Position numbers and translations under genes: made by a program
The notes under the pieces: generated by a model
The model's input: only the letters and a program-made list of their open reading frames with translations
Told to the model about the DNA's origin: nothing
Databases searched by the model: none
In this document: positions 1-64,000 of the stretch, piece by piece
Layout of the letters: each line of letters begins with the position of its first letter
Position numbering within the stretch: position 1 is the first letter of the stretch
From: Streptomyces sp. NBC_01210
GTDB lineage: Bacteria > Actinomycetota > Actinomycetes > Streptomycetales > Streptomycetaceae
Direction: 5' to 3'
Length of the DNA: 64,000 bases
NCBI RefSeq assembly: GCF_036010325.1
Contig: NZ_CP108549.1
Span: forward strand, 1,798,001-1,862,000

Positions 1-289
1 CCCCGGGACGGACGGCCTCGTGGCAGGCGGGCGGCAGCCTGCCGGACCGGGCGAAAGGGGGCCGGGCGGCGCCCTCGCGGCCGAGAGGCCCGGCTCACCC
101 CAGCCGGCGGACCGCCCCGCCCGCGGCACGTCGGACCACGTGCCGCCCACCGGCACCGAGGCGGACCGGGCGCCCTCCGCCGGACCCCGCGCCTCCGACG
201 CGCCCGCAGGCGGAACGGCCCCGGCCGCCGCCCCCGCCGCCGCGGAAGCCCGACCAGGCCTGTCGGGCGACCGCCCCACTCCCGGCACG

Positions 290-1447
290 GTGGATGAGGA
301 ACCGCCCACCACCGGCGGAGCGACGCGCCGAGCCGGACCGGCCGCCGCCCACACGGCCGCGGGTCCTGGCCCCGCCCGGCCGGGCGAACCGCCCACCCAC
401 GCCACGGCGGAACGCGAGCCGCCCACCGGCCACCGCAGCGAGAGCAGCCCCCGGCCCACCAGCCGGGATGTCGCCAGGGCCGCCGGGGTTTCGCAGGCCA
501 CCGTGTCGCTCGTCCTCGGTGACAAGTGGCGCGGCAGAGTGTCCGAGCGGACCGCCGGGCTGGTGCGGGATGCCGCGCGCGAGCTCGGGTACCGGCCGAA
601 TCTCGCCGCCCGCAATCTGCGGCTCGGACGGACCAGGACCGCGCTGCTCGTCGTCCCGGCCCTCACTAATGAGTTCTTCGCCCGCGTCTACACGGGCGCG
701 GCCACCGTCGCCGCCGAGCACGGCTTCGGTGTGGTGCTCTACCCCTCCCCCGAAGGCATCGGCCCCGCCAAGGACCCCTTCGCCTCCGCCCGTGCCGCTC
801 TCGACGGGGTGATCGCCTCCTCCATGGCCGCCGAGGCGCTGACCGCCATCCGCGGCACGCACCTCCCGCTGGTGATGCTCGACAGCAACCCGGCCGACCC
901 CGGCGCCGTGGCCCATGTCAACCTCGATATCGCCGACGGCATGCGGCAGATGACGGACCATCTCCTCGCACTCGGCCACCGTCGCTTCGTCCATCTCGCC
1001 TCGGCCGTGGCCTCCTGGACCTTCGACGTACGGGCCCGGGCTCTCCACGAGCATCTGCGTGACGTCCCCGACGCCGTCGTACGGACTGTCCCCGCGCCGC
1101 TCGACGTGGGCAGCGCACGCGCGGCCGTGGAGCGGGCGCTCATCGGCCCGGGACCGCGGCCCACCGCCATCCTCTGCGACGACGACATCCTGGCCGCCGG
1201 AGCCTGCAAGGCGGTACGGCGGCTGGGCCTGCGGGTGCCCGAGGACATCTCCGTCACCGGCTTCGACGATCTCGCGCTCGCCACGGCCGTGGAGCCCGAG
1301 CTCACCACGGTGCGCCTGCCCGCGGAACGGGTCGGCGAGCGTGGCATGTCCGCGCTGCTCGCGGTCCTCGACGGCCGCCCGCCCGAGGAGGGCGATCTCC
1401 CGGTGAATCTGGTCATCCGGGACTCGTCGGCCGCCCCCTCCTCTTGA
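290..1447 (+). CDS. LacI-family transcriptional regulator
   Basis: This gene encodes a DNA-binding sugar-type repressor. The helix-turn-helix region (SRDVARAAGVSQATVSLVLG) is followed by the hinge-like GYRPNLAARNLR segment and a periplasmic-binding-protein-like effector domain that ends with the typical GFDDLALA...PELTTVRLP region. The reading frame is open from base 20, but the roughly 145 residues before the helix-turn-helix are Pro/Ala/Gly-rich low complexity. LacI proteins are usually about 330-350 residues, which is the length from the helix-turn-helix to the stop. The start given is an in-frame GTG; an ATG/GTG further upstream, including base 20, cannot be excluded. No metabolic operon adjoins it, so its ligand is unknown. 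It is close to the proteasome operon but points toward it. Confidence 0.8.
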   Translation: MDEEPPTTGGATRRAGPAAAHTAAGPGPARPGEPPTHATAEREPPTGHRSESSPRPTSRDVARAAGVSQATVSLVLGDKWRGRVSERTAGLVRDAARELGYRPNLAARNLRLGRTRTALLVVPALTNEFFARVYTGAATVAAEHGFGVVLYPSPEGIGPAKDPFASARAALDGVIASSMAAEALTAIRGTHLPLVMLDSNPADPGAVAHVNLDIADGMRQMTDHLLALGHRRFVHLASAVASWTFDVRARALHEHLRDVPDAVVRTVPAPLDVGSARAAVERALIGPGPRPTAILCDDDILAAGACKAVRRLGLRVPEDISVTGFDDLALATAVEPELTTVRLPAERVGERGMSALLAVLDGRPPEEGDLPVNLVIRDSSAAPSS

Positions 1448-1499
1448 TCCCGTCCGTGCGGACCGGTCTTGAGCCCACGAGACCCGCCATGGAACCATC

Positions 1500-2562
1500 A
1501 TGATCATGATGAGTACGGCGGCGAATCCGATCGACGCGACGCTGATCGGAACGGCTCCCGCGACAGGCTGGATCGAGCCGCTCTCCGAGGGACGTCTTTC
1601 CGTCAGGACCGACGACCGGCTCGAGATACACGACCGGGAGGCGTTCCTCGCCGGCACGCCGTCCCCCACACAGTCGCTGCGCCTCCCGGCGCACTCCGCG
1701 GCGACCCCGTTGCCCGACGGCGGCGTCGTCGTCGCCGAGGGCACCCGAATCCGCGCCCTGGACCCCGACGGCAGCACCCGCTGGGAACTGCCCCACGCGC
1801 CCTGGCACGGCGGCCGGTGGAACCCCAGGCCACCGGGCGCCCCGGCCGCGAGCCCGGACGGCGGGCTCGTCAGTGTCGTGGTTCCGACGCTCGCCGACAG
1901 CGACACCCCGGCGGCGCTGGTCTACGACGATCCGCCCCGGCACCGGTACGCCCGCGACGCCCTGCTCCTCATCGACACCGCGTCCGGCCGGGTCAGAGCG
2001 CGGCGGCCGATCGGTGCGGTCGCCTCGGACGTGACGCAGCGGTGGCATCCGGACGGCTCGCTGCTCGCCCTCTCCTGCTGGACGGCCTGGTACAGCTGGT
2101 CGACCTGGTGGATCGAGCCGCGCCGGGACGGGCTGCACATCCGCGGCGGCACGACCATGCGCGAGGTGATCGACTTCCTGCCGGATACGTCGCGTGTGCT
2201 CACGCTGCGGCGCGCCGAGGCGATCGCCCCACCATGACGACCGTGACGAGCTCGCGTCACACGATGTGAGCGCCGATGACCCGGCCGGACTGCTCGACCT
2301 CGGCGAACTCGCCGTCGACCCCGACAACGACGTGTTCACCGCTGCGTATCTGCTCGATACCGCTCATGTCCTGGTCACCGGCCGGGTGTACCTTCCCGGG
2401 CGCCCGGCGGCGGTCCGCCACTGGCTCTGTGACACGGCGACGCTGCTGCCGCTCGGCCGGGTCCGCTACCCCGTGCCGGTCGGTGCTGAGGCGACCCCGC
2501 TCGGTGACGGGAGCTGGCTCACCCGGGACCGCGAACGCCTCCACCACTGGGCGCTCCCCTGA
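1500..2562 (+). pseudogene. beta-propeller-like hypothetical protein, split by a frameshift
   Basis: Two consecutive reading frames look like one gene. Frame A runs from the ATG cluster at 1500-1511 (Met-Ile-Met-Met) to a TGA at 2235-2237. Frame B continues to 2562 with the same composition (PAGLLDLGELAVDPDN...). Both halves have repeated short strands of the kind DGSTRWELP and DTASGRVRARRP, suggesting a WD40/PQQ-like propeller. Removing one C from the CCCC run near 2227-2231 would join the frames into one protein of about 350 residues reading ...AEAIAHHDDRDELA.... The cause could be a true mutation or a homopolymer sequencing error. I recognise no named family. It converges on prcA across a strong terminator. 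Confidence 0.6.
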
Positions 2563-2571
2563 GCCGGCGAT

Positions 2572-2617
2572 ACGGCTGCGCCCCGGAACCGCACAAGGCG
2601 GTCCGGGGCGCAGCCGT
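2572..2617. terminator. bidirectional terminator between the hypothetical gene and prcA
   Basis: A 20-bp stem pairs 2572-2592 (one bulged A) with 2598-2617, with loop ACAAG. It lies between two convergent genes, so it can end both transcripts. No long T-run follows, as is common in Streptomyces. Confidence 0.85.
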
Positions 2618-2674
2618 GTAAAGCCGTGTCTGCGGTTGTCGGCAGTCGTCTTCGGTCGCCGTCAGCGGTCCGGG

Positions 2675-3442
2675 CTACTCGCCGCCGCCCTCTTCCGTCT
2701 CCTCGGTGTCCGACGGGGCATCCGTCGGGGTCGACGCGGCGCCGTCGGCCTCGAGCAGCCGCGACAGCTGCCGCCCGACGATGCGCTTGAACTTCCGCTG
2801 CTGCGGTCGTGTGCGGTCCAGGACCGCCACCTCCAGCCGCTCCGCGGGGATCTCCCGGTCGTTGCCGTTGGCCTGGTTGGACAGGGCCTGGACGGCCAGC
2901 TTCAGTGCCTCCGCCAGCGACATTCCGTCACGGTGCCGCTGGTCGAGGTAGGTGCTGATCTGTTCGGAATTGCCGCCGACCGCGACCGAGCCGTGCTCGT
3001 CCACGATCGATCCGTCGTGCGGCAGCCGGTAGATCTGGTCGCCCTCAGGTGTGGCGCCGACCTCGGCGACGACCAGCTCCACCTCGTACGGCTTCTCGGC
3101 CGCACTGGAGAAGATCGTGCCCAGGGTCTGGGCGTAGACGTTGGCGAGCCCACGGGCCGTCACATCGTCGCGGTCGTAGGTGTATCCGCGCAGATCGGCG
3201 TAGCGCACGCCGCCGATCCGCAGGTTCTCGTACTCGTTGTACTTGCCGGCCGCGGCGAAGCCGATCCGGTCGTAGATCTCACTGAATTTGTGCAGGGCAC
3301 GGGACGGGTTCTCACCGACGAAGACGATGCCGTCGGTGTACTGCAGCACGACGAGGCTGCGACCACGGGCGATGCCCTTCCGGGCGTATTCCGCCCGGTC
3401 GGCCATGGCCTGCTGGGGTGAGACATAGAACGGCGTCGACAC
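2675..3442 (-). CDS. prcA: 20S proteasome alpha subunit
   Basis: This is the alpha-type subunit that forms the two outer seven-membered rings of the bacterial 20S proteasome, where it gates access and docks the ARC/Mpa ATPase. It is 255 residues and shows the actinobacterial alpha N-terminus ([23 protein letters not shown]), the [15 protein letters not shown] strand pair and the [14 protein letters not shown] helix. It has no processed catalytic threonine, as expected for alpha subunits. The C-terminus is acidic and probably disordered (ending EETEEGGGE). The start is GTG with an AAGGGACGG ribosome site just upstream. It follows prcB by 51 bp and is the last gene of the dop-pup-prcB-prcA unit, ending at the terminator at 2572-2617. 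Confidence 0.97.
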
Positions 3443-3493
3443 CGGCTATCCGTCCCTTTCTGTCAGTGGCATATCGGTTCGGAAGAAGGGGCA

Positions 3494-4339
3494 TCAGAGC
3501 AGCGAAGCGCGCGGGCCGTCGGGCCTTTCGAGGCGCCGCTCCAGGATCGACCGGGCGACCTCGGAGGACTCGGCCTCGGTGAGCTTGCGGAAGCCCTCGT
3601 CGCTGATGACGGTGACGATGGGGTAGATCCGCCGGGCCACGTCTGGCCCGCCGGTCGCCGAGTCGTCGTCGGCCGCGTCGTACAGCGCCTGGACGACCAG
3701 AGTGACGGCTTGCTGCTCGGTCATGTCGTCGTGGTACAGCTTCTTCATCGCCCCGCGGGCGAAGATCGAACCGGAGCCGGTGGCCGCGTAGCCGTGCTCC
3801 TCGGAGCGGCCGCCCGTCACGTCGTACGAGAAGATGCGGCCCTTCTCCCGGTCCACGTCGTAGCCCGCGAAGAGCGGCACGACGGCCAGGCCCTGCATGG
3901 CCATGCCGAGGTTGCCCCGGATCATGGTGGAGAGCCGGTTGGCCTTGCCCTCCAGGGAGAGCTGGGCGCCTTCGACCTTCTCGAAGTGCTCCAGCTCGAG
4001 CTGGAAGAGCTTGACCATCTCCACCGCCAGGCCGGCGGTGCCGGCGATGCCCACGGCCGAGTACTCGTCGGCCGGGAAGACCTTTTCGATATCGCGCTGG
4101 GCGATCATGTTGCCCATGGTCGCCCGACGGTCACCGGCGAGCACCACACCGCCGGGAAACGTCGTCGCGACGATGGTCGTGCCGTGCGGTGCCTCGATGG
4201 CGCCCTGCACGGGCGGCAGGACGCGCTTGCCGGGCAGCATCTCCGGGGAGTGCTGGCCCAGAAAGTCCATGAACGAGGACGAGCCGGGCGTCAGGAAGGC
4301 TGCCGGCAGACGCCCGGTGCTACGAGGGTTGGCTTCCAC
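3494..4339 (-). CDS. prcB: 20S proteasome beta subunit
   Basis: This is the catalytic beta subunit, an N-terminal nucleophile hydrolase. It is 281 residues, made with a propeptide of 53 residues that is removed before Thr54 in the HGTTIVA motif; Thr54 becomes the N-terminal nucleophile. Conserved Asp and Lys regions of the active site ([14 protein letters not shown]) follow, and the [12 protein letters not shown] and [11 protein letters not shown] segments match the family. The start is GTG with GGAAGG upstream. It sits 146 bp downstream of pup and 51 bp upstream of prcA, consistent with one transcript. It degrades pupylated proteins delivered through the ARC ATPase. Confidence 0.97.
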
Positions 4340-4485
4340 GCGTTTCCTTCCGGATTGGCGGCGGCCCGCCGTGTCGGGCGCGGGCCGATCTTACGAACTG
4401 TGCACGGACCTTACCCGCGCCGTCGCCGGTCATCCGCCCCGGTGCCACCGGCTTTCGCCGACGGCACCGAGACGGACAACAGGTG

Positions 4486-4704
4486 CTACTCCCCGCCCTT
4501 TTGGACAAAGGAACGCACGAAGTCCTCGGCGTTCTCCTCGAGGACGTCGTCAATCTCGTCCAGTACGGAGTCGACGTCGTCCGACAGCTTCTCCTGGCGC
4601 TCCTTGAGGTCCTCCGAAGCCTGCGCTTCCTGCGTCTGCTCCTCGGTCTCCTCAGTGGAACGCGTGGCCTTCTGCTGTCCGCCGCCGGTGTCCTTGGTCG
4701 CCAT
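4486..4704 (-). CDS. pup: prokaryotic ubiquitin-like protein Pup
   Basis: Pup is the small, largely disordered tag that is attached through its C-terminal glutamate to lysines of target proteins, marking them for the ARC/proteasome. The 72-residue product begins MATKDTGGGQQKATRSTEE and contains the helical docking region DLKERQEKLSDDVDSVLDEI and the C-terminal SFVQKGGE. The last residue is already glutamate, so deamidation of a terminal glutamine (the Dop reaction needed for GGQ-type Pup) is not required here. It lies 137 bp after dop and 146 bp before prcB on the same strand. Confidence 0.97.
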   Translation of the reverse strand: MATKDTGGGQQKATRSTEETEEQTQEAQASEDLKERQEKLSDDVDSVLDEIDDVLEENAEDFVRSFVQKGGE

Positions 4705-4841
4705 ATCCCTCACCCCGCTCGGTTTGCCCTGACGTGAGTTCGTTCGGTCAAGATCAGACCCTACAAGCAGGGTCCGACATCGGCCCCGCACTTGCCTCAA
4801 CGTCCGGGGACCACCTCGATGATTCCCGGACTGGAACCATT

Positions 4842-6353
4842 TCAGCCCCCGGACAGCACCCGGACCAGGTCTTCCGCGGTCCGGCACCGGTCCAGGAGCT
4901 CCTTGACGTGGTTGCGTGTACCGCGCAGCGGTTCCAGCGTCGGCACCCGCTGCAGCGAGTCCCGGCCAGGCAGATCGAAGATCACCGAGTCCCAGGAGGC
5001 CGCGGCGACATCGTCGGCGTACTGCTCCAGGCAGCGACCGCGGAAGTACGCACGGGTGTCCTCGGGCGGCTTCGTCCGGGCCCGCGCGACGTCCGGCTCG
5101 TCCAGGAGCCGTTTCATCTTCCCGCGGGCCGCCAGCCGGTTGTACAGGCCCTTCTCGGGGCGTACGTCGGCGTACTGGAGGTCCACCAGGTGCAGCCGTG
5201 CAGCGTCCCACTCGAGGTTGTCACGCCGCCGGTAGCCCTCCATGAGCTCCTTCTTGGCGATCCAGTCCAGCTCGCCGGACAGGCTCATCGGGTCGTTCTC
5301 GAGCCGGTTGAGCGTGTCCTCCCAGCGGATCAGGACGTCCTTGGTCTGTTCGTCGGCGTCCACGCCGAAGCGCTCCTCGACGTACTTCCGCGCCAGCTCG
5401 AAGTACTCCATCTGGAGCTGGACTGCGGTGAGTGTCCGGCCGCTGCGCAGCGTGACCAGCCGCTTAAGGGTCGGGTCGTGGGAGACCTGGTGCAGGGTGC
5501 GTACGGGCTGGTCGACGGCCAGGTCCACGGCGATGAAGCCGTCCTCGATCATCGACAGGACCAGGGCCGTGGTGCCCAGCTTCAGATAGGTCGAGATCTC
5601 CGACAGGTTCGCGTCGCCGATGATCACATGGAGCCTGCGGTATTTCTCGGCGTCCGAGTGCGGCTCGTCGCGGGTGTTGATGATGGGCCGCTTGAGGGTG
5701 GTCTCGAGCCCGACCTCGACCTCGAAGTAGTCGGCGCGCTGGCTGATCTGAAAGCCGTGTTCATGGCCGTCCTGGCCGATTCCGACCCGTCCGGCGCCGG
5801 TGACGACCTGGCGGGAGACGAAGAACGGCGTCAGGTGGCGCACGATGTCCGAGAAGGCGGTCTCCCGCTTCATCAGATAGTTCTCGTGGGTCCCGTAGGA
5901 AGCGCCTTTGTTGTCGGTGTTGTTTTTGTAGAGGTGGATCGGCTGGGCGCCGGGGAGCTGGGCCGCGCGCTCGGCGGCCTCCGCCATGATGCGTTCGCCG
6001 GCCTTGTCCCAGAGCACGGCGTCGCGCGGGTTGGTCACCTCGGGCGAGCTGTATTCCGGGTGGGCATGGTCGACGTAGAGCCGCGCACCGTTGGTGAGGA
6101 TGACATTGGCGAGGCCGATGTCCTCATCGGTGAGCTGGCTGGAGTCGGCGGCCTCGCGGGCGAGGTCGAAGCCGCGGGCGTCCCGCAGCGGATTCTCCTC
6201 CTCAAAGTCCCAGCGTGCGCGCCGCGCCCTGTGCATCGCCGCCGCGTAAGCGTTGACGATCTGGGACGAGGTGAGCATGGCATTGGCGTTCGGGTGGCCA
6301 GGGACGGAGATTCCGTACTCCGTCTCGATGCCCATTACTCGCCGTACGGTCAT
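4842..6353 (-). CDS. dop: Pup deamidase/depupylase Dop
   Basis: Dop belongs to the carboxylate-amine ligase-like family with the Pup ligase PafA. It removes Pup from substrates and, where Pup ends in Gln, deamidates it. The 503-residue protein begins [13 protein letters not shown] and carries the [13 protein letters not shown] motif with Asp95 at the catalytic position known from Dop. The insertion between about residues 110 and 145 ([15 protein letters not shown] then [20 protein letters not shown]) fits Dop rather than PafA. Because the neighbouring Pup ends in Glu, depupylation is the likely role here. The start is ATG after AAGGAGGG. Upstream lie a terminator that separates it from arc and a TAGGCT -10-like box at 6468-6473. 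Confidence 0.95.
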
Positions 6354-6467
6354 GCGGCCCTCCTTGCCCGGCGGCGCTCCCCTCCGGGAACGGCGCTCAA
6401 GTACCGCTGTCTCTCCGGTGCGTGTGCGGTGCCCGTCCCCGCACTGCGCGACTCGGCGGTACCGAAG

Positions 6468-6473
6468 AGCCTA
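6468..6473 (-). promoter_or_regulatory. candidate -10 box for the dop operon
   Basis: TAGGCT on the minus strand matches the actinobacterial -10 consensus and lies about 115 nt upstream of dop, after the arc terminator. I see no clear -35 hexamer at 17-18 bp. The assignment is by position and motif only. Confidence 0.35.
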
Positions 6474-6543
6474 GAACGCCTCTGCGCTGGTGGGGAGATC
6501 AATTGCGTCATTGCTCCGGTATGGCCGGACCTGTCAAGAAAGC

Positions 6544-6583
6544 AACCGGCTGCGGATGCCCGGCCGGGCATCCGCAGCCGGTT
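6544..6583. terminator. terminator after arc
   Basis: A perfect 40-bp palindrome (20-bp arms beginning AACCGGCTGCGG) starts 7 nt after the arc stop codon and is centred between 6563 and 6564. It separates arc from the dop-pup-prcBA transcript. Confidence 0.85.
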
Positions 6584-6589
6584 TGCGTT

Positions 6590-8356
6590 CTACAGGTACT
6601 GCCCGGTGTTCGCCACCGTGTCGATGGAACGCCCTGTGTCCGCGCCCTGCTTTCCGGTGACAAGGGTGCGGATGAAGACAATCCGCTCGCCCTTCTTTCC
6701 GGAGATCCGGGCCCAGTCGTCCGGGTTGGTGGTGTTCGGCAGGTCCTCGTTCTCCTTGAACTCGTCCACGCAAGCCTGGAGGAGATGGGAGACCCGGAGG
6801 CCCTTCTGGTTGTGGTCGAGGAAGGCCTTGATGGCCATCTTCTTGGCCCGGTCGACGATGTTCTGGATCATCGCGCCGGAGTTGAAGTCCTTGAAGTACA
6901 GGACTTCCTTGTCGCCGTTGGCGTACGTGACCTCGAGGAAGCGGTTCTCCTCGGACTCCGCGTACATCTGCTCGACGACCGACTGGATCATCGCGTGTGC
7001 CGCGGCGTCCTTGGAGCCGTTGTGCTCGGAGAGGTCGTCCGAGTGCAGCGGCAGCGAAGCCGTCAGGTACTTGGCGAAGATGTCCTTCGCGGCCTCCGCG
7101 TCCGGACGCTCGATCTTGATCTTCACATCGAGCCGGCCGGGCCGCAGGATCGCGGGGTCGATCATGTCCTCGCGGTTGGAGGCGCCGATGACGATGACGT
7201 TCTCCAGGCCCTCCACACCGTCGATCTCGGCGAGCAGCTGCGGGACGATGGTGTTCTCCACGTCCGAGCTGACACCGGAACCACGGGTGCGGAAGAGGGA
7301 TTCCATCTCGTCGAAGAAGACGATGACGGGGGTGCCCTCACTCGCCTTCTCCCGGGCACGCTGGAAGACGAGGCGGATGTGCCGCTCGGTCTCACCGACG
7401 TACTTGTTGAGGAGCTCGGGGCCCTTGATGTTGAGGAAGTAGCTCTTCCCCGCGGGCTGGCCGGTCACCTCGGCGACCTTCTTGGCAAGGGAGTTGGCGA
7501 CCGCCTTCGCGATCAGCGTCTTGCCGCATCCGGGCGGGCCGTAGAGCAGGATGCCCTTCGGCGGCCGCAGTTCGTGCTCCTTGAAGAGGTCCGGATGGAG
7601 GTAGGGGAGCTCGACCGCGTCGCGGATCATCTCGATCTGGCCGCCCAGACCGCCGATCTTGTCGTAGTCGACGTCCGGGACCTCTTCGAGGACGAGTTCC
7701 TCGACCTCGCTCTTGGGAACGACCTCGTAGACGTAGCCGGAGCGGGGCTCGAGGAGCAGGGCGTCGCCGGGGCGGATGGTGATGTCCAGCAGCGGCTCCG
7801 CGAGCCGCACCACCCTTTCCTCGTCGGTGTGCCCGACCACCAGGGCGCGCTCGCCGTCCTCGAGGATCTCCTTGAGGGTGACGATGTCCCCGGCACGCTC
7901 GTACTCCATGGCCTCGACCACGTTGAGCGCCTCGTTGAGCATGACTTCCTGGCCGCGCCGGAGCTCGTCGAGCTCGACGCTGGGGCTCACATTCACCCGG
8001 AGCTTGCGGCCCCCGGTGAAGATGTCACATGTGCCGTCCTCATTCGCCTGCAGGAAGACACCGAAGCCGGCCGGCGGCTGTGCGAGCCGGTCGACCTCCT
8101 CCTTGAGGGCCACGATCTGGTCGCGGGCCTCGCGGAGTGTGTTGGCGAGCCGCTCGTTCTGTGCGGACACGCCGGCCAGGTTGGTCTGCAACTCGACGAT
8201 CCGCTCTTCGAGAATCCTCGTATGACGCGGAGAGTCGGCGAGCTTGCGGCGCAGGACGGCGATTTCCTGCTCGAGATAGGCAACCTGGCCGGCTGGGTCT
8301 TCAGACCCCCGCCCCGGCCGGATGCCGCGGTTGATGTCGTCGTCGTGGGCTGCCAC
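6590..8356 (-). CDS. arc: proteasome-activating AAA ATPase ARC (Mpa)
   Basis: This is the hexameric AAA+ unfoldase that recruits pupylated proteins and threads them into the 20S proteasome. The 588-residue protein has an N-terminal coiled coil ([16 protein letters not shown]...), OB-type interdomain strands, a Walker A with Lys279 (GPPGCGKT) and a Walker B with Glu350 (VIVFFDEME). It ends in GQYL, the C-terminal Tyr-containing motif that docks into the alpha ring. I chose the GTG at 8356 because GGAGGAGGTGAGG lies directly upstream; a TTG frame extension to 8374 would place the start inside that ribosome site. It is transcribed away from the ferredoxin gene. Confidence 0.95.
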
Positions 8357-8609
8357 GGTCCTCACCTCCTCCAAGGGGAGCTGGACGCTTCCTGACCCTA
8401 CCTGCGTGGGTGATGATTGAAACCCCTAGATCACAAAGACGGTAGGGGTGTGTCCGATCTTCACCCTTGCGCTCTCCCTTACGCCAGAGGAATACCCACC
8501 CAACAACATCGGAAAGCGGGCGGAGGTATCGTCGAAGCGTTCAACACCCGTCAGGGCTGGCACGACTTGCTTCACATTGCTACACCCGACGAAGGAAACG
8601 GCAGGAGAT

Positions 8610-8921
8610 ATGACCGTGCAGGACGAGGCCCCCACGGAAGGCGTCGGGGAGGCTCTGGAGGTCTGGATCGACCAGGACCTCTGCACAGGGGACGGGATCT
8701 GCGCCCAGTACGCCCCGGAGGTCTTCGAGCTCGACATCGACGGGCTCGCCTACGTGAAGAGCACCGAAGACGAACTGCTCCAGAACCCGGGCGCCACAAC
8801 GCCCGTACCCCTGCCGTTGCTGAGGGATGTCGTGGACTCCGCGAAGGAGTGCCCGGGCGACTGTATCCACGTACGTCGCGTTTCGGACAGGGTCGAGGTC
8901 TACGGACCCGACGCAGAGTGA
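8610..8921 (+). CDS. small ferredoxin ([3Fe-4S]-type)
   Basis: This is a 103-residue electron-transfer protein. The cluster-binding region reads DQDLCTGDGICAQYAPEVFELD and, near the C-terminus, AKECPGDCIHV. The spacing C-x5-C followed by a distal Cys, with a non-Cys at the usual second position, fits the Streptomyces single-cluster [3Fe-4S]-like ferredoxins that often serve cytochromes P450. No P450 lies nearby, so the partner is unknown. I chose ATG 8610 because GGCAGGAGAT precedes it; the frame is open further upstream. The gene is divergent from arc and its stop is only 4 nt from the end of the converging gene. Confidence 0.85.
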   Translation: MTVQDEAPTEGVGEALEVWIDQDLCTGDGICAQYAPEVFELDIDGLAYVKSTEDELLQNPGATTPVPLPLLRDVVDSAKECPGDCIHVRRVSDRVEVYGPDAE

Positions 8922-8925
8922 CGGA

Positions 8926-9498
8926 TCACACACCGCGCGCTTCGGCAGGGGCGGTGCGTACGAACTTCCCGCCCTTCCACTGCCACTTGACCTTCTCCTG
9001 CTTGTCCGGGCAGCAGCTCGGGACATCGGGCGAGGAGTAGCCGAGCAGCGTCGCCGTGACCGCTCCGTCACGTACAGCGAAGTCGCCGACGCTCTGCTTC
9101 TGCACGGGCTCGAGCAGCGTCGCGACGACGCGCGGGCCCGTCCCATTGCCCCGGGTCAGTACGAAGATGGCACTCGGCGGGGTGCCGGAGCCTGCGTCGC
9201 AGCGGGCCACCACCACGGTCTCGGGGCTGCCGTCGCCGTCGAGATCGCCCGAGGCCTTCTTGGTCACCACACTTTTGGCGCCGCCGCACTCCAGCGGAAG
9301 CTGCACTCCCGCGGGGTCGGGCGCCGGGGCTGCGGCGGTGCTGATCTGCGGCTGCGAGCCCGGCTGGGACGCGGTGGCGGCCTTGGGCTGCAGCAGCCCG
9401 GCGGCCGCGACGACCGCTGCCATCGCCGTCGCGGTGGCGAGCCAGTGCACCGGGCGGGCGTCGGTGTGCGCGAGGTCCGGGACGGCGGAGGTCTGCAC
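8926..9498 (-). CDS. membrane-anchored hypothetical protein with FG-GAP-like Ca-binding loop
   Basis: The product is predicted to be exported or anchored. From the GTG at 9498 (AGGAGA ribosome site, about 9 nt away) it has one hydrophobic segment (WLATATAMAAVVAAAGLL), then an Ala/Pro/Gln-rich linker and a soluble domain. That domain contains GDLDGDGSPETVVV, the acidic loop pattern of FG-GAP/integrin-like repeats, and a Cys-Cys pair near the end (PSCCPDKQEKVKW). An upstream ATG at 9567 would add 23 residues but has no ribosome site. No enzymatic motif is visible and the function is unknown. It converges with the ferredoxin gene. Confidence 0.6.
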   Translation of the reverse strand: MQTSAVPDLAHTDARPVHWLATATAMAAVVAAAGLLQPKAATASQPGSQPQISTAAAPAPDPAGVQLPLECGGAKSVVTKKASGDLDGDGSPETVVVARCDAGSGTPPSAIFVLTRGNGTGPRVVATLLEPVQKQSVGDFAVRDGAVTATLLGYSSPDVPSCCPDKQEKVKWQWKGGKFVRTAPAEARGV

Positions 9499-9654
9499 GC
9501 GGGATGTCTCCTGGGAAGGCGGTACCGGCGGGGAGTCAGCGACGGGAGGAAGTCTGCATCGTGCCATACGTCACAGCGGGTGCGGAACAGTGGGGTCCGT
9601 AACTCTCACGTATAGACACCGACGTACACACGGTGTGGAGATGGTCAACGCGAT

Positions 9655-9705
9655 GACGCCGCCGCCGAGTTCTCCGTGGTGTCACGGGAACTTGGCGGCG
9701 GCGTC
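9655..9705. terminator. terminator after trmI
   Basis: An 18-bp stem (one G-U pair) pairs 9655-9672 with 9688-9705 around a 15-nt loop, just beyond the trmI stop codon. Confidence 0.75.
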
Positions 9706-9722
9706 GGTGCGTTGTGCGGGGG

Positions 9723-10610
9723 TCAGCCCTTGTTGGGGCCTTCGTAGTCATCGCCGTAGGCACCCTTGGCGGGGCGACGGCGGCGCATCGGGGGCTCCAC
9801 ACCGTCGGCGAGACGGCGGGCGGTGACGAGGAAGCCGGTGTGGCCGATCATCCGGTGGTCCGGGCGGACGGCCAGTCCTTCGACATGCCAGTTGCGGATC
9901 ATCGACTCCCAGGGCTGCGGCTCGGCGAAGCATCCGATCTCACGGATGGACTCGACGGTGCGCGCGAGCTGGGTGGTGGTCGCGACGTAGCAGCAGAGGA
10001 TGCCGCCGGGGACGAGCGCCTTGGAGACGGCCTCCAGGCACTCCCAGGGGGCGAGCATGTCCAGGATGACGCGGTCGACGTCGGCGTCGGTCAGGTTGTC
10101 CTGGAGGTCGCCGACGGTGAGCTGCCAGGCAGGGTGCGGGCCGCCGAAGTAGCGCTCCACATTCTGCTGGGCGATCTCGGCGAAGTCCTCGCGGCGCTCG
10201 TAGGAGTGCAGCATGCCGTGGTCGCCGATGGCGCGCAGCAGGAAGGCACTGAGCGAGCCGGAGCCCACCCCAGCCTCGACGACGCGAGCGCCGGCGAAGA
10301 TGTCGGCGAAGGCCAGGATCTGCCCCGCGTCCTTGGGGTAGACCACGGCGGCGCCGCGGGGCATGGACAGGACATAGTCGGGGAGCAGGGGGCGCAGCGC
10401 GAGGTAGGCGACGTTTCCCGTGGTACGGACAACACTGCCCTCGGGAGCCCCGATCAGCTCGTCGTGCGGGAAGGAACCCTTGTGGGTGTGGAAATTCTTC
10501 CCGGCCTCGAGCGTGAACGTGTAGTGGCGTCCCTTGGGGTCGGTGAGCTGGACCTGGTCCCCGACCTTGAAGGGCCCGCGTCGGCGGGCGGCACCGGTCG
10601 GTTCGGACAT
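9723..10610 (-). CDS. trmI: tRNA (adenine-58-N1)-methyltransferase
   Basis: TrmI methylates A58 in the T-loop of tRNAs with S-adenosylmethionine. The 295-residue protein has the actinobacterial N-terminal beta domain (FKVGDQVQLTDPKGRHYTF) and a Rossmann methyltransferase core. The core has motif I VVEAGVGSGSLSAFLLRAIG, the acidic residue in YERREDFAEIAQ, and the catalytic-loop region DRVILDMLAPWECL. The basic C-terminal tail (PPMRRRRPAKG) probably contacts RNA. In many actinobacteria this gene lies beside the proteasome ATPase gene, as here. A TAGGCT box ends 6 nt before the ATG and no ribosome site is present, so the mRNA is probably leaderless. Confidence 0.92.
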   Translation of the reverse strand: MSEPTGAARRRGPFKVGDQVQLTDPKGRHYTFTLEAGKNFHTHKGSFPHDELIGAPEGSVVRTTGNVAYLALRPLLPDYVLSMPRGAAVVYPKDAGQILAFADIFAGARVVEAGVGSGSLSAFLLRAIGDHGMLHSYERREDFAEIAQQNVERYFGGPHPAWQLTVGDLQDNLTDADVDRVILDMLAPWECLEAVSKALVPGGILCCYVATTTQLARTVESIREIGCFAEPQPWESMIRNWHVEGLAVRPDHRMIGHTGFLVTARRLADGVEPPMRRRRPAKGAYGDDYEGPNKG

Positions 10611-10616
10611 GTGAAC

Positions 10617-10622
10617 AGCCTA
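10617..10622 (-). promoter_or_regulatory. leaderless promoter -10 box of trmI
   Basis: TAGGCT on the minus strand is followed by 6 nt (GTTCAC) and the trmI ATG. This spacing puts the transcription start at the start codon, and no Shine-Dalgarno sequence is present. Confidence 0.6.
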
Positions 10623-10975
10623 CCGGGCCGAGCCGGGCCCCGATGACCACGTGAAGCCTGCCGGACGGCCTCGCCCTGGCGAGCCCGGGCGCGGTTCCTG
10701 GCCCCTGGGACCCTGCCCCGGCCGCGCGGCCCGTGGTTCCTGGCGACCCCACCCCGGCCGCCTGGCGAGTGAGCCGAGCCCGTGGGCCTGGCCCGCCCCG
10801 AGCGCTCCCTGAGCGCTCACCTCTGCGGCGAGTGAGCCGAAGGGGGCGCGCGGGTGTCGAAAGGGAGCGCGCGCGGAGGCCGCGAGGAACGAGCGGTCGA
10901 GCACGGTGGACCGTCGACAGACGCTAAAGGCGCCCCGGAGGCGAACCGAGCCTCCGAGAAGGGGAGAACCGAGCT
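10623..10975. other. gene-free GC-rich interval with short repeats
   Basis: No supported gene lies between trmI and the site-2 protease. The stretch holds two copies of GGCGAGTGAGCCGA (10764-10777 and 10827-10840) and two copies of the palindrome GAGCGCTC 11 bp apart (10800-10807 and 10811-10818), followed by a purine-rich tract. It is downstream of the protease gene and upstream of the trmI promoter. A 94-codon minus-strand frame here is Arg/Gly/Pro-rich and not convincing. Confidence 0.5.
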
Positions 10976-12226
10976 CTAAGAAGACGCAGGCCGGGCCATG
11001 GCGGCGACGAAGGCGCGCTCGACATCTGCCGTGGACAGGACGCCGTAGATCTCGCCCGTCTCCTCGACCACCAGGTACTCCGTCGCCGGCGAGGCCCTGA
11101 GCCTGTCGAGGAGCGCCTCGCCGGCCAGTTCGGCCGAGACTTTCATGCCCTCGGTGAGTTCCTGTGCGAGGCCGCTGACGGCGACCCAGGGGCGGCGGTG
11201 TTCGGGGACTCCGACGATGGCTGTCTCGCGGACCAGGGCCTTCGGGTCGCCATGGCCGTCGACGACGACCAGTGCGCGGGCGCCGGCCTCGTTGGCGCGG
11301 CGCAGGGCCTCGGAGAGCGGGGTGTCGGACTCGACAGGAACGGCGCGCCTGGTGAGCGTACGGGCCTCGAGCTCCGGGAGGTGTTCACGCAGCCGCGCCA
11401 TCCGCAGGCTGTTGCCGGCCCCGGTCCAGATGATCGCGGCGAGGATCGCGGCGAGCAGCGCGTCGGTGACGGTCTCCATGCCGCCGATGTCCTCGGTGGC
11501 ATTGCCGAGCGCTCCGGTGTGGGTGAGGAGCGGCAGGCCGATGAGGACGGTGACGGCCAGCGCCCGGCCGACCCAGGCGGCGGCGATCGTGCCCGACATC
11601 GGCTTGCCGGTGATCTTCCAGACGACGGCGCGCAGCATCCGGCCGCCGTCCAGCGGCAGGCCGGGCAGCAGGTTGAACGCGGCGACGATGAGGTTGGAGA
11701 TCATCAGGCCGGCGAGCAGCACACCGGGGACGGTGCCCGGCTCGACGGCCTTCACCCCCAGATAGAAGACGCCGGACAGGACGAGGGAGAGCAGCGGCCC
11801 GACGAAGGCGAGGATGAACTCCCGGCCCGGGGTCTCGGAGTCCTTCTCGATCTCCGAGACGCCGCCGAAGAACTGGAGCTGGATGCGGCGCACCGGCAGT
11901 TTGAAGCGCAGCGCGGCGATCGTGTGCGCCAGTTCGTGGACGAGTACGGAGGCGTAGAAGGCGACCGCGAAGAAGAGGGAGACGAGATAGCGGACGCCGC
12001 CGAGTTCGGGGAGCACCCGGTCGAGCTGGCCGCCGAACACCCAGGTGATGAGGGCGGCGACGATGAACCAGCTGGGGGCGACGTAGACAGGCACCCCGAA
12101 GGGACGGCCCATGAGGATTCCGCCGCCGGGGCCGTCGGAGCGCCGCGGCTTGGCTCCGCCGGGGTTCCCTCCCCCCGTTCCGGACTGCGGCCTCTCGCGA
12201 TCACCGCTCGTGTCGTCCTCGTTCAC
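10976..12226 (-). CDS. site-2 protease family (M50) intramembrane metalloprotease with CBS pair
   Basis: This is a membrane-embedded zinc metalloprotease of the S2P/SpoIVFB type, which cuts transmembrane helices of regulatory proteins. The 416-residue product has a hydrophilic N-terminus, several membrane helices, the zinc motif HELAH in VLVHELAHTIAALRF, and the distal ligand motif NLLPGLPLDGGRM. The last roughly 130 residues form a tandem CBS region (TPLSEALRRANEAGARALVVVDG and LLDRLRASPATEYLVVEETGEIYGVLSTADV), which may sense adenine nucleotides. The substrate is unknown. It is divergent from the RecB-like nuclease gene across 139 bp that contain CATCTCG repeats. Confidence 0.92.
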   Translation of the reverse strand: MNEDDTSGDRERPQSGTGGGNPGGAKPRRSDGPGGGILMGRPFGVPVYVAPSWFIVAALITWVFGGQLDRVLPELGGVRYLVSLFFAVAFYASVLVHELAHTIAALRFKLPVRRIQLQFFGGVSEIEKDSETPGREFILAFVGPLLSLVLSGVFYLGVKAVEPGTVPGVLLAGLMISNLIVAAFNLLPGLPLDGGRMLRAVVWKITGKPMSGTIAAAWVGRALAVTVLIGLPLLTHTGALGNATEDIGGMETVTDALLAAILAAIIWTGAGNSLRMARLREHLPELEARTLTRRAVPVESDTPLSEALRRANEAGARALVVVDGHGDPKALVRETAIVGVPEHRRPWVAVSGLAQELTEGMKVSAELAGEALLDRLRASPATEYLVVEETGEIYGVLSTADVERAFVAAMARPASS

Positions 12227-12263
12227 GGGTTCCCTTCGTTGCGGAGTACGTCGCTCGCTCGGT

Positions 12264-12294
12264 CATCTCGGTCATCTCGATCATGCATCTCGAT
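12264..12294. repeat. CATCTCGRT short direct repeats in a divergent promoter region
   Basis: Three copies of CATCTCG(G/A)T occur at 12264-12272, 12273-12281 and 12286-12294; the last two are followed by CATGC. They lie between two divergent genes, 38-68 bp upstream of the protease start. They could be a regulator site or simple slippage repeats. Confidence 0.5.
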
Positions 12295-12352
12295 CATGCA
12301 GTGCGCAGCGTCTGACGTCGATGGTATTCCGCTCGCTGTCAGTGGCGGGCCG

Positions 12353-12358
12353 TAGGGT
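12353..12358 (+). promoter_or_regulatory. leaderless promoter -10 box of the RecB-like gene
   Basis: TAGGGT is followed by 7 nt and the ATG at 12366. There is no ribosome-binding sequence, so a leaderless transcript is likely. Confidence 0.55.
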
Positions 12359-12365
12359 CTGAGTC

Positions 12366-13226
12366 ATGAGTACGAGCCAGCAGCCCACATCGCTGTCGCC
12401 GTCGCGGGCGAGCGACTTCATGCAGTGCCCCCTGCTGTACCGGTTTCGGGTGATCGACAGGCTGCCGGAGAAGCCCAGTGAGGCAGCTACCCGCGGCACG
12501 TTGGTCCACGCGGTGCTGGAGCGGCTCTTCGACGCCCCGGCGGCTGAGCGTACGGCTCCGCGCGCCAAGGCGCTGATCCCGGGCCAGTGGGACCGGCTGC
12601 TCGAGACAAAGCCGGAGCTCGGTGAGCTGTTCGCCGAGGATGCCGACGGCGTGCGGCTGGCGGGCTGGCTGGGCGAGGCGGAACGGCTGGTCGAGCGGTG
12701 GTTCTCGCTGGAGGACCCGACCCGGCTCGAGCCCGCCGAGCGGGAGATGTTCGTCGAGACGGAGCTGGAGTCGGGGCTGCGGCTGCGCGGCGTCATCGAC
12801 CGGGTCGATGTCGCGCCCACCGGCGAGGTGCGGATCGTCGACTACAAGACGGGCAAGGCCCCGCGTCCTGAGTACAGCGAGGGCGCGCTGTTCCAGATGA
12901 AGTTCTACGCCCTGGTGATCTGGAGGCTGAAGGACGTGGTGCCGCGTCGGCTGCAGCTCGTTTATCTGGGCAGCGGCGATGTGCTGACGTACGACCCGGT
13001 CCCGGCGGACCTGGAGCGTATGGAGCGCAAGCTGCTGGCGCTCTGGGACGCGATCAAGCAGGCGACCGAGACGGGCGACTGGCGGCCGCGGCCGACCAAG
13101 CTGTGCGGGTGGTGCGACCACCAGGAAGTCTGTCCGGAATTCGGCGGCACTCCCCCGGTTTATCCGCTGAGCATTTCCCCGACCGTATCGGCGGAGGATG
13201 GCCAGGGCAGAATGGGCCCGGTCTAA
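12366..13226 (+). CDS. RecB-family PD-(D/E)XK nuclease with Fe-S cysteines
   Basis: This is a stand-alone exonuclease-type domain related to the RecB C-terminus and Cas4. The 286-residue protein has the family's GTLVHAVLE helix (His48), the core GVIDRVD (Asp145) and IVDYKTGK (Asp159, Lys161), and the Gln-Tyr helix LFQMKFYALV. Four cysteines, Cys21 (MQCPLLYR) and Cys247, Cys250 and Cys256 (CGWCDHQEVC), match the [4Fe-4S] site of AddB/Cas4-type nucleases. It therefore probably degrades or processes DNA ends, but no helicase partner adjoins it. Its stop is 14 nt before the response-regulator start on the same strand, so the two may be cotranscribed. Confidence 0.9.
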   Translation: MSTSQQPTSLSPSRASDFMQCPLLYRFRVIDRLPEKPSEAATRGTLVHAVLERLFDAPAAERTAPRAKALIPGQWDRLLETKPELGELFAEDADGVRLAGWLGEAERLVERWFSLEDPTRLEPAEREMFVETELESGLRLRGVIDRVDVAPTGEVRIVDYKTGKAPRPEYSEGALFQMKFYALVIWRLKDVVPRRLQLVYLGSGDVLTYDPVPADLERMERKLLALWDAIKQATETGDWRPRPTKLCGWCDHQEVCPEFGGTPPVYPLSISPTVSAEDGQGRMGPV

Positions 13227-13240
13227 ACGAAGGAGTACCC

Positions 13241-13912
13241 GTGGCTATCCGCGTCCTACTGGTCGACGACCAACCGCTGCTGCGTACCGGCTTCCGGATG
13301 ATTCTGGAGGCGGAGCAGGACATCGCGGTCGTCGGCGAGGCCGGGGACGGCCTCCAGGCTCTGGACCAGGTGCGGGCGCTGCAGCCCGATGTGGTGCTGA
13401 TGGACATCCGGATGCCGCGGATGGACGGGGTCGAGGCGACCCGGCAGATCACCGGGCCCGGCCGGGACGGTCCGGCCAAGGTGCTGGTGCTGACCACCTT
13501 CGACCTCGATGAGTATGTGGTGGAGGCGCTGCGCGCCGGCGCCAGCGGCTTCCTGCTCAAGGACGCGCCCGCCGATGAGCTGGTGCAGGCGATCCGGGTG
13601 GTCGCGGCGGGCGAGGCGATGCTGGCGCCGAGCATCACCCGCAGGCTGCTCGACAAGTACGCGGACCATCTGCCGTCCGGCGACGAGCCGGCCCCCAACA
13701 CGCTGAACACGCTGACCGAGCGTGAGGTGGAGGTGCTCAAGCTCGTCGCGCGGGGCCTGTCCAACGCCGAGATCGCCGCGGACCTCTTCGTCAGCGAGAC
13801 CACCGTCAAGACACATGTGGGCCATGTCCTGACGAAGCTGAGCCTGCGCGACCGCGTACAGGCCGCGGTGTACGCGTACGAGAGCGGTCTGGTGCGCCCC
13901 GGCGCGCAGTAG
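13241..13912 (+). CDS. NarL/LuxR-family response regulator, orphan
   Basis: This is a two-component response regulator. The 223-residue protein has a receiver domain (residues 1-120) with the acidic pair in LLVDDQ, phosphoacceptor Asp55 (VVLMDIRMP) and conserved Lys in FLLKDAP. A C-terminal LuxR-type helix-turn-helix follows (LTEREVEVLKLVARGLSNAEIAADL). The start is GTG 13241 with AAGGAG 7 nt upstream; the frame is open further back inside the preceding gene. No histidine kinase lies nearby. It follows the RecB-like gene by 14 bp and ends at a strong terminator. Confidence 0.93.
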   Translation: MAIRVLLVDDQPLLRTGFRMILEAEQDIAVVGEAGDGLQALDQVRALQPDVVLMDIRMPRMDGVEATRQITGPGRDGPAKVLVLTTFDLDEYVVEALRAGASGFLLKDAPADELVQAIRVVAAGEAMLAPSITRRLLDKYADHLPSGDEPAPNTLNTLTEREVEVLKLVARGLSNAEIAADLFVSETTVKTHVGHVLTKLSLRDRVQAAVYAYESGLVRPGAQ

Positions 13913-13928
13913 GTCACCGGGGGAAGAG

Positions 13929-13962
13929 CAAGCGGCGGCGGGCTGATGCCCGCCGCCGCTTG
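13929..13962. terminator. bidirectional terminator
   Basis: A perfect 14-bp stem (CAAGCGGCGGCGGG) with a 6-nt loop lies between the convergent response-regulator and peptide-binding-protein genes. Confidence 0.88.
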
Positions 13963-13983
13963 TCTATCCGGATACCGCGGGGG

Positions 13984-15579
13984 TCATGCGGTGCCGCGAC
14001 CCAGCTCCCAGAGCTGCAGGTCGGAGCTGGAGTTGAGCACCCGCTCGACGCCGGTGACACCGACGTGGGCGGCGACGTACTGCTTGCCCTGCCACAGCGG
14101 CAGCACCGGGACGTCGTTCGCGACGATGTCCTGCATCTGGGTGAAGGCCTTGGACGCGGCGGTGCGGTCCGCGGAGCGCCGCGACTGCGGGATGAGGTCG
14201 CGGACCACGGTGCTGACGTACGGGGTGTTGAGGAAGTTGCCCTTGTCCAGGAACGGGGCGATGTAGTTGTCGGGGTCCGGGAAGTCGGGGAACCAGCCCA
14301 GTCCGTAGACCGCGTAGTCACCGTGCTTCTGGGCGGGCCGGAACTTCGACCACTCGGCGCCCTCGACGGTGACGTCGAAGAGCTTGGTGGCGTTCAGCTG
14401 GTTCTTGAGCGCCTCGAACTCCTTGGCCGTACCGGCACCGTAGTGGTCGGTCGTGTAGTGGAGCTTCAGCTTCACCGGAGTGGTGATGTCGGCGGCGCTG
14501 AGGATCTCCGCGGCCTTGCTGCGGCTCGGCTCGCCGTACTTGTTGTAGAAGGAGTTGGTGTGCGCGGCGATGCTCGTCGGGATGAGCGAGTAGAGCGGCT
14601 CCGCGGTGGAGCCGTACACCTCGCCGGCGATGTGACCGCGGTCGACGACCGCCGCCATGGCCTGCCGGACCGCCTTGTTCTTCACCGACGGATCGTTGGT
14701 GTTGAAGCCGAGGTAGCGGATCTCCAGACCCGGCATCTCGGTGAGCTCGATGTCCTTCTTGGGGTTCTCGGACAGATCCTTGATCTGCTCGGGCGACATC
14801 GCGCGGGTCATGACGTCGATGTCCCCGTCCTCCAGCGCCTTGCCCATGGAGGCGGCGTCCGGGAACGACCGCAGCTCGACCTTGTCGTTGAGGAGCTTGA
14901 GGTCGCCCTGGTACTTGGGGTTCTTGGTGAAGACGACCCTGGAGATGTTCTCGCCCTTGGTCTCCGTCTTCATGGTGTACGGGCCGGAGCCGTCCACCTG
15001 GAAGCCGTCGCGGAGCTTCTTGCCCTCGTAGTGCTTCTTACTGACGATGCCGGCAGCCGGCGTCGAGAGCTTGTACGGGAAGGTCGCGTCCGGCGTGGAG
15101 AGGTGGAAGGCCACCTCGTCGCCGTTGGCCTCGATGGTGTCGATGTTCGCGAGGAGGGCGGCCGTACCGTTGTCGGCGTCGATGTCCCGCACACGCTCGA
15201 TGGAGAACTTCACATCGTCGGCGGTGATCGGGGTGCCGTCGGCGAACTGCAGCCCGCTGCGCAGCTTGCAGCGGTAGCTCTCGCTCGCGTTGTCCGTGAA
15301 GGAGCAGGACTGGGCGGCGTCGGGCACCGGCTCGCCGCCGCCGCGCGGCGCGTGCATCAGCGTCTGGATGGTCTGCCGGAGTACGTTCCAGGCGCCGGTG
15401 TCGTACGCGTAGGCCGGGTCGAGGGGCGCGGGCGCGTCCGCGGTGGCGGTGAACTGGTCCGTGGTGCCCACGACAATGGCACCACCGCCGCCGGACCCGC
15501 CGTCCGTCCCGCCGCAGGCGACGAGCACGGGCGCGAGCAGGCCGACCACGGCCGGCAGCACCAAAGTCTTACGGTTCAT
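13984..15579 (-). CDS. ABC transporter substrate-binding lipoprotein, oligopeptide type
   Basis: This is an extracellular solute receptor of the SBP_bac_5 (OppA/DppA) family. The 531-residue precursor has a lipoprotein signal peptide with lipobox residues LVAC and lipidated Cys22, then a Gly/Ser linker. The mature domain carries family hallmarks such as SCSFTDNASESYRCKLRSGLQFADGTPITADDVKFSIERV and the C-terminal WFPDFPDPDNYIAPFL region. No permease or ATPase genes adjoin it, so it is an orphan receptor that must pair with a transporter encoded elsewhere. The ATG is preceded by GGGAGTACGTCCAGG. About 500 bp of gene-free sequence lies upstream. Confidence 0.92.
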   Translation of the reverse strand: MNRKTLVLPAVVGLLAPVLVACGGTDGGSGGGGAIVVGTTDQFTATADAPAPLDPAYAYDTGAWNVLRQTIQTLMHAPRGGGEPVPDAAQSCSFTDNASESYRCKLRSGLQFADGTPITADDVKFSIERVRDIDADNGTAALLANIDTIEANGDEVAFHLSTPDATFPYKLSTPAAGIVSKKHYEGKKLRDGFQVDGSGPYTMKTETKGENISRVVFTKNPKYQGDLKLLNDKVELRSFPDAASMGKALEDGDIDVMTRAMSPEQIKDLSENPKKDIELTEMPGLEIRYLGFNTNDPSVKNKAVRQAMAAVVDRGHIAGEVYGSTAEPLYSLIPTSIAAHTNSFYNKYGEPSRSKAAEILSAADITTPVKLKLHYTTDHYGAGTAKEFEALKNQLNATKLFDVTVEGAEWSKFRPAQKHGDYAVYGLGWFPDFPDPDNYIAPFLDKGNFLNTPYVSTVVRDLIPQSRRSADRTAASKAFTQMQDIVANDVPVLPLWQGKQYVAAHVGVTGVERVLNSSSDLQLWELGRGTA

Positions 15580-16081
15580 CCTGGACGTACTCCCTCATCC
15601 GGCACTGGGATACAGCGATGTTTACGGGACACTCCGCCGCGACCGCCCGTTCGGGGCGGTGCGATCTGGCCGGGGAACAGAACGATCAGTTCTGTGTTCG
15701 CGTCGGCTTGATGGCCGCCGGGGCACATCGATGATGCGGCGAAGTTCTCGCGATGAGATTAGTCGGCAACGCCAGGAAAGCTTGACCGCGCCTGAGTTGG
15801 AGCGTATTCGCTCAGTGATCAGTTATGCCTGTGAGTGGATGATCGCGCCACGGAATGATTCGTACACCACTCCATCAATACGGACAGAACGGTGGGACCG
15901 ACCCGCCCTGGACGGGCACGGAACGGTCTGGACCTATCCCTTCAATGCCACCGAGCGTGACGAACGTCACGCGGCGAAACCCCTTACAGGACGCCGGAAA
16001 GCAGTTGCTCATGTCACGGAAAATGAGCGATCCGGTGCCTAGAGTTTCCCGTGTATTCAAGAAACACGGACAGTACGCGCA
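15580..16081. other. gene-free upstream region with an inverted repeat
   Basis: This 502-bp interval lies between the start of the peptide-binding-protein gene and the end of the HAD gene. It is visibly less GC-rich than its surroundings and has no frame with coding character. It contains a perfect inverted repeat, GCGTGAC-GAAC-GTCACGC (15955-15972). It probably holds the promoter of the lipoprotein gene and could hide a small RNA. Confidence 0.5.
15955..15972. promoter_or_regulatory. inverted repeat, possible operator or hairpin
   Basis: Seven-base arms GCGTGAC and GTCACGC surround GAAC. The site is about 376 bp upstream of the lipoprotein start and 110 bp past the HAD stop. The bound protein, if any, is unknown. 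Confidence 0.3.
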
Positions 16082-16783
16082 TCAGTTCATTGTGGTGATG
16101 AGAGTCCGCAGAAAAACAAGGTCGACTTCTTCGAGCGAGCGTACGACCACCCGGCCGTCGGCGGGCGCGATCGGCGCCACGGACGGCACGGCCACCACTC
16201 GGCAGCCCGCAGCCTCGGCGGCCGCCACACCCGTCGCCGTGTCCTCGATGACGGCGCATCTCGCCGGCTCGGCGCCCAGCCCCTGGGCGGCGAGCAGATA
16301 GGGATCGGGGTGCGGCTTCGTACGCGCCACCTCGTCACCCGCGACGGAGAGCGCGAAGTGCTGGGGGCCGAGCGAGGCAAGGATCCGGTCGATGATGCGG
16401 CGGTGGGAGGCGGAGACCAGCGCGGTGGGCACATTGTGCCTGGCGAGCTCGGCGAGCAGCCGGGCGGCGCCGGGCATCAGCGGCACACCGCGACCGATGC
16501 GAGCCTCGAAGCGATCGTTGAGCAGCACGGTCAGCTCGGCGAGCGTGATGTCCGCGCCGGTGGCCTCGATGAGATACCCGGCGCTGCGCGTCATGGGGCC
16601 ACCGACCACCACGTCCTTCCACGCCTCGTCGAGTCGATGGCCGAGATCGGCGAAGACCTCCACCTCCGCGTCCCACCAGAAGCCTTCGGTGTCCACGAGG
16701 GTGCCGTCCATGTCGAGAAAGACGGCCTGAAGGGCAGAGCCTTCGGCCGAACGGGTCAAGGACGCGGGGACCGTACTGGTCAT
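16082..16783 (-). CDS. HAD-superfamily phosphatase/phosphomutase-like hydrolase
   Basis: This is a haloacid-dehalogenase-fold hydrolase of the CbbY/Gph/beta-phosphoglucomutase-like subfamily, with a helical cap inserted after motif I. Motif I is AVFLDMDGTLVDT with the two catalytic aspartates, motif II is TALVSASHR, motif III is the Lys in ARTKPHPDPYL, and motif IV is CAVIEDTATGVAAAEAAG. It is 233 residues from the ATG at 16783, which follows GGAGGTG at good distance; an in-frame GTG lies inside that ribosome site. The substrate is probably a small phosphorylated sugar or metabolite. It lies directly after metH on the same strand but beyond the metH terminator on its 5' side. Confidence 0.9.
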   Translation of the reverse strand: MTSTVPASLTRSAEGSALQAVFLDMDGTLVDTEGFWWDAEVEVFADLGHRLDEAWKDVVVGGPMTRSAGYLIEATGADITLAELTVLLNDRFEARIGRGVPLMPGAARLLAELARHNVPTALVSASHRRIIDRILASLGPQHFALSVAGDEVARTKPHPDPYLLAAQGLGAEPARCAVIEDTATGVAAAEAAGCRVVAVPSVAPIAPADGRVVVRSLEEVDLVFLRTLITTMN

Positions 16784-16809
16784 CCGGCACACCTCCACTA
16801 GGGACGAGA

Positions 16810-16847
16810 AGGCCGGTCGCCTTCCCAGCTGGGAAGGCGACCGGCCT
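16810..16847. terminator. terminator after metH
   Basis: A perfect 38-bp palindrome (19-bp arms centred on AGCT) sits between the metH stop and the HAD gene. Confidence 0.88.
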
Positions 16848-16879
16848 GCACTGGACCGACCAGTGTACGACTTGGCCGA

Positions 16880-19800
16880 CTAACGTGCGTTGAAGTACTT
16901 GGCTTCGGGGTGGTGGATGACGATGGCGTCGGTGGACTGTTCCGGGTGGAGCTGGAATTCCTCGGACAGCTGGACACCGATCCGCTCGGGCTCCAGCAGG
17001 GTCGCGATCTTCGCGCGGTCCTCCAGATCCGGGCAGGCGCCGTAGCCGAGCGAGAAACGGGCGCCCCGGTACTTCAGCGCGAACATGTCTTCCACATCGG
17101 CGGGGTCCTCGCCGGCGAAACCGAGCTCCGCACGGACCCGGGCGTGCCAGTATTCGGCCAGTGCCTCGGCCAGCTGCACGGACAGGCCGTGCAGTTCGAG
17201 GTAGTCACGGTAGGAGTCGGACGCGAAGAGTTCGGCGGTCGCCTCACCGATCCTGGAGCCGACGGTGACGACCTGCAGACCCACCACGTCCCTCTCGCCG
17301 GACTCCTCGGGACGGAAGAAGTCCGCCAGACACAGCCGGCGGCCACGGCGCTGACGCGGGAAGGAGAACCGGGTCCGCTCGGAACCGTCCTCGTTCAGCA
17401 GGATCAGATCATCGCCCTTGGACACGCAGGGGAAGTAGCCGTAGACCACGGCCGCCTCCAGCAGGTTGCGGGTGTGCAGCTGGTCCAGCCAGCCCCGCAG
17501 CCGCGGCCGGCCCTCGGACTCCACCAGCTCGTCGTAGGTCGGGCCATCGCCGGTACGGGCCTGCTTCAGCCCCCACTGGCCCTTGAACAGCGCGCCTTCG
17601 TCCAGCCAGGACGCGTACTCCTTCAGCTGGATGCCCTTGATCACCCGCGTGCCCCAGAACGGCGGGGCGGGGACCGGGTTGTCGACGGCCACATCGGAGC
17701 GGACCGCACCCTCCTCGGGGCGTTCCTCGATCACCGCGTTCGTGGTGGCCCGCACCCGGCGCTGCTTGAGTTCGGGCAGGACGGCCCCGGGGATGCCGCG
17801 CTTGATGCCGATGAGGGCGTCCATCAGCCGCAGCCCCTCGAACGCATCACGCGCGTAGCGGACTTCGCCCTCGTAGATCTCGTGCAGATCCTGTTCGACA
17901 TAGGCGCGGGTCAGGGCGGCGCCGCCGAGGATGACGGGGTAGTCGGCAGCCAGCTTGCGCTGGTTGAGTTCCTGCAGGTTCTCCTTCATGATCACCGTGG
18001 ACTTCACCAGCAGCCCCGACATGCCGATCACATCGGCCCGGTGCTCCTCCGCGGCCTCCAGGATCGCCGAGACCGGCTGCTTGATCCCCAGGTTGACCAC
18101 GTTGTAGCCGTTGTTGGACAGGATGATGTCGACGAGGTTCTTGCCGATGTCATGGACGTCCCCGCGGACCGTGGCCAGCACGATCGTGCCCTTGCCGTCC
18201 GCGTCCGACTTCTCCATGTGCGGCTCGAGATACGCCACCGCGTTCTTCATCACCTCGGCCGACTGCAACACGAACGGCAGCTGCATCTGACCCGAGCCGA
18301 ACAGCTCACCGACCACCTTCATGCCGTCCAGCAGCGTGTCGTTGACGATCTCCAGCGCCGGACGCGTGACCAGCGCCTCATCCAGGTCCGCCTCCAGGCC
18401 GTTCTTCTCACCATCGATGATGCGGCGCTTGAGCCGCTCCTCCAGCGGCAGCGCAAGCAGCTCCTCGGCCTTGCCCGCCTTCATCGACTTCATATTGACG
18501 CCCTCGAACAGCTCCATGAGCCTCTGCAGGGGGTCATAGCCCTCGGCACGCCGGTCGTAGATCAGATCCAGCGCGACCTGGACCTCCTCCTCCTTCAGCC
18601 GGGCGATCGGCAGGATCTTCGACGCATGCACGATCGCCGAATCCAGACCCGCCTTCACACACTCGTCCAGGAACACCGAGTTCAGCACCACACGGGCCGC
18701 CGGATTCAGCCCGAACGAAATATTCGACAGACCCAGCGTCGTCTGCACCTCGGGATGACGCCGCTTCAGCTCACCAATGGCCCCGATCGTGGCAATGCCG
18801 TCCTTACGGGACTCCTCCTGACCCGTGCAGATCGTGAACGTCAACGTGTCGATGAGAATGTCCGACTCCAGCACACCCCAGTTACCGGTCAGATCCTCAA
18901 TGAGCCGCTCCGCGACCTGGACCTTGTGCTCGACCGTACGGGCCTGGCCCTCCTCATCGATGGTCAGCGCGATCAACGCGGCACCATGCTCCCGGGCCAG
19001 CGCGGTGACCCTCGCGAACCGCGACTCGGGCCCGTCACCGTCCTCATAGTTGACGGAGTTGATGACCGCACGGCCACCCAGCTTCTCCAACCCCGCCCGC
19101 AGCACATCCAGTTCCGTCGAGTCCAGCACGACCGGCAGCGTGGACGCGGTCGCGAACCGGCCCGCCAGCTCCTCCATGTCCGCCACACCATCACGCCCGA
19201 CATAGTCCACACACAGATCCAGCATGTGCGCACCCTCACGGATCTGATCCCGCGCGATCTCGACACAGTCGTCCCAGCGGCCCTCCAGCATCGCCTCACG
19301 GAACTTCTTGCTGCCGTTGGCGTTCGTCCGCTCACCGATCGCCATATACGCCGTGTCCTGACGGAACGGCACCGTCTGATACAACGACGCGGCACCCGGC
19401 TCCGGACGCGGCTCACGCCGCGTGGGCACCAGATCCCGCACCCGCTCCACAACCTGACGCAAATGCTCCGGCGTCGTACCGCAGCACCCACCCACCAGCG
19501 ACAGCCCGTATTCGCGTACGAACGTCTCCTGCGCATCCGCCAGCTCACCCGCCGACAGCGGATAGTGCGCACCGTTCCTGCCCAGCACCGGCAGACCCGC
19601 ATTGGGCATGCACGACAGCGGGATCCGCGAGTGCCGGGCCAGATAACGCAGATGCTCACTCATCTCCGCCGGACCCGTCGCGCAGTTCAACCCGATCATG
19701 TCGATACCCAGCGGCTCCAGCGCCGTCAGCGCCGCACCGATCTCCGAACCCAGCAGCATCGTCCCGGTCGTCTCCACCGTCACCGAGCAGATGACCGGAA

Positions 19801-20392
19801 GGTTCGTGCCGGTCGCCTCCAGAGCCCGCCGGGCACCGAGAATCGCAGCCTTCGTCTGCAGCAGATCCTGCGTCGTCTCCACCAGCAGCGCATCCGCACC
19901 ACCGGCGATCATGCCCTCCGCGTTCTGCTGGTAGGCGTCCCGCAGCTTCACATACGGCGCATGACCCAGCGTCGGCAGCTTCGTACCCGGCCCCATCGAA
20001 CCCAGCACCCACCGCTGCCGCCCACTCGACACCGTGAACTCGTCCGCCACCTCACGCGCGATCCGCGCCCCCGACTCCGACAGCTCGAAAACCCGCCCGG
20101 GAATGTCGTACTCCGCCAACGCAGCAAAATTTGCGCCGAACGTGTTCGTCTCCACGCAGTCCACCCCGACCGCGAAGTACTCCTCATGCACCGACCGCAC
20201 AATGTCCGGACGCGTCACATTGAGGACCTCGTTACACCCCTCGAGATTCTCAAAATCCTCAAGCGTCGGATCCTGCGCCTGCAACATCGTGCCCATCGCA
20301 CCATCAGCCACCACCACACGCGTGGCAAGCGCCTCACGGAGGGCGTCGATTCGGGTCCGGCTGTCGGCGGAGGGGGTCGGCAACGAGGCCAT
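16880..20392 (-). CDS. metH: cobalamin-dependent methionine synthase
   Basis: MetH moves the methyl group of 5-methyltetrahydrofolate to homocysteine through methylcobalamin, making methionine. The 1170-residue protein has all four modules. First is the homocysteine domain with its zinc cysteines (distal pair in LVGGCCGTTPEHLR), then the pterin domain (MAIGERTNANGSKKFREAM...). The cobalamin module follows with DVHDIGKN, where His747 is the lower axial ligand, and last is the C-terminal reactivation domain with its SAM-binding Arg region (YRGARFSLGYGACPDLEDR). The ATG at 20392 follows GGGAGCACATCC; the open frame upstream lies in the intergenic region and gylR antisense. I saw no convincing cobalamin riboswitch in the 240 bp upstream. 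The gene ends at a palindromic terminator. Confidence 0.97.
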   Translation of the reverse strand: MASLPTPSADSRTRIDALREALATRVVVADGAMGTMLQAQDPTLEDFENLEGCNEVLNVTRPDIVRSVHEEYFAVGVDCVETNTFGANFAALAEYDIPGRVFELSESGARIAREVADEFTVSSGRQRWVLGSMGPGTKLPTLGHAPYVKLRDAYQQNAEGMIAGGADALLVETTQDLLQTKAAILGARRALEATGTNLPVICSVTVETTGTMLLGSEIGAALTALEPLGIDMIGLNCATGPAEMSEHLRYLARHSRIPLSCMPNAGLPVLGRNGAHYPLSAGELADAQETFVREYGLSLVGGCCGTTPEHLRQVVERVRDLVPTRREPRPEPGAASLYQTVPFRQDTAYMAIGERTNANGSKKFREAMLEGRWDDCVEIARDQIREGAHMLDLCVDYVGRDGVADMEELAGRFATASTLPVVLDSTELDVLRAGLEKLGGRAVINSVNYEDGDGPESRFARVTALAREHGAALIALTIDEEGQARTVEHKVQVAERLIEDLTGNWGVLESDILIDTLTFTICTGQEESRKDGIATIGAIGELKRRHPEVQTTLGLSNISFGLNPAARVVLNSVFLDECVKAGLDSAIVHASKILPIARLKEEEVQVALDLIYDRRAEGYDPLQRLMELFEGVNMKSMKAGKAEELLALPLEERLKRRIIDGEKNGLEADLDEALVTRPALEIVNDTLLDGMKVVGELFGSGQMQLPFVLQSAEVMKNAVAYLEPHMEKSDADGKGTIVLATVRGDVHDIGKNLVDIILSNNGYNVVNLGIKQPVSAILEAAEEHRADVIGMSGLLVKSTVIMKENLQELNQRKLAADYPVILGGAALTRAYVEQDLHEIYEGEVRYARDAFEGLRLMDALIGIKRGIPGAVLPELKQRRVRATTNAVIEERPEEGAVRSDVAVDNPVPAPPFWGTRVIKGIQLKEYASWLDEGALFKGQWGLKQARTGDGPTYDELVESEGRPRLRGWLDQLHTRNLLEAAVVYGYFPCVSKGDDLILLNEDGSERTRFSFPRQRRGRRLCLADFFRPEESGERDVVGLQVVTVGSRIGEATAELFASDSYRDYLELHGLSVQLAEALAEYWHARVRAELGFAGEDPADVEDMFALKYRGARFSLGYGACPDLEDRAKIATLLEPERIGVQLSEEFQLHPEQSTDAIVIHHPEAKYFNAR

Positions 20393-20586
20393 GGATGTGC
20401 TCCCAGGGATGCGACGGCTGTCGGCTTTGCGTCTTCCGGTGGAAGGCGCACGGAGCCAGAGTAGCCGGGCGGACGGTTGTGGGCGCGGGCGTCCCACGGG
20501 GCGGACTCCTTCCTCCTTTCGGGCTCTGTGATGCCTTTTGGTCGTTGAGTACTCCCTCTGCGGTGACCAAGGTCGACATCGAGCGA

Positions 20587-20607
20587 TAGTGTTCGGCATT
20601 GTCGAAC
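20587..20607 (+). promoter_or_regulatory. gylR promoter -10 and GylR-type operator
   Basis: The near-palindrome GTTCGGCATTGTCGAAC (20591-20607) overlaps a TAGTGT -10-like box (20587-20592) upstream of gylR. The same core, TCGGCATTGTCGAAC, recurs before glpF at 21499-21513. By analogy with the S. coelicolor gyl operon this is probably the autoregulatory GylR site. Confidence 0.65.
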
Positions 20608-20629
20608 TGCAGTGGAGAAGGGCCGACCA

Positions 20630-21394
20630 ATGGCGAAGAACATCCAGTCGCTCGAACGAGCGGCGGCGATGCTGCGACTGCTCGCCGGCGGAGAACGCCG
20701 ACTGGGCTTGTCCGACATCGCTTCGTCGCTGGATCTGGCCAAGGGCACCGCCCACGGCATTCTGCGCACGCTCCAGGCCGAGGGCTTCGTCGAGCAGGAC
20801 CCGGCGTCCGGCCGTTACCAGCTGGGGGCGGAGCTCCTGCGGCTCGGCAACAGCTACCTCGACGTGCACGAGCTGCGCGCCCGCGCCCTCGTCTGGACGG
20901 ACGACCTGGCGCGCTCCAGCGGTGAGAGCGTCCACCTCGGGGTGCTGCACCAGCACGGCGTTCTGATCATCCACCACGTCTTCCGGCCGGACGACAGCCG
21001 CCAGGTCCTGGAGGTGGGGGCCATGCAGCCGTTGCACTCCACCGCACTCGGGAAGGTGCTCTCGGCGTACGACCCGGTGGCGCACAGCGAAGCGATGGAG
21101 GTCGAACGCAAGGTCTTCACGCCGCGGACCGTCACGGGCCCGGAGGACTTCGAGTCGGTGCTCGACCATGCGAGGGCGCGCGGCTGGGCGGCCGACATGG
21201 AAGAGACCTGGGAGGGCGTCGCCTCGGTGGCCGCGCCCATCCACGACCGGCGCCGCATGCCGGTGGGCGCGGTGGCCATCACGGGCGCGGTCGAGCGCGT
21301 CTGCAACGCCGACGAGGTGCGGTCCGAGCTGGTCGCGGCGGTACGGGACTGTGCCCGCGCGGTCTCCAGGGATCTGGGCGCCCAGCGCTTCTGA
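20630..21394 (+). CDS. gylR: IclR-family regulator of the glycerol operon
   Basis: GylR is the glycerol-responsive repressor of the gyl (glpFKD) operon. The 254-residue protein has an N-terminal winged helix-turn-helix (LLAGGERRLGLSDIASSLDLAKGTAHGILRTLQ) and a C-terminal IclR effector domain (MQPLHSTALGKVLSAYDP...GWAADMEETWEGVASVAAPI). The start is the ATG at 20630 after GGAGAAGG; an upstream in-frame GTG overlaps that site. It is immediately upstream of glpF on the same strand, and both promoters carry matching near-palindromes, which supports autoregulation plus control of the operon. Loss of repression presumably follows binding of glycerol 3-phosphate. Confidence 0.93.
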   Translation: MAKNIQSLERAAAMLRLLAGGERRLGLSDIASSLDLAKGTAHGILRTLQAEGFVEQDPASGRYQLGAELLRLGNSYLDVHELRARALVWTDDLARSSGESVHLGVLHQHGVLIIHHVFRPDDSRQVLEVGAMQPLHSTALGKVLSAYDPVAHSEAMEVERKVFTPRTVTGPEDFESVLDHARARGWAADMEETWEGVASVAAPIHDRRRMPVGAVAITGAVERVCNADEVRSELVAAVRDCARAVSRDLGAQRF

Positions 21395-21496
21395 GCGGCG
21401 TTTCAGCACGGTTTGGCTCTTCGTGGATAACGATCGAGTTTTCGGCCACGGAACCCTTGACGTCGTGTTAACACCAGGGCAAAACTGCCGTGCATC

Positions 21497-21513
21497 GGTC
21501 GGCATTGTCGAAC
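21497..21513 (+). promoter_or_regulatory. GylR-type operator before glpF
   Basis: GGTCGGCATTGTCGAAC matches the gylR site in 16 of 17 positions. A TAGGGT -10-like box follows at 21533-21538, so the operator would cover the -35 side of the glpF promoter. Confidence 0.65.
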
Positions 21514-21638
21514 ACCTACCGGCAATACGCGCTAGGGTGTGACAACGCCAGGGCCGGCAAACGCCCTCACCTGAGGGCGCGGACCACCGGAGGGACCCGG
21601 GGTTCGCTTTCCCTGGACGAAGGACAAAGGAGTCGCGG

Positions 21639-22427
21639 GTGTCCAACTCCGACATCTTCATCGGCGAGATCATTGGTACCGCCGTACTCATCCTGCTCGG
21701 TGGTGGCGTGGTCGCCGCCGTCGTACTCAAGCGCTCGAAGGCGCAGAACGCCGGCTGGCTGGCGATCACCTTCGGGTGGGGATTCGCGGTCATGACCGCG
21801 GTCTACATGACGGGCACTCTTTCCGGCGCCCACCTCAACCCTGCGGTCACCGTCGGCATCGCGATCAAGGACGGGGACTGGAGCAATGTTCCGGTCTACC
21901 TCGCCGGACAGCTGCTCGGCGCCATGATCGGCGCCACTCTGGTCTGGATCGCGTACTACGGACAGTTCCAGGCCCACCTCACGGACCCGGAGATCATCTC
22001 CGCGGCGCCGCACGAGGAAGGCCTGGTCAGCGAGGAGGCCGCACCGAAGGCCGGACCGGTACTCGGCGTCTTCTCCACCGGCCCCGAGGTCCGGGTCGTG
22101 TGGCAGAACCTGGCCACCGAGATCATCGGCACCACGGTGCTCGTGCTTGCGGTCCTGACCCAGGGCCTCAACGACAGCGGCAAGGGTCTCGGCGTCATCG
22201 GCGCACTGATCACCGCGTTCGTCGTCGTCGGTATCGGCCTCTCGCTCGGCGGACCGACGGGCTACGCCATCAACCCGGCCCGCGACCTGGGCCCGCGCAT
22301 AGTGCACGCGCTGCTGCCGCTGCCCAACAAGGGCGGCTCGGACTGGGGCTACGCCTGGATCCCGGTTGTCGGCCCGCTGATCGGCGGCGCCCTCGCAGCA
22401 GGTATCTACAACCTCGCGTTCGCCTAA
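21639..22427 (+). CDS. glpF: glycerol facilitator (MIP family)
   Basis: This is an aquaglyceroporin that lets glycerol diffuse into the cell. The 262-residue protein has six predicted membrane helices and the two half-helix signatures [12 protein letters not shown] and [13 protein letters not shown], whose Asp after the second NPAR is typical of glycerol channels rather than pure aquaporins. A loop of about 40 residues ([27 protein letters not shown]) is longer than in E. coli. The start is GTG. It is the first gene of glpF-glpK-glpD, with glpK 30 bp downstream. Confidence 0.95.
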
Positions 22428-22457
22428 GCCGACCCTCTGACCTCGCAGGAGCACTCC

Positions 22458-23993
22458 GTGACCGACACACACACCACCGGCCCGTTCATCGCGGCCATCG
22501 ACCAGGGCACCACCTCCAGCCGCTGCATCGTCTTCGACACGGATGGCCGGATCGTCTCGGTCGACCAGAAGGAGCACGAGCAGATCTTCCCGAAGCCGGG
22601 CTGGGTGGAGCACAACGCCGCCGAGATCTGGACCAATGTCCAGGAGGTCGTCGACAGCGCGGTCGCGAAGGCGGGCATCACCGCCGCCGACGTCAAGGCC
22701 ATCGGCATCACCAACCAGCGCGAGACCACCGTCCTCTGGGACAAGAACACCGGTGAGCCGGTGCACAACGCCCTGGTCTGGCAGGACACCCGTACCGACG
22801 CTCTCTGCAAGGAGCTCGGCCGCAACGTCGGCCAGGACCGTTTCCGCCGCGAGACAGGCCTGCCCCTGGCCTCGTACTTCGCCGGCCCGAAGATCCGCTG
22901 GCTGCTGGACAACGTCGAGGGCCTGCGCGAGCGCGCCGAGCGCGGCGAGATCCTCTTCGGCACCATGGACTCCTGGGTCATCTGGAACCTGACCGGCGGC
23001 GTCAACGGCGGCGTGCACGTCACCGACGTCACCAACGCCTCGCGCACCATGCTGATGAACCTGCACACCCTCGACTGGGACGAGAAGATCCTCCAGTCGA
23101 TGGAGGTCCCGGCCGCGGTGCTGCCGGAGATCCGTTCCTCCGCCGAGGTGTACGGGACCGCCAAGAGCGGCGCCCTCGCCGGTGTGCCGGTCGCCTCGGC
23201 GCTCGGTGACCAGCAGGCGGCGCTGTTCGGCCAGACCTGTTTCTCCGAGGGCGAGGCCAAGTCGACGTACGGCACCGGCACCTTCATGCTGATGAACACC
23301 GGTCACGAGCCCGTCAACTCGTACAACGGCCTGCTGACGACCGTCGGCTACCGGATCGGCGACCAGGCACCGGTGTACGCCCTCGAGGGTTCCATCGCCG
23401 TCACCGGTTCGCTGGTGCAGTGGATGCGCGACCAGATGGGCCTGATCAACTCCGCGGCCGAGATCGAGACGCTCGCCTCCTCCGTCGAGGACAACGGCGG
23501 CGCGTACTTCGTGCCGGCCTTCTCCGGGCTCTTCGCGCCGTACTGGCGTCCCGACGCCCGCGGTGTGATCGCCGGTCTGACCCGCTATGTCACCAAGGCG
23601 CACATCGCCCGCGCCGTTCTCGAGGCCACCGCCTGGCAGACCCGCGAGATCAGTGACGCCATGACCAAGGACTCCGGCGTCGAGCTGACCGCGCTCAAGG
23701 TCGACGGCGGCATGACCTCCAACAACCTGCTGATGCAGACCCTCTCGGACTTCCTGGACGCACCGGTGGTGCGCCCGATGGTCGCCGAGACGACCTGCCT
23801 CGGCGCTGCCTACGCCGCCGGTCTTGCCGTCGGCTACTGGCCGGACACCGACGCGCTGCGCGCCAACTGGCGCCGGGCCGCCGAGTGGACCCCCCACATG
23901 GATGCGGACCAACGGGACCGCGAGTACAAGAGCTGGCTCAAGGCCGTCGAGCGGACCATGGGCTGGCTCGAAGACGACGCTGACGAGGAGTAA
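22458..23993 (+). CDS. glpK: glycerol kinase
   Basis: GlpK phosphorylates glycerol with ATP to sn-glycerol 3-phosphate, trapping it in the cell. The 511-residue FGGY-family protein shows the N-terminal ATPase fold motif [18 protein letters not shown], the substrate loop [16 protein letters not shown], and the C-terminal nucleotide motif [21 protein letters not shown]. It starts at GTG after GCAGGAGCACTCC. It lies between glpF and glpD with only 6 nt to glpD, so translation is probably coupled within the GylR-controlled operon. Confidence 0.97.
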
Positions 23994-23999
23994 ATCAAG

Positions 24000-25610
24000 A
24001 TGACCACCCTGCAGAGCGTCCCTGCCCTGGGGACGCACCCGGCCTCCGGCTCCCTTCCGAGCCGCGCCGAGACTCGGGAGCAGCTTTCCAAGGCGACGTA
24101 CGACCTCCTGGTGATCGGCGGCGGCATCCTGGGCATCTCCACCGCCTGGCATGCGGCGCAGTCCGGGCTGCGGGTGGCTCTGGTGGACGCCGGCGACTTC
24201 GCCGGCGCCACCTCCTCCGCCTCCTCCAAGCTTCTCCACGGCGGTCTGCGCTATCTGCAGACCGGCGCGGTGAAGCTGGTCGCGGAGAACCACTTCGAGC
24301 GGCGCGCGGTCTCCCGTCAGGTGGCCCCGCACCTGGCCAACCCGCTCACCTTCTATCTGCCGGTCTACAAGGGCGGACCGCACGGCGCGGCGAAGCTCGG
24401 CGCGGGCGTCTTCGCCTACTCCGCGCTCTCGGCGTTCGGTGACGGCGTCGGCCATGTGATCAGCGCGAACAAGGCGCAGCGTGATGTTCCCGAGCTGCGC
24501 ACGGAGGGCCTGAAGGCCGTTGCCGTGTACGGCGACGACCAGATGAACGACTCCCGGATGGCGCTGATGACGGTGCGTGCGGCCGTCGAGTCGGGCGCCA
24601 CCGTTCTCAACCACGCCGAGGTCACCGGGCTGCGCTTCACCAAGGGCCGGGTCACGGGCGCGGAGCTCAAGGACCGTCTGGACGGTACCGAGTTCGGTGT
24701 CACGGCCCGTCTGGTGCTCAACGCCACCGGTCCGTGGGTCGACCACCTGCGCCGGATGGAGAACCCGGACGCGGCTCCGTCCATCCGTCTCTCCAAGGGC
24801 GCGCACCTGGTGCTCAAGCGGACCTCGCCGTGGAAGGCCGCGCTGGCGACCCCGATCGACAAGTACCGCATCACCTTCGCCCTCCCCTGGGAGGACATGC
24901 TGCTGCTCGGTACGACGGACGAGGTGTACGAGGGCGACCCGGCGGATGTCGCGGTCAACGAGAAGGACACCGCGCAGATCCTGGACGAGGCCGCGTTCTC
25001 CATCCGGGACCAGCAGCTGTCGCGCGATCTGATCACTTACTCCTTCGCGGGCCTGCGGGTGCTGCCGGGCGGTCCCGGCGACACCTCGAAGGCAAAGCGC
25101 GAGACGGTCGTCACCGAAGGCCGCGGCGGCATGCTGTCGGTGGCCGGCGGCAAGTGGACGACCTTCCGCCACATCGGCCGTACGGTGATGAACAAGCTGG
25201 CCGCCCTGCCCGGGCAGCCGCTGGCCGAGGACATGGAGCCGATCGCGCATCTGCCGAAGAAGCTCCCGCTGCCCGGGATAGCCAACCCGAACGCGGTCGC
25301 CCACCGGCTGCTCGTCGACGGCGGCACACCGGGCCCGCGGATGGCGGCCGACACGGCCCGTCACCTCGCCACCCACTACGGTTCGCTGTCCTTCGACATC
25401 GCACGCCTGGCCAACGAGAACCCGGCGCTCGCCGAGCGCATCCACCCGGACGCGCCGGAGATCTGGGCGCAGGTCGTGTACGCGCGTGACCACGAGTGGG
25501 CCGAGACGGCGGACGATGTGCTGCGTCGCCGTACGACGCTGACGATCCGCGGTCTGGCGACGGACGAGATCCGCGGGAAGGTCGACAAGCTGCTGATCGA
25601 CAAGGCGTAA
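24000..25610 (+). CDS. glpD: aerobic glycerol-3-phosphate dehydrogenase
   Basis: GlpD is a membrane-associated FAD enzyme that oxidises glycerol 3-phosphate to dihydroxyacetone phosphate and passes electrons to the quinone pool. The 536-residue protein begins with an FAD-binding Rossmann motif (LLVIGGGILGISTAWHAAQSG) and the glycerophosphate dehydrogenase signature around SSKLLHGGLRYLQTG. A C-terminal region rich in helices (YARDHEWAETADDVLRRRTTL) is typical of GlpD. It is the last gene of the operon and is followed by a 16-bp stem terminator. Confidence 0.95.
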   Translation: MTTLQSVPALGTHPASGSLPSRAETREQLSKATYDLLVIGGGILGISTAWHAAQSGLRVALVDAGDFAGATSSASSKLLHGGLRYLQTGAVKLVAENHFERRAVSRQVAPHLANPLTFYLPVYKGGPHGAAKLGAGVFAYSALSAFGDGVGHVISANKAQRDVPELRTEGLKAVAVYGDDQMNDSRMALMTVRAAVESGATVLNHAEVTGLRFTKGRVTGAELKDRLDGTEFGVTARLVLNATGPWVDHLRRMENPDAAPSIRLSKGAHLVLKRTSPWKAALATPIDKYRITFALPWEDMLLLGTTDEVYEGDPADVAVNEKDTAQILDEAAFSIRDQQLSRDLITYSFAGLRVLPGGPGDTSKAKRETVVTEGRGGMLSVAGGKWTTFRHIGRTVMNKLAALPGQPLAEDMEPIAHLPKKLPLPGIANPNAVAHRLLVDGGTPGPRMAADTARHLATHYGSLSFDIARLANENPALAERIHPDAPEIWAQVVYARDHEWAETADDVLRRRTTLTIRGLATDEIRGKVDKLLIDKA

Positions 25611-25633
25611 CAGACGGCACTTGTATGGCACGG

Positions 25634-25667
25634 GTAAGGGGCGGCCTCCTTGGAGGCCGCCCCTTAC
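25634..25667. terminator. terminator of the glp operon
   Basis: A perfect 16-bp stem (GTAAGGGGCGGCCTCC) with a 2-nt loop begins 23 nt after the glpD stop. Confidence 0.9.
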
Positions 25668-25795
25668 TTGATCTGCGGTCGATCACGGTGGACGGTTTCG
25701 GGCTCGATCGGGCGGAACAGATGGAAACCCTGCATCGATTTTCCGAGGAGATCGCCCCGATCATACGGAAGGAGGTTCCGACCACCCTCTGGGAC

Positions 25796-25823
25796 GCATA
25801 ATGGGTGCCGATACATCGGATGT
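25796..25823 (+). promoter_or_regulatory. autoregulatory operator of the fuconate-type GntR regulator
   Basis: A CATAAT -10-like box (25796-25801) is followed by the perfect 11-bp palindrome ACATCGGATGT (25813-25823). The 12-mer ATACATCGGATG of this site recurs on the minus strand at the promoter of the sugar catabolic operon (32353-32364). Confidence 0.65.
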
Positions 25824-25836
25824 CTGGAGGTCGCCC

Positions 25837-26508
25837 ATGGCTGTCACCGACGAGGCCATCGAGAAGATCAAGGGAATGATCGTCTCGGGCGCGCTGCGCC
25901 CCGGCGACCGCCTCCCCAAGGAGAGCGAACTCGCCGCCGAGCTGGGGCTGTCCCGCAACTCACTGCGGGAGGCGGTACGCGCGCTGTCGCTGATCCGCAT
26001 CCTGGATGTACGGCAGGGTGACGGCACCTATGTGACCAGCCTGGACCCGCAGTTGCTGCTGGAGGCGCTGAGCTTCGTCGTGGACTTCCACCGGGACGAC
26101 ACGGTGCTGGAGTTCCTGGCCGTACGCCGCATCCTGGAACCGGCCGCCACGGCGATGGCCGCCACCCGGATCAGCGAGAGCGAACTGGACGTACTGAACG
26201 CCCAGCTGGACGCGCTCGGCCCGCAGCCCTCGGTGGAGGAACTGGTCGCCGCCGACCTGGAATTCCACCGCGGCATCGTCCAGACCTCGGGCAATTCGGT
26301 GCTCTGCTCACTGCTGGACGGGCTCTCCGGACCGACCACCCGGGCGAGGGTCTGGCGCGGGCTGACGCAGGAGGACGCGGTCAGCCGTACGCTCCACGAG
26401 CACCGGGCGATCCTGTCGGCCCTCCGCGACCGCGACGCGGAGGCGGCGAAGTCGTGGGCGACGGTGCATATCGCGAGCGTGGAGCAGTGGCTGAGGTCAA
26501 CGCTGTAG
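25837..26508 (+). CDS. FadR/GntR-family regulator of the adjacent sugar operon
   Basis: This is a ligand-controlled repressor. The 223-residue protein has a GntR winged helix (RPGDRLPKESELAAELGLSRNSLREAVRALSLI) and an FCD-type helical effector domain with metal-binding-type residues (EFLAVRRILEPAATAMA...DLEFHRGIVQTSGN...HEHRAILSALRDRD). I chose ATG 25837, which follows GGAGG at 6 nt; a GTG/ATG at 25801 would run through the operator. The shared ACATCGGATG sites before this gene and before the dehydratase gene point to control of the 26.6-32.3 kb operon, probably with an aldonate or related sugar acid as inducer. Confidence 0.88.
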   Translation: MAVTDEAIEKIKGMIVSGALRPGDRLPKESELAAELGLSRNSLREAVRALSLIRILDVRQGDGTYVTSLDPQLLLEALSFVVDFHRDDTVLEFLAVRRILEPAATAMAATRISESELDVLNAQLDALGPQPSVEELVAADLEFHRGIVQTSGNSVLCSLLDGLSGPTTRARVWRGLTQEDAVSRTLHEHRAILSALRDRDAEAAKSWATVHIASVEQWLRSTL

Positions 26509-26567
26509 CGGGGGCTCCGCCCCGAACCCCCACGCCTCAATCGCCGGCGGGGCTTGATCCGCCCGGG
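26509..26567. repeat. dispersed Streptomyces intergenic repeat, copy 1
   Basis: A 59-bp hairpin-rich element (GGGGGCTCCGC..., then CCTCAATCGC and GGGCTTGATC) starts right after the regulator stop codon. A diverged copy lies at 63862-63920. It lies between convergent 3' ends and may act as a terminator. Confidence 0.65.
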
Positions 26568-26600
26568 AACAAGCCCCCGCAGCGGCCCCGCCCCGCCCCG

Positions 26601-27629
26601 TCAGTCCTGCTTCTCCCCGCTCGCGAAGCGGGAGATCACCAGCGCGACAATGATGATCGCTCCGTTCAGGAACTGGTTCCACAGCGCCGGCACTCCGCCC
26701 AGCGTCATCACATTGACGACCAGCTGGAGGGTCAGCACACCGGTCAGCGCGCCGAGGAGCGTGCCGCGGCCGCCCTTGAGGCTGATCCCGCCGATCACGG
26801 CCGCGGCGAACACCTGAAAGATCCAGCCGTTGCCCTGGGTGGCCGCGACCGAGCCGTAGTGGCCAGTGTAGAGGATGCCGGCGAAGGCGGCGAGCAGGCC
26901 GCCGACGGCCAGCACGATCCAGGTGATCCGGTCGACGCGAATACCGGCCGCCCGGGCCGCCTCCGGGTTGCCGCCGATCGCGTACAGCGCGCGCCCGTGG
27001 CGCAGATACGCCAGTCCCGCGCCGCCGATCGCGAAGAGTGCCAGACAGATCCACACGGCGGCCGGCGCGCCGAGCCAGTCGGTCTTGCCCAAGTACCTGA
27101 AGGACTCCGGAACATCGGTGATCGACTTGCCCTCGGTGATGCCGATGTGAAGGCCACGCAGCATGGTGAGCATGCCGAGCGTGGCGATGAAGCCGTTGAC
27201 ACGCAGCTTCAGCATCAGAAAGCCGTTGATCGCGCCGATCGCCGTACCGACCAGCAGACAGAGCGGGATCGCCGTCCAGACCGGCATCAGCTCCAGGCCC
27301 GCGAAGCGCCCGCCCTCCGTCGGCAGGACCAGCCACATGGCGATGACCGGCGCGATGCCGATCGTCGACTCCAGCGACAGATCCATCCGGCCGCAGATCA
27401 GGATCAGCGCCTGGCCGAGGACCAGCAGGCTGAGCTCGGAAGACTGCTGGACCACGCTGATCAGGTTGTTCGAGGTGAGGAAGACCGGCGAGACGATGAA
27501 ACCGATCACCATCAGCACCAGAATCACCGGCACCAGCGAGAAGTCGCTCCACCGGATCAGCCGCAGCCGGCTGCGCGGGCTCGCGGTCTTGAGCTCGTCG
27601 GCCGTGAGCGGCCGTATCGTCCCGGTCAT
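26601..27629 (-). CDS. sugar ABC transporter permease (RbsC family)
   Basis: This is the membrane subunit of a carbohydrate ABC importer of the ribose/rhamnose (CUT2) type. The 342-residue protein has about nine to ten hydrophobic helices and family motifs such as LVLGQALILICGRMDLSLESTIG, GLHIGITEGKSI, ALYAIGGNPEAARAAGIRV and AAVIGGISLKGGRGTLLGALTG. The ATG at 27629 overlaps the TGA of the ATPase gene (ATGA), so translation is coupled. The upstream extension of the frame lies inside that gene. It is the last gene of the five-gene operon and is followed by the repeat at 26509-26567. Confidence 0.93.
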   Translation of the reverse strand: MTGTIRPLTADELKTASPRSRLRLIRWSDFSLVPVILVLMVIGFIVSPVFLTSNNLISVVQQSSELSLLVLGQALILICGRMDLSLESTIGIAPVIAMWLVLPTEGGRFAGLELMPVWTAIPLCLLVGTAIGAINGFLMLKLRVNGFIATLGMLTMLRGLHIGITEGKSITDVPESFRYLGKTDWLGAPAAVWICLALFAIGGAGLAYLRHGRALYAIGGNPEAARAAGIRVDRITWIVLAVGGLLAAFAGILYTGHYGSVAATQGNGWIFQVFAAAVIGGISLKGGRGTLLGALTGVLTLQLVVNVMTLGGVPALWNQFLNGAIIIVALVISRFASGEKQD

Positions 27630-29137
27630 TCCTGCTCCCCCACACCTTCCATGGCGGCGACCAGTTCGCGGTCGGTCCACCCACTGCCGAACGTCGCCAC
27701 CACCCGCCCGTGGAAGAGGGCGAGCACCCGGTCACACACCCGCAGATCGTCCAGCTCGTCCGAGATGATCACGGCCGCGCTGCCCTCGTCCGCCACCCGT
27801 CGTACGACTGAGAGCAGCGAGTCCTTGGACTTCACATCGACGCCCGCGGTGGGCCGGACCGCCACCAGCGCGCTGGGTCCACGGGCCAGGGCGCGGGCGA
27901 CCACGACTTTCTGCTGATTGCCGCCCGAGAGGCCGGAGACGGGCTGCTCCGGTCCCTGCGTCTTGATGTCGAGCGAAGAGATCATGGACTGGGCGAATTC
28001 CCTTGTACGAGACGGCAGTACGGTCCCCCAGGGGCCGAGCTGGTCGGTGACGGTGAGCGTGGCGTTCTCGGCGACGCTGCGGCCGATGACCAGCCCTTGG
28101 AGGTGGCGGTCCTCGGGGATGTAACCGATACCGGCGTCGAGCGCGTGCGGGACGCTGCCCGGCTTCACGGCCCGGCCGCGTACGGTGATCCGTCCCGCGC
28201 TCGCCCTGCGCATACCGACCAGGGTTTCACCGAGGGCGGTGTTGCCGCTGGCCGCGGCCCCGGCAAGACCCAGCACCTCGCCGGGCCGCGCCTCCAGGTC
28301 GAGCGGCTCGAACTCGCCCTCCACGGTGAGGCCTTCGGTACGCAGTACCGGCTCCTCGTCCCGGACCGCGCCGACGGGCGCGTGCCACGTCGACGGGCCG
28401 CCGGTGGACTCCCCCGTCATGGCCGTGACCAGGTCGTCCTTGGAGAGTTCCGCGACCGGGGCGGTGATGACATGGCGGGCGTCGCGGTAGACGGTGACGG
28501 CGGTGCACAGTTCGTACACCTCCTGCAGATGGTGGGAGATGAACAGGAACGCCACTCCCCGGCTCTGCAGTTCGCGCAGTTTGGTGAAGAGCCGCTGGAT
28601 TCCGCGGGCGTCGAGCTGCGCGGTCGGTTCGTCGAGGACGATCAGCCGGGCGCCGAAGGACAGGGCGCGGGCGATTTCCACGAACTGGCGCTGCTCGACG
28701 GCGAGATCCTTCGCCCTGGTCCTGGGGTCGACGCTCACTCCGTATCCGGCGAGGAGCTCCTCGGCGCGCCGCCGCAGCTGCCGCCAGCTGATGAAGCGGC
28801 TACCGGCGTCGAAGCGATTCAGAAAGAGGTTCTCGGCGACGGTCAGATCAGGGACGGCCATCGACTTCTGGTAGACGCAGGCGACCTTGGACTGCCAGGC
28901 CGCCATGTCCCCGAAGGCCGGCGCCGGCTCGCCGTTGAAGCTCACCTCGCCCGCGTCCGGCCTGTGCAACCCGGTGAGGACGCTGACCAGCGTGGACTTG
29001 CCCGCGCCGTTGCGCCCGACCAGCGCGTGCGACTCGCCGGGCGCGACGGTGAGGCGTACATCGTCGAGCGCCACGGTCGGACCGAAGCGCTTGACGATGC
29101 CTGCCGCGTGTACGGCGGCTGGTGCCTGGTGCTCCAT
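27626..29137 (-). CDS. sugar ABC transporter ATPase, RbsA type, with degenerate second site
   Basis: This is the double-domain ATPase of a CUT2 sugar importer, 503 residues from the ATG at 29137. The first nucleotide-binding domain is intact: Walker A GRNGAGKSTL, Q-loop region CVYQKSMAVPDLTV and Walker B LIVLDEPTAQLD. The second domain keeps a signature motif (VSGLSGGNQQKVVVARALA), but its Walker A is GLAGAAASGNTAL and its Walker B reads ALVAVRPTAGVDV, lacking the usual Asp-Glu pair. Degenerate second Walker A motifs are known in this family; loss of the Walker B acidic residues is more extreme. It follows the binding-protein gene by 2 nt and overlaps the permease gene by 4 nt. Confidence 0.93.
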   Translation of the reverse strand: MEHQAPAAVHAAGIVKRFGPTVALDDVRLTVAPGESHALVGRNGAGKSTLVSVLTGLHRPDAGEVSFNGEPAPAFGDMAAWQSKVACVYQKSMAVPDLTVAENLFLNRFDAGSRFISWRQLRRRAEELLAGYGVSVDPRTRAKDLAVEQRQFVEIARALSFGARLIVLDEPTAQLDARGIQRLFTKLRELQSRGVAFLFISHHLQEVYELCTAVTVYRDARHVITAPVAELSKDDLVTAMTGESTGGPSTWHAPVGAVRDEEPVLRTEGLTVEGEFEPLDLEARPGEVLGLAGAAASGNTALGETLVGMRRASAGRITVRGRAVKPGSVPHALDAGIGYIPEDRHLQGLVIGRSVAENATLTVTDQLGPWGTVLPSRTREFAQSMISSLDIKTQGPEQPVSGLSGGNQQKVVVARALARGPSALVAVRPTAGVDVKSKDSLLSVVRRVADEGSAAVIISDELDDLRVCDRVLALFHGRVVATFGSGWTDRELVAAMEGVGEQE

Positions 29138-29139
29138 GG

Positions 29140-30177
29140 CTAGCTCTTCTTCTCCAGCTGGTTGGCCCACAGCTTCGGGTCGTCGACGTTCTCCTTGGTC
29201 ACCAGTGGCGCGGGCAGCTGGTCCTCGAACCCGTTCGGGATCTTGATGATCGTGGACTCATGGTCGGTCGGACCCTCCTTGGGGGTCTTTCCGTCCAGCG
29301 CCTGCTTGGCCCAGTACAGCGCGTACTTGGCGTACAGATCGGCGGGCTGGGAGACCGTGGCGTCGATCCTCCCGGCCTTGATGGCGTCGAGCTCCTCCGG
29401 GATGCCGTCGTTGGAGATGATCGTGATGTGGCCCGGGGTGCCGGGGGCCTTCAGCAGCTTCTTCTGCTCGAGCAGCGCGAGTGTGGGCTGCAGGAACACA
29501 CCGCCGGCCTGCATATAGATGCCGTTGATGTCGGGGTGCGCGGCGAGCGTGGACTGGAGCTTGGCGGACGCGACATCGCCCTTCCAGTCGGTGGCGAGCT
29601 CGAAGACCTTGATGCCGGGGAAGTCCTTGGCCATACAGGACTTGAAGGCCTCCGAGCGGTCCCGGCCGTTGATGGAGGACAGGTCGCCCTGGAACTCCAC
29701 GGCCTTGCCCTTGCCCTTCAGCTGCTCGCCGAGGTACTTGCAGGCCTTCTCGCCGTACGCGCGGTTGTCGGCCCGGACCACCATGTACACCTTGCCCTTG
29801 TCGGGCCGGGTGTCGACGCTGACGACCGGGATCTTCTTCTCCTGAAGGCTCTGCAGCGACTCGGCTATCGCGCCGGTGTCCTGCGGGGCCATGACGACGG
29901 CCTTGGCGCCCTGGTCGGTGAAGGTCTGGACGTTGGCGACCAGCTTTCCGATGTCGTTCTGGGAGTTGGTCAGGGACAGCGCGTCGACCTCGCCGTCCTT
30001 GACGCCCTTCTCCATGTACTGCTGGTAGGAGTTCCAGAAGTCGCTGTCGCTGCGCGGCAGATCGATGCCCACCTTGCCCCCGCCGGACCCGGTGCCCGAG
30101 TCACGGTTGCAGCCCGCGAGGGCCGTCACGGCCAGAAGTGCTGTGCAGGCCACGGCACTTGTCGTACGCACTCTCAT
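29140..30177 (-). CDS. sugar ABC transporter substrate-binding lipoprotein (RbsB family)
   Basis: This is the extracellular receptor of the sugar importer. The 345-residue precursor has a lipoprotein signal peptide with lipobox LAGC and Cys23, then a type-1 periplasmic-binding fold (KVGIDLPRSDSDFWNSYQQYMEKGVKDG...). Typical ligand-pocket strands follow (AVVMAPQDTGAIAESL and VVSVDTRPDKGKVYMVVRADNRAYGEKAC). The ATG at 30177 is preceded by GAAGGACGGGACA; a longer open frame upstream overlaps the SDR gene. Context with an L-fuconate-type dehydratase suggests L-fucose or a related 6-deoxyhexose or aldonate as ligand, which is inference. Confidence 0.92.
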   Translation of the reverse strand: MRVRTTSAVACTALLAVTALAGCNRDSGTGSGGGKVGIDLPRSDSDFWNSYQQYMEKGVKDGEVDALSLTNSQNDIGKLVANVQTFTDQGAKAVVMAPQDTGAIAESLQSLQEKKIPVVSVDTRPDKGKVYMVVRADNRAYGEKACKYLGEQLKGKGKAVEFQGDLSSINGRDRSEAFKSCMAKDFPGIKVFELATDWKGDVASAKLQSTLAAHPDINGIYMQAGGVFLQPTLALLEQKKLLKAPGTPGHITIISNDGIPEELDAIKAGRIDATVSQPADLYAKYALYWAKQALDGKTPKEGPTDHESTIIKIPNGFEDQLPAPLVTKENVDDPKLWANQLEKKS

Positions 30178-30202
30178 TGTCCCGTCCTTCGGTGGTGTCG
30201 GC

Positions 30203-30988
30203 TCAGGGCGCTTGGTTCGGGGGACGCAGACGCAGGCCCTGCATTCCGCCGTCGACGGCGAGTGCCGTGCCTGTGACGGCGGCCGCGGCGGGGCCGGCGA
30301 GATAAACGATGGCGGCGGCGACCTCGTCCGCCGCGACCAGCCGTCCGGTGGGCTGGCGGGCCTCGAGGGCGGCACGTTCGGCCGCGGGGTCGGCGGCCCG
30401 GTCGAGCAGACGGCCGATCCACGGGGTGTCGGCGGTGCCGGGGTTGACGCAGTTGACGCGGATGCCTTCGCGGACATGGTCGGCGGCCATGGCGAGGGTG
30501 AGTGAGAGGACCGCGCCCTTGCTGGCGCTGTACAGGGCGCGCTGGGGCAGTCCTGCGGTGGCTGCGATGGAACAGGTCTGGGTGATGGAGACATGGCCGG
30601 GGCGGTCCGCGGCGGCGCGGCGCAGATGCGGCAGGGCGTGACGGGCTACCCGCACCATGCCGAGCACATTGATGTCGAGGACGCGCTGCCATTCCTCGTC
30701 GGCGTTGTCGGCGACGGTGCCGATGGCGCCGATACCGGCGTTGGAGACGACGGTGTGCAGGGCGCCGAACTCCGCCGCGGCCCTGTCGACGGCCGTGCGG
30801 ACCGCGGCGTCGTCGGTGACATCGGCCTTGAGGGCGAGGACGCCGTCCGGCGCTCCCGCCGTCTCGCGGTCGAGTACGGCGACCTGGGCGCCGCGGCTGA
30901 GCAACAGTGTCGCGACGGCGGCGCCGATGCCCGAGGCACCACCGGTCACCAGCGCGGACAGTCCCTCGAAGTCCCTTGCTCCGCTCAT
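30203..30988 (-). CDS. SDR-family sugar/keto-acid dehydrogenase
   Basis: This is a 261-residue NAD(P)-dependent short-chain dehydrogenase. It has the cofactor motif [12 protein letters not shown], the acidic Asp after strand 2 (VAVLDRE) that favours NAD, the NAG motif, catalytic Tyr and Lys in ALYSASKGA, and the terminal [12 protein letters not shown]. In L-fuconate pathways such an enzyme oxidises L-fucose or 2-keto-3-deoxy-L-fuconate; which of the two cannot be told from sequence. Its ATG overlaps the TGA of the dehydratase gene (ATGA). It is the second gene of the operon, 25 bp before the binding-protein gene. Confidence 0.9.
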
Positions 30989-32304
30989 GAGTTGACCTCC
31001 TCGATGGTGCGGCGGGCCTGCCAGACGGGCCCCTCGGGATAGCGGTGGGCGGCGATCGACTCGGGGAGCATGCGGGCGGAGAAGCCCGGTGCGCGCGGTG
31101 CGACATAGCGTCCGGAGGCGATCACGGCGGGGTCGGTGAAGTGCTCGTGGAGGTGGTCGACGTACTCGATGACCCGGTCCTCCCAGCTGCCGGAGACGGC
31201 GACGTAGTCGAACATGGCCAGATGCTGGACGAGCTCGCACAGTCCTACCCCACCGGCGTGCGGGCAGACGGGGACGCCGTATTTGGCCGCGAGCAGCAGG
31301 ATCGCGATGTTCTCGTTGACACCGGCGACACGCGCGGCGTCGATCTGGACGAAGTCGACGGCCCCGGCCTGCAGCAGCTGTTTGAAGACGACGCGGTTGG
31401 CGGCATGCTCGCCGGTGGCGACCTTGACCGGCTGGCCGGCGCGGACGGCGGCGTGGCCGAGGATGTCGTCGGGGCTTGTCGGCTCCTCGATCCAGTGCGG
31501 TTCGTACGGGGCGAGTGCCGTCATCCAGCGCAGGGCATCGGCAACGTCCCAGCGCTGGTTGGCGTCCACGGCGATGCGTACGGACGGGCCGACAGCGGCG
31601 CGGGCCAGCTTCATCCGCCGTATGTCGTCGTCGAGGTCCGCGCCGACCTTCAGCTTGATCTGGCCGAAGCCGTCGGCGACCGCTTCCTTGGCCAGCGCCA
31701 CCAGCTTCTCGTCCGAGTAGCCGAGCCAGCCGGGCGAGGTGGTGTACGCGGGATAGCCGCTCTCCCGCAGGTTCGCGGCCCGCTCGGCCCGGCCGGGTTC
31801 CGCGGCCCGCAGGATGGCCAGCGCCTCCTCCCGGGTCAGGACATCGGTCAGATAGCGGAAGTCGACGAGCGAGACCAGTTCCTCGGACGACATCGAGGCA
31901 AGAAACTCCCACACCGGCCGGCCTGCGCGCTTCGCCGCCAGATCCCAGGCCGCGTTGACGACCGCGCCGGCCGCCATATGCATCACGCCCTTCTCCGGGC
32001 CGAGCCAGCGCAACTGTGAGTCATGGGTCAGGTCGTGGTGGAGCGCGGCCAGGTCGGCTGCGGTACGGGGCGCCGGGCGCCCGACCACATAGGGACGCAG
32101 CGCTTCGATGGCCGCGGCGGTGACATCGTTGCCGCGCCCGATGGTGAAGCAGAAGCCGTGTCCCTCGGCCCCGTCGGTCGCGCGCATCACCACATAGGCG
32201 GCGGAGTAGTCGGGATCCGGGTTCATGGCGTCCGAGCCGTGGAGCTGTTCCGAGGTGGGAAAGCGGATGTCGTGGACCTCGAACTCCGTGACGGTCTGAC
32301 TCAT
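30985..32304 (-). CDS. enolase-superfamily sugar-acid dehydratase, L-fuconate dehydratase-like
   Basis: This is a 439-residue Mg-dependent acid-sugar dehydratase that probably converts L-fuconate to 2-keto-3-deoxy-L-fuconate. It shows the FucD-type substrate loop [11 protein letters not shown], the catalytic IKLKVG lysine motif, the metal ligand region [12 protein letters not shown], the second acidic ligand [10 protein letters not shown], and the C-terminal [20 protein letters not shown]is region. The ATG at 32304 lies downstream of the promoter and operator cluster at 32326-32364. It is the first gene of the operon dehydratase-SDR-SBP-ATPase-permease. Specificity (L-fuconate or a related acid) is inferred from motif resemblance. 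Confidence 0.88.
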
Positions 32305-32325
32305 GCACGCACCCCCGCGAGACGA

Positions 32326-32391
32326 ACATCGGAGAACATCGGACCTCTTGGTCATCCGATGTATAGCGCCGTCCACGCGGCAACGTCCAGG
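32326..32391 (-). promoter_or_regulatory. promoter and triple operator of the sugar-acid operon
   Basis: On the minus strand, TGGACG and TATACA form a -35/-10 pair with 18-bp spacing. ATACATCGGATG (32353-32364) overlaps the -10. In the leader, two further ACATCGGA half-sites (plus strand, 32326-32333 and 32336-32343) are exactly 10 bp apart, i.e. on one face of the helix. The full core is identical to the site in front of the GntR-type regulator gene at 25811. Confidence 0.65.
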
Positions 32392-32566
32392 GCAGGGACG
32401 AAATTTCTCGGACACAGCTCGGATGAATCGGCTACCGGACGTCTGACTCTCCGACGTATGCCCTATCGAGCGGAAGTTCACCCGGCCGTGCCAGGGGGCT
32501 GCGGCGAGGTGCCCCGTAAGCCGTAAGGTTGGGGCGTAGACAAGGAACTTCGGAAGGAGGCACTGG

Positions 32567-33619
32567 GTGATCGAGCTCGAGGGGGTACCCGAGCTGATCG
32601 ACCCGGTCATGGTGGCCGCGTTCGAGGGCTGGAACGACGCCGGCGACGCCGCCTCCACCGCGGTCGCACACCTGGACCGGGAATGGAAGGGCGAGGTCTT
32701 CGCGGCGCTCGACGCCGAGGACTACTACGACTTCCAGGTCAACCGGCCGACGGTGTGGCTGGACGGCGGGGTACGGAAGATCACCTGGCCCACAACCCGG
32801 CTCTCCGTGGTCCGCATCGGCGGCGAGAAACCGCGCGACCTGGTGCTGGTCCGTGGCATCGAGCCATCCATGCGCTGGCGCTCGTTCTGCAACGAGATCC
32901 TGGGCTTCGCCCATGAGCTGGGCGTCGAGATGGTGGTGATTCTGGGCGCGCTGCTCGGCGACACCCCGCACACCCGGCCGGTACCGGTCAGCGGGATCAC
33001 CTCGGACCCGGATCTGGCCAGAACCATGGATCTGGAGGAGACCAGGTACGAGGGGCCGACCGGCATCGTCGGCATTCTCCAGGAGGCGTGCACGCATGCG
33101 GGGGTGCCGGCGGTGAGTCTGTGGGCCGCGGTGCCGCACTATGTGTCGCAGCCGCCCAACCCCAAGGCGACGCTGGCGCTGCTGAACCGTCTTGAGGACC
33201 TCATCGGCCTCCGTATCCCGCTGGGCGAACTGCCCGAGGACGCACGGGCCTGGCAGCTGGGCGTGGATCAACTGGCCGCCGAGGACAGCGAAGTTGCGGA
33301 GTACGTCCAGACACTGGAGGAGGCACGGGACACGGCGGAGCTTCCCGAGGCTACGGGCGAGGCCATCGCCCGCGAGTTCGAGCGGTATCTGCGGCGGCGC
33401 GACGGGGGTCCCGGGCATGCGACCGACGGGGGCGAGGCCAGTTCGTATCTGCGCGACACCTCCAGCGGGCGCACCCGGCCGCCGATGCCACCGCGTGCGG
33501 AGGCGGAGACCGAAGCCGGGACCGGGACCGGGAGCGAACCTGGAACCGGATCGGGCACCGAGGCCGAAGCGGAAACCGAGCCGGAATCCGGTGGCGAGGA
33601 AGATTCCTCGGAGGACTGA
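32567..33619 (+). CDS. PAC2-family protein
   Basis: This 350-residue cytosolic protein belongs to the PAC2 (proteasome assembly chaperone 2-like) family. It shows the family core [47 protein letters not shown] and a [17 protein letters not shown] motif. The last roughly 70 residues are Glu/Thr/Gly-rich and probably disordered. Actinobacterial PAC2 proteins have no proven biochemical role; a link to the proteasome encoded 25 kb away is only suggested by the family name. The start is GTG with GGAAGGAGG upstream. In my recollection of S. coelicolor this gene lies between glpD and mshC, so both flanking blocks here look inserted. Confidence 0.88.
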
Positions 33620-33633
33620 AACCTCTGACTGAA

Positions 33634-33667
33634 GAGTGGGGCGGCGCCGGTGGGCGCCGCCCCACTC
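33634..33667. terminator. bidirectional terminator
   Basis: A perfect 15-bp stem (GAGTGGGGCGGCGCC) with a 4-nt loop separates the PAC2 gene from the converging propeller gene. Confidence 0.9.
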
Positions 33668-33699
33668 CTTACGTCTACGTCGTGTTCTTTACGTCGTGC

Positions 33700-34686
33700 T
33701 CATAGGACTTGAGGTACTCGGACCTGGTCCACCGCGACCGCGTCGTACGTCGTGTCGGGTGTCGGCTCCACATCGAAGCGGGCGTTGGGCAGATAGATCC
33801 GCTCGCCCCAGGCCGCCGCCGTCGTGGGAATTCTGAAGCGCTCCGGATCGGTGATGCGCGCGACAGCCGTGCCGCGGGTGCCCGAGTCATTGAGTCGCAG
33901 CACATCGATGGCGTTCTGCGCCTGCTGTACGACATAAAGGGTGCGGCCGAGCAGCAACAGGCCGTCGCCATTGGGGAGTCGGGTGGCTCCGATGTCGACT
34001 CGCCGCGCGATGCCGGTACGCGGATCGACCCGCATCAGACCGCCGCCGCCGACCACGGTGTTGACCAACAGCAGGGCGCGCCCGTCCGGTGTGCGCTCGA
34101 TGCCATTGGCCGTGAAAGAGGGCCCCTGTTCCCAGTCGCCGCCCAGCGGGACGGTCGCCACCCTGTCGCCCGGCTCGTCGTGCCGGCCGAGCGGGAGGCG
34201 GTAGATCTGCGGTTTGAACGAGTCCGTGAACCAGGCGACGCCCGGCGTGAGGATCACATCGTTGACCATGGTGCCGTCGGAGCCGACGGTGAAGGTCTTC
34301 AGCAGCTTCCCCGAGCGGACCTCGATGACCCGGATCTCGCGGCTCACACCGCCACAGACGAACAGCAGCCGCTCGCTCCGGTCAATTTTGAGTCCGATCG
34401 AGGGGTGGTCCACTCCGAGACCGTGGCTGATGACGCTTCCCCGGCCGGTGGCCAGGCTCGCTCGGTAGATATCGCCGGTGGCTATCGACCCGAAGTAGGC
34501 ATACGGACTCTGTCCGATGGCGATCCCTTCGGGCTGGAAGCCGTTCGGCAACGGGAAACGGGTGGGCAGGCGTGTACCGGTTAATTCGGCCGCCCGGGCA
34601 ACGCCTTCCCCTGGGGCAAGGAGTGCCGCGCCGGCCATGGCCGCGGCTGCTCCGAGCACTCCTCGACGTGCGAAGGAACGGTGCAT
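33700..34686 (-). CDS. exported SMP-30/NHL-like beta-propeller protein with a TTA codon
   Basis: This 328-residue product has an export signal with a twin-arginine-like start (RSFARRGVLGAAAAMAGAALL, cut near ARA-AE) followed by repeated propeller strands. Examples are GFQPEGIAIGQSPYAYFGSIATGDIYRASL, MVNDVILTPGVAWFTDSF and FTANGIERTPDGRALLLVNTVVGGGGLMRVD. It resembles the SMP-30/gluconolactonase-like superfamily, but no substrate can be named. Residue 35 is encoded by TTA (minus strand 34584-34582), the rare leucine codon read by the bldA tRNA, so translation may be tied to development. It is divergent from the protease gene at 34875. Confidence 0.85.
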   Translation of the reverse strand: MHRSFARRGVLGAAAAMAGAALLAPGEGVARAAELTGTRLPTRFPLPNGFQPEGIAIGQSPYAYFGSIATGDIYRASLATGRGSVISHGLGVDHPSIGLKIDRSERLLFVCGGVSREIRVIEVRSGKLLKTFTVGSDGTMVNDVILTPGVAWFTDSFKPQIYRLPLGRHDEPGDRVATVPLGGDWEQGPSFTANGIERTPDGRALLLVNTVVGGGGLMRVDPRTGIARRVDIGATRLPNGDGLLLLGRTLYVVQQAQNAIDVLRLNDSGTRGTAVARITDPERFRIPTTAAAWGERIYLPNARFDVEPTPDTTYDAVAVDQVRVPQVL

Positions 34687-34874
34687 CGAGTCGTCCTTCC
34701 GACAAGTGTTCTACAGACCCATTCACCTCAGCACACGGCAGGCTTCTCCGCAGTGTTTGGCCGAATTGTGGCGTGACATCTTCTTCCAGCCGAATTGCCC
34801 GGGGTTCCCATTCAACTTGATTTAAAACGTATTTCGCGTAAGGAGGGTGGACGGGCTGCGGCGGAGGGAGCAGG

Positions 34875-36734
34875 GTGGCCACCACGCAGACCGAGCACGG
34901 ACAACGCACAGTCCACGAACGACAAGGAGCACGGCACCCGAAGGGAGCGGTCATAGCGATGACCGATCAGGCACTCCCAGGTCAGGGCCCCGGAACTGCG
35001 GGCCCTGGACCCGACGGAGCTGGATTCACCTATCAAGGAGCCGAGCCGGAGCTGATCGTCGTCGCACGGGCCGAGGCCCGGCTGCGCGCCGACACCCAAG
35101 GCGTACGGTCGGCCTCCGGGGCGGACATCTCCGCACTGAACATGTTCCTGAGCGACGAACAGCTCGCGCTGGAACCGGTGTTCGGCAGTGAGGAGCGGAC
35201 CCGGTCCGCTCTGCCTCCGCAGCCGGCGGGACCGGCAGGCGGCGGCCGGGGCACGCTGCCGGACCTCTCGCTCTTCTACCGTGTACGGGGCGGTGGGGAC
35301 CGGTCCGAGGAGCTCACCGCCCGGCTGGCCGCCCTCCCCGAGATCGAGACGGCGTACCTCAAGCCAGGCGCCGTACCCGCTCGGACGGCACCCCACGGCG
35401 GCACGGCGAAAGCCCGGCCCGAAGAGGCCAAGCGGCTCAAGGAGGGCGCACCCGCGACACCCGACTTCACCGGCCGCCAGGGCTACTTGGCGCCCGCGCC
35501 CGAGGGCGTGGACGCGTACTGGGCCTGGCAGCGGCCGGGCGGCTCCGGACAGAACGTCACCGTCGTCGATGTCGAAGGAGCCTGGCAGCTGAGCCATGAG
35601 GACCTGGCGGAGAAGCTCGCCGGCATCGTCGTCGGCAATCCGGTCCAGGACATCGCATGGCGCAACCACGGCACGGCGGTCCTCGGCATCATCGGCGGCG
35701 ACCGCGACGAGAAGGGGATCACCGGTATCGCTCCCGAGGCACTGACCGCGGCGGCGTCGTTCCAGGGCATCGGCTCCGCCGCGGCCATCCATGCCGCGGC
35801 CGAGCGTCTCACCCACGGCGACCTCCTCCTGATCGAACTCCACCGGCCGGGACCGCGGTTCGACCACGAGGTCCGCGACGACCAGCGCGGCTACATCGCG
35901 CTGGAGTGGTGGCCGGACGACTTCGCCGCGATCCGCTGGGCGACGTCGAAGGGCGTCCTGGTCGTGGAGGCGGCCGGCAACGGCGGCGAGAGCCTGGACG
36001 ACGCGGTGTACGAGCGCAGGCCGGACGCGTTCCCCGAGTGGTGGCGCAACCCCTTCAACCCGTCGAACCAGCCCTCCGGTGCGGTCCTCGTCGGCGCGGG
36101 CGCTCCCCCGCCCGGGACGCACGGCCGCGACCACGGTCCCGACCGCTCGCGGCTGGCGTTCTCCAACTACGGCGCGCGGCTGGACGCCCAGGGCTGGGGC
36201 CGCGAGGTCACCACGACCGGCGGCTTCTGGGACCGGGCGGGTGACCTGCAGGGCGGCGCGGAGGAGATCGCCTGGTACACGGACACCTTCTCCGGCACCT
36301 CCTCGGCCTCGCCGGTGGTGGTCGGCGCCCTGGCAGCCCTGCAGGGCATCCTCAAGGCCGCGCACCTCGCGCCGATGGGCCCCGAACAGGCCCGTGAGGT
36401 GCTGCGCAGGACCGGTTCGCCGCAGCAGGACGCTCCGGGGCGCCCGGCCTCGCAGCGGATCGGCAACCGCCCCGACATCAAGGCTGCGGTCACCGAGCTG
36501 GTGCCGTCGTCGGTCGGCTCGGGACAGGCAGAGCGGTACTGGGACGAACTGATGCCGTACCCGCGTGAACTTCCGCCGCGCCTGAGGCTGTTCGCGGCCG
36601 GCGCGTGGCGCAACCTCAACCACCCCGCCCCTGAAGTCCGCCAGGCGGTACATGCCGCCTTCGCGGGGGGCCGGCCGGACGTACGCGTCTGGTACTCGGA
36701 CGACGAGGTCGTGGGCCTGGTCGTCGCCGGATGA
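34875..36734 (+). CDS. subtilisin-like (S8) serine protease with a novel C-terminal domain
   Basis: This is a 619-residue S8-type protease. The catalytic triad is Asp232 (NVTVVDVEGAW), His265 (WRNHGTAVLG) and Ser476 (SGTSSASPVV), with the oxyanion region VVEAAGNGG. The N-terminal roughly 220 residues are a pro-region-like segment (LIVVARAEARLRADT...), and no signal peptide is visible, which is unusual for secreted subtilases. Residues 551-619 (QAERYWDELMPYP... to ...VVGLVVAG) form a domain that also ends the next gene's product. The start is GTG after GGAGGGAGCAGG; an ATG at 34959 is an alternative. The neighbouring Gln-rich gene follows by 24 bp, so the two form an operon. Confidence 0.85.
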   Translation: MATTQTEHGQRTVHERQGARHPKGAVIAMTDQALPGQGPGTAGPGPDGAGFTYQGAEPELIVVARAEARLRADTQGVRSASGADISALNMFLSDEQLALEPVFGSEERTRSALPPQPAGPAGGGRGTLPDLSLFYRVRGGGDRSEELTARLAALPEIETAYLKPGAVPARTAPHGGTAKARPEEAKRLKEGAPATPDFTGRQGYLAPAPEGVDAYWAWQRPGGSGQNVTVVDVEGAWQLSHEDLAEKLAGIVVGNPVQDIAWRNHGTAVLGIIGGDRDEKGITGIAPEALTAAASFQGIGSAAAIHAAAERLTHGDLLLIELHRPGPRFDHEVRDDQRGYIALEWWPDDFAAIRWATSKGVLVVEAAGNGGESLDDAVYERRPDAFPEWWRNPFNPSNQPSGAVLVGAGAPPPGTHGRDHGPDRSRLAFSNYGARLDAQGWGREVTTTGGFWDRAGDLQGGAEEIAWYTDTFSGTSSASPVVVGALAALQGILKAAHLAPMGPEQAREVLRRTGSPQQDAPGRPASQRIGNRPDIKAAVTELVPSSVGSGQAERYWDELMPYPRELPPRLRLFAAGAWRNLNHPAPEVRQAVHAAFAGGRPDVRVWYSDDEVVGLVVAG

Positions 36735-36758
36735 ATCGAAAGGGAAGGTGAACATCGC

Positions 36759-37283
36759 ATGAGCACCACCCCGCAGATGAACCCCAGCTCCATGAGTCAG
36801 CAGTACGGCCAGCAGCAGTACGCGCAGCAGCAGCACGGGCAGCAGCAGCCGTTCGGCCGGCTGCAGGGCGCAAGCACCTCTCCGCCCCCGCAGGGTCAGC
36901 AGATGAGCCAGCAGCCGCTCCAGCAGCTGCAGCAGCTCGGCCAGCAGCAGCCCTACCAGCAGCTGCTCCAGCAGCTCGGCCAGCAGAGCCAGCAGCAGAG
37001 CCAGCAGCAGGGCCAGGGCCAGCCGCTGATCCTGCCGAGCGCGATCGACAGCCAGGCCATCACCAGTGGTGTGGCCGAGCACTTCTGGGACGTCGTGACG
37101 CCCCTGCCCGGCCAGCCGGTCATCCTCTACCTGTTCATCCAGGGCGCCTGGCGTCAGCTGGTGAACCCGAACCAGATCACGCATGACGAGGTCCAGGAGG
37201 CGTTCGCCTTCGGGCAGCAGGTCATCGGGTTCTGGGACACCAACAACGCCGGTGTGCTCGCGGCGATCGTGGTGAACAAGTAG
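36759..37283 (+). CDS. Gln-rich protein sharing the protease's C-terminal domain
   Basis: This is a 174-residue protein of unknown function. Residues 14-88 are an extreme Gln-rich tract (runs such as YGQQQYAQQQHGQQQ and QQLGQQSQQQSQQQGQGQ), resembling prion-like or phase-separating sequence. Residues 101-174 (VAEHFWDVVTPLP..., LFIQGAWRQLVNP, ...VLAAIVVNK) align with the end of the upstream protease: AE-x2-aromatic-WD, P-x-P, LF-x2-GAWR-x-L, AF-x-G and a final hydrophobic VV. It starts at ATG after GGGAAGGTG, 24 bp downstream of the protease stop. It could be a partner, inhibitor or scaffold of the protease; that is inference. Confidence 0.75.
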   Translation: MSTTPQMNPSSMSQQYGQQQYAQQQHGQQQPFGRLQGASTSPPPQGQQMSQQPLQQLQQLGQQQPYQQLLQQLGQQSQQQSQQQGQGQPLILPSAIDSQAITSGVAEHFWDVVTPLPGQPVILYLFIQGAWRQLVNPNQITHDEVQEAFAFGQQVIGFWDTNNAGVLAAIVVNK

Positions 37284-37296
37284 CACGTCGGCTCAG

Positions 37297-37332
37297 AGGG
37301 CGCCGGGTGGGCAGCGGCCCGCCCGGCGCCCT
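37297..37332. terminator. bidirectional terminator
   Basis: A 15-bp stem with one G-U pair joins 37297-37311 to 37318-37332 around a 6-nt loop, between the Gln-rich gene and the converging GH31 gene. Three tandem CAGGCTT units follow (37344-37364), reaching the GH31 stop codon. Confidence 0.85.
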
Positions 37333-37363
37333 TACCTGTGCCTCAGGCTTCAGGCTTCAGGCT

Positions 37364-40300
37364 TCATACGCAGTTGAAGCGCGCGGCGCCCCAGTCCCCG
37401 TGATCGCCCGTCTTCGACCCGTTGGTGTCGGTGACCTTCAGCCGCACATGGCGTGCGCCGTCCAGAGCGACATCGACGGGCACGGTCGCCGAGGCCCCGG
37501 TCACCTTGGGCGAGGTCCACAGCACCTTTCCGTCCGCCTCGACCGAGAAGGCCACCTCCCCATAGCCGTTGATCTCGTCGTCGATTCCGACATCCGCGGT
37601 CAGCGCCGTGCAGCGGCCGCCGAGATAGACCTCGATATCGGAGTCGGCGTGGGTGCCGATCCCCTTTTCGTACGGCTTGCCGGCCAGCGTGAGCGGGTGT
37701 CCGTCGGCCGCTCCCGACTCGCCGTTGCTGCGGTCACGTTCCGCCGGCCCGTAGCCGTTCGCCGATGTCAGCCACACCAGGTCACTGGCCCAGGCGTCGC
37801 CGGCCGGCGGTGGCGGCATCACCCCGACCGCGAACCGCTGTCCTGCGGTACGGTCCACGCCCGCCGACCGGTGACGTGCCGTCGCGGTCAGCGTCGCCTC
37901 GCCCGGCTTGGCGTCCGCGGCCGGGACGACGGCCACCTCGACGCGCTTCGTCGTCCCGGCCGGGATCCGGTCCACAACCTGCGCCGGGGTGATCTGCCAG
38001 CCCGCCGGCGCCTCCAGCGAGACCTGGACGCCGGTCGCGTCCCGGCCGCCCGCCGTGACATCGACGGCGACCGTGCCCGGCGAACCGGCGCCGAGCTCCT
38101 GAGCTGCCGGGACGGAGACAGTCGCGGCCGCGCCCGGAGTCGTACCGCCGACCGCGCTGGTGTCCTCGAGCTTCAGCTCGAAGCCACGGTCGGTGCGCAG
38201 CGACGGCGTCTTGACGTGCACCACACCGCCGCGATCGTCCTGGTCGTACCACCAGCCCTGCGCGGCCTTCGCGTAGGCCGCCTTCGAGGTCTGCCGCGGC
38301 AGCCTGCGCCCGTTGAGCCCGACCGTGCTCGGCGCGTCCCCGGTGTGCACGCTGAAGGTGTACGGACGCGTGGACTGCCTGCCCGTGAACTCGCCCTTGC
38401 TCGCGCCGATCCGGACGGTCACATCGCCCGCTCCGCGCCGTGGCGCCTGGACGTCGGCGCGCTGGGTGGCGTACTTGCCGCTGCGGTGCTGCCGCGTGAC
38501 GCCGTCGTCCTCGTACAGCGTGAAGGAGGACGTGCCCTGCGGATAGATGTCCCAGGCGAGCGGGGAGGCCGCGGTGCGGTCGGCGTACGAGCGGATGCCC
38601 GGCCACATCGGGACGGTGGCCCCCGCCTTCACGAACAGCGGCAGCGTGTCGAGCGGCGCGCTGTAGTCGTCGACGGTGACCGGTCCTTCGTAGGTCCGCC
38701 CGCTCCAGTAGTCGATCCAGGTCCCCTTCGGCAGGTAGATCCCGTCGCGCTCGACGGCGTCCTGGTAGACGGGCGCGACAAGGAAGTCCGCACCGCTGAG
38801 GAACTCGTACTTGGCCGCGTCCGTCGCCGCTTCGAGGTCGTTCGGATACTCCAGCACGAGCGGCCTGGCTAGCCCGACGCCCGTCTTCGTCGCCTCATGT
38901 GCGTGGGAGTAGATGTACGGCAGCAGCGACTCATGCAGCTTGAGGTAGCTGCGGTTGACCGAGGTGTACGGCTCTCCGTACCGGAAGGGCTGCTTGTCGT
39001 TCGCCGCCCAGCCGTCCATGGTCATCGTCACCGGCAGGAACATCTTCCACTGCAGATCACGGGCGTACGTCTTGGGGCTGCCGCCGAAGATTCCGTCCAC
39101 GTCGCCGGTGGTGTAGGCGAGTCCGGACATGCTCGCGCCCGCGTAGGTCGGGATCTGCCAGCGGATGTACTCCCAGCTCCCGGACTGGTCGCCGGACCAC
39201 TGGACTCCGCAGCGCTGCGCGCCCGACCAGCTCTCCGGCGCCCAGGTGAAGCCGCGGGCGTCGCTGTTCTCCTCGATGCCCCGGTGGGCGTCCTTGCAGC
39301 CGTCCAGCGCGAACTTGTATCCGTCGCCGACCCAGGCGACGTCCAGTTTCGCGACGCGCTGGCCGGCCTTGACCTGGTCGCCGAGCTTGCCGATGCCGTC
39401 CTCGGTCCACAGGCCCATCTGCATCCTGCGGTCCTGGAGCCCCTTGGCGGTCTCGGCGAGGTTCTCGTATCCGCACCCATAGCCGTCGTTGATGAGCATC
39501 CACCCGTTGGGCATGTCGTTCTGGACATACCCGTCGGCGACCTTGAGGGAGTCGAGGGTGTGCCGCTCGCCGCGGTTGGCGTTGTGCAGATAGCAGTCGG
39601 CGTCGCCGATCTCGAGGCCGTAGACGGGTGGCAGGAAGGGTTTGCCGGTCAGCCGGGTGTACTGGCCGATGACGTCCTTGGTGCTCGGGCCCGCGAAGTA
39701 GTAGGCGTCGAAGCGCTGTTCCTTGGCGGTGGTGGTGACCGGCTCGCCGAAGACGTACGTGTTGGGGGCGTACGTATTGCGATAGACGCCGTATCCAGCG
39801 GAAGAGAGGTAGAACGGGACGGAGTTGGGGTGTCCGCCGTCGTTCCAGTTGTAGTCGACGCCGACCTCGACGGTCTTGCCACGGTGCGAGGTGTTGCCGC
39901 GGCCGTTCTGCATTCCGGCGCCGTAGTACTGCTCGTCGGCGCCGCGGGCGAGGGTCTGTGTGGTCCTGTCCCGGTTCCAGGTCAGGCCCTTGGTCTCGGC
40001 CCAGAGCGGGGTGCCGTCGGCGCGGTGGAGGGCGAAGCGCAGGGGCGTCTTGTAGGCGCGCAGGGTGACCCTGGAGGTGCTCAGCTCGTAGCGGTCGCCC
40101 TTGTCGCGCCAGTGGGTGGCGGGCGGCGCGCTCTGCGGCAGAACGATGTCCGTGCCTGTCGGGTCGGTGAAGGCGCCGTCCGGGGCGAGTTCGATACGGA
40201 AGGTCTCGGCGGAGACGAAGCTGACGCGGGCGGCGGCGTCGCCGGCGGTGAACCGGTATACGGCTCCGTCGTGAGCGAAGCCGGTGATGTCACCGACCGT

Positions 40301-40408
40301 CGTGTCGGCCGGTTCGGCGTGCGCGCCCGTGACCGATGGCACAAAGGCGGCGAACAGACCGAGCAGAGCGGCAACGACCGCTGATCTGAACCGTGTTGGA
40401 GATCTCAT
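37364..40408 (-). CDS. secreted GH31-family glycosidase with NEW3 and NPCBM domains
   Basis: This is an exported glycoside hydrolase of 1014 residues. After a Sec signal (AVVAALLGLFAAFVPSVTGAHA) it has the GH31 N-terminal beta domain and a TIM barrel. The barrel carries the nucleophile region KLDVAWVGDG and the acid/base region QWSGDQSGSWEYIRWQIP. A NEW3-type domain follows (GVQVSLEAPAGWQITPAQ), then a C-terminal NPCBM domain (YEKGIGTHADSDIEVYLGG... to ...AARFNCV). The architecture suggests action on external alpha-linked glycans, but substrate specificity cannot be read. I prefer the ATG at 40408, which gives a standard signal peptide; an ATG at 40444 adds 12 residues. It is separated from mshC by a terminator, so it is its own unit. 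Confidence 0.88.
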   Translation of the reverse strand: MRSPTRFRSAVVAALLGLFAAFVPSVTGAHAEPADTTVGDITGFAHDGAVYRFTAGDAAARVSFVSAETFRIELAPDGAFTDPTGTDIVLPQSAPPATHWRDKGDRYELSTSRVTLRAYKTPLRFALHRADGTPLWAETKGLTWNRDRTTQTLARGADEQYYGAGMQNGRGNTSHRGKTVEVGVDYNWNDGGHPNSVPFYLSSAGYGVYRNTYAPNTYVFGEPVTTTAKEQRFDAYYFAGPSTKDVIGQYTRLTGKPFLPPVYGLEIGDADCYLHNANRGERHTLDSLKVADGYVQNDMPNGWMLINDGYGCGYENLAETAKGLQDRRMQMGLWTEDGIGKLGDQVKAGQRVAKLDVAWVGDGYKFALDGCKDAHRGIEENSDARGFTWAPESWSGAQRCGVQWSGDQSGSWEYIRWQIPTYAGASMSGLAYTTGDVDGIFGGSPKTYARDLQWKMFLPVTMTMDGWAANDKQPFRYGEPYTSVNRSYLKLHESLLPYIYSHAHEATKTGVGLARPLVLEYPNDLEAATDAAKYEFLSGADFLVAPVYQDAVERDGIYLPKGTWIDYWSGRTYEGPVTVDDYSAPLDTLPLFVKAGATVPMWPGIRSYADRTAASPLAWDIYPQGTSSFTLYEDDGVTRQHRSGKYATQRADVQAPRRGAGDVTVRIGASKGEFTGRQSTRPYTFSVHTGDAPSTVGLNGRRLPRQTSKAAYAKAAQGWWYDQDDRGGVVHVKTPSLRTDRGFELKLEDTSAVGGTTPGAAATVSVPAAQELGAGSPGTVAVDVTAGGRDATGVQVSLEAPAGWQITPAQVVDRIPAGTTKRVEVAVVPAADAKPGEATLTATARHRSAGVDRTAGQRFAVGVMPPPPAGDAWASDLVWLTSANGYGPAERDRSNGESGAADGHPLTLAGKPYEKGIGTHADSDIEVYLGGRCTALTADVGIDDEINGYGEVAFSVEADGKVLWTSPKVTGASATVPVDVALDGARHVRLKVTDTNGSKTGDHGDWGAARFNCV

Positions 40409-40453
40409 GGCGTGTGTGTAGCGCGTCGGCACATACACGACCATGGACTTGTG

Positions 40454-40496
40454 TCCGGCCGCTCCTGGACTTATCGCACGCCCAGGAGCGGCCGGA
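40454..40496. terminator. terminator after mshC
   Basis: A 15-bp perfect stem (TCCGGCCGCTCCTGG) pairs 40454-40468 with 40482-40496 around a 13-nt loop, just beyond the mshC stop. Confidence 0.85.
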
Positions 40497-40501
40497 GGGG
40501 C

Positions 40502-41731
40502 TTACAGGGCTACGCCGAGGAGGGCGTCGACAGCGCGGGAGACGAGACCGGGCGCGCCCTCGTCCGTACCGCCTTCGGACTGCTGGAGCGCGGCCCAGCG
40601 GTCGACGGCGACGAGCGCGGCGGGGGCGTCGAGGTCGTTCGCGAGGGCGTCGCGGATCTCCTCGACGAGGGCGTCGGCGGACGGCCCGTCGGGACGCGAG
40701 ACGGCAGCGCGCCAGCGGCCGAGCCGCGCCACCGCCTCGTCGAGTACGGCGTCGGTCCACTCCCAGTCGGTCCGGTAGTGGTGCGAGAGGAGCGCCAGCC
40801 GGATCGCCGCCGGGTCCACGCCGTCGCGCCTCAGCTTGGAGACGAAGACGAGGTTGCCCTTGGACTTGGACATCTTCTCGCCGTCGAGTGCGACCATGCC
40901 CGCGTGGACGTACGCCTTCGCGAAGGGGTACTCACCGGTGAGCGACTGCGCGTGCGAGGCACCCATCTCGTGGTGCGGGAAGGCGAGATCGGAGCCGCCG
41001 CCCTGCACATCGAAGCCCATGCCGAGGTGGTCCAGGGCGATGGCCACGCACTCGATGTGCCAGCCGGGCCGGCCACGGCCGAGGGTGGCACCGTCCCAGC
41101 TTGGCTCGCCCTCACGGGCGGCCATCCAGAGCATCGGGTCGAGCGGGTTCTTCTTGCCGGGCCGGTCGGGGTCGCCGCCGCGCTCGGCGGAGAGCAGCCG
41201 CATGGCGTCGGCGTCGAGGCGGGACACCTCCCCGAAGTGCGGGTCGGCCTCCACGGAGAAGTACACGTCGCCTTCGAGCTCGTAGGCGGCACCGGCGTCC
41301 CGGAGCCGCTCGACGAGGGGCACGATGCCCGGTATCGCCTCGACGGCGCCGATGTAGTGCTGCGGCGGAAGCATCCGGAGAGCGGTCATGTCCTCGCGGA
41401 AGAGCGCGGTCTCCCGCTCGGCGAGCTCGGTCCAATCGTGCCCGTCGCGGATCGCCCGCTCGAGGAGTGGGTCGTCGACGTCGGTCACGTTCTGGACGTA
41501 GTGAACCTGCCGCTTGGTGTCGAGCCACACGCGCTGAACGAGGTCGAACGCGTTGTAGGTCGCCGCGTGACCCAAGTGGGTCGCGTCGTACGGTGTGATG
41601 CCGCAGACGTAGATACGGGCGACGGGACCGGGGTCGAGGGTCACTGGACCATTGGTCGCGGTGGAGTGGATCCGTAGGTCGCGGCCCTTGCCAGGCAGGG
41701 CGGGGACCTCAGAAGCGGGCCAGGCATGCAT
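40502..41731 (-). CDS. mshC: mycothiol biosynthesis cysteine ligase
   Basis: MshC joins L-cysteine to 1-D-myo-inosityl-2-amino-2-deoxy-alpha-D-glucopyranoside in mycothiol synthesis, using ATP. It is a cysteinyl-tRNA synthetase relative: the 409-residue protein has [15 protein letters not shown] (HIGH motif as HLGH), zinc/cysteine ligands in RPGWHIEC and FPHHEMG, and the KMSKS loop ([12 protein letters not shown]). It lacks the tRNA-binding C-terminal domain, as expected for MshC. The ATG lies 6 nt after a TAGGCT box and has no ribosome site, so the mRNA is probably leaderless. A mycothiol-dependent formaldehyde dehydrogenase is encoded 15 kb away. Confidence 0.96.
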
Positions 41732-41737
41732 GTCATG

Positions 41738-41743
41738 AGCCTA
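41738..41743 (-). promoter_or_regulatory. leaderless promoter -10 box of mshC
   Basis: TAGGCT on the minus strand is followed by 6 nt and the mshC ATG. Confidence 0.6.
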
Positions 41744-41848
41744 ACCGGACGGGTGTTCCGCATACGAGTGCGGGTGGCCGCGCTCGGGATCGGCGCCCGG
41801 GTGCCCGGTCTTGTCCTGTGGTCCTCTGCCCCTGCGGCGCCACGCTCC

Positions 41849-41937
41849 GGGGGTGTGGGGACCGTCACCCCCACGTCTCCCCCGGGGTCCGGGGCCTGCC
41901 CCCGGTTTCGGGAAGGGGCGGGTCAGGGGAACACCCC
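41849..41937. repeat. G/C-rich intergenic hairpin repeat
   Basis: The stretch contains GTCCGGGGCCTGCCCCCGG, then TTTCGGGAAGGGGCGGG, a type of element I recall as common between Streptomyces genes. It lies between the mshC promoter and the end of the SCO1664-like gene and can fold into hairpins that would terminate that minus-strand transcript. Confidence 0.5.
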
Positions 41938-41942
41938 CCACC

Positions 41943-42773
41943 TCACACCGGTGGCCACGGAATCGCCGGCCACTCCCCCGACGGCCCCGGATGCCGCCCC
42001 GACTCCTTCAGCTCCGTCACCCTGCCCCGCAGCGCCTCCACCTCCGCCGCCGTCAGCAGTTCCGCCAGACGGGTGGCGAGCGGTTCGCCCTCGGCCAGGG
42101 CCGCCGCCAGCCCCGCCAGCGCCTGCGTCGCCTCCGACGGAAGCCGCTCCCCCGCCCACCCCCACAGCAGCGTCCGCAGCTTGTCCTCCACGTTGAACGT
42201 GACCCCGTGGTCGATCGCGTACAGCCCGCCGTCAGCCGTCGGCAGCAGATGCCCGCCCTTGCGGTCACCGTTGTTGATCACCGCGTCCAGCACCGCCAGC
42301 CGCCGCAGCCGCACATCGTCCGCGTGGACCAGCAGGGCCGTGCGGCCCTCGCCCACCTCCGCGAAGCCCACCGCCTTCCAGCCCTCGCCCGGCTCCTCGT
42401 CCTCGACCAGGGCCAGCAGGGAGGACGCCGAGGGGTCCGCCTCGATCCAGAGCTGGACCATGCCCTCGCCGTACGGGCCCTCCCGCAGGACCGTCGTCGG
42501 CACCAGGCCCCACCCGGTTGCCTCGGAGAGCTCGTACGCCGCCACCTCGCGCTGCGCCAGCGTCCCGTCCGGGAAGTCCCACAGCGGCCGCTCCCCGGCG
42601 ACCGGCTTGTAGACGCAGTGCGCCTCTTCGCCCTCGTACGAGACGGAGCAGTACAGCACCGCGTTGGACGCCTCACGGATCCGTCCGCGGACGGTGAGCT
42701 CGCCCTTGGTCAGCAGGGTGCGCAGGTCCCCCGAGCTCACGCGCCCCGGCGGTATCCGTTCTGGCGCGGGCAT
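41943..42773 (-). CDS. SCO1664-family conserved actinobacterial protein
   Basis: This 276-residue protein belongs to a family (SCO1664-like) found beside mshC in many actinobacteria. Visible features are NAVLYCSVSYEGEEAHCVYKP, AVLDAVINNGDRKGGHLL and YAIDHGVTFNVEDKLRTLLW. The NNGDRK...HLL...AIDHG pattern resembles the catalytic and metal motifs of PI3/4-kinase-like or HipA-type kinases, so a small-molecule kinase role is possible but unproven. The ATG at 42773 follows GGAAGG. It overlaps the end of the DUF3090 gene by 37 bp, so the two are translationally linked. Confidence 0.85.
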   Translation of the reverse strand: MPAPERIPPGRVSSGDLRTLLTKGELTVRGRIREASNAVLYCSVSYEGEEAHCVYKPVAGERPLWDFPDGTLAQREVAAYELSEATGWGLVPTTVLREGPYGEGMVQLWIEADPSASSLLALVEDEEPGEGWKAVGFAEVGEGRTALLVHADDVRLRRLAVLDAVINNGDRKGGHLLPTADGGLYAIDHGVTFNVEDKLRTLLWGWAGERLPSEATQALAGLAAALAEGEPLATRLAELLTAAEVEALRGRVTELKESGRHPGPSGEWPAIPWPPV

Positions 42774-43327
42774 ACGTGTCCTTCCGGATCGAGCGGCAGG
42801 CTGCACAGCGGGCACGGCGGCCGGCCGGCGTTCACCACGTCCAGCGCGCGTTTGGCGAAGGCCCTGGCCTGCGCTCCGGTCAGCCGGACACGAAGCATCG
42901 GCGGACCGTTCTCCTCGTCCTGCAGCAGCCGCTCCTCGGCCTCCGCGAGGTCCTCCTCGGAGTCCGCGTCCAGCTCCACCAGCGCCTGCGCCTCGACGAT
43001 CATGCGCTGTTCCTCGCCGTCCCAGGCCAGCGCCATCGTGCCGACCCGGAACTCCTCCTCCACAGGCGCGTCGAGCGGCGCGGTGTCCGCGACGTCGGCG
43101 GGCGCGACGGCCGGCACCGGCGCATTGCCCCCGGTCCGGCGCACGACCTCGTCCAGCAGCTCGTCGATCCGCTCGGCGAGTGCGGCCACCTGGGTCTTCT
43201 CCAGGGCGACGCTGGTGGTGCGCCCCACTGAGGAAGCCTGCAGGAAGAACGTACGGCGTCCAGGCAGCCCGACCGTACCGGCCACGAAGCGGTCCGGCGG
43301 GTCGTAGAGGAACACCTGACGGGACAC
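42737..43327 (-). CDS. DUF3090-family conserved protein
   Basis: This 196-residue protein is of the DUF3090 family, conserved next to the SCO1664-like gene and mshC across actinobacteria. It begins SRQVFLYDPPDRFVAGTVGLPGRRTFFLQA and ends with a zinc-binding-type cysteine cluster: CPLCSLPLDPEGHVCPRQNGYRRGA (CxxC...HxC). Its central part is acidic and helical. The function is unknown. The start is GTG after GGGAGACAG. It lies 109 bp downstream of the histidine phosphatase gene and overlaps the SCO1664-like gene. Confidence 0.88.
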   Translation of the reverse strand: MSRQVFLYDPPDRFVAGTVGLPGRRTFFLQASSVGRTTSVALEKTQVAALAERIDELLDEVVRRTGGNAPVPAVAPADVADTAPLDAPVEEEFRVGTMALAWDGEEQRMIVEAQALVELDADSEEDLAEAEERLLQDEENGPPMLRVRLTGAQARAFAKRALDVVNAGRPPCPLCSLPLDPEGHVCPRQNGYRRGA

Positions 43328-43436
43328 GTTCTGTCTCCCTTGGGATCGGTCGGTATCGACGACTGTCGTACGACTTCGGACGGCTATCGAGCGGGCATAC
43401 GGGTTTTCGGCCCGTCCACCCTACTGCGCGCGGCGA

Positions 43437-44123
43437 TCACGGTGCGCCCGCGCCGCCTCCGACGACCGCGGCCCCGCCACCGCCGTTCTCGCGCGGCGCC
43501 AGCGAGCCGAAGTCCCCGGTGTCACCGAGGCGCAGAAGAAACGGGCGAGTGCGGGTGTAACGGATCGCCGTCACGGAACACGGCTCCACATGGATCCGCT
43601 GGAAAAGATCGAGATGCATACCAAGGGCATCGGCCACCAGGGACTTGATGAGGTCTCCGTGCGAGCACATCACATAGGCAGCGTCCTCGCCGTGCGCGGC
43701 GTCGACACGCGCGTTCCAGTCGCGTACGGCGTCGACGGCACGCGCCTGCATGTCCCGCATCGACTCGCCGCCCGGGAACGCCGCCGCGGACGGATGCTGC
43801 TGCACGACCTCCATCAGCGGCTCGTCGGCGAGCTCCGCGAGCTTGCGCCCGGACCAGTCGCCGTAGTGGCACTCGCCGATCCGTTCGTCGGTGTGCAGCT
43901 CAAGACCTGGCCGGGCGTCCAGCAGCGGTCGCAGCGTCTGCAGGCAGCGCTCCAGCGGGCTGGAGACGGCCGCGGCGAGCGGCACGGCGGCGAGTCGCTC
44001 CGGCAGCGCGGCTGCCTGCGCCGCACCGCGCTCGTCGAGGGAGACGCCCGGCGTCCAGCCTGCGAGCACCCCCGCGGTGTTGGCGGTGGAGCGTCCGTGG
44101 CGTACGAGGATCAGCGTGGCCAT
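43437..44123 (-). CDS. histidine phosphatase family protein
   Basis: This is a phosphoglycerate-mutase-like phosphatase of 228 residues. The phospho-accepting His is in LILVRHGRSTANTAG, and a second catalytic His lies in VMCSHGDLIKSLVADAL. Conserved Arg and Glu are in SSPLERCLQT and IGECHYGDWSG. The last roughly 25 residues are Gly/Ala-rich. The family member beside DUF3090 and mshC is conserved in actinobacteria, but its substrate is unknown. The start is ATG 44123; the open frame upstream runs into the corA promoter region. It is divergent from corA across 59 bp. Confidence 0.88.
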   Translation of the reverse strand: MATLILVRHGRSTANTAGVLAGWTPGVSLDERGAAQAAALPERLAAVPLAAAVSSPLERCLQTLRPLLDARPGLELHTDERIGECHYGDWSGRKLAELADEPLMEVVQQHPSAAAFPGGESMRDMQARAVDAVRDWNARVDAAHGEDAAYVMCSHGDLIKSLVADALGMHLDLFQRIHVEPCSVTAIRYTRTRPFLLRLGDTGDFGSLAPRENGGGGAAVVGGGAGAP

Positions 44124-44182
44124 GCCCGTCAGCCTAGGCGGCCCGGCGCCCGGGGGTGCGTCCGGGCCGCAGGCAGGGAAGA

Positions 44183-45175
44183 ATGCACGCCGTGATCGTG
44201 GACTGTGCCATCTACCGCGACGGGCGCCGAACGAAGGGCCCGCCCGACCTTTCCGATGCTCTGGCCGAGGCACGGGCCACCGGCGACGCCTTTCTGTGGA
44301 TCGGGCTCTACGAACCGACCGAGAAGGAGTTCGCCCACGTCTCGGCGGAGTTCGGGCTGCATCCGCTGGCGGTGGAGGACGCGCTCAACGCTCATCAGCG
44401 CCCCAAGCTCGAGGTGTACGACGATTCGCTGTTCATGGTTCTCAAGCCGGTGGTGTACGAGCCGAAGAGCGACGCCGTCTCCACCGACGAGCTGATGGTC
44501 TTCATCGGCGACTCGTTCGTGGTGACGGTGCGGCACGGTGAGAGCTCGCCGTTGCACGCCGTACGGCAGCGTCTGGAGGCCGATCCCGAGGTTCTCAAGC
44601 ACGGCCCGACGGCGGTGCTGTACGCGATCAGTGACGCGGTCGTCGACCATTACATCGATGTCGTCGGTGAGCTCCAGGTGGACCTGGAGGAGTTGGAGAC
44701 CGAAGTCTTCGCACCCGTCGGCGGCGCCACGCGCAACAGCGCGGTACGGATCTACACCTTCAAGCGGCAGGTGCTGGAGTTCCGCCGCGCCGCCGCGCCG
44801 CTGGTGGCTCCGATATCCCGTCTTGCGAGCGCGGGCGTGCCGTTCGTCCATCAGCACTCACAGCCCTTCTTCCGGGACGTCAGCGACCATCTGACCCGAG
44901 TGAACGAGCAGGTGGATGGGTTGGACCGGCTGCTGTCGGACGTCCTGTCCGCCCATCTCGCGCAGATGGGCGTGCGGCAGAACGACGATATGCGCAAGAT
45001 CTCGGCGTGGGCGGCCATGGTCGCAGTTCCCACGATGGTCGCGGGCATCTACGGCATGAATTTCGAGCACATGCCGGAGCTGCGGTTGGTGTGGGCGTAT
45101 CCGGCGGTGCTGCTGTTCATGGCCGGGGCGGTGTACGGGCTGTTCAAGCTGTTCAAGCGTCGCGGCTGGCTGTAA
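44183..45175 (+). CDS. corA: CorA-family magnesium/cobalt transporter
   Basis: This is a pentameric inner-membrane divalent cation channel. The 330-residue protein has a large cytoplasmic domain (ALAEARATGDAFLWIGLYEPT...), long stalk helices (FRDVSDHLTRVNEQVDGLDRLL) and two C-terminal membrane helices. The first helix ends with the ion-selectivity motif YGMNFEHMPEL. A short positively charged tail (KLFKRRGWL) follows. The start is ATG 44183 after CAGGGAAG. It converges with the ferritin-like gene, with 18 nt between stop codons. The choice between Mg and Co/Ni transport cannot be made from sequence alone. Confidence 0.93.
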   Translation: MHAVIVDCAIYRDGRRTKGPPDLSDALAEARATGDAFLWIGLYEPTEKEFAHVSAEFGLHPLAVEDALNAHQRPKLEVYDDSLFMVLKPVVYEPKSDAVSTDELMVFIGDSFVVTVRHGESSPLHAVRQRLEADPEVLKHGPTAVLYAISDAVVDHYIDVVGELQVDLEELETEVFAPVGGATRNSAVRIYTFKRQVLEFRRAAAPLVAPISRLASAGVPFVHQHSQPFFRDVSDHLTRVNEQVDGLDRLLSDVLSAHLAQMGVRQNDDMRKISAWAAMVAVPTMVAGIYGMNFEHMPELRLVWAYPAVLLFMAGAVYGLFKLFKRRGWL

Positions 45176-45193
45176 TGCTCTGCGGCTGGGGCG

Positions 45194-45979
45194 CTAGAAG
45201 GCGGGCGCAGCGGTGGGCGGTCCGTCGAGTGCGCCGCGACGCTGCGGCATCTTCAGGCTGACCATCCGGTGCCAGCCGCCGAGCCTCTCGTACGCGTACA
45301 TGGCGTGGATGCCCGCGGCCAGCGCGGCCGACTTGGCATGGGGCCAGTGCAGCAGACGTCCCATATGGCCCATCACGGCAAGACTGACATCGCGGTAGAC
45401 CTTGATCTCGGCGAGGGCGCTCTCGCGCAGCACCCCCTGGATCGTACGGCCGTGTCCCTCGGCGGCGAGGCGGAGCAACTCCTCGTGGCAGTACGCCAGA
45501 TGGTTGTCCTCGTCGTCGCAGATCATTCTGATCGCCCTGCCGAGTTCGGGGTGATCGCCGAAGTACCTCACCAGCATGACCATCTGGTCGGCGGCCCGCT
45601 GTTCGGTGACCCTGCTGTGCGAGAGATAGACGACGATGTCCTGTTCGCTCAGCGGCTCTTCGCGGCGCAGCTTCGCGTGGGTGAGGCCGACGCCCCGCTT
45701 CTCGAGCAGCATCGTGTAGTCGGTCTCGGGCGGGACGTCGACCGGAGCGAGCTCCCGCTTCCTGAGCAGGGCATGGAACAGCCTGCCGTGCTTGTCCTCG
45801 TCGGCGCCGTGCCGGGTGATCTTGGGCGCGAGGCCCCGCATGCTCGCGGGCACCAGGGCGGCGATACGGCCGTTCTCCCAGCCGCCCTGTGCCTCACCGC
45901 TGGCGGCGATCGAGCAGAAGAGCTGGAAGGCATCATCGTCGTCGATGATTTCCTGGAAGAGACTTCGCGCCGAGAGCAT
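45194..45979 (-). CDS. ferritin-like diiron-fold protein
   Basis: This 261-residue protein has the ferritin-like four-helix pattern of metal ligands: an Asp/Glu-His motif in GADEDKHGRLFHALL, a Glu in VTEQRAADQM, and a second cluster, CDDEDNHLAYCHEELL. It is probably a diiron oxidase or hydroxylase-type enzyme rather than an iron-storage ferritin. The substrate is unknown. I chose ATG 45979 because GGAGGTGGAAGTG lies directly before it; the frame is open for another 26 codons upstream. It converges on corA. Confidence 0.75.
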   Translation of the reverse strand: MLSARSLFQEIIDDDDAFQLFCSIAASGEAQGGWENGRIAALVPASMRGLAPKITRHGADEDKHGRLFHALLRKRELAPVDVPPETDYTMLLEKRGVGLTHAKLRREEPLSEQDIVVYLSHSRVTEQRAADQMVMLVRYFGDHPELGRAIRMICDDEDNHLAYCHEELLRLAAEGHGRTIQGVLRESALAEIKVYRDVSLAVMGHMGRLLHWPHAKSAALAAGIHAMYAYERLGGWHRMVSLKMPQRRGALDGPPTAAPAF

Positions 45980-46133
45980 CACTTCCACCTCCGTGAGAGC
46001 GTCCGCAAAGAACAAGTCAAATGCGGCGCGGGAGGCGAGGCAACAGGTGAGCGGCACAACTGCGCCGAACGGTGGACGACAGGGAACCGCACGGCAGTAA
46101 CCAGGACCGGCTTTCGCACGTTGTGCTGCGTGA

Positions 46134-46174
46134 CGGCCGTGGCGGGGAGACCCCCCGAGCCCCCACCACGGCCG
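46134..46174. terminator. terminator after the LLM oxidoreductase
   Basis: CGGCCGTGG (46134-46142) pairs with CCACGGCCG (46166-46174), with an inner GGGG/CCCC stem. It lies about 57 bp past the stop codon of the minus-strand gene. Confidence 0.7.
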
Positions 46175-46230
46175 CAGACCTCTCCACTTACGTACGAGCG
46201 TCGCTCACCCGATTTGCCTGCGCACATTCC

Positions 46231-47280
46231 TCACGCGAGGCCGGCGCGCTCCAGGGCCTCGGTGCCCGCCCGCAGTGCCGTGATCCGCTCGTCGAGCGTG
46301 AAGCCGGCCGGAGCGAGGGTCAGCGTGGTGACACCGGCATCGGCGTACGCCTGCATCCGCTCGGCGATCCGGTCCACGGAGCCCAGCAGCGTCGTCTGGT
46401 CGATCAGCTGGTGGGGGACGGCCGCGGCCGCGCCCTGCTTGTCGCCAGCCAGGTACTTGTCCTGGATCTCGGCGGCTTCCTTCTCGTAACCCATACGCTG
46501 CGCAAGCTGGTTGTAGAAGTTCTGCTTGCGGCTGCCCATGCCGCCGACGTACAGCGCGGTGTACGGACGGAACATGTCGGCCAGTCCGGCGACGTCGTCG
46601 CCGATCGCGAGCGGCAGCGTCGGACAGACGTCAAAGCCTTCCATGGTCTTTCCGGCCTTCTCGCGGCCCGCGCGCAGGTACTTGAGCGCGGTGTCCTCGA
46701 GGTGGTCGGCGGACGGGAAGATCAGCAGGGCGCCGTCGGCGATCTCGCCGGTCTGCTCAAGGTTCTTGGGGCCGATCGCGGCGATGTAGAGCGGGATGTG
46801 CTCGCGCTCCGGGTGGACGGTGAGCTTGATCGGCTTGCCCGGACCGCCCGGCAGCGGGAGCGTCCAGTGCTCTCCCTCGTACGAGAGGCGCTCGCGGGAC
46901 ATCGCCTTGCGGACGATCTCGACGTACTCGCGGGTGCGGGAGAGCGGCTTGTCGAACTTGATGCCGTACCAGCCCTCGGAGACCTGCGGGCCGGAGACGC
47001 CGAGGCCGAGCCGGAAGCGGCCGCCGGAGAGCGAGTCGAGCGTGGCGGCCGTCATCGCGGTCATGGCCGGCTGGCGGGCCGGGATCTGCATGATCGCGGA
47101 GCCGACGTCGATGCGCTCGGTCTGGGCGGCGACCCAGGCGAGCACGGTAGGGGCGTCGGAGCCGTACGCCTCGGCTGCCCAGCAGACGTCGTAGCCGAGC
47201 TGGTCGGCCTCCTTGGCGACGGCGAGATTGTCTCCGTCCATCCCCGCGCCCCAGTAGCCGAGGTTGATGCCGAGCCGCAT
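46231..47280 (-). CDS. F420-dependent LLM-class oxidoreductase
   Basis: This is a luciferase-like TIM-barrel protein of 349 residues that probably uses coenzyme F420. Family features include MRLGINLGYWG, EADQLGYDVCWAAEAYGSDA, IPARQPAMTAMTAATLDSLSGGRFRLGLGVSGPQVSEGWYG and IAAIGPKNLEQTGEIADGALL. The substrate is not evident. The ATG follows GAGGGAGCGG. A perfect palindrome, TTACTGATCAGTAA, lies between the promoter and this start, pointing to control by a TetR-type repressor encoded elsewhere. Confidence 0.9.
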   Translation of the reverse strand: MRLGINLGYWGAGMDGDNLAVAKEADQLGYDVCWAAEAYGSDAPTVLAWVAAQTERIDVGSAIMQIPARQPAMTAMTAATLDSLSGGRFRLGLGVSGPQVSEGWYGIKFDKPLSRTREYVEIVRKAMSRERLSYEGEHWTLPLPGGPGKPIKLTVHPEREHIPLYIAAIGPKNLEQTGEIADGALLIFPSADHLEDTALKYLRAGREKAGKTMEGFDVCPTLPLAIGDDVAGLADMFRPYTALYVGGMGSRKQNFYNQLAQRMGYEKEAAEIQDKYLAGDKQGAAAAVPHQLIDQTTLLGSVDRIAERMQAYADAGVTTLTLAPAGFTLDERITALRAGTEALERAGLA

Positions 47281-47292
47281 AACCGCTCCCTC

Positions 47293-47353
47293 TTACTGAT
47301 CAGTAACGTCCCTGTTCCGGGGGACTCTAGCGCGGGTTCACAGGATCCGTCAG
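47293..47353 (-). promoter_or_regulatory. promoter with a TetR-type operator
   Basis: On the minus strand, CTGACG and TAGAGT (47329-47324) form a -35/-10 pair with 18-bp spacing. The perfect 14-bp palindrome TTACTGATCAGTAA (47293-47306) lies just downstream, in the leader of the LLM oxidoreductase gene, where a bound repressor would block elongation. Confidence 0.6.
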
Positions 47354-47411
47354 GGGGAGGTTGTCCACAGGCTCTCTCCGGGTGGGCGCCTGGCCAGTAA
47401 TCTCAGCGCCC

Positions 47412-48395
47412 ATGGAGCAGAGGCATCTCGGCCGTACCGGCCTGCGCGTGTCCCGGATCGGGCTCGGCACCCTTACCTGGGGTCGCGACACCGATGAGCA
47501 CGACGCTGCCGACCAGCTGAAAGTGTTCTGGGAGGCGGGCGGGACCCTGGTCGACACCGCGGATGTGTACGGCGGTGGAGATTCGGAGTATCTGCTCGGG
47601 CAGCTCGTCGAGCGGCTCGTACCTCGGCGGGAACTGGTCATCGCGACGAAGGCGGGCAGCGTGCCCGATCCGGACCGGCGCTTCGACGGCTCGCGGGGGC
47701 ATCTGCTGTCGGCGCTGGACGCCTCACTGGAGCGGCTGGGTACGGACTACGTCGACGTCTGGCAGGTCCACGCCTTCGACCCGGAGACCCCGCTGGAGGA
47801 GACACTCCAGGCGCTGGACATCGCGGTCGGCAGCGGGCGCGCGCGGTACGCGGGGGTGTCGAACTTCTGCGGCTGGCAGCTGGCGAAGGCGGCGACCTGG
47901 CAGCTGGCCTCGCCGGGAGTGCGGACACGGCTGGCCAGTACGCAGATGGAGTACTCGCTGCTGCAGCGCGGGGTGGAGCGGGAGGTGCTGCCGGCCGCTC
48001 TCGACCTTGGGGTCGGGCTGCTGCCGTCGTCGCCGCTGGGGCGCGGGGTGCTGACGGGTAAGTACCGGCATGCCACTCCGGTTGATTCGCGGGGTGCTTC
48101 GGAGCAGATGGCGCCGTTCGTGGAGCCGTATCTCGACGAGGCGGCGAGCCGGATCGTGGACGCGGTGGCGACGGCGGCTGACGGGCTCGCCGCGACGGCG
48201 CTGCAGGTGGCGCTGGCATGGGTGCGGGACCGGCCGGGTGTGGTGGCCCCGATCGTCGGCGCACGCAACGCACAGCAGCTCACGGCGGCATTGTCAGTGG
48301 AGGCCCTTAGTCTTCCTGACGAGATCTGCCAGGCGCTCGACGATGTGTCGGCGCCCGTGCACCGCTATCCCGACCAGGACTGGAGCACGCTGTGA
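47412..48395 (+). CDS. aldo/keto reductase
   Basis: This is an NADPH-dependent aldo/keto reductase of 327 residues. It has the (beta/alpha)8 signature regions: RTGLRVSRIGLGTLTWG, the catalytic Asp and Tyr in LVDTADVYGGGDSEYLLG, the Lys in VIATKAG, and the His in DVWQVHAFDPETPLEETL. The C-terminal NADP site is AIVGARNAQQL-like (VVAPIVGARNAQQLTAAL). The ATG at 47412 has no strong ribosome site. Its TGA overlaps the GTG of the next gene (GTGA), so the two genes are translationally coupled. The substrate is unknown. Confidence 0.92.
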   Translation: MEQRHLGRTGLRVSRIGLGTLTWGRDTDEHDAADQLKVFWEAGGTLVDTADVYGGGDSEYLLGQLVERLVPRRELVIATKAGSVPDPDRRFDGSRGHLLSALDASLERLGTDYVDVWQVHAFDPETPLEETLQALDIAVGSGRARYAGVSNFCGWQLAKAATWQLASPGVRTRLASTQMEYSLLQRGVEREVLPAALDLGVGLLPSSPLGRGVLTGKYRHATPVDSRGASEQMAPFVEPYLDEAASRIVDAVATAADGLAATALQVALAWVRDRPGVVAPIVGARNAQQLTAALSVEALSLPDEICQALDDVSAPVHRYPDQDWSTL

Positions 48396-50545
48396 CTGTG
48401 CCTTCCCGGGGGACGCCCCCCGGACCCCCGGACGAGGGCCGCGACGCCGCGGACGAGACCGCGGACGAGGCCGCCGACCCGGCATCGGGCACCGCCGAGG
48501 CGGACGCACCCGAGGCGGACGCACCCGAGGGGGACAAGCCGGAAGCCGGCACATCGGAGGCCGAGAAGACAGCGGCCGAGAAGGCGACCGAGCTGTCCGA
48601 GGCCGAGGCGGAGCTGGTCGCGCAGCGGGAGTTGCGGGCCCGGATCGAGCAGCGGAAGGCCGAGAAGGCGGGGCCCATCGAGAGCGGCACCAAGCTGAGC
48701 GGCACGGCCGCCGATCTGCTCGCGGCGGTGCGGGCCGTGGAGAGCGGCGAGAAGGCCGACACCGCGTTCTTCGACTCCCCCGCGCCCGCCCCCAGACGTG
48801 CCGCACCGACCGCGGAGCCCGTACGACACCGGGTTCCGCAGCCGGTGCAGGCACCGCGGGCCACGGCGCCGGAGACCGTGACGACGGTGCAGACCGTGCT
48901 CGCCGAGGGCGGCGCACCCGAGGCGCTGGCGGCGCAGGTCGCGCGGGTGCTCGGCGAGCAGGCCGCGGATGTGCTGCGCGAGGATCCGTGGCGGCTGCTG
49001 TCCGTCCCCGGCGTCCGGCCGGAGCAGGCCGACGGCTTCGCCCGGGCGCTTCTCGGTGCTGAGTGCGGCCCTGGTGACGAGCGCCGGGCGGCGGCACTCG
49101 TCGCCTGGGAGCTGGAGCGCGCGGCGCTGCAGGGCCACACCGCGTTGGAGTCCTCGGCCGTACGCGCGGCGCTGGCAGAACGGTCGGTGCCCGATCCTGG
49201 CGAAGCGCTGCAGCAGGCAATCGCCGAAGGTGCCGTGCTGGTGTTCCAGGACGGTGTGGAGGAGACCGAGCAGGCCGCGGACGGGGAGGAGTCCGAGCAG
49301 CCGGCTGTGCCGGTGCTGCTGGGGCTCGACCGGTACGCACTCGCCGAGGAGAGTCTCGCGGACGGCCTGGCGCGGCTTGCCAAGGCCGGTGCGGACGCCA
49401 GGTGGGATGCCGCGGATCCCACCGAGCTGATCCCTGCGGTCGCCGCGAGCGGTCTGGTTTTGCACACGGGCGGGGAGGCGGCGCGGGCCGAGCCGGTCGC
49501 GGTGGCCGAGGCCGCCCGTGCGCTCGGACTGCGCGCGGTCGTCGCGGTCCACAGCGAGAACGGCAGCCGGCGGCTCGGCCCTGCGGCGGTCACTGTCTCC
49601 GGGCTGCTGTCCGGTGCGGAGGGTCCCGGCAGGGACGAGGACGGGGCATTCGCACTCGATCTCCTGGTCGTGCTGGACGCAGCGCAGTTGGACGTGGAGT
49701 CCGCGGCGATGCTGGTGGAGTCGATGCCGGACGGCAGCCGACTGGTGCTCAGCGGCGATCCCGGTGTGCTCTGCTCGGCGGGCGCGGGCCGGGTGTTCGC
49801 GGATGTGCTGGCGGCCAGGGTGTGCCCGCAGATCGCCTCGCGGACGCCGGACCCCGGACCGATCGGAGAGCTTGTCTCGGGCGTCGGCATCGGCGAGCTG
49901 AACCAGGTGGCGGCGCCCGGCAAAGAGGTCGTCATCGTCCCGGTGCGTGACGCGGGCGAGGCGGTCCACCGTACGGTGCAGCTCGTCGCGGACTCGGTGC
50001 CGCGGGCCATCGGAGTGCCGACCGAGCAGACCCAGGTGATCACGGTGGGACACGGCGGCTCCGCCGGGACCCGCGCGCTCAACGCCGCGCTCAAGGAGCG
50101 GCTGAACGCTGGTCCGGGCCGGTTCGGCGGCTTCGACCCGGGCGACCGGGTCGCCTACACACCCGCTCTCGGCCGGACACTCACCGGCACGGTCGTCTCG
50201 GCGGACGCTGCGGGCCTGCATCTCGACTGCGACGGCACGCCTGTCGTCGTACCGAAGGAGCGGGTCGAATCGGCGGTGCGCCACGGCTGGGCGCTGACGG
50301 CGCACCAGGCCGCGGGGATGCGCTGGCCCGCGGCTGTCGTGGTACTGCCGGGCGACGCGGCGCAAGGGCTGAGCCGACCGTGGGTGTATACCGCGTTCAG
50401 CCGCGCCGAGCGACATCTGTCCGTGGTGCACGGCGTGGATCAGGCGCTGCCGCGCGCGGTGGCGGAGGTGGCGTCCCAGCACCGCACGACGCGGCTGCGG
50501 ACGCTGCTCGAGGAGCTGCTCGCGACGCCGACGCCGACGTCGTAG
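48392..50545 (+). CDS. RecD2-like helix-hairpin-helix protein with decayed helicase motifs
   Basis: This 717-residue protein has an acidic, disordered N-terminus (about residues 1-60), then helix-hairpin-helix elements (LREDPWRLLSVPGVRPEQADGFARALLG) and a RecD2-like core. Its motifs are altered. The Walker A position reads GLVLHTGGEAARA with no Gly-Lys-Thr, and Walker B reads LLVVLDAAQLD instead of Asp-Glu-Ala. Motif III reads LVLSGDPGVLCSAGAG without the Gln. The C-terminal UvrD-like part is kept (ALTAHQAAGMRWPAAVVVLPG and WVYTAFSRAERHL). It is therefore unlikely to hydrolyse ATP in the usual way and may bind DNA as a scaffold. It overlaps the aldo/keto reductase gene by 4 nt and ends at a large hairpin. 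Confidence 0.82.
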   Translation: MTVPSRGTPPGPPDEGRDAADETADEAADPASGTAEADAPEADAPEGDKPEAGTSEAEKTAAEKATELSEAEAELVAQRELRARIEQRKAEKAGPIESGTKLSGTAADLLAAVRAVESGEKADTAFFDSPAPAPRRAAPTAEPVRHRVPQPVQAPRATAPETVTTVQTVLAEGGAPEALAAQVARVLGEQAADVLREDPWRLLSVPGVRPEQADGFARALLGAECGPGDERRAAALVAWELERAALQGHTALESSAVRAALAERSVPDPGEALQQAIAEGAVLVFQDGVEETEQAADGEESEQPAVPVLLGLDRYALAEESLADGLARLAKAGADARWDAADPTELIPAVAASGLVLHTGGEAARAEPVAVAEAARALGLRAVVAVHSENGSRRLGPAAVTVSGLLSGAEGPGRDEDGAFALDLLVVLDAAQLDVESAAMLVESMPDGSRLVLSGDPGVLCSAGAGRVFADVLAARVCPQIASRTPDPGPIGELVSGVGIGELNQVAAPGKEVVIVPVRDAGEAVHRTVQLVADSVPRAIGVPTEQTQVITVGHGGSAGTRALNAALKERLNAGPGRFGGFDPGDRVAYTPALGRTLTGTVVSADAAGLHLDCDGTPVVVPKERVESAVRHGWALTAHQAAGMRWPAAVVVLPGDAAQGLSRPWVYTAFSRAERHLSVVHGVDQALPRAVAEVASQHRTTRLRTLLEELLATPTPTS

Positions 50546-50608
50546 CTCGTGCGACAGCCCGGGCCCGCCTCCTGGACGGGGCGGGACCCGGGCTGCGGGT
50601 CGCACGAG
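50546..50608. terminator. large bidirectional hairpin terminator
   Basis: CTCGTGCGAC and GTCGCACGAG pair at the outside, and inner AGCCCGGGCCCGCC-type arms pair across a 10-nt loop. It lies between the convergent RecD2-like gene and the acidic-protein gene. Confidence 0.85.
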
Positions 50609-50617
50609 GCAGTGTGG

Positions 50618-51280
50618 TCAGGACTCCACTTCGTCGAGGTCGTCCAGCTCCTCGGCCAGCTCGTCCTCGTCGAAGACCGAGCTGACGTCGAAGCGGCAGA
50701 CGACCCGCTGCGGATCCGCCTGGTCGAAGGGGGTGCTCAGCCATTCGCCCGGTTCGGGAGCATCGTCCGAGGCCGACACCCACAGCGTGGAGTCGCCCTC
50801 CTCCAGACCGAACTCCTTGTGCCGGGAAGCGATTTCATCCGGTTCGTACTCACCGAAGAGCACGCCGAGTGCCGCATGCACGCTCGTGCCGACCACCGGG
50901 GCGTTCTCCGGCCCCCGGTCGTCATCGGGGTCCAGGTCGGCGAGGCGCTGCGCCTGTGAAAGCAGTCGCTGGGGCTCCACCACCGCATAGTCGCGGCGGA
51001 TCAGCACGCTCAGCGCGCTCGGCTCCTCGGGACCCGCGTACGGCGGAAGTGAATCGTCCGCGCCCGGGATCTCGAACGGCGTCACCTCGTCATAACGGTC
51101 GTAGAGCCGCTCGTCGTACGCCTCCGCCGCCGCGGCAAGGACATTGAACGCGTCATAGACGGCCGGGTCGTCCTCGCCCGTGCGGTTTTCGACCGCCTCG
51201 AGGTGACGGTCCAGTGCGGCTTTGACCGCCTCGGCGGCGGCACGTACCTCGGCAGCGGTGGGCTGCGCAGCATCAGACAT
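50618..51280 (-). CDS. acidic conserved hypothetical protein
   Basis: This 220-residue acidic cytosolic protein is of unknown function. It is rich in Asp and Glu, with an N-terminal helical region (AAEVRAAAEAVKAALDRHLEAVENRTGEDDPAVYDAFNVLAAAAEAYDE) and a C-terminal acidic helix (FDEDELAEELDDLDEVES). I recognise no domain, though it looks like a conserved Streptomyces protein. The ATG at 51280 lies 7 nt after TAGCGT on the same strand and has no ribosome site, suggesting a leaderless mRNA. It is divergent from the DUF5703 gene across only 47 bp. Confidence 0.72.
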   Translation of the reverse strand: MSDAAQPTAAEVRAAAEAVKAALDRHLEAVENRTGEDDPAVYDAFNVLAAAAEAYDERLYDRYDEVTPFEIPGADDSLPPYAGPEEPSALSVLIRRDYAVVEPQRLLSQAQRLADLDPDDDRGPENAPVVGTSVHAALGVLFGEYEPDEIASRHKEFGLEEGDSTLWVSASDDAPEPGEWLSTPFDQADPQRVVCRFDVSSVFDEDELAEELDDLDEVES

Positions 51281-51287
51281 AGTGCAG

Positions 51288-51293
51288 ACGCTA
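51288..51293 (-). promoter_or_regulatory. leaderless promoter -10 box of the acidic-protein gene
   Basis: TAGCGT on the minus strand is followed by 7 nt and the ATG at 51280. It lies inside a 47-bp divergent interval. Confidence 0.5.
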
Positions 51294-51327
51294 TCCGTAC
51301 CTGGGCTCTGCCCGCACAATAGATGCG

Positions 51328-51516
51328 ATGCCGGAATACGAATTTGTCGACGTGTATGTACCGCGCGGGGTGTCCCGCAAGGAAGCGACCCGTCTACTGA
51401 CCGACCATGCCGAGTACGGACACTGGGAGTTGGACCGACTGAGTCTGCACCGGGACGGCAGCCGTAGGGTGCGGCTGCGTCGGCGCATCATTCGTCAGGT
51501 GCGCGCCACCTGGTGA
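51328..51516 (+). CDS. DUF5703-family small protein
   Basis: This 62-residue basic protein is of unknown function. It reads MPEYEFVDVYVPRGVSRKEA, then TRLLTDHAEYGHWELDRLSL and a very Arg-rich end (RRVRLRRRIIRQVRATW). It matches the DUF5703 family of small actinobacterial proteins, as I recall it. The basic tail suggests nucleic-acid or membrane contact. No ribosome site precedes the ATG, which is only 47 bp from the divergent start of the acidic-protein gene. A hairpin with a T-run follows. Confidence 0.82.
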   Translation: MPEYEFVDVYVPRGVSRKEATRLLTDHAEYGHWELDRLSLHRDGSRRVRLRRRIIRQVRATW

Positions 51517-51526
51517 GCGAATAAGG

Positions 51527-51560
51527 CGGAGCGGGCCCCGCCTGCGCGGGGCCCGCTCCG
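51527..51560. terminator. intrinsic terminator after the DUF5703 gene
   Basis: A perfect 14-bp stem (CGGAGCGGGCCCCG) with a 6-nt loop is followed by TTTT. It also faces the end of the converging chaplin gene. Confidence 0.9.
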
Positions 51561-51594
51561 TTTTCATGCCATTTATACCGATACGGCCGCTTGA

Positions 51595-52647
51595 CTACGC
51601 CGAGGCGCGGGCCCGGCGGTACAGCACCGCTCCCGCCAGCAGCATGCCCGCGCCGGCCGGGGCCAGCGTGTCGAGCGAGTCGGCACCGGTGTGCGCGAGC
51701 TGGTCGGCGCCCTTGGGCGAGGTGACGGTCTGCGTGCCGGGGGTGTTCGGCTTGCTCGGGGTGACGGGCACTACCGGCGTGGTGGACTTGCCCGGCTGAC
51801 TCGGGGTGTTCGGCTTGCTCGGGGTGTTCGGGAGACCCGGGGTGGTCGGGGTGTTCGGCAGACCCGGGGTGGTCGGGGTGTTCGGCAGACCCGGGGTGGT
51901 CGGGGTGTTCGGCAGACCCGGGGTGGTCGGGGTGTTCGGCAGACCCGGGGTGGTCGGGGTGTTCGGCAGACCCGGGGTGGTCGGGGTGTTCGGCAGACCC
52001 GGGGTGGTCGGGGTGTTCGGCAGACCCGGAATGCTCGGCTTGCCCGGGGTGCTCGGGCTCTCCGGCTTGCTCGGAGTGCTCGGCTTGCTCGGAGTGCTCG
52101 GGCTCTCCGGCTTACTCGGCTTGCTCGGCTGAGTGTGGTCGCACGGCTGACTCGGCTTGCTGGGCTTGCTCGGGGTGCTGGGCTTGCTCGGGGTGCTCGG
52201 CTTGCTCGGAGTGCTCGGCTTCGCGGGCGGGGTGGAGACGCTCGAGCCGTTGTCGCACTCGTTGCCCGTGGCGGTGTTGCCGAGGCCACCGATCGTGACG
52301 GCGTTCCCGCAGGCGTTCACGGGGACGTCGATCGGCACCTGGACGTGGTTGCCCGAGATAACGCCGGGATTGTCCTTGGGGTCCTCGCCTGCGTGGGACC
52401 CGCCGGACTTATTGCTGCACTCATTGCCGCTGGCGGGGTTGAGCAGCGCGAGCACATTCACGGTGTTCCCGCACACGTTGACGGGAACATGCACCGGAAC
52501 CTGGACCGTGTTTCCGGACAGTACGCCCGGCGAATTCGCCGTGCCTCCGTTCGCACCGGCGTCCGCGTTCGCATAGCCACCGCCGAGCGCGAGTACGCCG
52601 CCCGCCGCTGCCATGGTGATCAGGCCCTTGCGCGTGATCTGTCGCAT
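51595..52647 (-). CDS. long chaplin, sortase-anchored, with two chaplin domains
   Basis: Chaplins are hydrophobic surface proteins that form the amyloid rodlet layer of aerial hyphae and spores. This 350-residue precursor has a signal peptide ([17 protein letters not shown]) and two chaplin domains ([27 protein letters not shown]... and [27 protein letters not shown]...), each with two cysteines. A long Ser/Thr/Pro/Lys wall-spanning stalk follows. The C-terminal sortase signal is LAHTG, followed by a hydrophobic helix and RRARASA. LAxTG fits the class E sortases of Streptomyces. The stalk includes eight 9-residue repeats (PGLPNTPTT). An AGGA ribosome site precedes the ATG. The arrangement with a short chaplin next door resembles chpC-chpH of S. 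coelicolor. Confidence 0.95.
51821..52036 (-). repeat. 27-bp tandem repeat tract in the chaplin stalk
   Basis: Eight consecutive 27-bp units (216 bp) encode the nonapeptide PGLPNTPTT. Units 2-7 (51848-52009) are identical; the first and last differ by one to a few bases. Identity at the DNA level, not only in the protein, points to recent unit duplication. Shorter Ser-Lys-Pro repeats continue to about 52220. Confidence 0.95.
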
Positions 52648-52716
52648 AGGTTGAATCCTGCCTTCTTGCTTCAGGAATACCCGCGGGCGTCGGTACCCGG
52701 GGGTGGAATGCTCGGA

Positions 52717-52751
52717 CGGCCCCGGAGTGCGTGGCGCGCACTCCGGGGCCG
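52717..52751. terminator. terminator after the short chaplin gene
   Basis: A perfect 15-bp stem (CGGCCCCGGAGTGCG) with a 5-nt loop lies 41 bp beyond the short chaplin stop codon, upstream of the long chaplin gene. Confidence 0.85.
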
Positions 52752-52792
52752 CTCGAGTTCAAACCCAGACCCATACGGGTCGAGTCACAACG

Positions 52793-53026
52793 TCACTCGT
52801 TGACGCAGGTGTTGCCGAAGGTAGGGTTCAACAGCCCGACCACGGAGACCGTGTTGCCGCATGCGTTCACCGGCACGTGGATGGGCGCCTGGATGACGTT
52901 GCCGGAGACCACCCCGGGGGAGTTGACAGCAGCACCCTGGGCACCCGAAGAGGCCATGGCGACACCCGCACCAGCGAGCACCAGACCACCGGTGGCAGCC
53001 GCAGCAGCGACGACCTTCTTGATCAT
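52793..53026 (-). CDS. short chaplin
   Basis: This 77-residue secreted chaplin has a signal peptide (VVAAAAATGGLVLAGAGVAMA) and one chaplin domain ([42 protein letters not shown]) with the paired cysteines of the family. It lacks a sortase signal, so it is released and assembles at the cell surface and air-water interface. It is probably the ChpH type, judging by the neighbouring long chaplin. The ATG follows GGAGGAACA, a strong ribosome site. It has its own terminator and a 167-bp upstream region. Confidence 0.95.
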   Translation of the reverse strand: MIKKVVAAAAATGGLVLAGAGVAMASSGAQGAAVNSPGVVSGNVIQAPIHVPVNACGNTVSVVGLLNPTFGNTCVNE

Positions 53027-53193
53027 TGTTCCTCCTTGTTGGCAATGCGGCCCCAGCCGCGGACCGCATCACCTGTAACGAGGAGGAGGGAACGGGGCTA
53101 CGAGCCGACGGCCCCATTCACTCTTTTTGGTCAAGTGCGCACGCACTGGCGATTATTAGAGTTCCGTTTCAGCAGATCTGACCCCGAAACGGT

Positions 53194-54528
53194 TCAGCAC
53201 TGGTCCAGGAATCGGTCAAGCACCCGTACGCCGAACTTCAGGCCGTCCACCGGAACCCGCTCGTCCACCCCGTGGAACATGCCCGCGAAGTCCAGCTCCG
53301 GCGGCAGCTTGAGCGGCGCGAAGCCGAAGCAGCGGATGCCGAGGTCGTCGAAGGACTTGGCGTCGGTTCCGCCGGAGAGCATGTACGGCACGGCCCGGGC
53401 GATCGGGTCCTCGGCCTTGAGCGCGATCTGCATGGCGTCGACGAGATCCCCGTCGAAGCTGGTCTCGAGCGCCTTGTCCCCGTGCACGTCCTCCCGCTTG
53501 ACCCGCGGGCCCAGCAGCCGGTCGAGGTCGGCCAGGAACTCCTCCTCGTACCCCGGCAGAAAGCGCCCGTCGACATGTGCGGTCGCCTGCCCGGGGATCA
53601 CGTTCACCTTGTAGCCGGCGCCGAGCATGGTGGGGGCGGCGGAGTTGCGCAGCGTGGCGCCGATCATCTTGGCGATGCCGCCGAGCTTGGCGAGCGTCGC
53701 CTCCATGTCCTCCGGGTCGAGGGGTGTGCCGAGCGCGTCGGAGAGCTCGTCGAGGAAGGACCGTACGGTCTTGGTCATCCTTACCGGCCACTTGTGCCGA
53801 CCGAGCCGGCCGACCGCCTCGCAGAGCTCGGTGATGGCGTTGTCGTTGTTGGTCATCGACCCGTGCCCGGCGGTGCCTTCCACAGTGAGCCGCATCCAGT
53901 GCATGCCCTTCTGCGCCGTCTCGACGAGGTAGAGCCGCAGATTCTCGTTGACCGTGAAGGAGAAGCCGCCGACCTCGCCGATCGCCTCCGTAACGCCCTC
54001 GAAGAGATCCGGGTGCTTGTCGACCAGATGCCGCGCCCCGTACGTGCCGCCGGCCTCCTCGTCGGCGAGGAAGGCCAGCACGATGTCGCGCGGGGGCTTG
54101 CGGCCGCTGCGCAGCCGGTCCCGTACGACCGCCAGGGTCATGGCGTCCATGTCCTTCATGTCGACCGCGCCCCGGCCCCACACACAGCCGTCCGCGATCT
54201 CGCCGGAGAAGGGGTGGTGCGTCCAGTCGTCGGCGTTGGCCGGTACGACGTCGGTGTGGCCGTGGATGAGCAGCGCGGGCCTCGACGGGTCCTCACCCTC
54301 GATACGGGCCACTGTGGAGGCGCGGCCCTGGTGGGACTCGAAGATCTGCGGCTCGAGCCCGACCTCGGCGAGCTTCTCCGCGACATACTCCGCGGCGGCC
54401 CGCTCCCCCGGACCCGAGTGGTCGCCGTAGTTGCTCGTGTCGATCCGGATCAGCTCACGGCAGAGGTCGACGACCTCGTCCTCACCCGAAAGGGGCTTGG
54501 TCTTGTCGGCCCTGTTCGACTCGCTCAC
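53194..54528 (-). CDS. M20-family zinc metallopeptidase
   Basis: This is a 444-residue M20/M28-fold dipeptidase or deacylase-like enzyme. Metal ligands and catalytic residues are visible in LIHGHTDVVPA (His and catalytic Asp), WGRGAVDMKDM (bridging Asp), FLADEEAGG (catalytic Glu and metal Glu) and the dimerisation region with GTAGHGSM. The C-terminal His is in AGMFHGVDERVP. The substrate is unknown. I chose GTG 54528, which lies 8 nt after GGGAGGA; a GTG at 54543 is part of that ribosome site. It is downstream of tRNA-Leu on the opposite strand. Confidence 0.92.
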   Translation of the reverse strand: MSESNRADKTKPLSGEDEVVDLCRELIRIDTSNYGDHSGPGERAAAEYVAEKLAEVGLEPQIFESHQGRASTVARIEGEDPSRPALLIHGHTDVVPANADDWTHHPFSGEIADGCVWGRGAVDMKDMDAMTLAVVRDRLRSGRKPPRDIVLAFLADEEAGGTYGARHLVDKHPDLFEGVTEAIGEVGGFSFTVNENLRLYLVETAQKGMHWMRLTVEGTAGHGSMTNNDNAITELCEAVGRLGRHKWPVRMTKTVRSFLDELSDALGTPLDPEDMEATLAKLGGIAKMIGATLRNSAAPTMLGAGYKVNVIPGQATAHVDGRFLPGYEEEFLADLDRLLGPRVKREDVHGDKALETSFDGDLVDAMQIALKAEDPIARAVPYMLSGGTDAKSFDDLGIRCFGFAPLKLPPELDFAGMFHGVDERVPVDGLKFGVRVLDRFLDQC

Positions 54529-54713
54529 GCTGATTCCTCCCACTGTCGCTGCTGGTGGTTCCCCCTCATCCTCCCGCGCCCCGCCCCGTACCCCAAGGGC
54601 GACTGTCCGCCGTCATACGGCCGTCACACCGGATCCGGGCGTGATCGAGCACAGTCGAATGTTTGCTATGGTTTTCCACGTCGGAACGGCCCAGCGCCGC
54701 GAGACAGACACCT

Positions 54714-54799
54714 GGTCCGGGTGGCGGAATGGCAGACGCGCTAGCTTGAGGTGCTAGTGCCCTTTATCGGGCGTGGGGGTTCAAGTCCCCCCTCGGACA
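54714..54799 (+). tRNA. tRNA-Leu (anticodon GAG)
   Basis: This is an 86-nt class II tRNA. The acceptor arm pairs GTCCGGG with CTCGGAC, with discriminator A. The anticodon stem CTAGC/GCTAG holds the loop TTGAGGT, giving anticodon GAG for CUC/CUU. A variable arm (GTGCCCTTTATCGGGCGT) and the T-arm GGGGG-TTCAAGT-CCCCC follow. The 3' CCA is not encoded. It ends close to an intrinsic terminator. Confidence 0.97.
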
Positions 54800-54804
54800 C
54801 AATC

Positions 54805-54836
54805 AAGATCCCCACGGATTCCCGTGGGGATCTTTT
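54805..54836 (+). terminator. intrinsic terminator after tRNA-Leu
   Basis: AAGATCCCCACGG pairs with CCGTGGGGATCTT (13 bp), followed by T residues, 5 nt beyond the tRNA. Confidence 0.93.
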
Positions 54837-54979
54837 GTACCCCCGGGTGGCGTGCGTCTTGCGTACGCGCGCGGCCGGGGCGCAGCCGAAGCGGGCGTTG
54901 TGCGGGGTGGATCGGCAGCGGCCTCGGCTCCGGCCCCCGTTCCACCGGCATCCGATACCGGCATCCGATGTAGTGGGCA

Positions 54980-54985
54980 TACAGT
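54980..54985 (+). promoter_or_regulatory. leaderless promoter -10 box of the pseudouridine synthase gene
   Basis: TACAGT is followed by 7 nt and the GTG at 54993, with no ribosome site. Confidence 0.5.
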
Positions 54986-54992
54986 CACGTCG

Positions 54993-55922
54993 GTGAGACG
55001 CAGACACAGAGCCCCGGCCGCGCCGCTCCCCCAGCGCGCCGGGATCGACCCGGTGCGGCTGCGGCTGCCCGCCGATCCGGACGGCGCCTGGGCGACGGTG
55101 CGCGACCATCTCGCCGGGCGGTACGCCGACGCCATCGGCGCCGAAACCGTCGACGCGATGTTCCGCGAGGGCCGCATCGTCGGTACGGACGGTCCTGTCG
55201 CCGCCGACGAGCCCTACACCGCCGGCCGGTATCTCTGGTTCCACCGGGACTTCGCCCCCGAGGAGCCCGTCCCCTTCGAGGTCGGGATCGTCCACCGCGA
55301 CGAGCGTCTCGTGATCGCCGACAAGCCCCACTTCCTCGCCACCACGCCGCGCGGCCGGCACATCACCGAGACGGCGCTCGCCCGGCTGCGCCGCGATCTG
55401 GAACTGCCCGAGCTGCAGCCCGCGCACCGTCTCGACCGGCTGACCGCGGGGCTTGCGCTCTTCGTCGTACGGCCCGGGGACCGGGGCGCGTACCAGACGC
55501 TGTTCCGGGACCGGGAGGTCCGCAAGGAGTACGAGGCGGTGGCACCGTACAACCCGGCGGTGGCGCTGCCCCGCACGGTACGCAGCAGGATCGTGAAGGA
55601 GCGCGGGGTGATGGCCGCGCGCGAGGAGCCGGGCGAGCCGAACAGCGAGAGCCGGATCGAACTGCTCGAGCACCGCGCCGGGCTCGGCCGGTACCGGCTG
55701 CTCCCGGCCACCGGCCGCACGCATCAGCTGCGGGTCCATATGAACAGCCTGGGGCTGCCGCTCCTGAACGACCCGGTCTATCCGGTCGTCCAGGAGGCGG
55801 GGCCCGACGACTACTCCCGTCCCCTTCAACTCCTGGCGAAAGTGCTGGAGTTCACCGACCCGGTGACGGGAGAGCCGTACCGCTTCGAGAGCAGGCAACG
55901 ACTGACTCAGTGGCCCCTCTGA
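54993..55922 (+). CDS. RluA-family pseudouridine synthase
   Basis: This 309-residue protein is predicted to isomerise uridine to pseudouridine in rRNA or tRNA. The catalytic region is PAHRLDRLTAGLALFVV, with the family Asp in HRLD; the uracil-site motif is KEYEAVAP and the C-terminal motif is RLLPATGRTHQLRVHMNSLG. The exact RNA target is unknown. The GTG at 54993 sits 7 nt after TACAGT. The open frame upstream to 54852 overlaps the region just after tRNA-Leu and has no ribosome site. Its 3' end overlaps the converging hydrolase gene by 16 bp. Confidence 0.88.
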   Translation: MRRRHRAPAAPLPQRAGIDPVRLRLPADPDGAWATVRDHLAGRYADAIGAETVDAMFREGRIVGTDGPVAADEPYTAGRYLWFHRDFAPEEPVPFEVGIVHRDERLVIADKPHFLATTPRGRHITETALARLRRDLELPELQPAHRLDRLTAGLALFVVRPGDRGAYQTLFRDREVRKEYEAVAPYNPAVALPRTVRSRIVKERGVMAAREEPGEPNSESRIELLEHRAGLGRYRLLPATGRTHQLRVHMNSLGLPLLNDPVYPVVQEAGPDDYSRPLQLLAKVLEFTDPVTGEPYRFESRQRLTQWPL

Positions 55923-56545
55923 ATCCACTCCACGAGCTGAGGTGACTCGTCTCCGACAGTGGTCGCTTCGCCATGGCCGGTGCGCACAACGGTCTGCGGC
56001 GGCAGTGTGAACAGCCGGTCCCGGATCGAGTCGATGATCGTCGGGAAATGCGAGAAGGACCGGCCGGTGGCGCCGGGGCCGCCCTGGAAGAGCGTGTCGC
56101 CGGTGAAGACCGTGGACAGCTCGGGCGCGTAGAGGCATACGGCACCGGGAGCATGGCCGGGTGTGTGCAATACGCGCAGCCGCGTCCCGGCCACTTCCAG
56201 CACCTGGCCGTCGACGAGTTCGCCGTCGGGGGCGCGGTCCGGGTGCGTCTGCTTCCACAGCGGCAGGTCGTCGGCGTGGAGCAGGATCGGCGCGCCGGTG
56301 GCGGCGGCGAGGGCGGGAGCGGCGTCGATGTGGTCGTTGTGCGCGTGGGTGCAGACGATGGCGCGCAGCGTACGGCCGCCGAGCGTATCGAGGATGGCCG
56401 CGGCGTCATGGGCGGCGTCGATGACGATCGCCTCCTGGTCGTCGCCGACAATCCAGACGTTGTTGTCGACGTCCCAGGTGCCGCCGTCGAGCGAGAAGGT
56501 GCCGGAGGTGACCAGATGGTCGATCCTGCAGTTCCGGGGGTTCAT
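55907..56545 (-). CDS. metallo-beta-lactamase-fold hydrolase
   Basis: This is a 212-residue zinc hydrolase with the motif THAHNDHID (HxHxDH), a downstream ligand His in HTPGHAPGAV, and the bridging Asp in VFTGDTLFQGG. The Gly-His motif RTGHGEATTVGDE is of the glyoxalase II type. Its ATG shares one base with the stop of the mycothiol-dependent formaldehyde dehydrogenase gene, so it is probably the partner hydrolase that opens the S-formylmycothiol product or another mycothiol thioester. That role is inferred from the operon and the glyoxalase II resemblance. Confidence 0.9.
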   Translation of the reverse strand: MNPRNCRIDHLVTSGTFSLDGGTWDVDNNVWIVGDDQEAIVIDAAHDAAAILDTLGGRTLRAIVCTHAHNDHIDAAPALAAATGAPILLHADDLPLWKQTHPDRAPDGELVDGQVLEVAGTRLRVLHTPGHAPGAVCLYAPELSTVFTGDTLFQGGPGATGRSFSHFPTIIDSIRDRLFTLPPQTVVRTGHGEATTVGDESPQLVEWIQRGH

Positions 56546-57630
56546 CAGAACTGCACCACCGAACGCAGTACGTCACCCTCGTGCATCCGGGCGAAGGCCT
56601 TCTCGATGTCGCCGAGTCCGATGGTCTCGGTCACGAACGCGCCGAGGTCGATACGGCCCTGCTGATGGAGGTCGATGAGCATCGGGAAGTCACGGGACGG
56701 CAGACAGTCGCCGTACCAGGAGGACTTGAGCGCGCCGCCGCGGCCGAAGACGTCGAGGAGCGGCAGCTCCAGTTTCATCTCGGGCGTCGGCACGCCGACG
56801 AGAACGACCGTGCCGGCCAGGTCACGGGCGTAGAAGGCCTGTTCGTACGTCTCCGGTCGGCCGACCGCCTCGATGACGACGTCGGCGCCGAAGCCTCCGG
56901 TGAGCTCGCGGATCGCCTCGACGGCGTCGCCGGAACGGGAGTTGACGGTGTGGGTTGCGCCCATCTTCTTCGCCGTCTCGAGCTTGCGGTCGTCGATGTC
57001 GACGGCGATGATGCGGGCCGCGCCCGCCAGGCGTGCCCCGACGACGGCCGCGTCGCCCACGCCGCCGCAGCCGATGACCGCGACGGAGTCACCGCGGCCG
57101 ACCTGGCCGGTGTTGATGGCGGCACCGATGCCGGCCATCACCCCGCAGCCCAGCAGACCCGCGACAGCCGGCGAGACCGCCGGGTCGACCTTCGTGCACT
57201 GGCCGGCGGCGACCAGGGTCTTCTCGGCGAAGGCGCCGATGCCGAGCGCCGGGGAGAGCTCGGTGCCATCGGTCAGCGTCATCTTCTGCTCGGCGTTGTG
57301 CGTGGCGAAGCAGTACCAGGGGCGGCCGCGCAGACAGGCGCGACAATGTCCGCACACGGCACGCCAGTTGAGGACGACGAAGTCGCCGGGAGCGACGTCC
57401 GTGACGCCCGCGCCGACCGACTCCACCACTCCCGCGGCCTCATGCCCGAGCAGGAAGGGGAAGTCGTCGTTGATCGCGCCCTGCTTGTAGTGCAGATCGG
57501 TGTGGCAGACGCCGCACGCCTGCACCTTCACCACGGCCTCTCCGGGTCCGGGGTCGGGGACGATGATCGTCTCGACCCGTACCGGCTCGTTCTTCCCTGG
57601 CGCGACCACGCCCTGCACCTGCTGCGACAT
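56545..57630 (-). CDS. mscR: S-(hydroxymethyl)mycothiol dehydrogenase
   Basis: This zinc alcohol dehydrogenase oxidises the formaldehyde-mycothiol adduct (and probably S-nitrosomycothiol) with NAD. The 361-residue protein has the catalytic zinc ligands in [14 protein letters not shown] and [10 protein letters not shown], a structural zinc cluster in [16 protein letters not shown] and the NAD site [21 protein letters not shown]. The N-terminus [16 protein letters not shown] matches the mycothiol-dependent class. The ATG follows GAAGGGCAGG. It is cotranscribed with the hydrolase gene (1-nt overlap TGATG). Mycothiol itself depends on mshC in this window. The IS30 element lies about 120 bp upstream of its start. 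Confidence 0.92.
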
Positions 57631-57719
57631 AGAGAACCTGCCCTTCTTCGCACGTGAAGTCGACCACCACTATGGACTGTCACGGCGCGGGCCACGGTCC
57701 GCACCACGGCTGACGGTAC

Positions 57720-57732
57720 GAGAACGGCCCCC
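57720..57732. terminator. left arm of a terminator split by the IS element
   Basis: GAGAACGGCCCCC here is exactly complementary to GGGGGCCGTTCTC at 59081-59093 on the other side of the insertion. Without the element the two arms would form the hairpin that ends the amino-acid permease transcript. Confidence 0.75.
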
Positions 57733-57751
57733 ACGATCCTTCAGTTCTAGC

Positions 57752-59060
57752 GGTCGTTGCAACACCCCAGTTCAAGGGGTGCGATGGACTTCGAGATTCG
57801 CAAGAACAGGAAGTCGCAGGGGCGCAAGCCGTTGCTCCGTGAGCGGGCCGCATACTTCCAGCTCATGGAGCAGGGCTACAGCACCCGGGAAGCGGCCCGG
57901 ATCGTCGGCATCGACCGCCGTACGGGCAAGAAGTGGCGTAACGGTCACCAAAGGGGCCGCAAGGCGGTCCCTCCGATCTACCAGGAACCCGGGCAGACGC
58001 CCGGGCCGCCGGGGCCGGAGGGACCGCCTCCTGCTCCGTCGCGGTATCTCCAGGAGCACGACCGCATTCACATCGCCGACCGGCTGCGTGAGAAGGCGTC
58101 CGTCCGGCAGATCGCCGCCGAGCTGGGCCGCAGCCCGTCCACCATCAGCCGCGAGATACGCCGCAACCGGCGGACCATGCCCAAAGGGGGCTGGTACTAC
58201 CGGCCGCACACCGCCCAGGCCCGGGCCGACGCCCGCCGGCCCCGCCCCAAGACCGGCAAGATCGGCCAGAACCCCGAACTGCGGGACTTCATCCAGGACC
58301 ACCTCACGATGCGGTGGAGCCCTGAGCAGATCTGCCAGGCTCTGCGGGCACGCTTCCCTGACCGGCCGGAGATGCACGTGACCCACGAGACCGTCTACCA
58401 GGCCCTCTACGTCCAGGGCCGCGGCGAACTCCGCCGGGAACTGGCCCGCTCCCTGCGCACCGGCCGGGCCCGCCGGCGCCCGCAGCGCCAGGCCCACAAG
58501 CGCATCTCCCGCGCCATCAAGGACATGGTCCTGATCAGCGAACGCCCCGCCGAAGCCGCCGACCGGGCCGTCCCCGGCCACTGGGAGGGCGACCTCATCA
58601 TCGGCAAGGACGGACGCTCGGCCATCGGCACCCTGGTCGAACGGTCCACCCGCTACGTGATGCTCGTGCACCTGCCGACCGGCCACAGCGCCATCGCCAC
58701 CCGCAACGCGCTCGCCACTACCGTCCAGACCCTCCCGCCGCATCTGTGGCGGTCCCTGACCTGGGACCAGGGCTCAGAGATGGCAGCCCACCGCGCCTTC
58801 ACCGTCGCCACCGACATCCCGGTCTACTTCTGCGACCCAGCCAGCCCCTGGCAGCGCGGGTCGAACGAGAACACGAACGGCCTGCTGCGGCAGTACTTCC
58901 CCAAGGGCACCGACCTGAGCGCCCATACCCCCGACCACCTGGAAACGGTGGCCGCCGAACTCAACAGCCGCCCACGCAAAACGCTCGGCTGGGAAACCCC
59001 AGCCGAGCGCCTCGCTAAGCTACTGGACCTAGCCAGCTGACCAGCAGTGTTGCAACGACC
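57752..59060 (+). mobile_element. complete IS30-family insertion sequence
   Basis: The 1309-bp element is bounded by 14-bp perfect inverted repeats GGTCGTTGCAACAC (57752-57765) and GTGTTGCAACGACC (59047-59060). It has one transposase gene that fills almost all of it. I see no clear target duplication (flanks AGC and CCT), so the outer ends may be a few bases off. It sits inside the loop of a terminator hairpin. Confidence 0.92.
57784..59040 (+). CDS. IS30-family transposase
   Basis: This is a DDE transposase of 418 residues and appears intact. It has an N-terminal helix-turn-helix (LMEQGYSTREAARIVGIDRRTGKKWRNG), a second one typical of IS30 (SVRQIAAELGRSPSTISREIRRN), and the integrase core. 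The catalytic acids lie in GHWEGDLIIGKDGRSAIGTLVERSTR (first Asp), SLTWDQGSEM (second Asp) and QRGSNENTNGLLRQYFPKGTDL (Glu). The ATG at 57784 follows AAGGGGTG; a TTG inside the terminal repeat is an unlikely start. There is no frameshift or internal stop, so the element may still be mobile. Confidence 0.95.
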   Translation: MDFEIRKNRKSQGRKPLLRERAAYFQLMEQGYSTREAARIVGIDRRTGKKWRNGHQRGRKAVPPIYQEPGQTPGPPGPEGPPPAPSRYLQEHDRIHIADRLREKASVRQIAAELGRSPSTISREIRRNRRTMPKGGWYYRPHTAQARADARRPRPKTGKIGQNPELRDFIQDHLTMRWSPEQICQALRARFPDRPEMHVTHETVYQALYVQGRGELRRELARSLRTGRARRRPQRQAHKRISRAIKDMVLISERPAEAADRAVPGHWEGDLIIGKDGRSAIGTLVERSTRYVMLVHLPTGHSAIATRNALATTVQTLPPHLWRSLTWDQGSEMAAHRAFTVATDIPVYFCDPASPWQRGSNENTNGLLRQYFPKGTDLSAHTPDHLETVAAELNSRPRKTLGWETPAERLAKLLDLAS

Positions 59061-59080
59061 CCTCGAATTCGCCGGCGCGC

Positions 59081-59093
59081 GGGGGCCGTTCTC
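59081..59093. terminator. right arm of the split terminator
   Basis: GGGGGCCGTTCTC lies 15 nt past the permease stop codon; its partner arm is at 57720-57732, now 1.35 kb away because of the IS insertion. Confidence 0.75.
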
Positions 59094-59107
59094 CTGGAAT
59101 GATTCGG

Positions 59108-60568
59108 TCAGGCGTCCTGGCGCTCCTGCGCGATGGCGCTCACCCGGCCGCGGACCAGGTACCAGCCACCGACCAGCGCCGCCGCGATCAGCGGCAGGAA
59201 CATCACGGTCGTACGGCCCACACCGCCGCCCCACCACATCAGGAAGGCCACGGTGGCGAGGAAGAACAGCGTGACGATCTGGGTGTACGGGGCCCAGGGC
59301 AGCCGGTAGGCGGGGCGGGTGACCCGGCCGTCCTGCGCGCGGTGCCAGAACAGCAGCGAACAGAGCATGATCATGCCCCAGGTGCCGAGAATGCCGATCG
59401 ACGCCAGGTTCAGGACGATCTCGAAGGCCTGGCCGGGCACGACATAGTTGAGCGCAACGCCCAGCACACCGAAGCCTGCGGTCAGCAGGATGCCGCCGTA
59501 GGGCACCTGGCCCTTGTTCATCCGGCCGGTGAACTTGGGTGCGGAACCCGACAGCGCCATGGAGCGCAGGATGCGGCCGGTGGAGTACAGGCCGGAGTTC
59601 AGGCTGGAGAGCGCCGCGGTCAGTACCACGAGGTTCATCACGCCGGCCGCACCCGGGACGCCGAGCTTGTCCATGACGGTGACGAAGGGGCTCTGGTCGC
59701 CGGAGTACGCCGTGTACGGGAGGAGCAGCGCGAGCAGCACCACCGAGCCGACGTAGAACAGACCGACACGCCACATGATCGAGTTGATCGCCTTGGGCAT
59801 GATCTTCTCGGGGCTCTCGGTCTCACCCGCGGCGACGCCGCACAGCTCGACGGAGGCGTACGCGAAGACGACGCCCTGGATCACCAGCAGCATCGGCAGC
59901 ATGCCCGTCGGGAAGATGCCGCCGTTGTCGGTGATGGTGGAGAAGCCGGGGGTGTGGCCGTCGACCGGGTGCTGGGTGACCACCAGGAAGATGCCGACAA
60001 TCATGAAGGCGACCAGCGCGGCGACCTTGATGATCGCGAACCAGAACTCCATCTCACCGAAGTACTTCACCGAGATGAGGTTCGCGGTGAGGACGACGGC
60101 GAGTGCGATCAGCGCGAGGACCCACTGCGGGATATCGCTGAACATGGCCCAGAAGTGGGCGTAGGTGGCGGCCGCGGTGATGTCGGCGATCGCGGTGGTC
60201 GACCAGTTGAGGAAGTAGAGCCAGCCGGCCGCGAAGGCGCCCTTCTCGCCCATGAACTCACGGGCGTACGAGACGAAGGCACCGGATGAGGGGCGGTAGA
60301 GGACCAGCTCGCCGAGCGCACGGACGACGAAGAAGGCGAAGACACCACAGACCGCGTAGGCGATGGCCAGCGAAGGACCCGCGCCGGCCATTCGGCCGCC
60401 CGCGCCGAGGAACAGGCCGGTGCCTATCGCTCCGCCGATGGCGATCATGTTGATGTGGCGGGACTTGAGGTCCTTGCTGTAGCCGGCGTCGCCGGCGTCG
60501 ACGTGGGGGGAGCTCTTCGCCGGTGCCCCGGCGGCGAGCGTTTCGGCCGCAGTGGTGCGGTCACTCAT
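59108..60568 (-). CDS. amino-acid permease (APC family, AnsP/GabP type)
   Basis: This is a proton-coupled amino-acid importer of 486 residues with about 12 membrane helices. The first helix has the substrate motif MIAIGGAIGTGLFLGAGGRMAGAGPS. The LISVKYFGEMEFWFAIIKVAAL and FAYASVELCGVAAGETESPEKIMPKAINSIMWR segments are typical of the amino acid transporter (AAT) subfamily; asparagine, GABA or aromatic amino acids are candidates. The ATG is preceded by GAAGGCGAACTTCTCC. Its downstream terminator is split by the IS30 element, so its transcript may now read into the insertion. An inverted repeat 70 bp upstream may be an operator. Confidence 0.92.
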   Translation of the reverse strand: MSDRTTAAETLAAGAPAKSSPHVDAGDAGYSKDLKSRHINMIAIGGAIGTGLFLGAGGRMAGAGPSLAIAYAVCGVFAFFVVRALGELVLYRPSSGAFVSYAREFMGEKGAFAAGWLYFLNWSTTAIADITAAATYAHFWAMFSDIPQWVLALIALAVVLTANLISVKYFGEMEFWFAIIKVAALVAFMIVGIFLVVTQHPVDGHTPGFSTITDNGGIFPTGMLPMLLVIQGVVFAYASVELCGVAAGETESPEKIMPKAINSIMWRVGLFYVGSVVLLALLLPYTAYSGDQSPFVTVMDKLGVPGAAGVMNLVVLTAALSSLNSGLYSTGRILRSMALSGSAPKFTGRMNKGQVPYGGILLTAGFGVLGVALNYVVPGQAFEIVLNLASIGILGTWGMIMLCSLLFWHRAQDGRVTRPAYRLPWAPYTQIVTLFFLATVAFLMWWGGGVGRTTVMFLPLIAAALVGGWYLVRGRVSAIAQERQDA

Positions 60569-60636
60569 GGAGAAGTTCGCCTTCGTGAGGGGAGGGGTGG
60601 GCGTCCCGGCCGTAACCGGTGGGGGGTGGTCACCCT

Positions 60637-60659
60637 GTTATGGCCCGAGGGCACATAAC
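60637..60659. promoter_or_regulatory. inverted repeat upstream of the permease
   Basis: GTTATG and CATAAC flank a GC-rich centre (GTTATG-GCCCGAGGGCA-CATAAC). It lies 69-91 bp upstream of the permease start, where an operator would fit. Confidence 0.35.
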
Positions 60660-60805
60660 CCGGAACATAATCAGGGCAACCCTGCGATTTTGGCAGTGGC
60701 CTAGGTCACGCAGGAATAGATCTGAGGTGTTTCAGAGGTTACGGCCCAGTAAACCAAGGTCGCGCACGCACTCGCCTCGTCGGGGATGCGGCGGCGCCGG
60801 ACGCC

Positions 60806-61507
60806 TCAGGGCGCCAGCACATCCAGTTCCGCGAGCGCCCCGACCGAGATCTGGCGGGTGATCTCCTCGGCCCGGACCGCGTCGCCCTCGCGGACCGCCT
60901 CGGCGACCTGGACATGCAGGGTCACGGCCGCCGGATCGGGGTCGTCGAACATCACCCGGTGGTGCGTACGGCCGGCGAGGACCTCGGCGACCACATCTCC
61001 GAGCCGCGCGAACATCTCGTTGCCGGAGGCGTTGAGCACGACACGGTGGAAGGCGATGTCGTGCTTCAGATATCCCTCGAGCTGGTGTCCGCGCGAGGTG
61101 GCGACCATGCCCAGGGCGCACTCGGTAAGTTCGGCGCACTGCTCGGGGGTGGCGTTGTGCGCGGCGAGCCCGGCCGCGACCGGCTCGACGGCCGAGCGCA
61201 GCACGGTCAGTGAGCGCAGCTGGCGCGGGCGATCGGTGCCGGCCAGCCGCCAGCGGATGACCCGCGGGTCGTAGACGTTCCACTCCTCGGTCGGGCGGAC
61301 GGTCACACCGACCCGGCGCCGGGACTCCACGAGGTGCATCGACTCCAGGACCCGGACCACTTCGCGGACGACGGTGCGCGAGACATCGAAGCGCTGTGCC
61401 ACCTCGTCCGTGCGCAACACGCTGCCCTGTGGATATTCGCCCGCGGTGATCGCGAGGCCCAGGTTGTCCAGCACATGGGCATGGAGGCCCCGGCCCTCAG
61501 TGGTCAT
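60806..61507 (-). CDS. gntR: FadR/GntR-family gluconate regulator
   Basis: This is a 233-residue repressor, probably of gluconate use. It has a GntR winged helix (PQGSVLRTDEVAQRFDVSRTVVREVVRVLESMHLV) and an FCD effector domain (LRSAVEPVAAGLAAHNAT...YLKHDIAFHRVVLNASGNEMFARLGD). It is divergent from gntK, and a 9-bp inverted repeat lies between the two genes. The ATG is preceded by TACTCT at 6 nt, so its mRNA may be leaderless. From memory S. coelicolor has the same gntR/gntK/gntP arrangement, which supports the assignment. Confidence 0.88.
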   Translation of the reverse strand: MTTEGRGLHAHVLDNLGLAITAGEYPQGSVLRTDEVAQRFDVSRTVVREVVRVLESMHLVESRRRVGVTVRPTEEWNVYDPRVIRWRLAGTDRPRQLRSLTVLRSAVEPVAAGLAAHNATPEQCAELTECALGMVATSRGHQLEGYLKHDIAFHRVVLNASGNEMFARLGDVVAEVLAGRTHHRVMFDDPDPAAVTLHVQVAEAVREGDAVRAEEITRQISVGALAELDVLAP

Positions 61508-61513
61508 GGGGCA

Positions 61514-61519
61514 AGAGTA
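61514..61519 (-). promoter_or_regulatory. leaderless promoter -10 box of gntR
   Basis: TACTCT on the minus strand ends 6 nt before the gntR ATG. Confidence 0.45.
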
Positions 61520-61543
61520 CGGGCCACGATTCGGGAACGAAAA

Positions 61544-61582
61544 GTATGACGTTTAGATCTCAACCTCTTGAATACGTCATAC
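61544..61582. promoter_or_regulatory. inverted-repeat operator pair between gntR and gntK
   Basis: GTATGACGT (61544-61552) and ACGTCATAC (61574-61582) form a perfect 9-bp inverted repeat with centres 30 bp apart, about three helical turns. The site lies 37 bp upstream of gntR and 57 bp upstream of gntK, so one regulator could control both. Confidence 0.6.
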
Positions 61583-61639
61583 CTAATGGGTTTTCAGTAG
61601 CGCGACGGACCGATGTCGACGAAGACAGCGAGGCACGTA

Positions 61640-62149
61640 ATGAGCACCCCCCAGGTCGTCGTGGTGATGGGCGTGGCAGGCACCGGCAAGACCACGATCG
61701 GTCCCCTGCTCGCCGCCGCACTGGGCGTCCCGTACGCCGAGGGCGACGATTTCCATCCCCCGGCGAACATCGCCAAGATGTCGGCCGGCACCCCGCTGGA
61801 CGACGCGGACCGCCGGCCCTGGCTCGATGCCATCGGGCAGTGGGCGCACGGCAGGGCGGGCCTCGGCGGAGTGGTGTCCAGCTCCGCGCTCAAGCGGGTC
61901 TACCGCGACCGGCTGCGGGCCGCCGCGCCCGGTGCCGTCTTCCTCCATCTCACGGGCGACCGGACGCTCGTCGAGCGCCGGATGTCCGAGCGCAAGGGCC
62001 ACTTCATGCCCGCCGCGCTGCTGGACTCGCAGTTCGCCACGCTCCAGCCGCTCGGGGACGACGAGGCGGGCGTCGCCGTCGATGTGTCCGGCACTCCGCA
62101 AGAGATAACCGAACGGGCCGTCGCCGCGCTGCGCCGGCTCGAGAGCTAA
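61640..62149 (+). CDS. gntK: gluconokinase
   Basis: GntK phosphorylates D-gluconate with ATP to 6-phosphogluconate, feeding the pentose phosphate pathway. The 169-residue P-loop kinase has Walker A VVVMGVAGTGKTTIGPLLA, the substrate region YAEGDDFHPPANIAKMSAGTPLDDADRRPWL, and the lid VERRMSERKGHFMPAALLDSQFATLQPL. I chose ATG 61640 because GAGG lies 7 nt upstream; an in-frame ATG at 61613 is the alternative. It is followed 12 bp later by the remnant of its permease gene. Confidence 0.95.
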   Translation: MSTPQVVVVMGVAGTGKTTIGPLLAAALGVPYAEGDDFHPPANIAKMSAGTPLDDADRRPWLDAIGQWAHGRAGLGGVVSSSALKRVYRDRLRAAAPGAVFLHLTGDRTLVERRMSERKGHFMPAALLDSQFATLQPLGDDEAGVAVDVSGTPQEITERAVAALRRLES

Positions 62150-62161
62150 GGAATCGCCACC

Positions 62162-62455
62162 GTGACCAGTCTCAGCGTCGAGACGCTGGCAGCGGACGCC
62201 ACCGAAACGATCACTTCGGCCGGCAACGCGCAGTTGGGCATCGCCGTCCTCGCGGGCATCGCCGTCATCGTCCTTCTCATCACCAAGTTCAAGCTCCATG
62301 CCGTCTTCAGCCACGTCAACGACGCCGGATTCTGGCTGGTGAAGGAGTACTTCGGAATGACCGTCGGCCAGACGATCAAGACCTGGTCGGTGATGGAGAC
62401 GATCATCTCCGTGGTCGGCCTCGGCTTCGTACTGCTGCTGTCACTCGTCCTCTAG
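62162..62455 (+). pseudogene. gntP: GntP gluconate permease with a large in-frame internal deletion
   Basis: The frame encodes only 97 residues. Residues 1-47 match the start of GntP-family permeases (GIAVLAGIAVIVLLITKFKLHA), and residues 48-97 match their very end (FSHVNDAGFWLVKEYFGM, then TVGQTIKTWSVMETIISVVG). GntP proteins are usually about 440-460 residues with 12 or more helices, so about 350 residues are missing between LHA and FSHVNDAG, near 62295-62310. The frame is kept. It can form only about two membrane helices and cannot be a working transporter. Start GTG, 12 bp after gntK. An assembly error is possible. Confidence 0.85.
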
Positions 62456-63115
62456 ACGGTCGTCCAGCCACAGCGGGTGTTCCTGCTCGGCCCACGGACG
62501 CTCGACCGACCCGGTACGCATACCCCTCCGTGCCTCCGGGTCGGCGAGCGCCATGCCGATATGTCCGGCCAGCACGATGCCGACGGTCAGCGAAAGCCAG
62601 TCATGGACGAAAGTCGCGCTGGTCCGCCACACCAGTGGTGTCAGGTGGGTGAACCACATCAGCAGCCCGGTCGCCAGCATCACCAGCACCGCGCCCGCGA
62701 TCCACGCCGAGTACACCTTCTGCCCGGCGTTGAACTTGCCCGCAGGACGGGACTCGGGACGGCGGTCGCGCCGACGGGCCGCACGCAGCCACGTCCGGTC
62801 GTGCGGCCCGAAGCGGTTCAGCCTGCGCAGATCGGCTCGGAAGGCGGGCGAGGCGAGACCGAGCAGAAACGGCACGGGCAGCAGCAGCCCGGCCCACTCA
62901 TGGACGGTGACCACCAGATAGCGGCGGCCGACGAGTTCGGCGATCTGGGGTACGTACAGAGCCGCGGCGGTCGCCACACACAGCAGCATCAGCGCGGCGG
63001 TCGTGCGGTGCACCCAGCGCTCGGCGCGGCTGAACCGCCGTACCCGCGCGGGCCGTTCAGACAGTGGGGGTGTCGGTGCGGCCGTTGGACCGGCCGACCC
63101 AGGCGTCGACGTCAT
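62441..63115 (-). CDS. cytochrome b561-type membrane protein
   Basis: This 224-residue protein has four predicted membrane helices and histidines placed like the haem b ligands of cytochrome b561 or formate-dehydrogenase gamma-type subunits (RWVHRTTAALML, VVTVHEWAGLLLPVPF, WFTHLTPLVWR and FVHDWLSLTVGIVLAGHIGMAL). Its gene overlaps the end of the upstream molybdopterin enzyme by 59 bp, so it is probably the membrane electron partner of that enzyme. I chose ATG 63115; the frame stays open further upstream inside the neighbouring gene. Its 3' end overlaps the gntP remnant by 15 bp. Confidence 0.8.
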   Translation of the reverse strand: MTSTPGSAGPTAAPTPPLSERPARVRRFSRAERWVHRTTAALMLLCVATAAALYVPQIAELVGRRYLVVTVHEWAGLLLPVPFLLGLASPAFRADLRRLNRFGPHDRTWLRAARRRDRRPESRPAGKFNAGQKVYSAWIAGAVLVMLATGLLMWFTHLTPLVWRTSATFVHDWLSLTVGIVLAGHIGMALADPEARRGMRTGSVERPWAEQEHPLWLDDRLEDE

Positions 63116-63782
63116 AGCCCCGCTCCTCCCAGTAGCCGGGCCGGATGCCGTTGGTGACGGTGATCCCGGAGAGCCATTTCGCCGACTTGTAGAAGTACAT
63201 CGGCGCGACATAGAGCCGGACCGGGCCGCCGTGGGAGTGGCTGACCGGCCTGTCCTGCATCTGCAGGGCCACCAGCACATCGTCGCGGCGGGCCTGCGGC
63301 AGGGTCAGGCTCTCGCTGTACGTGCCGTCGAAGCAGTTGAAGCGGATCGCCTTGGCCTCGGGGCGTACGCCCGCGGCGTCCAGCAGCAGCGACAGCTTGA
63401 CGCCCGCGAACGGGGTGTCGGGGACCCGCCAGCCGGTGACGCACTGCACGTCGCGTACGACCCGGGTCTGCGGCAGCTTGCGCAGCGCGTCCAGGGTGTA
63501 GGTCGCCGGACGGTCGACCAGACCGTCGACGGTCAGCCGGTAGCTCTGCTCGTCCTTGTGCGGTACGGAGGAGGCGACCGAGTAATAGCGGAAGCCGCCG
63601 CCGTTGGGCAGCAGCCCGCTCAGACCGGTCGGATCCTTGTCCGAGGCCGCGCCGAGGAAGGACTCGAGCCCGCGCTGCAGATACGGCGCCGCCAGGACTC
63701 CGGTCGCGCCGAGGCCGAGCATGCCGAGCACCAAGCGGCGCCCGACGGGCGCGCCCTCTTCGTCGGAGTGGTGTGTGGTCAC
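63057..63782 (-). CDS. Tat-exported molybdopterin-dependent oxidoreductase
   Basis: This is a 241-residue sulfite-oxidase-fold protein of the MsrP/YedY type. A twin-arginine signal (VGRRLVLGMLGLGATGVLAAPYL) precedes a mature domain with the molybdenum-liganding Cys in VVRDVQCVTGWRVPDTPFAGVKL and the conserved SHSHGGPVRLYVAPMYFYKSAKWLSGITV region. It is exported folded with its cofactor and likely passes electrons to the overlapping b561-type gene product. The substrate is unknown. The start is uncertain: GTG 63782 gives a normal Tat signal, whereas an upstream GTG at 63833 adds 17 residues. Confidence 0.85.
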   Translation of the reverse strand: MTTHHSDEEGAPVGRRLVLGMLGLGATGVLAAPYLQRGLESFLGAASDKDPTGLSGLLPNGGGFRYYSVASSVPHKDEQSYRLTVDGLVDRPATYTLDALRKLPQTRVVRDVQCVTGWRVPDTPFAGVKLSLLLDAAGVRPEAKAIRFNCFDGTYSESLTLPQARRDDVLVALQMQDRPVSHSHGGPVRLYVAPMYFYKSAKWLSGITVTNGIRPGYWEERGYDVDAWVGRSNGRTDTPTV

Positions 63783-63861
63783 CCTTCGATTCGAACACCA
63801 CGGAAGCGTGGATGCCAGGAAAATCGGCCGCACGTCAGACTTTCGTCACACTGGCGCTTTT

Positions 63862-63920
63862 CGGGGGCTCCGCTCCCCGACCCCCGCTCCTCAATCGCAG
63901 AGGGACTTGATCTGCCCGGG
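63862..63920. repeat. dispersed Streptomyces intergenic repeat, copy 2
   Basis: This is a diverged copy of the element at 26509-26567, sharing GGGGGCTCCGC, CCTCAATCGC, CTTGATC and GCCCGGG in the same order and length (59 bp). It ends 4 nt from the stop codon of the last, minus-strand gene. Confidence 0.65.
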
Positions 63921-63923
63921 CGA

Positions 63924-64000
63924 CTATTGGCCCACCGCCTTGGCCGCCGCCCGCCCCGCCGCCCGCCCCGAGAAGATGCAGCCGCCGAGGAATGTGCCCT
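63924..64000 (-). CDS. C-terminus of an FAD-dependent dehydrogenase (partial)
   Basis: Only the last 24 residues are in the window; the gene continues beyond base 64000. They read GTFLGGCIFSGRAAGRAAA, then KAVGQ. GGxIFSGRxAGRxAA is the usual C-terminal FAD-contact segment of the 3-ketosteroid-delta1-dehydrogenase/fumarate-reductase flavoprotein family. The exact enzyme cannot be named. Confidence 0.6.
   Translation of the reverse strand, partial: GTFLGGCIFSGRAAGRAAAKAVGQ

Follow-up and report, generated by a model that had tools for sequence, protein, structure and literature searches.

Why should a subtilisin-like protease that carries no visible signal peptide be followed directly by a small protein ending in the same domain as the protease itself? 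The question is raised by two genes of Streptomyces sp. NBC_01210, located in a 64,000-nucleotide stretch of DNA that was analysed as a whole (the window). Both genes lie on the + strand, 24 nt apart, and encode an S8 protease and a 174-aa Gln-rich protein, here called the companion. We found no paper on this pair or on its layout in a literature search made mostly without subscription papers.

The protease, its companion and their shared domain

The protease (34959..36734, + strand, as are all features below; 591 aa) matches the S8 family PF00082 with an E value of 1.4e-12 and 48 bits (cut-off 21.8), catalytic triad included. Its reading frame is already open from a GTG at 34875, which is an unlikely start judging from the relatives: ATG 34959 fits best because the 120 listed relatives span 568-600 aa, the sampled ones start with MTDQ or near variants, and a conserved ribosome-binding stretch precedes this codon in the upstream DNA of the 34 loci compared. 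In the 591-aa numbering, Asp204 (35568..35570), His237 (35667..35669) and Ser448 (36300..36302) form the triad, Asn341 is likewise present, and the triad is intact in 120 of 120 relatives in each of two listings. A simple hydropathy scan found no hydrophobic stretch at the N-terminus, which reached a value of 0.55; among other proteins of the window, the values were 1.94-2.67 in four secreted ones and 0.59-1.07 in three cytosolic ones. Comparison with relatives delimits an N-terminal domain at about residues 30-138 (35046..35372), in the position of a propeptide, which we infer it to be; Pfam gave no Inhibitor_I9 match in the window protease. Assignment to the type VII secretion mycosins (TIGR03921) was rejected at 45.9 bits against a curated cut-off of 278.75. 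The structure model of the full-length protease was poor (pLDDT 57.6).

The 24-nt gap (36735..36758) holds the putative ribosome-binding stretch AAAGGGAAGG ahead of the companion ATG. The companion (36759..37283), supported by its open reading frame and by relatives, belongs to a family of 118 proteins including the query, and all rows that name an organism name Streptomyces. It begins with a long, low-complexity arm (36759..37043) that is presumably disordered and in which Gln makes up 39 of the first 94 residues; the Gln fraction across 117 relatives is 0.24-0.47, with a median of 0.40. Within the arm lies the motif LQQLQQLGQQQPYQQLLQQLG (36918..36980), whose pattern Q[LM]GQQQP[FY]..[LH][LFM] is present in 101 of the 118 proteins. 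The arm is followed by a free-standing copy of the protease tail domain (37044..37280), recognised by homology and a structure model. The only Pfam match of the companion was a chance match to TFIIA (E 0.6); no effector-associated domain (EAD) was named there by Pfam, whose coverage of EAD families may be incomplete.

The sequence-only reading of this DNA had described a protease with intact triad and without visible signal peptide, a small Gln-rich protein 24 bp downstream and C-terminal ends that align, and our analysis bears out each of these points. The protease tail (36507..36731, delimited by alignment and profiles) and the companion domain, the last ~75 residues, gave a Smith-Waterman score of 109, compared with 22.9 +/- 4.2 and a maximum of 48 in 5,000 shuffles. 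A search of the genome with the companion domain returned two matches, the companion itself and the protease tail (E 3.5e-8). The two domains thus match each other, as the earlier reading had proposed to check, and are homologous, far beyond chance.

Structure prediction, also suggested there, models the companion domain as a small OB-like barrel of five strands and one helix (pLDDT 91.7). Foldseek with this model returned no match at E <=0.001, the best E value not falling below 0.02, and the 13 best structural-neighbour rows had identities of 8-16% and Z values in a range that may reflect mere common arrangement. Among Streptomyces, companion domains diverge much faster than protease tails (mean pairwise identity 56.5% versus 88.3%), and a tail is 31.4% identical to its own companion and 31.0% to the companions of others. 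A tight shared interface would predict a closer match between a tail and its own companion, and this result counts against one.

Home site and distribution in Streptomyces

The two genes on each side of the pair encode PAC2, an SMP-like protein, a GH31 protein and MshC; PAC2 was identified as PF09754 (E 1.5e-65) and MshC as TIGR03447, with a score above the family cut-off. All 13 pair loci checked sit at this PAC2–mshC site, and of the genomes lacking the domain, six were inspected at this site and all six lack the pair: PAC2 adjoins mshC in three, and the GH31 gene alone lies between them in the other three. The site can fairly be called a conserved home site that is empty in other species, which agrees with the earlier impression of a block inserted between PAC2 and mshC.

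The tail domain is present in 64 of 392 Streptomyces genomes. Every genome with at least two domain matches (59/59) has an adjacent same-strand pair, with 301-626 nt between the matches, so the two genes co-occur as the sequence-only reading had expected. In four of these 64 genomes a protease stands without an adjacent companion, and one has a tail-only remnant. The orphan proteases of G011 and G684 are at the home site with an intact triad; those of G018 and G823 are away from it, the former with the catalytic Asp replaced by Ala and the latter with an intact triad. A companion without any protease sequence was not found in the 64 positive genomes. One genome encodes a second protease, 61% identical and at another locus, with an ATGA-overlapping companion of its own; this companion has a Gln-rich arm, and its domain is matched weakly, at 17 bits.

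Profile searches for the Streptomyces tail domain were positive in 3 of 396 genomes of a phylum draw, or 1 of the 236 genera it contained, and in 10 of 200 genomes of a family draw, all of them Streptomyces. Because all matches fall in the genus of the window, the exact domain looks restricted to Streptomyces at this search sensitivity. The genome survey proposed by the sequence-only reading thus located the domain on proteases and companions within Streptomyces and did not extend it to other genera of the draws.

Free domain copies beside proteases with other tails

The wider survey covered the best 80 relatives of the protease core in GTDB genomes, among which the tails vary. A copy of the protease's own tail type lies directly downstream in 9 of 13 loci with the GVQF tail, in 3 of 3 with the 81-aa tail and in 24 of 24 of the Streptomyces type. 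By sequence comparison these three modules are unrelated: hhalign of the domains against each other, with shallow profiles, gave probabilities of <=0.1%. Searched against the sequences of solved structures, the three module profiles had a best E value of 0.24, the rest being worse. In 10 of 12 GVQF and 81-aa pairs, the companion starts 8-51 nt past the protease stop (at L095 counted from an ATG that lies 3 nt after the printed start). Companions of these two types consist of little more than the domain, lacking an arm and any further domain. The layout extends to an archaeon: on pHME505 of Haloferax mediterranei, the S8 peptidase WP_014732744.1 lies beside the 85-aa protein WP_004061042.1, and both contain the GVQF domain. 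By eye, the strand-helix order of the 81-aa domain matches that of the Streptomyces domain.

For KE tails, which are the most frequent outside Streptomyces, a second copy was present in 1 of 19 loci, on a larger lectin-like protein, and no second copy was seen for the Roseibium-type (0/8), crystallin-like (0/3), DUF5648 (0/2) and DUF6623 (0/1) tails. At the GVQF loci without a companion, the DNA continues after the protease for 9,961 (L093), 742 (L108), 310 (L127) and 4,697 nt (L163), so contig ends offer no clear explanation for the absence. Some relatives' tails match PF26607/DUF346 repeats, PF18885 or PF01471, which we take to be glycan- or wall-binding families, and such tails suggest work outside the cell.

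At the N-terminal side, a free copy of the N-domain lies directly upstream in 42 of the 56 loci that are not of the Streptomyces type (32 by rule and 10 by reading of coordinates), or in 19 of 56 when the profile is built from the proteases' own N-domains alone, and in 0 of 24 Streptomyces-type loci. Four of these free N-domains were scanned with Pfam and matched neither Inhibitor_I9 nor any other inhibitor family; one of them showed an ACT_4 match at 5.6e-5, below the cut-off. Besides the free N-domain, genes common to the 14 pair loci were considered as a third conserved neighbour; they resemble ABC-transporter proteins in the visible sequence and were taken as chance.

As a control, a C-tail match within 2 kb was found for 6 of 632 other genes when companion-position genes were excluded, and one of these six is a companion after all; with companion-position genes included, the count was 17 of 656, and the crude test that gave this figure was positive for 18 of 50 proteases. 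Four of 120 proteins, which lack the core-end motif, were left out of the counts, as were tails shorter than 40 residues from those of tail types. The 78 loci of the motif check were picked by their His and Ser motifs, so that the check is informative for Asp and Asn alone. At L115 and L136, the protease frame had been missed by the motif filter and was restored by hand to the type matching it; both also carry the Asp, His and Ser motifs.

Among 296 drawn Actinomycetota genomes, the GVQF domain occurs in two, once as two adjacent copies and once singly on a protease; the 81-aa type was absent from this draw, which is uninformative taken alone. On plasmids, the GVQF companion was found in one record and the 81-aa type in none, and viral contigs held no relatives of the Streptomyces, GVQF or 81-aa modules.

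Possible roles of the companion and comparison with known systems

We see about an even chance that the protease is a leaderless pro-subtilisin and the companion a free copy of its docking module, and that the companion uses this module to bind the protease and so determines the place or time of its action. Binding could join like with like or bring both copies to one shared site, and the Gln-rich arm of Streptomyces, with its conserved motif, might serve as a tether or restraint. Physical binding, restraint or recruitment, and the role of the arm are what we infer. The idea of like-with-like contact, raised by the sequence-only reading, gains weight because the layout is found again in other phyla and in an archaeon, with domains unrelated in sequence. 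On the same reading, the unit is one version of a wider design, in which an S8 protease of this kind is encoded next to copies of its own accessory parts, a free N-domain upstream and a free tail downstream. The four orphan proteases, and the tail types that lack a second copy in all or nearly all loci, count against this reading.

More tentatively, this design may amount to a widespread and so far unnamed kind of bacterial and archaeal operon. Its leaderless S8 protease would keep the N-domain and catalytic core constant while the tail is exchanged, and single-domain copies of the N-domain and of the tail present would be encoded upstream and downstream, respectively. The copies would join the corresponding parts of the enzyme or compete with them, their ratio to the enzyme would set its activity and placement, and tails would be swapped as matched pairs. 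The Streptomyces unit would then be derived, having lost the free N-domain and gained the Gln-rich arm. If true, flanking an enzyme with copies of its own non-catalytic domains, the downstream one switching type together with the tail, would offer a simple and general means to control or place a protease made without export signal, and several small 'hypothetical protein' families would acquire testable functions.

Other roles have to be weighed against this binding by a free docking module. Given the presumed glycan- or wall-binding tails of some family members, the companion might keep the leaderless subtilisin inside the cell until it is itself degraded, whereupon the protease would exit and cut a surface target. 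We regard such restraint of export as unlikely. Its model is PopC/PopD of Myxococcus xanthus, described in the available parts of the sources (PMC6434023, PMC4320627) as a subtilisin-like protease without signal peptide and a small partner, encoded by the next gene, that complexes it and, as long as cells are not starving, inhibits its secretion; popD starts right after popC. The layout is the same, but these parts mention no domain shared by PopC and PopD, and they locate PopC to the periplasm, in a Gram-negative organism. A brake in trans, in which the free tail competes for the target site at which the protease tail docks while the active site is blocked by the free N-domain, is clearly unlikely in our view: the frequent upstream N-domain outside Streptomyces and the bare downstream tails, with no added domain, would suit it, but Streptomyces-type loci have no free N-domain, those scanned match no inhibitor family, and two genomes retain an intact home-site protease without companion. 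The latter also speaks against a strict toxin-immunity pair. Were the companion a substrate, brought to the protease by the shared domain to have its arm cut, the length and low complexity of that arm and the failure to find a companion without protease in the positive genomes would be accounted for; we nevertheless think this improbable, as the GVQF and 81-aa companions lack an arm that could be cut and the arm motif is kept in most of the family.

The sequence-only reading had further linked the pair to bacterial conflict or cell-death systems, and this part gained no support. The principle of EADs, by which a core component carries one copy of a domain and an adjacent gene encodes a second (PMC7159879, in its available part), would fit, but we consider a conflict module with such coupling very improbable: the second copy is attached to no effector or core domain, the four flanking genes named above are its neighbours, the viral contigs yielded no relatives, and PADLOC identified no defence system covering both genes, matching the protease alone, weakly, as a generic subtilase (17.6 bits) and the companion not at all. 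That the second copy is a passive leftover, a tail duplication kept by chance or merely stabilising expression, agrees with the several genomes without companion and the fast divergence of companions, but the adjacency in every multi-match genome and the repetition of the layout with three sequence-unrelated modules make it highly improbable.

Among known systems, the window protease resembles the S8 family (PF00082) in its catalytic domain and triad and differs from it in having no visible leader, in its exchangeable tails and in the neighbouring copies of its accessory domains. For the B subunits of AB5 toxins and other small OB-fold proteins, any likeness to the predicted companion fold, at the low identity of 8-16% given above, may be no more than a common arrangement; the pair differs from such toxins in having no visible signal peptide and gives no sign of ring assembly or of action on host cells. 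With PopC/PopD, as far as the sources consulted describe it, the pair shares the layout of a leaderless subtilisin followed by a small partner gene, a likeness of layout and description; the domain shared by the Streptomyces proteins and unmentioned for PopC/PopD is the difference, and our proposal may offer a frame for regulated proteases of that kind. EADs are described, in the part of the source available (eLife 2020;9:e52696, PMC7159879), as small non-enzymatic domains fused to one protein and found again in an adjacent gene, for which homotypic contact is proposed. There, one copy sits on a core component and the other on an effector or signalling domain, an arrangement that the protease pair does not have: here the second copy either stands alone or is joined to a Gln-rich arm. 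What the two have in common is a domain copy in each of two adjacent genes, and the protease layout would thereby allow a direct test of like-with-like control outside the NTPase-centred systems in which the idea arose.

Protease, companion and their genomic site

The protease open frame begins at a GTG and spans 34875-36734. Three features make 591 aa the most likely length of the protein: the 120 listed relatives are 568-600 aa long; those sampled open with the residues specified from ATG 34959 onwards, or with close variants of them; and an upstream DNA alignment of 34 loci shows a CGAaGGGAGCGG stretch conserved immediately 5' of this ATG. PF00082 is its sole Pfam match (E 1.4e-12). The catalytic triad, proposed to be intact from the sequence-only reading, was borne out in the listed relatives: Asp204, His237, Asn341 and Ser448 are kept in 120/120 Streptomyces relatives and in 120/120 wider relatives (120 listed of 4,056). 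The same four residues were found in 78 loci of the best-80 set of a genome scan (see below), the 78 being picked by their His and Ser motifs; two further loci show the motifs too. The proposed lack of a visible signal peptide agreed with a hydropathy scan (not SignalP), in which none of 120 Streptomyces proteases, 120 wider relatives and 118 companions reached 1.8, a threshold exceeded by 4/4 secreted control proteins. Named relatives of the two genes are from Streptomyces.

The companion gene (36759-37283) was rightly described as encoding a small Gln-rich partner, with a median Gln fraction of 0.40 in the N-terminal arm (range 0.24-0.47, 117 relatives). The arm does have recognisable features: 101 of 118 companions contain Q[LM]GQQQP[FY]..[LH][LFM].

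In the window, the gene order is PAC2 (PF09754), an SMP-30-like gene on the opposite strand (SGL match below cut-off), protease, companion, GH31 glycosidase and mshC. The suggested insertion between PAC2 and mshC is a fair description: both genes flank the protease in 13/13 pair loci checked (the window, L048-L058 and L175) and the site lacks the pair in 6/6 inspected genomes without the domain. SMP-like and GH31 genes come and go independently at this home site. The window also contains a Streptomyces-metH RNA (RF03076; 20390-20508, minus strand, 106.5 bits) and a tRNA-Leu with anticodon GAG (54715-54800, plus strand).

Distribution and divergence in Streptomyces

A profile search matched the domain shared by the protease tail and the companion in 64 of 392 Streptomyces genomes, with two matches in 58, three in one and one in five. 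All 59 multi-match genomes carry adjacent same-strand matches, 301-626 nt apart, as expected if the two genes co-occur. An earlier draw with a single-sequence query gave 9/61 genomes; family and phylum draws gave 10/200, all as pairs, and 3/396, all in the window's genus. Besides the home pair, the three-match genome G864 contains another protease, 61% identical; the companion that overlaps it by ATGA combines an arm rich in Gln with a weak match to the domain (17 bits). The most-sensitive profile scan, which does detect this weak companion, found no second domain at E 1 in the stretches of the five single-match genomes.

Proteases without a companion were seen at and away from the home site. 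In genomes G011 and G684, a protease with an intact triad lies between PAC2 and mshC, and the companion is absent between protease and mshC. PAC2 and mshC also flank a remnant in G743, a 105-aa open frame (L173:7281-7598) consisting of the protease start and tail domain only, with the companion gone. Diverged proteases without companion lie elsewhere in G018 (L047:7845-9632), where Asp204 is changed to Ala, and in G823, whose related protease keeps the Asp and adjoins a similar 151-aa gene. A companion without protease was not found in the 392 genomes, where a much diverged copy could escape detection.

Among 37 Streptomyces-type loci with both genes, mean mutual identity is 56.5% for companion domains versus 88.3% for protease tails, and a tail is 31.4% identical to its own companion versus 31.0% to other companions. 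In Streptomyces the two domains are thus old paralogues, the companion evolving faster.

Exchangeable tails and free copies of protease domains

The search was widened from a relative in a different family of the same phylum (core 58% identical; lectin-like DUF346-repeat tail) and yielded 4,056 proteins. Among the 120 listed, the N-domain (in propeptide position) and catalytic core recur and the downstream part varies, with tails that are KE-rich, of GVQF...WFT...WP type, PF18885 (DUF5648), PF20328 (DUF6623), PF26607 repeats, PF01471, an 81-aa type and others. A GTDB genome scan gave 340 relatives, of which the best 80 were studied as loci. In L086, L090, L096, L137 and L143, a second subtilisin-like gene adjoins the leaderless protease.

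Using one profile per tail type on these best 80 of 340 loci, we found a second tail copy in another gene in 8/12 GVQF loci, or 9/13 with L115, whose protease frame was missed at first and then added to this type. The 81-aa tail recurred in 3/3 loci and the Streptomyces-type tail in 22/24 with a tails-only profile, or 24/24 with companions included in the profile (inferred from the 37-locus total). The KE tail recurred in 1/19, where it is part of a lectin-like protein of 513 aa instead of a free copy. No second copy was detected for DUF5648 (0/2), Roseibium-type (0/8, including L136), DUF6623 (0/1) or, by eye, crystallin-like tails (0/3), nor in the remaining seven loci with short or single tails. 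There were no cross-type matches except L115 and L136, both members of the matching type, and hhalign found no relation between module types with these shallow profiles. At L089:8244-9782 (Nitrospira MAG), the gene 3' of a KE-tailed protease joins a putidacin-type lectin region (below family cut-off) to the same KE tail.

As a control, the other genes of 55 GC-rich loci were tested for a match of their C-terminal 90 residues to any gene within 2 kb: 6/632 scored with genes in the companion's place excluded (one of the six proved a companion) and 17/656 with them kept; proteases scored 18/50 in the same crude test. Two tandem genes at L110:2966-6635, seen in this test, share last 90 residues that are 74% identical.

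Non-Streptomyces-type companions start 8-51 nt 3' of the protease stop in 10/12 cases, and 143 and 401 nt past it in two Chloroflexi. Their sources are assemblies of Nonomuraea, Caballeronia, Pseudoduganella, Duganella, Blastococcus, Chloroflexi, Armatimonadetes and Acidobacteria and a Methanosarcina MAG. MAG sources could be misbinned; the record from the archaeon Haloferax mediterranei is an isolate, and on its annotated plasmid pHME505 the GVQF domain occurs in an S8 peptidase as well as in a hypothetical protein of 85 aa. A tree built from 27 GVQF domains, weakly supported with 13/24 inner branches open, sets companions apart from tails (3 label changes versus a shuffled mean of 8.7). The exceptions are Haloferax and genome G105, each with a tail and a companion from the same locus as sisters. 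This topology is consistent with an old pairing that was followed by re-duplication or homogenisation at single loci. Between tails and companions, pairwise identities show a correlation of 0.86 for GVQF (11 loci) and of 0.48 for Streptomyces.

A shared-neighbour search revealed a small gene directly 5' of the protease that matches the protease N-domain. With a profile of protease N-domains only, such free N-domains lie directly upstream (E <0.01) in 19/56 non-Streptomyces-tail loci, those of L104, L110 and L163 being directly upstream although the protease start is not clean; in L092 one adjoins the protease on the opposite strand, and there are none elsewhere in the loci. A profile iterated from the upstream genes raised this to 42/56 (32 by automatic rule, 10 by coordinates) plus L092, a figure that leans on position because the seeds were chosen by place; it found none in 24 Streptomyces-type loci. 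Both free copies, N-domain and tail, occur in 9/12 non-Streptomyces-type loci with a free tail; the L097 contig starts too near the protease to judge. Four free N-domains scanned gave no Pfam call to an inhibitor family; from its place, the free N-domain may act as a propeptide or inhibitor.

Possible roles and known systems

Because GVQF and 81-aa companions contain little else, the recurring module must be useful nearly bare. The simplest reading is that the companion docks to the protease, or to a site also bound by the protease tail, which accords with the genes being adjacent and with companion and tail types changing together. The faster divergence of companions in Streptomyces, with tails about as far from their own companion as from others, gives docking no help. 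The companion might restrain, recruit or compete. Intact proteases that persist with no companion argue against a strict immunity role.

No description of the pair or layout was found in the literature searched. The closest architectural precedent, as far as presented in the source, is the effector-associated domain (EAD) principle (PMC7159879); the EAD core and effector domains, as that source portrays them, are absent from the pair. The closest case in how it might work is PopC of Myxococcus xanthus, reported to be a subtilisin that lacks a signal peptide and is restrained by PopD, its small partner from the same operon (PMC6434023, PMC4320627). The pair can be placed with operon-controlled subtilisins, a known kind; on a bold reading, it would belong to a broader three-gene design.
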